From positions 1 through 20,948 of the IMG/VR virus record IMGVR_UViG_3300037200_000286: 20,948 nucleotides of DNA; one strand, given 5' to 3'. Below the pieces are notes generated by a model. That model was not told the origin of the DNA, ran no database searches, and saw only the letters and a program-made list of their open reading frames with translations. Source of the stretch: a virus. Positions within the stretch are counted from its first letter, which is position 1, and every line of letters begins with the position of its first letter. A program made the translations under genes and the position numbers. Shown one piece after another: positions 1-20,948 of this stretch.

Positions 1-1457
1 CCAAAGGTCCACTTCGATAAATTAATCCCTGATTGAGTGTAAATTGGGGGCGCAGAAGCCCCCAGTGTTAAATTTGTTCCAACATTTGATCCCAATGGCC
101 CGACAGGGTTTGCGATACTCGCTAAAAAATCCTTAAACAAATATCCAATTTTGAAAACTGTTTGATCATCATCATTTGTTGAAACATTTATCTGTGGAAG
201 AATTTGATTTATTATATATCCGCCGCCATTTGAATAGGCAACTTTTCCAATTATGTTTCCAGCTTGGGTGATTAGAAAATAAGATGGCTGATAAACCGAA
301 CTATAACAAGCTAGCATATAGTTTACGCCGTTTGATAATACGGCCTTACTGGCTAGCCCTAGGCTTCTTAATATTGTTGCTGGTGTTCCTGGGACTCCAG
401 CTATTGTACACGTGTTATAGGCTAAATAATCTGTTCTTAAACTTGAGTCATACCCATAAAAATTACTGACTTCATAAAATATTGAAACTACACCTGCCGC
501 TGCCGTGGATGTTAGTCCGTTATTTAAAGTGATTGAGCTTACAACTGTTGTGACGGCTAAAATTGGATTTAAACTTGATGAGTAGGCCGCCGTTTTAATT
601 GTGTTTGAACTACCAAGGTAAAACGAAACCCATAACTGGCTATTTGTATAATCCCAGGCAAGAGAAATGAGGTCGGCGCCCGCTGAACTTAGCGTTACCG
701 TTGACCCTACAATCAGCGAATTACTTATTTGAGTTAGCTTGATAACCCCAGAATCTTCCCAAGCCAAATAAAGTACGCCAGCATTAACATTTACACTTAG
801 GGCATCATATGCGGCAGTTATGCTAGTTATGGCCGTTGAAATTGTCACTGGAGCAAATGGACTTGTTGGATTTGAAAAGGGTATGGCAATGTATCTTAAC
901 GTGGCGTTTGATGAAACTGTCGCAAGATATGTGATTATAAAATAATTGCCCAAGACATTCACTCTTGGCATCGTGGCGTTAACATCAGTGCCGGTAGTTA
1001 TTGAAACTGATGGTATAATTGTTCCGCCAGTTACTGAATCATTGATTTGATAATAAGAATTTCCATTTGAATCTAACCATACTTCACAACAAAGCCCATT
1101 TGACGCTATGGCAGCATCCACGGTTGTCTGTGACGTCGCTGATCTAACCATTGATAGAACGCTTAAAGATAATGGCTGAATGCTTCCGGCATTAATAACA
1201 GTATTTGTATCTTGCGAATAAACATTAAGAGCAGACCCTAAAGAAATAAGATTCCCTAGGTATGTAGTTATTGTCGCAGCCCCTGGAATTGTTGTTACAA
1301 GATCGTAGCCATTTCTTTTTGTGAGCCTATCGCCAACCGTAAAAATAGCATTTTCAATAGCTAGCCAATTTCCCATTGGGACTTGCCATGGATCTGTTTT
1401 TAGATCCACACCTTTGCCCCAATTTATTGTGACTGCTTGAGGGGTTATTCCGGCCAT
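1..1457 (-). CDS. Probable tail nozzle / propeller-like structural protein (partial, C-terminus beyond window)
   Basis: An open minus-strand frame starts with ATG at 1457 and runs 485 codons without a stop to the left edge, so the C-terminus is missing. The start lies 1 nt after the TAA of the upstream fibre-like gene, which fits coupled translation. The protein begins MAGITPQAVTINWGKG and soon has a segment reading ENAIF...GDRLTKRNGY. A 'KR-N/P-GY' element near the N-terminus is common in phage tail tubular B / gp10-like nozzle proteins that fold as beta-propellers. The rest is rich in Ser, Thr, Asn, Val and Ile with repeated short beta-type segments and few charged residues, as expected for a beta structure. 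The position after an adaptor and a fibre-like gene supports a tail role. The specific assignment is an inference from this motif and the context; a generic virion protein is the alternative. Confidence 0.6.
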   Translation of the reverse strand, partial: MAGITPQAVTINWGKGVDLKTDPWQVPMGNWLAIENAIFTVGDRLTKRNGYDLVTTIPGAATITTYLGNLISLGSALNVYSQDTNTVINAGSIQPLSLSVLSMVRSATSQTTVDAAIASNGLCCEVWLDSNGNSYYQINDSVTGGTIIPSVSITTGTDVNATMPRVNVLGNYFIITYLATVSSNATLRYIAIPFSNPTSPFAPVTISTAITSITAAYDALSVNVNAGVLYLAWEDSGVIKLTQISNSLIVGSTVTLSSAGADLISLAWDYTNSQLWVSFYLGSSNTIKTAAYSSSLNPILAVTTVVSSITLNNGLTSTAAAGVVSIFYEVSNFYGYDSSLRTDYLAYNTCTIAGVPGTPATILRSLGLASKAVLSNGVNYMLACYSSVYQPSYFLITQAGNIIGKVAYSNGGGYIINQILPQINVSTNDDDQTVFKIGYLFKDFLASIANPVGPLGSNVGTNLTLGASAPPIYTQSGINLSKWTF

Positions 1458-1458
1458 T

Positions 1459-2586
1459 TTAATAAAGCTCGCGCACTACGCCAATACAGTTTTGAACAGC
1501 AAGGGTATTTGAAGAAATGTTAACGGCAGCATCAACGATATAGGTATATGTTCCGGGTGTTCCAACAACGGTAGTATCGATGCACATAATTGAACCAGGC
1601 GGTATGTTAAAACCTGAGCCAAATTCAGTTCTAAAAATTTCAATTGAAGATGTGTTGTTTACAACCCTTATATATGCCTGGCCACCGCCAGTATGAGAAA
1701 GAGTTGAAAATTCAGAACTGCCATCGCCAGTCATATAAAATAAAACTGGTCCACCAAATGTGGTAACCGTAAGCCCTGTCATCCCAACGTTAACCCATGT
1801 CGGGTAAGCAGAATTTGTAGAAAATGCACTACTACTGGTGCTCATAACAGTCGTAAATGGCCCAACCGTTTGAGACCTGGTTATCGAATTAGTGTTGGCT
1901 ATATTTGACCCAGTAATGGTGTTGGCCGCAAGATTTGTTGTGGTTAACCCACCAACTACTGCAATATTTGCTGCCATGTTTCCTGAAGTATCAAGAGTCA
2001 TGAAGCTTGTAGCTGATGCTGGAACAGCCGGGAGCTGTACGTTATATTGAGATGCTATTCCAGAAGGGGGACCCAAAACTACTCCGTTTGTGGTCCCAGC
2101 AGTATTTGGCCTAATAGTAATTGAACCAATATCAAAATTGGCAGGAGTTGTTGATCCCGCGCCCTGCTTCCAAGTAAAAGTTCCTCCGGCATAACTTTCC
2201 CCAGGCAATGATGCGATGGTGGCATTTACCAATCCAGCCTTTGTAAGAGCAATGACGTTACCAGCACCATCATTATAAAAAAGATCGTCAATTCCACCCC
2301 CAGATTGCGGTGCGGTATAAAGAAATGTTGTCTGTGTGTTTGTAGCAGGAGAAGAAAACATTATACCATAAACATTTGTTGCCTGATTATTTTGAAATGT
2401 TAAATTTGCATTTATGTTTAGCCCTGCAGGAGTTACTTGTACTCCCGATCCCGGGCTATGATTATGAGAATCTAAAATCGATAAATCTTGATTTTGATCA
2501 TAAGCATAATTAGGCCCTGGCTCGCCATTTGTTCCAGGAGTAGGAACTATCAAATTCATATTTGGAGTTAAAGTCGTTGTAGCCAT
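1459..2586 (-). CDS. Tail fibre / receptor-binding-type structural protein
   Basis: This 375-residue protein is read from ATG at 2586, which overlaps the upstream stop codon as TGATG; an ATG 12 nt further upstream is possible but less well placed. It is rich in Thr, Ser, Asn, Gly and Ala and nearly free of Lys, typical of beta-helical or trimeric fibre proteins. Near the N-terminus it has DSHNHSPGSG, an H-x-H element followed by a VTPAGLNINANL segment. H-x-H elements bind metal ions in some phage fibre trimers, but whether this one does is not shown. The middle carries short repeats of the type GNVIAL, GNMAAN and TTTNLAANTITGS that look like attachment-shaft repeats. The C-terminal 150 residues resemble a compact beta domain. 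Fibre-like role is well supported by composition and location; receptor binding is inference. Confidence 0.6.
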   Translation of the reverse strand: MATTTLTPNMNLIVPTPGTNGEPGPNYAYDQNQDLSILDSHNHSPGSGVQVTPAGLNINANLTFQNNQATNVYGIMFSSPATNTQTTFLYTAPQSGGGIDDLFYNDGAGNVIALTKAGLVNATIASLPGESYAGGTFTWKQGAGSTTPANFDIGSITIRPNTAGTTNGVVLGPPSGIASQYNVQLPAVPASATSFMTLDTSGNMAANIAVVGGLTTTNLAANTITGSNIANTNSITRSQTVGPFTTVMSTSSSAFSTNSAYPTWVNVGMTGLTVTTFGGPVLFYMTGDGSSEFSTLSHTGGGQAYIRVVNNTSSIEIFRTEFGSGFNIPPGSIMCIDTTVVGTPGTYTYIVDAAVNISSNTLAVQNCIGVVRELY

Positions 2587-2882
2587 CAAAATACCCAAAG
2601 CGATACGGTAACTGCCGCATTACTGGTTAAGGTTAATGTTTGAGAATTAAGCGGAGCACTTCTATAAATTGAAGCTAAAGCATTTTGATCTACAACAAAC
2701 CAACCTGACATTTGTTTTCCTAAAAAATGATTGAACGTATTAGCTCCTGACTTCAAAGTTATATTCGGCAAAATACTGCCTTGAGTTAACGATACGGCTA
2801 ACAATGGATTAAGCTGCGAGGTCCATTGTTTTTGCATGAGCATTAAAGTCTGATCTTGGCTTTTAAATAAGTTCAACGCCAT
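2586..2882 (-). CDS. Small phage virion-type protein with NHxLGxxxxGW motif
   Basis: A 98-residue protein read from ATG at 2882, 2 nt after the TGA of the adaptor gene. An ATG at 2927 lies inside the adaptor gene in another frame and would add a basic N-terminus, so the internal start is preferred. The core reads GANTFNHFLGKQMSGWFVVD followed by IYRS, a run of Thr/Leu/Ser and the terminus SLWVF. This arrangement (NH-x-LG, GW, I-Y-x-S, hydrophobic-aromatic end) recurs in small proteins next to fibre and adaptor genes of short-tailed phages. Its function is not known to me. It may be a small tail accessory or capsid-surface protein. The stop overlaps the next start (TGATG), so the two are probably coupled. 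Confidence 0.65.
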   Translation of the reverse strand: MALNLFKSQDQTLMLMQKQWTSQLNPLLAVSLTQGSILPNITLKSGANTFNHFLGKQMSGWFVVDQNALASIYRSAPLNSQTLTLTSNAAVTVSLWVF

Positions 2883-2884
2883 CG

Positions 2885-3967
2885 TCAGTATCCAAGTCCT
2901 CCGCCTGCTCCACCCATGAAACCCCAACCGTTGCCAGAGCCACCTGGACCACTAAAGTTTGGATCTCCCATGGTGTTACGGGAATTAGTTGCGGTGTTTG
3001 GTTGGCCGACATTTCTATTAGCCGCAGTCGTCTCGATTCTGATTTCAAGTTGGGCCTTTCTATTTAAAAGTTCCTGGGCTTGATCTAAGAATTGTCTTTT
3101 AGCTAAGACTTTGGCGGCCGCATCGACCACGATATATTCCCACCATGCAGAATATCCGAAGGGGAGCATGTCCGTGTCTTGCAATAATTGAGCATTAAGC
3201 GGTACATACCATAGCCTAAAATACTGACCAGAATTAGTAGGGATAATGTATACCTGTTCACCCATTTCCCTAAATTGTAACGCGCAATATTGACCCGCCA
3301 CATTGTTTGAAGCTGCTCCCAATAAAATGTTGTATTTGTTACGATCTGCCCAGTTAAACCGGGACATTGAAACCCAACCTTGAGTGTTATTTAATTGTGC
3401 CCCATAGCTATTAAAATCCATTCCATAAACTTTAAAGCATCCCGGAGCAAATCCAGTTCCTCCGCCAGGTTGTGCGGATAATGGATAATTTGTTCCGTTA
3501 GGAAGTGGATAAGAAAGCTGAGAGCTACTGACAATAATCAAAGGATTGGCTAAAAAATAATCTTCACCAAACTTTGTAACGAGCAAATCATATAATTCCA
3601 TACCTGAATTATTAATATTGTAATTATATTCATCGTTCGTACAAAAATTTGATTTTGGCTGATCACACCTAAGTCTCGTCTGGTATCTGAGGTAACCTAA
3701 ATTAATTTGACCAGGAGCACACGGTGTAATTGAATTTGGCTGAGATGCACTAAATCCAGTTCCTCCTGAAACTTGGTAAAAATAATTTGTGCCAATTACA
3801 ACCGAAGTATCTAAATAAAGATTGGTTGTGGGACTTGCGATAGTAGCCCAAGTCACACCGTCAGTACTTCTTTGAACGGTATAACTTGGGACCCCAGCGA
3901 TCAAATTCCAAGTAAGGTAGTTTTGGCCGTTCCCAGTTTGTAGAATTATATTCTGTACAACGGCCAT
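2885..3967 (-). CDS. Head-to-tail adaptor-like protein with N-terminal fibronectin type III domain
   Basis: The 360-residue protein has two parts. Residues 1-85 look like an FN3 domain: YLTWN, YTVQRSTDG, LYLDT and YFYQVSGG follow the usual strand order and spacing. From about residue 90 the sequence resembles a family of phage adaptors: an N-terminal helical segment with GMELYDLLVTKFGEDYF, a middle beta region with YIIPTNSGQYFRLWYVP, then a helical stretch WWEYIVVDAAAKVLAKRQF leading to LEIRIETTAANRN. The C-terminus ends in a Gly-rich tail (GPGGSGNGWGFMGGAGGGLGY). Adaptors of this type sit under the portal and receive the tail. FN3 and Ig-like add-ons on phage virion proteins are thought to bind carbohydrate weakly. 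The adaptor assignment is by pattern only and moderately sure; the FN3 call is surer. Confidence 0.6.
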   Translation of the reverse strand: MAVVQNIILQTGNGQNYLTWNLIAGVPSYTVQRSTDGVTWATIASPTTNLYLDTSVVIGTNYFYQVSGGTGFSASQPNSITPCAPGQINLGYLRYQTRLRCDQPKSNFCTNDEYNYNINNSGMELYDLLVTKFGEDYFLANPLIIVSSSQLSYPLPNGTNYPLSAQPGGGTGFAPGCFKVYGMDFNSYGAQLNNTQGWVSMSRFNWADRNKYNILLGAASNNVAGQYCALQFREMGEQVYIIPTNSGQYFRLWYVPLNAQLLQDTDMLPFGYSAWWEYIVVDAAAKVLAKRQFLDQAQELLNRKAQLEIRIETTAANRNVGQPNTATNSRNTMGDPNFSGPGGSGNGWGFMGGAGGGLGY

Positions 3968-4005
3968 ATATTTACCTTCTTAAATTAAGTTTCACTCCAA
4001 TTCAA

Positions 4006-5589
4006 TTAGGGGTATCGAGCGTAGTTCTCAGAAGGCGACAGTTTAAGGTCTACATAAAATGACATCCCAACAACTGAGTTATTGGTCGGATTGGTCGGAA
4101 CCAAGGTTGTAGTGCTAGAGTTTGTGGGGGCTAATAATTGAACTAAAACCCACGCACCTTCATTTGATGTGGCGCCCGTTGCAATCGGATTAATCGTCAG
4201 GTTTGTATTTCCAATAACTTCGATAGAAGTAATTCCAGAAATACCCGCCGCAATAACAGTTCCAGAAGATCCACCGCCAGTTGAAACCCCAGTCGAAGTT
4301 GCGATAAACGGAACGCCTACGGCAGGAACAACACCAGGTTTTACTCCGACACCAGTCCAGCAAGCCAAGTTGGTATTATAATTTACCAGTGCGAATGTGA
4401 ATCCTGTTGCAAGACCTGCAACAGCCGAAGAATAGGTTAAGTTAGTTGTGGCGCCCGTTCCGGAAACGAAGGTCAATGTTCCAGCAGCAGCACCAGGGGA
4501 TTGAACGCCAGTTGTTTTAAGAAGTGTAGCACTCGAGATAGTAGCCGAAACTGTATAAAGATTTCCAAAACCATCCGTCCAGACTGACCCTGCAGTAGCC
4601 GACCCACTAGAAATTGTGAACCAAATCGGAAGTGGAACAGAGTTGGTAGCTGGAATAACTTGGTTACCATCTTGAGGAATACCACCAAGAGGTGCCGCAA
4701 GAGTTGAAGTTACAGTTACGGTCGTGGTCCCGGTGGCCGTAAAACTAAACGTTCCATTTATTCCAGATGGCAGCAAAGCAATCGTACTGGCGAGAGCTGC
4801 TCCGATAGTAGCTGCTGATGCGTTTTCAGCAATTGTTTGTTGAACATATTGAAGGCCCCTAGAACCGTTGGCCGCTTGAGCAGGGCTAAGTGCGGGCCCA
4901 AGGTTTGGCTGAGATCCACCAACGCTGGTTACATAAAACCAGATACAAAAAGAATTGCCGTAGGCATCATAAAGCATGAAATAAGTTGATGCCAAAGAGC
5001 CCGAGCTATCCGCAACGGGTGCAATTGTAGCTGACCCACTAGGACCAGCACCGACTGAAGCAATAACATATGGAACACCAGCAGTAAGGGATGTCGAGTT
5101 AATCGCGATAGTGCTTCCAGTTGATGGAGATACAAAGCCAGAAAACCCACCCATATATCTATTGTAACTAGACGTGAGATGAATCAGAGCATACCCAGCT
5201 GCAGGGTTTGGGCTTCCTTTAGCTTGATATGTGATTGATTCACTGGTTTCGCTGGCCGTTGCATTGGCACTCATTTGAACTGAAGAACTCGATAGGACGG
5301 CGCTAATGGTTGTACCCGCTGGGATACCCGTCCCTTGAACTGGCATTCCAGCTACAAGACTTGATGTTCCGCCAGAAATCGATGAAATTACATTTGAACC
5401 AGAAGTTAAACTTCCGGTAAGGGCCGCAGTCGTATGCATATAGACAGCTTTAACGCCCTGACCCTTTAAGGTCCTATTGCCGTAACCGTTTCCATTTGTA
5501 GAATCGACGACGAAATTACAGTCAATTAAAACGGGTTGGGCGGCGAAAGAATAAGTACGTCCGCCGTTATTGCCGACAGCATTGGCCAT
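4006..5589 (-). CDS. Large Ser/Thr/Gly-rich virion protein (decoration or capsid-associated candidate)
   Basis: A 527-residue protein with an ATG at 5589 preceded by a good Shine-Dalgarno sequence (AGAGG, 6 nt upstream). It is almost devoid of charged residues and very rich in Ala, Gly, Ser and Thr. Residues about 55-115 carry the element GMPVQGTGIPAGTTISAV followed by an MSANATAS segment, a beta module repeatedly found in phage and surface proteins. No catalytic motif is visible. It follows the capsid gene but is separated from it by a terminator and has its own candidate promoter, so it may need expression independent of the head operon. A head decoration or head-surface role is plausible from position; a tail role is not excluded. 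The N-terminal part includes RTYSFAAQPVLIDCNFVVD, which gives no family clue to me. Confidence 0.6.
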   Translation of the reverse strand: MANAVGNNGGRTYSFAAQPVLIDCNFVVDSTNGNGYGNRTLKGQGVKAVYMHTTAALTGSLTSGSNVISSISGGTSSLVAGMPVQGTGIPAGTTISAVLSSSSVQMSANATASETSESITYQAKGSPNPAAGYALIHLTSSYNRYMGGFSGFVSPSTGSTIAINSTSLTAGVPYVIASVGAGPSGSATIAPVADSSGSLASTYFMLYDAYGNSFCIWFYVTSVGGSQPNLGPALSPAQAANGSRGLQYVQQTIAENASAATIGAALASTIALLPSGINGTFSFTATGTTTVTVTSTLAAPLGGIPQDGNQVIPATNSVPLPIWFTISSGSATAGSVWTDGFGNLYTVSATISSATLLKTTGVQSPGAAAGTLTFVSGTGATTNLTYSSAVAGLATGFTFALVNYNTNLACWTGVGVKPGVVPAVGVPFIATSTGVSTGGGSSGTVIAAGISGITSIEVIGNTNLTINPIATGATSNEGAWVLVQLLAPTNSSTTTLVPTNPTNNSVVGMSFYVDLKLSPSENYARYP

Positions 5590-5647
5590 ATAGGACCTCT
5601 ATCCTCGAAAGTTGAGCTCCAGAGTGTCGAGGCGCTAGTCTGGTAGC

Positions 5648-5675
5648 TTTGTAGGGGGTCCTACCTAACTGTCAA
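5648..5675 (-). promoter_or_regulatory. Candidate sigma70-type promoter for the 4006-5589 gene
   Basis: On the minus strand TTGACA (5675-5670) is followed after 16 nt by TACAAA (5653-5648), four of six matches to the -10 consensus. It lies just downstream of the intrinsic terminator and about 60 nt before the ATG at 5589. The perfect -35 and the position support it; the weak -10 and short spacer lower the confidence. Confidence 0.45.
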
Positions 5676-5685
5676 ATTGCTTCAC

Positions 5686-5721
5686 AAAAATTAAAACCCC
5701 GACCTTTTTTAAGGGCCGGGG
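5686..5721 (-). terminator. Rho-independent terminator after the major capsid gene
   Basis: In minus-strand RNA the arms 5721-5714 and 5704-5697 form an 8-bp stem (CCCCGGCC with GGUCGGGG, one G-U pair) with a 9-nt loop, followed by TTTTAATTTTT (5696-5686). The plus-strand version would contain an A-C mismatch and lacks a U-run, so the signal is directional. It begins about 40 nt after the capsid stop codon and would limit transcription into the downstream gene. Confidence 0.85.
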
Positions 5722-5762
5722 TAAACCGCGATGACATTCTAAGATGTACAATCTACAGGTTT

Positions 5763-7112
5763 TTATTGAGGCAAGCTCACCGTGGCGTTTGCGCCCGGAG
5801 CATTGCAAGATAAGTTCAGATATCCGCCCACACGAATTTCAACAGCATCTTGCCCGGGGATAGGAAAACCGAGCATGTCATAGAAACCAGGGAAGGTCAG
5901 GAACTGAGGAATTTTCCCCAACGACCGAAGCTTCCAAGTTTTCATCGTCAAAATATAAGCCGTTTGAGCAGGACAGTTACGATCCTGAATGATTGAAATC
6001 TCGCCGTTAGCGGTGGGCAATACCAACGCTTTAAAGCTGATTTCAACTTCTTCATTAATTTTAGCCCTGATCATTTGATATTGACCTTGGCCAGTCAGGT
6101 TCTTAACAAGGGTTTGATAAGAAACCGGGTTAATGAAAATAATATCGGGATCACCAGCTTCAGAACTTTGTGCTGCAAGTTGGTTTGTCGCATCGATCAA
6201 GCAGTCCTGAATACTTTCCGCAGTTCCAGCAAACCGTAAACCGGCAAGCTTAGTTGGGGATACCGATCGGTTGAAAGTAAACCAGCTGTCGTTCGCGGCG
6301 GGGGCGGTCGAAGGGAGCCATCCGCCAAGACCAGCGATGCAGAGCATGTTTGCGCTCAACAATCCGTTGGTGCTAAACAGCGTGTCACCAGCTCGTCCCA
6401 AGTAAGGGAAGCTTGTCGACCAGCCGCTAGGAGTTCCAGCAGCACCTTGTAAGGTCGGGCTGACAGTTACAGTTCCAGCGCCAGTATCAACGGCGATAAC
6501 ATAACCAATTGCGGCACCAGTGCTTTGCGTAGCAGTAGGATAAGCAATTGAATAGCTATTTAAAGCCATATTTACTGAGAACTGATAAACTTGGCCAAGG
6601 TTATCAAGAGTAATAACGCCATTTACAATAGTACCTGATCCACCATTGGCACCGTAAGATCCCCTTGTTCCAGAACCATCACTAAACATTTGATAGGCGA
6701 TGTCGTTGGCAGCACCCATGTAGAGGGATTTTACGTTCATTTTAGCTGCAGGCATGAAGGCCCCAATATTTTGAGCCGATGCGCGCAGGAATTGGTTCTG
6801 GATAGAACCAACGCGGTAAACGTTGACCGTGGTTAAAAGAAAAGAAGCCGTTGCGGGTGCCGTTTGGTACGTTTGAGCTGTACCAAGGTTGGCAGATCCT
6901 CCGCCACCGACATCATACAACACGGGGATAGGGAAATTTAATCCGCCTAAGCCCATCTCGGTTTCATCTTTATCGACCATGGAAAGAAAGCGGTTTTTAT
7001 TAAAAACCAGATCCTTCATAACCCATGAGTCATCAGAATAAAGCTGCTTTAAGACCTGCAAGTTATCCTGACTATTTGAATATGCTAACGCTGGATTTGC
7101 GGGAGTACCCAT
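5763..7112 (-). CDS. Major capsid protein, HK97-fold type
   Basis: This 449-residue protein would form the icosahedral shell. It follows the scaffold gene by 7 nt, has a Shine-Dalgarno-like AAGGTGA upstream of ATG 7112, and lies two genes after the portal, the standard order. The second half contains GDPDIIFINPVSYQTLVKNL, then a beta segment, IIQDRNCPAQTAYILTMKTW and EIRVGGYLNLSCNAPG. I recognise this series (D-P-D-x-I-x-x-NP, IIxDRNCP, MxTWKLxSLG, ExRxxGYxNLxCxAPG) as a phage capsid family in which the 'DRNCP' and terminal APG segments fall in the P-domain and A-domain regions. Residues about 140-230 look like an inserted Gly/Ser/Thr-rich subdomain. The length is somewhat above a minimal HK97 coat protein, consistent with the insertion. 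No cleaved delta domain is evident. Confidence 0.88.
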   Translation of the reverse strand: MGTPANPALAYSNSQDNLQVLKQLYSDDSWVMKDLVFNKNRFLSMVDKDETEMGLGGLNFPIPVLYDVGGGGSANLGTAQTYQTAPATASFLLTTVNVYRVGSIQNQFLRASAQNIGAFMPAAKMNVKSLYMGAANDIAYQMFSDGSGTRGSYGANGGSGTIVNGVITLDNLGQVYQFSVNMALNSYSIAYPTATQSTGAAIGYVIAVDTGAGTVTVSPTLQGAAGTPSGWSTSFPYLGRAGDTLFSTNGLLSANMLCIAGLGGWLPSTAPAANDSWFTFNRSVSPTKLAGLRFAGTAESIQDCLIDATNQLAAQSSEAGDPDIIFINPVSYQTLVKNLTGQGQYQMIRAKINEEVEISFKALVLPTANGEISIIQDRNCPAQTAYILTMKTWKLRSLGKIPQFLTFPGFYDMLGFPIPGQDAVEIRVGGYLNLSCNAPGANATVSLPQ

Positions 7113-7119
7113 AAATTAA

Positions 7120-8058
7120 TCACCTTTGTAGTTTAGCGGATTGCACCCTACGTATAGCTTCAGCAATTTGTTCTGCTTCTGACATAAGGTGAAACGGCTT
7201 AGGCTTCGTCTGAGCAGACGTTACCGTCATGTTTTGTGTTATGGTTTTGACTGCAGTTTTCGGAGCCCCTAACACTTTAGCTTCCGGAACTTTATTTTTG
7301 AGCTTGGTCACTGAAGCGAACTTTTCAGCCCGTTCTAACAGTGCATCCTCAATTTCTTTAGCCGCCTGCTCAACCGTGAGTTCTGTGTTATCTTCTTCAA
7401 AAGAATCATTGATGTGCTTAAGGACCATGTCCTCAGCACCCAAGTCCTTTATTGTTGAGAACTCTTCATTTTCACTGACAGCTTTGACAATTTCTTGTTT
7501 CCACAAGGCCTGATTAGCCTGATACTCCTTAACCGCATCTTCTTCTCTTGCCTTCTCTAGTGCCGAAAGCTTTTCTTCTAATTGCCTAACTTTTTCTGCA
7601 GCAGGGTCTTTTGCTGCCTCTTTAGTGAGTTCGTGCTTCACATATTGCTCGTACTCAACGCCTTCTTCTTCTAAACTTGAATAATCTTTTGCCGCTATTT
7701 TCGCTTTAAGCTGTTCATATTTCTCAGCTTTTGCTAATTTCTCGGCCAATGATTTTTCTTTTTCAGCTAATTGTTTTTCTCTCAATCTCTGCGCTTGTTC
7801 TTTTCGAGCTAGGGCACTGAGTTTTGGAGAAAGTGCAATTTCTTCTTTAGGTACTTCTGGTACAGGGGCGTTAGCAGGATCTGTTGGTGCGGCAGTTTCG
7901 GCCGGCTGTTTATGGACCAAAGGCGAGCCAGTTATGCTGGTCGTACCTTTCGGGTCATAGCCAATAAATTCTTTTGATGGCAGATCAAACTGATTTGGCT
8001 GATTAGATTGCTGTCTTGAAACAGGATTGACTACGATTTCTTCTGTCGTGTAGGCCAT
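7120..8058 (-). CDS. Capsid scaffolding protein
   Basis: A 312-residue, highly charged protein lying between portal and major capsid genes, the usual place for the internal scaffold that guides procapsid assembly and then leaves. Residues 1-75 are Pro/Gln-rich and probably disordered. Residues about 80-190 form a long Lys/Glu/Ala helix with heptad-like spacing (KEQAQRLREKQLAEKEKSL and QLEEKLSALEKAREE), predicted coiled coil. The C-terminal 30 residues (KPKPFHLMSEAEQIAEAIRR) form a basic helix, a common coat-binding feature of scaffolds. No protease motif is visible, so this is not an obvious protease-scaffold fusion. AAGGAG upstream of ATG 8058 is a strong ribosome-binding site. The assignment rests on composition and gene order; sequence similarity alone would not prove it. 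Confidence 0.82.
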   Translation of the reverse strand: MAYTTEEIVVNPVSRQQSNQPNQFDLPSKEFIGYDPKGTTSITGSPLVHKQPAETAAPTDPANAPVPEVPKEEIALSPKLSALARKEQAQRLREKQLAEKEKSLAEKLAKAEKYEQLKAKIAAKDYSSLEEEGVEYEQYVKHELTKEAAKDPAAEKVRQLEEKLSALEKAREEDAVKEYQANQALWKQEIVKAVSENEEFSTIKDLGAEDMVLKHINDSFEEDNTELTVEQAAKEIEDALLERAEKFASVTKLKNKVPEAKVLGAPKTAVKTITQNMTVTSAQTKPKPFHLMSEAEQIAEAIRRVQSAKLQR

Positions 8059-8091
8059 AAATTTTTCTCCTTAAAAATTGTTTCTTCTTAT

Positions 8092-10023
8092 TTAAACGGC
8101 GACATTACTTGTCGGCGATATGGACGGTTGAGGCGGTGCTACTGAAGGCTTTACTTGTGGCGATGCTTGAGCTGGCATTGGTTGAGGCTGTGGTGGATTA
8201 GCTTGGTTTTTAAGATCTTGAATGGCTGTGAAATAATCCATGATCAGATCAAGCTTTTCTCGCTCCATATCTGTGACGACATATTTATTGTAGGTTTGAA
8301 CCGTAAGCTTTGTGGCAAGGTCTGTTGGATCAAGAATGAATTGATCAGGAGATCTATAACCCTTTTTACCTTCCTCAACAATTTGGTCAAGATCGTGAAG
8401 AATTCTTTCCTCTAACGCGACAGCTAATTGGTCATCTTGTTCTAGATCTGGGAGCCGAGATAACCTTCTAAACTCTTGATTAGAGATTTCGCCCGCCGCA
8501 AGCATTTCAGACAACTTTGATTGGCGACCAACAGGGTCTTTTGGAAGGGATGATTCTTCATAGCACCTGATGACATTGGTATCTTTAAGTAGAGCAATTT
8601 TAGGGAAATCAACTTGAACCGTACCATCACGCCCTGGGTAAACTGTCGTGTATTTGCCTTCTCGTTTGGCTATAAGCGCTGCACGATCGACCATCTTAGA
8701 TGCAAGTCCGGTATAGAAATTCTGATACCGTTTCTGCATAGAAGAAAAGCGAGTGCTTTGGATATTCATATACTCGCGCTGGGCTTCACCACTATTTAAC
8801 CCGGCAGGCTTAGTACCATTGGCCGACAAAGAAGATATGCCAGAGATTTGATAGGAATTTTCAATAAGCCATTTTATGTATTCATAGATCTCGGCATTGT
8901 TAGATGTGGCGTTCACAAACTGGGGTGCTTCGGCCATCGTTTTAACTTTGATAATGCTTGAGATATTATTATTGAAGGCTGTCTCTAATACTTTTGAAAG
9001 CTCTGAGATGATAATCTTAGGCACACCAGTCATCTCAAGGCTTTGAGATGCAATGATGAGCATCTTGTAGATTTCCATTTGTGTGGGGAAAAGTATTTCA
9101 GCTAGACCTTGGCTAAAAAAGCCAACCATATTGTCGTTGTAGTCTTGTTTCTCAAAAGGGAAGTAATTAAAATCCCAAGATTCATCTTCTATGATGCCAT
9201 CAGAGCAAACAAAAGAATGACGCCCATCTTTTGCGCCCTCTCCAGAAGGTAAATGCCACCCTTCGGCTATAATAATTTGATCTGAAATCGTATCCGAACT
9301 TTGGGGTGAACTATCAACAGTTCCACCTTGAGATTTATATATCTTATCAGCAGCTTTAGGGAACATGTCGGCCATAACACCGCGGTCACAAAGCTTTGTA
9401 TGTATTAACGCCCGAGGTGATCCATAATAGGCATCATTGAAATCTACTAAGAGCTCCGTCTCGAGAGTTCTTTGCAGTTCAACCTTATTATCTTTTTCAA
9501 TTATCTTTATAAGACCATTGCCTAATATGGCAGAGTCCCTAAAAGCCTTAACTCCGAGATCATATGCCTTACATCTGAAGAACTCGCCTTGAATGAAGTT
9601 ATTTACTTGTCCAGAAATTAATCTCTCGCGATATTTACTCGCATCAGGTATCCAAACAGGCATTGGATTATCTTGAGTGAGTTGGGAGGTTATGGTGTCC
9701 ACACATGAGTAAACGACGTTCGCGGTCGGGCGTCCCATCGGCATCTGCTGCGAGTTATCGAGAGTGGAAGTTGATGCTAAATAATTATAAAGTGGTTTAC
9801 CGGAAAATAGTCGAGAATAGAGAGATGCTTGCCTTATTCTTGCAGAATGAAAGTTCTTTAAAAATGCGGTCGTTGATAAAAGCTGAGATAGCAATTCTTT
9901 GTCATCTTGAGCTAGCCACCATTGATAGTAATTATTCGCTTTCTCGACTGTTTTCTTATCCCGAGGATCTATAACTTTATCTTTGGGCTTAACAACTTCT
10001 ATCGGCTCAACTGACCATGCCAT
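8092..10023 (-). CDS. Portal protein
   Basis: This 643-residue protein fits the portal, the dodecameric ring at one capsid vertex through which DNA is packaged and tails attach. It is in the expected place between the pre-portal genes and the scaffold. The N-terminal third has ARIRQASLYSRLFSGKPLYN and a segment with VVYSCVDTITSQLTQDNPMP, similar to the portal wing region in many phages. The middle includes QTRx-type helices such as MNIQSTRFSSMQKRYQNFYT, and the last third has PVGRQSKLSEMLAAGEISNQ, which corresponds to the stem/crown helices of portals ('dP...r...i..m...G.is'). The terminal 35 residues are Pro/Gln-rich. The start ATG at 10023 shares a base with the preceding stop (TAATG), indicating coupling. 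The length is in the normal range for portals of short-tailed phages. Confidence 0.9.
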   Translation of the reverse strand: MAWSVEPIEVVKPKDKVIDPRDKKTVEKANNYYQWWLAQDDKELLSQLLSTTAFLKNFHSARIRQASLYSRLFSGKPLYNYLASTSTLDNSQQMPMGRPTANVVYSCVDTITSQLTQDNPMPVWIPDASKYRERLISGQVNNFIQGEFFRCKAYDLGVKAFRDSAILGNGLIKIIEKDNKVELQRTLETELLVDFNDAYYGSPRALIHTKLCDRGVMADMFPKAADKIYKSQGGTVDSSPQSSDTISDQIIIAEGWHLPSGEGAKDGRHSFVCSDGIIEDESWDFNYFPFEKQDYNDNMVGFFSQGLAEILFPTQMEIYKMLIIASQSLEMTGVPKIIISELSKVLETAFNNNISSIIKVKTMAEAPQFVNATSNNAEIYEYIKWLIENSYQISGISSLSANGTKPAGLNSGEAQREYMNIQSTRFSSMQKRYQNFYTGLASKMVDRAALIAKREGKYTTVYPGRDGTVQVDFPKIALLKDTNVIRCYEESSLPKDPVGRQSKLSEMLAAGEISNQEFRRLSRLPDLEQDDQLAVALEERILHDLDQIVEEGKKGYRSPDQFILDPTDLATKLTVQTYNKYVVTDMEREKLDLIMDYFTAIQDLKNQANPPQPQPMPAQASPQVKPSVAPPQPSISPTSNVAV

Positions 10024-10289
10024 TAGAGTGCCCCATCCGGAAATATTTGATTAGCCAATTCTTCAGGGGACATTTTAATTGTGTTAAGTAAACCTTTGAT
10101 TTGTTCATTGGCCTTTGCGACAGCAGCAGCTTCTTCTGGAGTTTTAACTTCAGGCAATGGTTCTAACTTTTTTACTTTGAAGTCATCTGGACTTGGTGAC
10201 AGTTCAATTTCATGTTCGAATGATTTAAACCGTTTCACGCCAGACGTCCTCAAGGCTTCAATTAGCGCCAAGGTTTCCTGTAAATTCAC
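10023..10289 (-). CDS. Small pre-portal protein, function unknown
   Basis: An 88-residue protein starting with GTG at 10289, 3 nt after the TAA of the previous gene, with GGAGAG about 10 nt upstream. It begins MNLQETLALIEALRTSGVKR and then has FKSFEHEIELSPSPDDFKVK, followed by a Glu/Ala-rich helix and a final MSPEELANQIFPDGAL. Short proteins with a 'GVKRFKSFEHE' type core occur just upstream of portal genes in other phages, but I know no experimentally defined role. Its stop overlaps the portal start (TAATG), so stoichiometry with the portal is probably linked. It could be a portal accessory or assembly factor; this is inference from position. Confidence 0.7.
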   Translation of the reverse strand: MNLQETLALIEALRTSGVKRFKSFEHEIELSPSPDDFKVKKLEPLPEVKTPEEAAAVAKANEQIKGLLNTIKMSPEELANQIFPDGAL

Positions 10290-10292
10290 CGC

Positions 10293-10571
10293 TTACATGC
10301 TCTCCATGTACTTAGCGATGCGGGCGGAAATCTTTTTTCTTTTGCCTTCGTCTTGGCTAGATTCGTTCTCACCCATTTCGCTTGCGGTAGCAGGCTCGTG
10401 GTCTGGCTGACCCAAAACATCAGAGACTTCCATGTTTTGTTTTTCATCCCAGGCAGTATTAGGATCGACGGCATCTTGTCCGGCATAATCCATGTCTTGT
10501 CTAAGGTCAGCTTGACCTGATTCTTTTTTCTTTTTACGGATAGCGGCACTCAAAGATTTACCATCAAGCAT
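10293..10571 (-). CDS. Small charged pre-portal protein (LDGKSL family), function unknown
   Basis: A 92-residue protein. GTG 10580, ATG 10577 and ATG 10571 are all in frame; ATG 10571 is preferred because AAGGG sits 8 nt upstream of it, while the ATG at 10577 would be only 2 nt from that site. It begins MLDGKSLSAAIRKKKKESGQ, with an acidic middle and a basic C-terminal helix (KRKKISARIAKYMESM). A similar N-terminus (LDGKSLAxAIRxKKKK) occurs in other phage proteins near the portal. No catalytic or membrane feature is visible. It overlaps the previous gene by 8 nt. An overlapping frame at 10286-10549 is judged a shadow because it is strongly basic, lacks an upstream ribosome-binding site and does not fit the family pattern. 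Confidence 0.65.
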   Translation of the reverse strand: MLDGKSLSAAIRKKKKESGQADLRQDMDYAGQDAVDPNTAWDEKQNMEVSDVLGQPDHEPATASEMGENESSQDEGKRKKISARIAKYMESM

Positions 10572-10800
10572 TGTCATCACCCTTTTTGTTAAGGCAGCTA
10601 AGGACAGCAGCCTCTAGCCCCTGCATAAGTTTTTTATGATCTTTGGAATGAATGGCGCCCATGAGCTCTTCGCCGATTACATCATGCATGTCTGGTTCTT
10701 CAGATTCATCGGCAGGAGAAGAATCGGCCTGGTCTAGTTTGGCTGGTTCTTTTTCATCAGACTCCATAGCGCTAGGTCGCTTCGAGTACATCGGGCCCAT
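10564..10800 (-). CDS. Small acidic protein with AIxxKDHKxxM repeat module, paralogue of the next gene upstream
   Basis: A 78-residue protein read from ATG 10800, where GAGAGG lies 6 nt upstream; an upstream ATG at 10848 lacks a comparable site. It starts MGPMYSKRPSAMESDEKEPA, has an acidic linker, and ends in a helical module with EELMGAIHSKDHKKLMQGLE, AAVLSCLNKKGDDNA. The same module occurs in the adjacent upstream gene at 10772-11008 (AI-x2-KDHK-x2-M-x2-L-x-A). The two genes overlap by 29 nt. No known function; position between terminase and portal suggests a head-assembly or packaging accessory. Confidence 0.7.
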   Translation of the reverse strand: MGPMYSKRPSAMESDEKEPAKLDQADSSPADESEEPDMHDVIGEELMGAIHSKDHKKLMQGLEAAVLSCLNKKGDDNA

Positions 10801-11008
10801 CGTCGTCCTCTCTTGACATAATGCATTCAATGAGTGCTGATAGAGCACTCATCATTTGCTTATGATCTTTGTTTTCAATAGCTTGGCTTAATTCAGATAA
10901 GGCTTGTTCTATGAGTTCATCATCTTCGGAAAAGCCGAATTTAGATGTGCCGGACATCTTTCGAAGTTTAGGCCAGCCTTTAGGTTGTAGAAAAGGAAGC
11001 TTATTCAT
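10772..11008 (-). CDS. Small protein with AIxxKDHKxxM module, paralogue of the next gene downstream
   Basis: A 78-residue protein starting ATG 11008, 26 nt after the large terminase stop. The N-terminus (MNKLPFLQPKGWPKLRKMSG) is basic and aromatic; the C-terminal half is acidic and helical: DDELIEQALSELSQAIENKD then HKQMMSALSALIECIMSRED. The latter matches the downstream paralogue at the AI, KDHK, M, L, A and C positions, and both end in an acidic DD-containing tail. This implies tandem duplication followed by divergence of the N-terminal parts. The ribosome-binding site is weak. Function unknown. Confidence 0.7.
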   Translation of the reverse strand: MNKLPFLQPKGWPKLRKMSGTSKFGFSEDDELIEQALSELSQAIENKDHKQMMSALSALIECIMSREDDDGPDVLEAT

Positions 11009-11034
11009 TCATACTTGATGAACTGCTTCACATT

Positions 11035-12525
11035 TTATTGATCTTCCCACCGATGCCATGGGTCCATACCATTTGCATCTTTAACCCAGCCAGTAGGTCC
11101 GCCATCTTTAATGGCTTGTTCACGTTTAATCTTATCCATGATGGCTTGCTTATGAAGATCTTCTTGTTCTTTTATGTATTCGATAGTCCCAGGAATTAAA
11201 GCTTTCTTGGCGGGTGATGCTAAAAAGTGATAACCATTAAACCACCCGTATAACAAAGCATCGCATCTATGGTTTGGGAGTGCTGGATGTTCCTTCTTAG
11301 GATACGCAATCTTATCGCCATTGGTTTTCCATACAAGGGCCATCATCTCGTCAATCAGATCATGCTCATCTTGGTGAATCTTAACTTTCCCTTGTATAAG
11401 GTCGCCATTTAGAATCTCAATGTGATCTGCCTTCCCTAACTTATCAGCATATTCAAACAAGATACTTGAACGCATGGTCATCGTTTCAACACCTTGTTTA
11501 TTTGCACCATCGATGATAACTGAGTTACATGGGTATTTTGGATCGGATAGAAATTCTAATAGCTTTTTCTCTACCATGTCGAAGGTCATATGCTTCTGTG
11601 CGAAGGTTTTTAGTATATAGAATGTTGGATCATTGTCGTGATAAGCAGATAACACTATCGCTGTATCATCTTCCCATCCCAGATCGCATGAAAGTATATA
11701 ATGCCACCCCTTGGATTCTGGGTAGGGGCGATCTCGAAATAGGTTTCTTTCAGGATGGAACTTATAAACTAATTTATCTGTCTCAATCACCCACTCGTTC
11801 AGGTACCACTGTCTAAACTGCGGGGTTTCCATATAAAGCGGGCGATTAGTTTTAATATCGTCTAACTGTGCTTGCCAATCTATGTGTGGATTTTGATGGG
11901 CCGACCATCTGTGAACTGACCAGCCAGGTTCTTTGTTATTTGTGATGTCAAAGAATAGCCCTTGAGTGATGTTGGATGATGTCCCAAAGAAACAAATAGT
12001 TCCTTTTTCATCAGCCATTGCAGGGCCCAGGATGTCGTAAACTAAGTGCCTTGTGTTAACTGTGTAAAGAGATCCTTCGTCGATACAAACAAGCTTATGT
12101 TTTTTACCTAGCTGCTTATTCATCTCGGTTTCATCACTATCAACGCCAGATATTCTTATGATTGAACCATTTGGAAAAGAATAAGTGAGCGAAGCTTTGT
12201 TAAGCTCCATTCCTAGGTTTTGTCTTTGATTGATAACCTGCAGGATGTCCTTATCTATAATATCGAGTGCTGTTTGACGAGTTAGGCCTACAAACAGGCA
12301 GTTACTTCTTGGGAACTTTAGACAAGTCTCGACCATATAAAGGCCTGCAGTAAAACTCTTTGCTGCTCGCCTTGTACAGTGAAGCGCTTTATGCTTTTTA
12401 GGATCATCAATGAATAGCCTTTGCTCTTTAAAGGCCATTTCTTCAATACGTGATATTTGACTTTGATTAACTTGTGACTGTTTACTTACAAATCTCTGTA
12501 AATCATACTTATGATTCTGATCCAC
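11035..12525 (-). CDS. terL: Terminase large subunit (packaging ATPase/nuclease)
   Basis: The 496-residue protein is the DNA-packaging motor and headful or cos nuclease. Visible motifs: a Walker A-like segment TRRAAKSF (residues 51-58, a degenerate P-loop as often seen in terminases), Walker B LVCIDE (145-150) with the catalytic Glu, coupling motif GTSS (181-184), and the RNase H-like nuclease acidic residues D281 (ILSCDLG), D339 (VIIDG) and D422 (HRCDALLYGW). The start is a GTG at 12525, overlapping the end of the small terminase gene by 17 nt; GAGAAG lies 8 nt upstream of it. The next ATG is well inside the protein. The length is normal for the family. Downstream genes follow in standard order. 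Confidence 0.93.
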   Translation of the reverse strand: MDQNHKYDLQRFVSKQSQVNQSQISRIEEMAFKEQRLFIDDPKKHKALHCTRRAAKSFTAGLYMVETCLKFPRSNCLFVGLTRQTALDIIDKDILQVINQRQNLGMELNKASLTYSFPNGSIIRISGVDSDETEMNKQLGKKHKLVCIDEGSLYTVNTRHLVYDILGPAMADEKGTICFFGTSSNITQGLFFDITNNKEPGWSVHRWSAHQNPHIDWQAQLDDIKTNRPLYMETPQFRQWYLNEWVIETDKLVYKFHPERNLFRDRPYPESKGWHYILSCDLGWEDDTAIVLSAYHDNDPTFYILKTFAQKHMTFDMVEKKLLEFLSDPKYPCNSVIIDGANKQGVETMTMRSSILFEYADKLGKADHIEILNGDLIQGKVKIHQDEHDLIDEMMALVWKTNGDKIAYPKKEHPALPNHRCDALLYGWFNGYHFLASPAKKALIPGTIEYIKEQEDLHKQAIMDKIKREQAIKDGGPTGWVKDANGMDPWHRWEDQ

Positions 12526-12874
12526 TATCTAATCTTCTCGCGGCTTCCGCGGCCAGTTCCTCATCAGATATCTTATGGAGCACAAATTCTTCTTTAACCT
12601 TACCGAACAGTCGTTCAATAAAGCTTTGAATATGGCTAAAGTCGCCTGACTTAATGGCCTTCTGCATGGCTGACGCCATAGCCATCTCTAATACTGTACC
12701 CTTAAAGTCTTTAAGATCTTCTGGCTTAAGGTCTATAAGCTTATGGATGAGGAGTGAGAATTCACCCTTGGTCATCTGTTTAATGGCCTTCAATTCTGGT
12801 GGCCCAGGGGGCCTGCCAGCAGGGTTTCCTGATTGACCAGGCTTAAAAGGCACAAGGGTTTTAGGATTGCTCAT
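12509..12874 (-). CDS. terS: Terminase small subunit
   Basis: A 121-residue DNA-recognition subunit beginning with MSNPKTLVPFKPGQSGNPAG, followed by RPPGPPELKAIKQM. The FKPGQSGNPAGRP signature is typical of small phage proteins (DUF5681 type) that lie directly before large terminase genes. The middle is helical (EMAMASAMQKAIKSGDFSHI, QSFIERLFGK), which agrees with the oligomerisation region, and the C-terminus is Ala/Glu-rich. ATG 12874 overlaps the end of the ParB-methyltransferase gene by 14 nt, and the end overlaps terL by 17 nt, so the three genes are translated as a block. Confidence 0.85.
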   Translation of the reverse strand: MSNPKTLVPFKPGQSGNPAGRPPGPPELKAIKQMTKGEFSLLIHKLIDLKPEDLKDFKGTVLEMAMASAMQKAIKSGDFSHIQSFIERLFGKVKEEFVLHKISDEELAAEAARRLDSGSES

Positions 12875-14090
12875 TCACTGTTCTTTCACTGATTCTCTCG
12901 GATTTTAGTCCAGTATATTTCTCCCAGCGGGTGACGATGACATCGCAGTAATGAGGATCTATCTCCATCATGAAGCACTTACGTTTAGTCTTCTCACAGG
13001 CTATGAGGGTTGAGCCGGAACCACCGAAGAGGTCGAGAACTGACTTAGATGTGTGGTTGCCAATCGCTTTCTCAACAATAGCCACCGGCTTAGTTGTGGG
13101 GTGAGCCACTAAATAGTTTCCGGCTTGGTTAAATCGCTTGCCATTCTCATCAAAACTATTAAATGAGCTGCTCTTTGGAGCGTCCCAAACATTGGTTTCT
13201 CCGGTGCAAATTGGATCAACTCCGTTCGAGACAAAAAATATAGCCTCAAACTTCCTGTTATATTTGTTTTTAGAATAAAATGATGCCGAGTCTTTGTTCC
13301 AAACAATGATTTCATCGAAGGTAAATGCACTGTTCTTAAGGGCTGACTCGAAATCACTATGGTTTTTAATTTCATAGCAAATATATGCTGGATATTTTTC
13401 AATTATTGCAACTCTCATTCCTGCAAAGGCAGCTGATAGGAAGGTTATAAAGTCATCTTGCTCCATTGAGTCGTTCTTTATCTTGCCAGTAAACTTGCCC
13501 TTAATACCCACATTGTACGGAGGATCGGTAAAAACCATGTCAGCCTTCTCGCCATTCATTAACTTTTCAACGTCTAGGATATTTGTCGAATCCCCACAAA
13601 GAAGTCTGTGCTCCCCTAATTTATAAAGGTCGCCCTTCTTTGTTGTTGGCTCAATATGAGATGGTATAGTATCTTCACCTTCTCGATCGGCGACATCTAC
13701 TTTAAAACCTTTTATGCCCAATAGATCTAAATCGAAATCAGGACCTAGTTCTCCGATGTCCAAGTTAATCCCCGATAGGTCTAGTTCCGCCCATGAGGCA
13801 ATGGCATTGTCTGCCTGGACATCAGCATATTCTTGTTCATCTGAATCATAATCTTGAATTGTTACTGGGACTTCTTTCATGCACATCTTCATAGCGGCCA
13901 TTAATCTTCCATGGCCTGAAGTTATGAAGCCTGATCGCTTACTGACCTTGATGGGATATCGCCAGCCTTGGTATGCTAAAATCTTACAAAGTCTGTCAAT
14001 TTGTTCTGGCGAATGTTTGTTCCGGTTCTTTGGATGTTGCTTGAGCTCTTTAGGATCTTTGAGTTCTGTATGCTCGCAATGAATTCTCAT
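12861..14090 (-). CDS. ParB-domain / DNA methyltransferase fusion (beta-class, N4-cytosine or N6-adenine)
   Basis: The 409-residue protein joins a ParB/Srx-like N-terminal domain to a SAM-dependent DNA methyltransferase. Residues 1-100 have the ParB-type KQHPKNRNKHSPEQIDRL (17-34) and GFITSGHGRLMAAMKM (54-69). Residues 150-409 are the methyltransferase: KGDLYKLGEHRLLCGDS (152-168), catalytic motif IV DPPYN (189-193) and SAM-binding motif I FGGSGST (355-361). Motif IV before motif I defines the beta class. Methylation of A-N6 or C-N4 in a short target is expected; the target cannot be predicted. ATG 14090 is chosen because AGGA lies 7 nt upstream of it and its ATGA overlaps the preceding stop; an in-frame TTG at 14105 is weaker. 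ParB-methyltransferase fusions recur beside phage terminase genes. Confidence 0.9.
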   Translation of the reverse strand: MRIHCEHTELKDPKELKQHPKNRNKHSPEQIDRLCKILAYQGWRYPIKVSKRSGFITSGHGRLMAAMKMCMKEVPVTIQDYDSDEQEYADVQADNAIASWAELDLSGINLDIGELGPDFDLDLLGIKGFKVDVADREGEDTIPSHIEPTTKKGDLYKLGEHRLLCGDSTNILDVEKLMNGEKADMVFTDPPYNVGIKGKFTGKIKNDSMEQDDFITFLSAAFAGMRVAIIEKYPAYICYEIKNHSDFESALKNSAFTFDEIIVWNKDSASFYSKNKYNRKFEAIFFVSNGVDPICTGETNVWDAPKSSSFNSFDENGKRFNQAGNYLVAHPTTKPVAIVEKAIGNHTSKSVLDLFGGSGSTLIACEKTKRKCFMMEIDPHYCDVIVTRWEKYTGLKSERISERTVNEQS

Positions 14091-14335
14091 TGACTTATCC
14101 TGCAATGAATCACATTGGCTAAGGGGATAATGTTTGTGGTCCCATGGGCTTTGGTAATTACCCCGTCTGGGGTCCAGGTAATAGAATCGACCACATATTT
14201 CTTATCGAATTGATTTCTTCCAACAAGTTTGAATTCGGATACTGGCTCTTTATCTACTCCAGGTGGAACTGGTTGATGAAATCGGACATAGTAGCTCTCA
14301 TAAACTTTTGATTTCTTCTTTTCTTCCAACTTCAT
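14087..14335 (-). CDS. Small basic protein, function unknown
   Basis: An 82-residue protein beginning MKLEEKKKSKVYESYYVRFH with GVDKEPVSEFKLVGRNQFDK later and a beta-rich end (YVVDSITWTPDGVITKAHG). It overlaps the end of the HTH-GNAT gene by 38 nt and its stop overlaps the methyltransferase start as ATGA. The start is uncertain: AAGGAG lies only 1 nt before ATG 14335, whereas an in-frame TTG at 14329 is at a more usual distance. I recognise no family. The small-beta-domain look would suit a nucleic-acid or protein-interaction module, but that is a guess. Confidence 0.6.
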   Translation of the reverse strand: MKLEEKKKSKVYESYYVRFHQPVPPGVDKEPVSEFKLVGRNQFDKKYVVDSITWTPDGVITKAHGTTNIIPLANVIHCRISQ

Positions 14336-14864
14336 TCTCCTTAATTTTTAACTTATGGTTCCTAGCGATTGACGAGCCGATCTTTGTGGACGGCTGAGCA
14401 ATATCTTGAAATCCCTTAGTTAAAAGGGTGGCAATCCCTTGATTTCTATAATCTTGTTTCACATAAACAAATTCAATAGTTAGGTTCATTAGAACAGCAT
14501 AGCCTATAATTTGATCTGGATCTTCATTAAGGCATGCTATGCGAGTACTAATGTCTGGGTGATCTAGAAAGGTTCTAATCTCTTTTGTTTTAATTCTAAA
14601 AAATCTTGGATCAAGAGCATTTTGAGTATGGGTATCAAACCATACTGAATTTCGCCAGCTAGCAAAGACAAATGGAGCATCCGAATTTGGATCATAGGCC
14701 CTAATAATTACCGAGGCATGTGGTTCTTTATTCAGATCAACAAGTGTCATATTTTCCTTCATTTTCCTAAGAGCTCTAAAAATGCTAGAGTTATGAATAC
14801 CGAACTGCTTTGCTATTTCTCTTAAGGAAAATCCATCACAATAAGACTTCCAGACCTTGACCAT
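14298..14864 (-). CDS. HTH-GNAT two-domain protein (canonical start; open frame extends upstream)
   Basis: From the first ATG (14864) this is 188 residues. Residues 10-36 form a helix-turn-helix of the Hin/homeodomain-like kind (DGFSLREIAKQFGIHNSSIF, then RALRKM). Residues about 50-155 look like a GNAT acyltransferase domain: IIRAYDPNSDAPFVFASW, IIGYAVLMN, and motif A FVYVKQDYRNQGIATLL (132-148), whose R-x-x-G-x-A is the acyl-CoA phosphate-binding turn. The C-terminal part is short, so the last GNAT strands may be reduced. The ATG has no ribosome-binding site and the same frame is open for 96 further codons upstream with a Cys cluster (see next entry). An HTH-acyltransferase might acylate a DNA-bound partner or modify DNA bases; both are inference. 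Confidence 0.65.
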   Translation of the reverse strand: MVKVWKSYCDGFSLREIAKQFGIHNSSIFRALRKMKENMTLVDLNKEPHASVIIRAYDPNSDAPFVFASWRNSVWFDTHTQNALDPRFFRIKTKEIRTFLDHPDISTRIACLNEDPDQIIGYAVLMNLTIEFVYVKQDYRNQGIATLLTKGFQDIAQPSTKIGSSIARNHKLKIKENEVGRKEEIKSL

Positions 14865-15152
14865 AGCGTTGGCTGAGATGACATTGTTTGGATGCTTAAA
14901 GGATGATTGGCAGATGACTTCAAAGTCTGGGTGCTTTGAGAAAGATTCTTCAATTTCAAACTTAGGATTGGGCCAGGCCGTGTTCTCAAGTTTATCGTTA
15001 AATTCTTCAGATCCTGTCCATTTTTTAATAAGTCTAATTGTTTGATCTTCAATGTCTACAAAGCCTTCTAGTTTGGCGTACCATTCTTTTTGAAGTTCCT
15101 GACAATGCTTGCATCCACTGCAAATATTGAAATGCTTGCATTTATTGTTCAG
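14865..15152 (-). other. In-frame coding-looking N-terminal extension of the HTH-GNAT gene, no canonical start
   Basis: In the frame of the HTH-GNAT gene the sequence is open from 15152 (after TGA 15155-15153) without a stop. It encodes 96 residues with no Met. Its start reads KCKHFNICSGCKHCQELQKE, four Cys plus two His in 14 residues, suggestive of a zinc or iron-sulfur cluster, then a sensible mixed helix-type composition leading without a break into the HTH. The only near-cognate start I see is CTG at 15152-15150, which would overlap the upstream gene by 11 nt, as is common in this operon. An ATG at 15141 is in another frame and stops after 28 codons. The choices are a CTG start, a frameshift, or a sequencing indel. 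Confidence 0.55.
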
Positions 15153-15489
15153 TCAATTCGTCCGGAACCGCGGCCAATTGAGATTCACCCGTGAGGGCTT
15201 TTCTCGCGGCTTCTTTTCTGGCAGAAATGGCAACAGAGATTTGTTGCGTCGTATGGTTGGAAATGGTGTGAACACTTCTATCAAAAAGATCTGTCTTTTT
15301 AAAGGTGCCGGCACCTCTTTCCATTGCATGTAGGCATGATGTAACTATTTGAGCTATATATTCCGCATCCATGGCCAGTGGGCTACTTAGTTTATTAATT
15401 TCTAAAAGCATTTCATTCACTAATGCCTCAAATTGATCATTGGTTACAGGGAAGTAGACTTCCTCGACTTCAAATGTCGGCCTTATCAT
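15142..15489 (-). CDS. Small unknown phage protein
   Basis: A 115-residue protein, MIRPTFEVEEVYFPVTNDQF at the start, largely helical, with HAMERGAGTFKKTDLFDRS in the middle and an Ala/Arg-rich helix ISARKEAARKALTGESQLAA near the end. ATG 15489 overlaps the previous stop as ATGA. I recognise no family and see no signal peptide or membrane segment. It belongs to the run of small genes that opens the minus-strand unit. Confidence 0.65.
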   Translation of the reverse strand: MIRPTFEVEEVYFPVTNDQFEALVNEMLLEINKLSSPLAMDAEYIAQIVTSCLHAMERGAGTFKKTDLFDRSVHTISNHTTQQISVAISARKEAARKALTGESQLAAVPDELTEQ

Positions 15490-15776
15490 TGAGTCACCGC
15501 CGCTGGCTCTTTCGCAGCTTCCATTGGAATTGGGGATTGAGGATCTTTAACGCCGTTAGATTTATTCATTTGTTCTTTTAATTGTCTGTCTTTTTCTTCT
15601 TTTCTTTGACGTTCTGATGCCATATCGGCTTCCTCATCAATGGCCTTAAGTTCTCTATGCAATTTTTCAATAAGCTTTGGTATGCGGACTTCCATTTGCC
15701 AATGGAGGTGTCCTAGTTCAGATGCTTTTTGATAATAGTTATTGTTGATCTCCTGAACGGTGCGTGGCTTTGCCAT
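15486..15776 (-). CDS. Small charged coiled-coil-type protein, function unknown
   Basis: A 96-residue protein with a strong ribosome-binding site (AAGGAG, 6 nt before ATG 15776). It starts MAKPRTVQEINNNYYQKASE and then LGHLHWQMEVRIPKLIEKLH. Residues about 40-70 are a charged helix with many Glu/Lys/Arg, likely coiled coil, and the end is Pro/Ala-rich. Small proteins beginning 'RTxxEIxxxYxxxxxxxGxxxYxxxxxxxxI' occur in several phages before terminase genes, without known role. The stop overlaps the next start. Confidence 0.7.
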   Translation of the reverse strand: MAKPRTVQEINNNYYQKASELGHLHWQMEVRIPKLIEKLHRELKAIDEEADMASERQRKEEKDRQLKEQMNKSNGVKDPQSPIPMEAAKEPAAVTQ

Positions 15777-15786
15777 GATTTTCTCC

Positions 15787-16014
15787 TTAGTTTAAAAATA
15801 TCTTCGTCTTTAAAAGTTCAATGCATGAGATGTAAAAATGGGCCAAAGTTTCATCAATCCTAGGATCATTGACTTCATTCATTAGGGTTTCCAAAACTGC
15901 TGCAATCTCTGTTTGGGTCAGGGGAAATTGCTTTAAGTCTCGCTCCGGGTCTTGGATGAGTGCCGCGATGCCTTTATTTATGATTTCTTCTGGCTCATCC
16001 AATATTGGGTCCAT
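15787..16014 (-). CDS. First gene of the leftward unit, small acidic protein of unknown function
   Basis: A 75-residue acidic, mainly helical protein: MDPILDEPEEIINKGIAALI, then TEIAAVLETLMNEVNDPRID and a hydrophobic C-terminal helix FYISCIELLKTKIF. No family recognised. ATG 16014 has no clear Shine-Dalgarno sequence; the transcript start must lie between here and the divergent gene at 16104. It is the first gene after the control region. Confidence 0.6.
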   Translation of the reverse strand: MDPILDEPEEIINKGIAALIQDPERDLKQFPLTQTEIAAVLETLMNEVNDPRIDETLAHFYISCIELLKTKIFLN

Positions 16015-16042
16015 TTTTACATGGTAAAAGTTATAGAGTAAT

Positions 16043-16071
16043 TTGACGATAGATATACCTTTCGGTATAAT
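16043..16071 (+). promoter_or_regulatory. Strong sigma70-type promoter driving the rightward genes
   Basis: TTGACG (16043-16048), a 17-nt spacer and TATAAT (16066-16071) make a near-consensus promoter. The expected transcription start is about 16078, giving a leader of about 25 nt with a strong AGGAGG just before the ATG at 16104. No equally good promoter was found on the minus strand in this gap; a poor candidate there is TTGCAT (16075-16070) with TATCGT (16051-16046). Confidence 0.85.
16054..16069. promoter_or_regulatory. Inverted repeat overlapping the -10 box, candidate operator
   Basis: TATACC (16054-16059), TTTC and GGTATA (16064-16069) form a perfect 6-bp inverted repeat inside the promoter spacer and -10 box. 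A protein bound here would block RNA polymerase. The half-site shares GTATA with the palindrome at 16286-16295. Confidence 0.5.
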
Positions 16072-16103
16072 GCAACTAGTTTCTATAGGGTTAGGAGGGT
16101 TTT

Positions 16104-16277
16104 ATGAACGATCTGGACCTTCGGAAAGCCGCTGAACAATGGGTAGAAAAGTATCACATTTTCGACATTGAATGGCGAGAAGAACTCATAGAACAATATG
16201 TAGACCTATTGGCCAATAGGCAATCCAACCAACCAAGAATATATTTGATCGTGAGTAATGTGCCTGTAAATCATTGA
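16104..16277 (+). CDS. 57-residue protein, first gene of the rightward unit
   Basis: A short gene supported by signals rather than family: a near-consensus promoter about 33 nt upstream and AGGAGG 5 nt before ATG 16104. It encodes MNDLDLRKAAEQWVEKYHIF then DIEWREELIEQYVDLLANRQ and ends YLIVSNVPVNH. It is acidic and mostly helical with several Trp/Tyr. No family recognised. First position after a strong phage promoter would suit an immediate-early host-takeover or regulatory peptide, but this is inference only. Confidence 0.75.
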   Translation: MNDLDLRKAAEQWVEKYHIFDIEWREELIEQYVDLLANRQSNQPRIYLIVSNVPVNH

Positions 16278-16285
16278 TTAAGAAT

Positions 16286-16295
16286 TGTATATACA
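16286..16295. promoter_or_regulatory. Perfect 10-bp palindrome TGTATATACA, candidate operator
   Basis: TGTATATACA lies just upstream of, and overlaps, the expected -35 region of the promoter for the ribbon-helix-helix gene. Such short palindromes fit the small operators bound by ribbon-helix-helix dimers. Being AT-rich and short, it could also arise by chance. Confidence 0.4.
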
Positions 16296-16313
16296 TGTCA
16301 CTACAAGACGTGT

Positions 16314-16327
16314 TATGATTTAATCAT
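16314..16327 (+). promoter_or_regulatory. Candidate -10 box and operator at the start of the ribbon-helix-helix gene (leaderless)
   Basis: TATGAT (16314-16319) is followed by 6 nt and the ATG at 16326, so the expected transcription start falls on or beside the A of the start codon. No Shine-Dalgarno sequence precedes that ATG. The segment 16315-16327 is also a perfect inverted repeat (ATGATT, T, AATCAT) spanning the -10 box and the start codon. No good -35 box is present at the expected distance. Confidence 0.45.
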
Positions 16328-16466
16328 GAAAACAAAAGACAAGATTATCTCTATTAGAGTCAACAGCGAAGTATTCATCAAACTTAAAGCCTTTGGATTT
16401 AACGTCAGTGAAATCTGCCGCCAAGCTCTTAACGACAAATTAAAAAAGATAAAAAAAGTATCTTAA
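16326..16466 (+). CDS. 46-residue ribbon-helix-helix DNA-binding protein, probable repressor
   Basis: The protein is MKTKDKIISIRVNSEVFIKL followed by KAFGFNVSEICRQALNDKLK and KIKKVS. Its pattern is a classic minimal Arc/MetJ ribbon-helix-helix: strand IISIRV, helix A SEVFIKLKAFG, turn, and helix B NVSEICRQALNDKLKK, with a basic tail. Such proteins dimerise, place the paired strand in the major groove and usually repress their own promoter. Here the gene is flanked by short palindromes (16286-16295 and 16315-16327), and the upstream promoter at 16043 also carries an inverted repeat. It lacks a Shine-Dalgarno site. A small AT-rich hairpin (AAGATA, 7 nt, TATCTT; 16446-16464) covers its 3' end, just before the strong AAGGAGG of the next gene. 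Confidence 0.8.
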   Translation: MKTKDKIISIRVNSEVFIKLKAFGFNVSEICRQALNDKLKKIKKVS

Positions 16467-16479
16467 AAAGGAGGTCAGT

Positions 16480-16755
16480 ATGACTCTAGAAGAACAAGTA
16501 ATGGCTGTTTGGAATAACACCCAAAAGGGTACGCCAAAAAGCCTTGAGCAGGCCATTGGAAATGCGCTTGATGAATTAAAACAAAAAGAAATCGATGTTA
16601 ATTTTCATATTGCCAAAAATGATCCTGTTTTAATTATCAAAAAGCATGTACAGGATTTTATAGCTCAGAAATTCAATCTGTTCATGTCTGGTGATGGTTC
16701 TCAAATCGATACTACGGCCCAATCTCTTTGGGAGAAAATTGTGGGTATCCGATGA
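16480..16755 (+). CDS. Small helical protein, function unknown
   Basis: A 91-residue protein with a very strong ribosome-binding site (AAGGAGG, 5 nt before ATG 16480). It begins MTLEEQVMAVWNNTQKGTPK, has a helix SLEQAIGNALDELKQKEIDV and a C-terminal helix with TTAQSLWEKIVGIR. I recognise no family. It precedes the recombination gene by one small gene and is coupled to that gene by ATGA overlap, so it is probably an early protein. Confidence 0.7.
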   Translation: MTLEEQVMAVWNNTQKGTPKSLEQAIGNALDELKQKEIDVNFHIAKNDPVLIIKKHVQDFIAQKFNLFMSGDGSQIDTTAQSLWEKIVGIR

Positions 16756-16961
16756 TTTCAGAAGAAGAATTGTATAAAATTAAAAACCAAAAGTTAATAA
16801 ATGGTATTTGTTATTGCTTTGAGGTTAAAGAGATCGCGCGACACCATCTATGGAACGCCGATAAAGAAGTTTGCATGTTTTGTTTAGCCAAAGATCCAGA
16901 CCACAATTCTTATGATCCAGAATATGAAATGGATCTTTTTAAAGGGATGATAAAAAAATGA
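16752..16961 (+). CDS. Small Cys/His-rich protein, possible zinc binder
   Basis: A 69-residue protein starting at ATG 16752, which overlaps the previous stop (ATGA). It begins MISEEELYKIKNQKLINGIC and contains C-Y-C, then RHH and H/W, and C-M-F-C, with several Asp/His after. Two Cys pairs about 28 residues apart suggest a zinc-ribbon-like site, though only three or four ligands are clear. Its end overlaps the ERF gene start by 4 nt. Role unknown. Confidence 0.65.
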   Translation: MISEEELYKIKNQKLINGICYCFEVKEIARHHLWNADKEVCMFCLAKDPDHNSYDPEYEMDLFKGMIKK

Positions 16962-17683
16962 AATCAGATGATATTAAAGATTTAGCCATGGCACTTTCTA
17001 ATTTTCAAGGCGAATGTCCTGCCCCGGCATTAAATGTGGAAGTTGATTACCCATTAAAAACAGGGGGCAGGAAAAGGTTTAAATATGCCGACCTTCTTTC
17101 AATAAGAACAACAATTGCCCCTCATCTTAAAAAGAATGGGCTTTCTTTTTCTCAAATAAAAGAAGGGGCTGAATTAGTTACATATATTATGCATAGTTCT
17201 GGTCAATGGCTTTGTAGCAGATGGGCTCTTAAAAATATTGGATCACCTCAAGAACAGGGGTCAGAACTAACTTATGCAAAGCGATACTCTCTTTGTGCAA
17301 TTTTAGGTATTGTTGGCGACGAAGATGAGGATGGGGCCTTAGCTTCTGAAAAAAAGGATACAAAAGAACCTCCTGATGGGGCCTTCACTGCACCACAATC
17401 TCCAGATCCTGAAGAATTATTCCCTGCCTTTGATTCTTTGCCAGAAAAACCAAAGGCTAATCCAATTGCACCTAAAAAACCATCGCCCGTTGCATCATCT
17501 GGATCTCCTAGCGAAAAGCAAATTGCAAGACTTTGGGCTATTGCAAATAAGAACAAATGGTCAAGCGAAGCAGTGCACGCTTATATCGCTAGGAAATTTA
17601 AAATAGATTCTGTTTTAAAATTAACTCAGCCAAACTACCAAGCTTTATGCGATGTTATAATTGCTTCGCCTATAAATGTTTAA
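16958..17683 (+). CDS. erf: ERF-family single-strand annealing recombinase
   Basis: The 241-residue protein anneals complementary single strands in phage recombination and replication. The N-terminal 130 residues show the ERF pattern: LAMALSNFQGECPAPA, FKYADLLSIRTTIAPHLKKN then GLSFSQ, a middle strand VTYIMHSSGQW, and GSELTYAKRYSLCAILGI, VGDEDEDG, the family's GSxxTYxRRYxLxxxLGI-type signature with a terminal acidic DEDxDG. Residues about 130-175 are a Pro/Ser/Ala-rich linker. Residues about 175-241 form a second helical module beginning PSEKQIARLWAIANKNKWS with YIARKFKIDSVLKLTQPNYQ, often attached to phage RecT/Erf proteins. Start by ATGA overlap with the previous gene. No exonuclease partner is visible in the window. 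Confidence 0.87.
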   Translation: MKSDDIKDLAMALSNFQGECPAPALNVEVDYPLKTGGRKRFKYADLLSIRTTIAPHLKKNGLSFSQIKEGAELVTYIMHSSGQWLCSRWALKNIGSPQEQGSELTYAKRYSLCAILGIVGDEDEDGALASEKKDTKEPPDGAFTAPQSPDPEELFPAFDSLPEKPKANPIAPKKPSPVASSGSPSEKQIARLWAIANKNKWSSEAVHAYIARKFKIDSVLKLTQPNYQALCDVIIASPINV

Positions 17684-17903
17684 AGGAAAATATAATGAAT
17701 TTACACATCAAGTTCAAAAGAAATGGACAAAATGCGGTGATCTAGGAACAGAAGATATAAAAATAGTCATGGCAAAACTGAATAAGAGAACAGAGGCATT
17801 ACTGGCCTTTGCTGACCATTTTGGCCCATTGGAAGATAATCACTTGCTCAGTGATGAGGTTCGGGCCTGTTTTAAATTAGCACGGAAGGCACTTGAGCCA
17901 TGA
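17676..17903 (+). CDS. Small protein, function unknown
   Basis: A 75-residue protein, MFKGKYNEFTHQVQKKWTKC then GDLGTEDIKIVMAKLNKRTE, mainly helical and ending CFKLARKALEP. ATG 17676 lies inside the end of erf (8-nt overlap), so translation is likely coupled; there is no clear Shine-Dalgarno site. A short out-of-frame ATG at 17694 leads to a 16-codon frame and is not favoured. No family recognised. It sits between the annealing protein and a methyltransferase. Confidence 0.6.
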   Translation: MFKGKYNEFTHQVQKKWTKCGDLGTEDIKIVMAKLNKRTEALLAFADHFGPLEDNHLLSDEVRACFKLARKALEP

Positions 17904-17904
17904 A

Positions 17905-18642
17905 ATGTTCAATCTCCAATCCAAAGGACACAGGGGAGTAGGAATTCTCTATCTAGGGGATTGTTTGGAAGTGATGAAACGATTAGACGACAAGAGCATA
18001 GACATGATTTTAGCGGATATTCCATATGGAACAACGTCATGTAAATGGGACACCATTATTCCTCTTGAACCAATGTGGGAAAATCTGAATCGCATTTGCA
18101 GCGGAGCAATTGTTTTATTTTGTTCTGAACCATTTACCTTTACTCTTGGCTCATCTAATTTGAAAAACTTTAGACATGCATATTCTTGGATTAAAACTAA
18201 GGCCAGTAACTTTCAGCATGCTCGTAAGATGCCAATGAAAAGGCATGAAAACATTTTAGTGTTTGGCGACTATAAATTTTACTTGGATTTGAAGCCGATT
18301 GAGCCAATTAAACAAAGTCGCAAAAACAAAGGCGCAAATTTACATGGCGCTAGAATAAAAGATTCTGGGGATTATTTTCAAACTGAAACCGGATTTAAAT
18401 TCAGCGATCTACACTTTGCAAACCCTTCCGGCAAGGGCCAGTTTCATCCCACACAAAAACCAGTACCGTTACTGGAATATCTGATTCAGACCTATTCACA
18501 AGAAGGAGATACTGTTTTAGATTTTACAATGGGGTCAGGATCGACCGGAGTTGCCTGTAAGAACCTGAATCGTGAATTTATAGGAATTGAAAAAGATGAG
18601 AAATATTTTGAGATAGCTAATAAAAGGATTAATGAACGTTAA
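17905..18642 (+). CDS. DNA methyltransferase, beta-class N4-cytosine/N6-adenine type (DIPYG variant)
   Basis: From ATG 17905 the protein has 245 residues. The N-terminus has GILYLGDCLEVMKRL (13-27) with the D of the SAM-binding region, then motif IV as ADIPYGTTSCKWD (37-49), a D-I-P-Y form of the usual DPPY. Near the C-terminus HPTQKPVPLLEYLIQTYSQE is followed by motif I DFTMGSGSTG (206-215) and FIGIEKDEKYF. Motif IV before motif I is the beta class, and 'DxPYGTTxxxWD' is a well-known phage and restriction-modification subgroup of DNA adenine or N4-cytosine methylases. No cognate endonuclease is adjacent, so an orphan protective methylase is likely. The start is ambiguous: an in-frame TTG at 17893 has GGAAGG only 3 nt upstream. 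Confidence 0.88.
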   Translation: MFNLQSKGHRGVGILYLGDCLEVMKRLDDKSIDMILADIPYGTTSCKWDTIIPLEPMWENLNRICSGAIVLFCSEPFTFTLGSSNLKNFRHAYSWIKTKASNFQHARKMPMKRHENILVFGDYKFYLDLKPIEPIKQSRKNKGANLHGARIKDSGDYFQTETGFKFSDLHFANPSGKGQFHPTQKPVPLLEYLIQTYSQEGDTVLDFTMGSGSTGVACKNLNREFIGIEKDEKYFEIANKRINER

Positions 18643-18670
18643 CAGTGTGGAAACAACCAAAGGAAGTAAA

Positions 18671-18994
18671 ATGAGACTTATCAATGAAGAAGAAGCTGGA
18701 ACTGATCAAATGGTCAAAGACCTGGAAAAAGCCTATTTCCATTCATGTAAGCACAATAAAACAAAAGTCGATGATCTAAAATACTTCAGACAATACGTTT
18801 GGAACCTCTTCGCCATGATGTCGCAGGCATTGGACACGGTTAAACAAACACAAGACGAAGAAACCGGATCAGTTAAAAAGTGCGAAAGCTGCTTAGAACA
18901 TTTTCTTGAATCAAAATTAACTAAAGTTGATGCCCATGCATTGGTTTGTGATGAATGCAGAGAAAGTGAAAGCGATTATGAAACATCTCGATAG
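18671..18994 (+). CDS. Zinc-finger-like small protein
   Basis: A 107-residue protein; ATG 18671 is preferred over ATG 18632 because AAAGGAAG lies just upstream. It begins MRLINEEEAGTDQMVKDLEK, has a helical middle (YFRQYVWNLFAMMSQALDTV) and a C-terminal CESCLEHFLESKLTKVDAHA then CDEC. The C-x2-C and C-x2-C pairs about 21-24 residues apart with an H between look like a zinc ribbon or short DksA-like finger, though no D-K-S-A signature is seen. Role unknown; nucleic-acid or RNA-polymerase interaction is a guess. Confidence 0.7.
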   Translation: MRLINEEEAGTDQMVKDLEKAYFHSCKHNKTKVDDLKYFRQYVWNLFAMMSQALDTVKQTQDEETGSVKKCESCLEHFLESKLTKVDAHALVCDECRESESDYETSR

Positions 18995-19023
18995 TTCCGA
19001 TCCGAGTAGGAAGCTAATTACGA

Positions 19024-19038
19024 CAGGTCAGGGACCTG
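19024..19038. repeat. Short inverted repeat between genes
   Basis: CAGGTC (19024-19029), AGG, GACCTG (19033-19038) form a perfect 6-bp hairpin or palindrome in the 69-nt gap before the gene at 19064. It is not followed by a T-run, so it is unlikely to be an intrinsic terminator. It might be an operator or an mRNA structure. Confidence 0.45.
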
Positions 19039-19063
19039 AATGAATTTAGTGAAAGGATTTTAA

Positions 19064-19312
19064 ATGCTAAAGATTGAAAAAAATATTCCAATGCCAATTC
19101 GAGGCAACAGTTCAGTAATTGTTGAGACCGCTAATAAGATGAAAATTGGCGACTCCGTGTTGGTCGAAAACATGAACCAATATAACTCGCTCTTTCAGGC
19201 CTTAAAAAGAATTGGTCTTGGTGCCATATCGAAGCAAGAGGGTCAAAAGCGAAGGGTGTGGTGCGTTCAGAAAATGGAAAAGAGAAGTTCCATTTATGAA
19301 AAAGGTGATTAA
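19064..19312 (+). CDS. Small conserved phage protein (GDS/VGDS type), function unknown
   Basis: An 82-residue protein with AAAGGA 6 nt before ATG 19064. It begins MLKIEKNIPMPIRGNSSVIV and has MKIGDSVLVENMNQYNSLFQ, then a basic end with RRVWCVQK. Small phage proteins of the layout 'I-x-K-x-I-P-x-P ... M-x-V/I-G-D-S-x-x-V ... R-V-W-x-V' are widespread and unassigned. The gene lies before a short peptide frame and the C5 methyltransferase. Confidence 0.65.
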   Translation: MLKIEKNIPMPIRGNSSVIVETANKMKIGDSVLVENMNQYNSLFQALKRIGLGAISKQEGQKRRVWCVQKMEKRSSIYEKGD

Positions 19313-19317
19313 CCAGT

Positions 19318-19377
19318 ATGCCTAACTGGGATGTTGGGAGTAAAAAAACCAAATATACAAAGAGGTTTGATGCTTAA
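19318..19377 (+). CDS. Possible 19-residue peptide preceding the C5 methyltransferase
   Basis: ATG 19318 opens a frame reading MPNWDVGSKKTKYTKRFDA, with TAA at 19375-19377 sharing its last A with the ATG of the alternative frame at 19377 (TAATG). AAGG lies about 12 nt upstream, a weak ribosome-binding site. The frame overlaps the true C5 methyltransferase start at 19370. It is strongly basic; whether it is translated is uncertain. Confidence 0.3.
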   Translation: MPNWDVGSKKTKYTKRFDA

Positions 19378-19939
19378 TGGCTTGGATTTATTTAGCGGGA
19401 TTGGAGGAATGGCAGTTGGACTCACCGATTGGGTTCGGCCTGTCGTTTACTGTGAGATCGATAAATACTGCCAAGCTGTTTTATTGTCACGAATGCAGTC
19501 AGCCGAACTTCCCATTGCCCCAATCTTTGACGATGTGCGAGGGCTGTCATCAAGGCACTTTGGAATACCCATTGATATCATCGTCGGCGGATTTCCTTGC
19601 CAGGATATCAGCGTTGCAGGAAATGGAGAGGGCTTGGAAGGAAAGCGAAGTGGCCTTTTCTTTGAAATCATCCGATTGGCAAGTGAGTTACGACCCAGCT
19701 TCATTTTCTTGGAAAACGTCCCAGCTATCGCTGTTCGGGGGCTTGATAGAGTTCTCTTGGAGCTCACTGCGCTGGGGTATGATTCTCGCTGGACAGTTGT
19801 TTCAGCCGCAGAAGTTGGAGCCTGCCATTTACGAGAACGATGGTTCTTGCTTGCCCACGCCAATAACAAGCGATACTCGAACGAATCGGGATATAAAAAA
19901 GGTCAGACCTCAGCCTTCCTCCATTCCATAGACGACTAG
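19370..19939 (+). CDS. C5-cytosine DNA methyltransferase, short form lacking target-recognition and C-terminal motifs
   Basis: Read from ATG 19370 (AGAGG 4 nt upstream) the protein has 189 residues and begins MLNGLDLFSGIGGMAVGL, exactly where C5 methyltransferases start. Motifs in order: I DLFSGIGG (6-13), catalytic IV GGFPCQDIS (73-81; Cys77), VI FLENV (113-117), and VIII-like HLRERWFLLAHA (153-164). It then ends within 30 residues. Complete enzymes are normally over 300 residues, with a variable target-recognition domain and motifs IX and X, none of which is present here; the next gene begins 9 nt after. It may be a split enzyme, a decayed relic or a short variant. It would methylate cytosine C5 if complemented. 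A long second frame covers the same DNA. Confidence 0.85.
   Translation: MLNGLDLFSGIGGMAVGLTDWVRPVVYCEIDKYCQAVLLSRMQSAELPIAPIFDDVRGLSSRHFGIPIDIIVGGFPCQDISVAGNGEGLEGKRSGLFFEIIRLASELRPSFIFLENVPAIAVRGLDRVLLELTALGYDSRWTVVSAAEVGACHLRERWFLLAHANNKRYSNESGYKKGQTSAFLHSIDD
19377..19931 (+). other. Long alternative frame inside the C5 methyltransferase gene (dual-coding candidate)
   Basis: A 184-codon ATG frame, out of phase with the methyltransferase, starts at 19377 (TAATG with the small peptide frame) and ends 8 nt before the methyltransferase stop. Its second half has SYDPASFSWKTSQLSLFGG, SLRWGMILAGQ and SCLPTPITSD. I recognise this 'YDPASxSWxTSQ ... PTPxxxD' string from database proteins linked to cytosine methyltransferases, but the same string results from reading RPxFxFLENVP and RERWFLLAHA in the next frame, so conservation could be secondary. 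A third frame on the minus strand (19447-19869) is also open, which shows that low stop density here is partly compositional. Confidence 0.25.
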
Positions 19940-19947
19940 AGGTTTGA

Positions 19948-20160
19948 ATGAACGAATATCAAAACATGAGGCGCCTTAAAGTTGGCAGTGACGACGATGA
20001 ATGCGGGATATGTTATTTCATTCCAGTTTGCGAACACTGTAATCAATTTGTGAAGCCTTATGATGAAATAACATTTGATGGCGATTGCCAACCTTTGAGA
20101 CCCAATGCGACTTGTAAAAAGTGTGGCGAAACTTCGATGATTTTTGAAGGATATTATTAA
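19948..20160 (+). CDS. Small zinc-ribbon protein
   Basis: A 70-residue protein with AGAGG 5 nt before ATG 19948. After MNEYQNMRRLKVGSDDDECG it has CYFIPVCEHCNQFVKP and then ATCKKCGETSMIFEGYY. The pairs CEHC and CKKC, about 22 residues apart, form a standard zinc ribbon, with an extra CGIC before them. Small zinc ribbons ending in an aromatic FEGYY are frequent in phage early regions, of unknown function. It starts 9 nt after the C5 methyltransferase stop and could be translated with it. Confidence 0.7.
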   Translation: MNEYQNMRRLKVGSDDDECGICYFIPVCEHCNQFVKPYDEITFDGDCQPLRPNATCKKCGETSMIFEGYY

Positions 20161-20181
20161 TATGATTCCAATTAGGAAGCT

Positions 20182-20349
20182 ATGAAAGCAAAAGAACTGA
20201 TTGAATTTTTATCTTTTGGCAACGGTAAAGAGCCGATCTTCGTTCAATTGACCTCGGATGAAACGGAGAAATATGAAGTTCCTTTAAAAGAGGTCGCATT
20301 TGAATGCGATAATAGTCTTAAAAAATCACGGATTATTCTGTCCGTATAG
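20182..20349 (+). CDS. 55-residue protein, function unknown
   Basis: ATG 20182, with AGGAAG 2 nt upstream, opens a 55-codon gene: MKAKELIEFLSFGNGKEPIF then VQLTSDETEKYEVPLKEVAF and a basic end KKSRIILSV. The alternating hydrophobic pattern suggests a small alpha/beta domain. No family recognised. A mini-frame ATG 20162 to TGA 20185 (MIPIRKL) precedes and overlaps it, perhaps only a chance leader. Confidence 0.6.
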   Translation: MKAKELIEFLSFGNGKEPIFVQLTSDETEKYEVPLKEVAFECDNSLKKSRIILSV

Positions 20350-20358
20350 GAATAATTG

Positions 20359-20442
20359 GTGCGGCGACAAGGGGTCATCACGCCGGTTGTAAATTGGCCT
20401 CTCCCTCGAGATGTCGGACCGGCCCGCACTTTTAACTTTTTT
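20359..20442 (+). ncRNA. GC-rich foldable element with terminal T-runs (structured RNA, attenuator or terminator candidate)
   Basis: The 110-nt gap between genes at 20349 and 20460 holds a GC-rich block in AT-rich surroundings. GTGCGG (20359-20364) pairs with CCGCAC (20424-20429), and GCCGGT (20382-20387) pairs with ACCGGC (20418-20423), directly adjacent on the 3' side. The 17 nt between the two 5' arms can form GAC/GTC, and the apical part contains TCTC-CCTC-GAGA (20400-20411). AGGG and CCCT could add a pseudoknot. It ends TTTTAACTTTTTT (20430-20442), terminator-like. It is not a canonical tRNA: no T-loop or anticodon arm fits. It could be a small RNA, a leader structure for the gene at 20460, or an elaborate terminator. 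No clear promoter was seen just upstream. Confidence 0.5.
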
Positions 20443-20459
20443 CAGTTAGGAAACATAAA

Positions 20460-20648
20460 ATGAGTCGATACATCGCAGAACTTAAAGAAGAAAAACATCA
20501 GTTGCAGCAAATTATAGCCCTTCGGGGGCTTGCTGATTATATCGCAATGTCGTTTATAGAATCAGACCAGGATGAGCTAATTTGTCATTTAAAAGACCCT
20601 ACAAAGGTCACGAGAATTATAATTGAAGTTAACGAGAAACCGAGATGA
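20460..20648 (+). CDS. Small protein, function unknown
   Basis: A 62-residue protein with AGGA 8 nt before ATG 20460: MSRYIAELKEEKHQLQQIIA, then LRGLADYIAMSFIESDQDEL and a beta-type end VTRIIIEVNEKPR. The first half looks helical and charged, perhaps a short coiled coil. No family recognised. Its stop overlaps the following microgene (ATGA), so it heads a block of coupled small genes downstream of the folded element. Confidence 0.6.
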   Translation: MSRYIAELKEEKHQLQQIIALRGLADYIAMSFIESDQDELICHLKDPTKVTRIIIEVNEKPR

Positions 20649-20740
20649 GACCTGATTGTCAATGCGGCGGTAATTTGATTTGTCGATATGGCTGGCTCTA
20701 TAAATTATTGAAACGAATGATTCGGAGTGGGAAGCAATGA
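20645..20740 (+). CDS. 31-residue CQCGG microprotein, copy 1
   Basis: ATG 20645 overlaps the preceding stop as ATGA and encodes MRPDCQCGGNLICRYGWLYK then LLKRMIRSGKQ. The C-x-C-GG start plus a further Cys suggests metal binding; the rest is basic. Its stop overlaps the next start (ATGA). The first nine codons are nearly repeated at 20922, with mostly synonymous differences, which argues that the peptide is really translated. Confidence 0.55.
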   Translation: MRPDCQCGGNLICRYGWLYKLLKRMIRSGKQ

Positions 20741-20925
20741 AATTTGAAATTCACAAGATACCAAAGAAAAAAGACCAAAGAGTGACGCAAGTAATGTTTC
20801 GCCTTTCCCATAAAATTGATTTGGTAGAAGCCTTCAATAAGGCTCTTGATGAGTCTGGTGGTAGTGCCCAACAGCTTGTTGAAGACATGGTATCTCATTG
20901 TCTAAAGGACCTTAATCTTTTATGA
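20737..20925 (+). CDS. Small protein, possible ribbon-helix-helix-like
   Basis: A 62-residue protein with GGGAAG 3 nt before ATG 20737, coupled to both neighbours by ATGA overlaps. It reads MKFEIHKIPKKKDQRVTQVM then FRLSHKIDLVEAFNKALDES and GGSAQQLVEDMVSHCLKDL. A strand-like VTQVMFRL followed by two helices, the second GSAQQLVEDMVSHCL, resembles a ribbon-helix-helix layout, but the fit is loose. Function unknown. Confidence 0.6.
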   Translation: MKFEIHKIPKKKDQRVTQVMFRLSHKIDLVEAFNKALDESGGSAQQLVEDMVSHCLKDLNLL

Positions 20926-20948
20926 GTCCAGACTGTCAATGTGGCGGG
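20922..20948 (+). CDS. CQCGG microprotein, copy 2 (partial, cut by window end)
   Basis: ATG 20922 overlaps the previous stop (ATGA) and begins MSPDCQCGG before the window ends. It matches copy 1 at 20645 in 22 of the first 26 nucleotides and in eight of nine residues. The C-terminus is beyond the window. Confidence 0.5.

Follow-up and report, generated by a model that had tools for sequence, protein, structure and literature searches.

A viral locus that probably encodes both subunits of a split C5-cytosine methyltransferase, in truncated form, on the same DNA

Genes that overlap almost completely on one strand are regarded as rare and short-lived, and such overlaps are discarded by annotation pipelines. 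The window analyzed here, 20,948 bases long, corresponds to an entire viral record, in which a short C5-cytosine methyltransferase gene is overlaid by a second open frame on the same strand. An earlier note on the sequence had left the choice between a dual-coding gene and a widely copied mis-annotation; the synonymous constraint reported below favours dual coding. With a probability of about 85%, the locus belongs, in truncated form, to a widespread family of split C5-cytosine methyltransferases that use two reading frames of one DNA stretch to encode their two subunits, here named alpha and beta.

The alpha frame of the window matches PF00145 (E 3.7e-38) and TIGR00675 (E 2e-30), and the former match covers only positions 2-169 of the 324 in the profile. 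It is approximately 70% identical to the alpha of an intact relative, L008, up to about position 19909. Motifs I, IV (PCQ), VI (ENV) and VIII, which the earlier note had described as intact (the last as VIII-like), are all present (Table 1). The same note had reported that neither a target-recognition domain nor motifs IX and X follow alpha, and that the next gene begins 9 nt past its stop; neither the domain nor either motif was found in any downstream frame, and the next ATG is at 19948.

Table 1. Positions of the alpha and beta frames, their motifs and their start region in the window
Feature	Position	Strand	Basis
Alpha, catalytic half of C5-cytosine methyltransferase, 189 aa, probably truncated after motif VIII	19370-19939	+	PF00145, TIGR00675
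Alternative in-frame alpha ATG	19331	+	Sequence
Alpha motif I (DLFSGIGG)	19385-19408	+	Alignment of alpha relatives
Alpha motif IV (GGFPCQDIS)	19586-19612	+	Alignment of alpha relatives
Alpha motif VI (RPSFIFLENVPA), DNA shared with beta YDPASFSWKTSQ	19691-19726	+	Wobble conservation
Alpha motif VIII region (HLRERWFLLA)	19826-19855	+	Alignment of alpha relatives
Beta, putative second subunit, 184 aa, probably truncated before motif IX-like stretch	19377-19931	+	phrog_1008, L008 beta
Beta YDPASFSWKTSQ	19689-19724	+	Alignments of beta relatives
Beta GMILAG (family consensus PxSGMxxxG), above alpha LGYD	19776-19793	+	Wobble, codon table
Beta LPTPITSD, first W/LPTPxxxD family repeat	19851-19874	+	Tail matches L091, L236, L008 beta
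AGAGG, candidate Shine-Dalgarno sequence for alpha, possibly beta	19361-19365	+	Sequence
AATG, alpha Asn codon AAT (19376-19378) creating beta ATG (19377-19379)	19376-19379	+	Start-region table
19-codon frame ending in TAATG	19318-19377	+	Sequence

The 184-codon out-of-phase frame and the 19-codon frame joined to it by TAATG, both described previously, are present as well. The former, beta, lies in the +1 frame of alpha; it matches phrog_1008, 'DNA methyltransferase' (E 1.3e-11), and is 51% identical to L008 beta. At the junction, TAA occupies 19375-19377 and ATG 19377-19379. Coupling of beta to the 19-codon frame through this junction was considered and rejected, since relatives mostly have RTG AAT G or TTA AAT G. 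The AGAGG sequence is spaced 4 nt from the alpha ATG at 19370 and 11 nt from the beta ATG at 19377, and a tetramer resembling a Shine-Dalgarno sequence is found upstream in 76 of 119 relatives.

The 184 codons of window beta contain no stop, against 4.5 expected from synonymous shuffles of alpha's own codons; only 17 of 20,000 shuffles that kept the alpha protein and its codon composition were stop-free. With the codon usage of the phage itself, 9.0 beta stops were expected and 1 shuffle in 20,000 was stop-free. Against a distant beta profile, made from relatives with alpha identities below 52%, window beta scored 131.4 bits, and 3,000 synonymous shuffles scored a mean of 86.7 (sd 11.9, maximum 130.4). 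A profile of nearer relatives gave 214.9 bits versus at most 189.1 for the shuffles. The shuffle scores show how large the effect of a shadow of alpha can be, and the real window beta is above all of them.

Both window frames lose similarity to relatives at about 19901-19909, approximately 27 nt past LPTPITSD and shortly before their own ends. Searches of three frames with tblastn, blastp and profiles detected no remnant of motif IX or X downstream in the window; relatives have both motifs. Because both frames end before motif IX and no remnant follows, a recent loss-of-function deletion is the probable explanation. On sequence grounds, the window copy is thus probably a recently truncated, inactive member of its family.

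Two other explanations of the short copy were weighed. It might be functional as it is, for example if a reduced alpha/beta pair suffices or if a partner subunit is encoded at another site of the genome. Neither window frame shows internal decay, both remain open, and the beta signal stands intact against synonymous shuffles, which is consistent with such a function. This explanation is nevertheless improbable: motifs IX and X are missing from every downstream frame, nearly all full relatives keep the motif IX-like stretch in beta, and no other alpha match occurs in the record, which may itself be a fragment, with a possible partner outside it. In addition, an exact 18-mer scan of viral contigs found no relative sharing the truncated tail. 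Alternatively, the phage may have a full-length pair, and the truncation may be an assembly or sequencing error of the metagenome contig. The sequence is a single contig for which no near-identical relative was found, and homology stops at the same place in both frames. However, the contig continues for 1 kb more with ordinary small ORFs at normal spacing, and a one-base error cannot erase motifs IX and X from three frames; an error of this kind is therefore quite unlikely.

A total of 214 distinct relatives was collected, including 135 viral and 79 cellular members. The viral relatives were fetched from viral contigs by the alpha frame alone, apart from a handful that came in earlier, so beta had almost no part in their choice. 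The cellular members were selected by a beta motif, and only the viral set is therefore nearly unbiased. Alpha and beta profile matches overlap in the +1 relation at 239 of 240 loci. The beta profile also matches shadows, as seen in the weak matches of two non-members, L155 and L157.

The synonymous-constraint check that had been proposed for this locus was carried out, and it showed stop depletion confined to the +1 frame. Over the catalytic region of 130 distinct viral relatives, 172 stops were counted in the +1 frame versus 531 expected, and 1184 versus 1048 expected in the +2 frame, which served as a control and is informative for stops. Over the whole alpha ORF, the ratio of +1 stops to the codon-shuffled expectation was 0.40 in the 135 viral and 0.38 in the 79 cellular members; in 71 ordinary single-frame methyltransferases it was 0.80, a slight depletion. 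Relatives that had first been grouped as stop-containing keep a shorter beta. Similarity linked to the wobble base also rises in the +2 frame, and similarity scores were therefore not taken as sole proof.

In a +1 overlap, the wobble base of alpha is the second codon position of beta. Among 25 representatives less than 55% identical, this base was the same in 0.486 of comparable codons versus 0.368 expected. Wobble conservation is partly common to the control methyltransferases: their excess was 0.073 at 50-60% identity, against 0.154 in the family, and 0.107 at 60-70% identity, against 0.200. Within the family the excess is uneven, with its peaks over the motifs of beta and not over the best-conserved motif of alpha. 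Over alpha motif IV (GGFPCQDISVAG), the value of 0.42 is near the null of 0.38. At beta YDPxSxSWKTSQ, which shares its DNA with alpha motif VI, it is 0.52 versus 0.38 (z 10), and at the beta GM stretch 0.69 versus 0.40 (z 19), where the Gly codon is GGG in 25 of 25 divergent relatives. At beta LNPxWVEWLMGF, which corresponds to alpha AEPAVGRVADGV, it reaches 0.87 versus 0.33 expected. The earlier suggestion that the beta strings could be shadows of alpha motifs does not hold, because the wobble bases are frozen at the motifs of beta and not at those of alpha.

The beta start is likewise kept by codon choice. Among 119 loci with Asn at this site, the codon that makes the beta ATG is AAT in 107 and AAC in 12, whereas Asn codons overall in these genes are 1166 AAC to 844 AAT; beta is not open at the site in 11 of the 119. 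In the clades with NGLDLFSGIGG and NELALFAGAGG, the alpha start codon is followed by at most one more codon and then AAT G, which places the beta ATG 4-7 nt past the alpha start. In other clades the beta start is located deeper inside alpha. In the family and in the window, the same DNA is thus under selection in both frames, and beta is neither a shadow nor an annotation error.

In intact relatives, alpha has approximately 250-350 aa and beta mostly 190-410 aa, and the motifs are divided between them. Among 217 distinct loci, 175 have motif X in alpha and a motif IX-like stretch, LNPxWVEWLMGFPxGWT, in beta. Motif X was found in beta at 4 loci: L001, L175, L230 and L040. In three of them (L175, 2583-4125; L230, 2970-4167; and L001, a Streptomyces phage, 1170-2334), alpha stops soon past motif VIII and its frame is filled with stops from there, and beta stays open and includes motif X in addition to the W/LPTPxxxD repeats and the motif IX-like stretch. 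A motif that is needed once per enzyme has moved from one frame to the other, which is the best evidence that alpha and beta belong to one enzyme.

Structure prediction was applied to the alpha of L008 and to a beta chain. The AlphaFold2 confidence of alpha is mostly above 90 for residues 1-165, below 50 for residues 183-250 and about 97 for the motif X helix. In a Foldseek search, the best hit of this model was M.HhaI (E 2e-15), on which the catalytic domain superposes over 169 columns. The region between motifs VIII and X is predicted to be disordered, and alpha appears to have no ordered small domain; beta is therefore a natural candidate to supply one. Beta alone folds poorly (pLDDT 58, pTM 0.24), too poorly for a structure search, and Pfam and NCBIfam models gave no match to it, so a small-domain role is proposed from motif resemblance and frame switching. 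Beta would presumably also carry target recognition, against which speaks the assignment of the predicted domain to the large subunit in M.EcoHK31I (PMC3404938). Between motifs VIII and X, the intact alphas (L008 and others) are hydrophilic, and LADA/VADT-like strings recur there as a counterpart of the W/LPTPxxxD repeats in beta. In this region alpha may be filler, with beta as the selected frame.

These data suggest the following arrangement. Alpha, in frame 0, would provide the AdoMet-binding and catalytic large domain with motifs I-VIII, and motif X at its end. Beta, in frame +1, would provide the motif IX-like stretch and, putatively, the small domain for DNA recognition. In the clades of the window, where the two starts are 4-7 nt apart, one initiation region can feed both frames, and beta would be translated from its own ATG. 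Together, the two chains would form a single enzyme of two domains, which would mark the phage DNA, most likely for protection from host restriction.

Motif X occurs in either frame depending on lineage, and the frames are offset by +1; both points would also suit programmed ribosomal frameshifting that fuses alpha and beta into one chain instead of two subunits. Such fusion is very unlikely, however, as beta has its own conserved start just past that of alpha, which would be useless to a frameshift product, and because constraint on both frames extends over most of the shared DNA, more than a single shift would require. Hardly credible, and rejected here on codon shuffles, control methyltransferases and frame switching, is a shadow held open by the alpha protein and its codon usage, with annotated relatives as copied gene-caller errors: the sizeable profile scores of alpha shadows, the weak matches in non-members, the mild +1 depletion in single-frame enzymes and the lack of a Pfam or NCBIfam match would agree with it, but stops are 2.5 to 3 times more frequent in shuffles that preserve alpha and its codon usage, frozen wobble bases occur only at the motifs of beta, the beta ATG is conserved, and in L175, L230 and L001 beta is open and conserved where alpha is closed.

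Two-subunit enzymes similar to the alpha/beta pair are found among known C5-cytosine methyltransferases. M.EcoHK31I, with the specificity YGGCCR, consists of two polypeptides, and its small one, of about 176 aa, was reportedly read from another frame inside the large gene in a 1995 NAR paper; beta, mostly longer at 190-410 aa, is likewise located in another frame within the alpha gene. In M.EcoHK31I, motifs I-VIII and X are located in one polypeptide and motif IX in the other, and the predicted target-recognition domain was placed in the large subunit (PMC3404938). This motif division is that of the 175 loci mentioned above; the window copy lacks both IX and X, so the family is M.EcoHK31I-like and the window copy is not. 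In contrast to M.EcoHK31I, several clades here have a beta start 4-7 nt past that of alpha and about 97% of alpha overlapped, and the alpha region in which a recognition domain would be expected is predicted to be disordered. No recognizable M.EcoHK31I copy was found in plasmids or E. coli genomes, and searches of enterobacteria gave few prophage copies. By analogy with the published description of M.EcoHK31I, the family would work in the same manner, and the two may be homologous.

M.AquI is a two-subunit C5-cytosine methyltransferase that recognizes CYCGRG, and its genes overlap by only a few bases, unlike the hundreds of bases shared here. Its alpha subunit contains motifs I-VIII, and the second subunit contains part of the variable region together with motifs IX-X (PMC3404938). 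The same division is seen in L001, L175 and L230. Motifs IX and X are together in the second polypeptide only in these three and L040; the window has neither, and most relatives keep motif X in alpha. In L175, L230 and L001, the same pair has switched between an EcoHK31I-like and an AquI-like division. Single-chain enzymes, for example M.HhaI and M.HaeIII, have motifs IX and X downstream in the same frame, as seen in L157 (RRLTPKECFRLQGFPDEL), and their +1 frame is filled with stops. PHROG 1008 is matched by the beta of the window and of its relatives. The last part of this family (290-321) matches motif X, which is encoded in the alpha frame in L008, and its record gives no hint of members that overlap a methyltransferase gene.

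Beta-like sequence was confirmed in 235 stretches of a species-genome collection, 80 of which were kept. The cellular hosts include Pseudomonadota, Nitrospirota, Actinomycetota, Bacillota, Planctomycetota, Verrucomicrobiota, Spirochaetia and others, and many of the cellular copies are probably prophages. Cultured phages and a Leptospira plasmid also contain such sequence. Across 213 loci, the overlap has a median of 803 nt, and the open beta frame covers a median of 97% of alpha. It is likely that an old split-methyltransferase family is common to phages and to bacteria of many phyla, with beta overprinted on about 97% of alpha and the starts 4-7 nt apart in major clades. A family with this spread over phyla, near-complete overlap and closely spaced starts was not described in the literature searched, outside which most subscription papers lie.

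Alpha is usually the sole annotated frame (for example in L002, L154, L158 and L159), and a few records list two methylases. In Paenibacillus phage Bloom (L156), both nested frames, 1498-2553 and 1700-2404, are annotated as 'DNA cytosine methyltransferase', and similar nested annotation can be observed in many other Paenibacillus larvae phages. In a prophage copy of the pair in E. coli PCP07014 (L319, 1500-2261), PGAP labels alpha as a pseudogene, and a stop in beta lies near the internal one of alpha.

If the dual-coding reading is true, this pair would rank among the long same-strand dual-coding genes of widest known distribution, and most annotations miss or mislabel it. Because beta is absent from most annotations, alpha cloned alone should be inactive, and conclusions on methylation drawn from it would be wrong. 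A dual-coding pair across hundreds of phage and bacterial genomes would provide a natural system for the study of two-protein selection on one sequence. It also raises the questions of how one initiation region feeds two frames and why the halves of a split enzyme are kept on the same DNA.

The phage seems to invest in several methyltransferases. An N4/N6 methyltransferase is encoded at 17893-18642 of the window (PF01555, E 4e-30), and a 414-aa ORF at 12861-14105 has, by sequence, the look of a ParB-like protein plus an N4/N6 methyltransferase. A 120-aa ORF at 18632-18994 has a sub-threshold match to an XPA_N-like zinc finger (E 0.0014, 19.1 bits versus a cut-off of 27.1).
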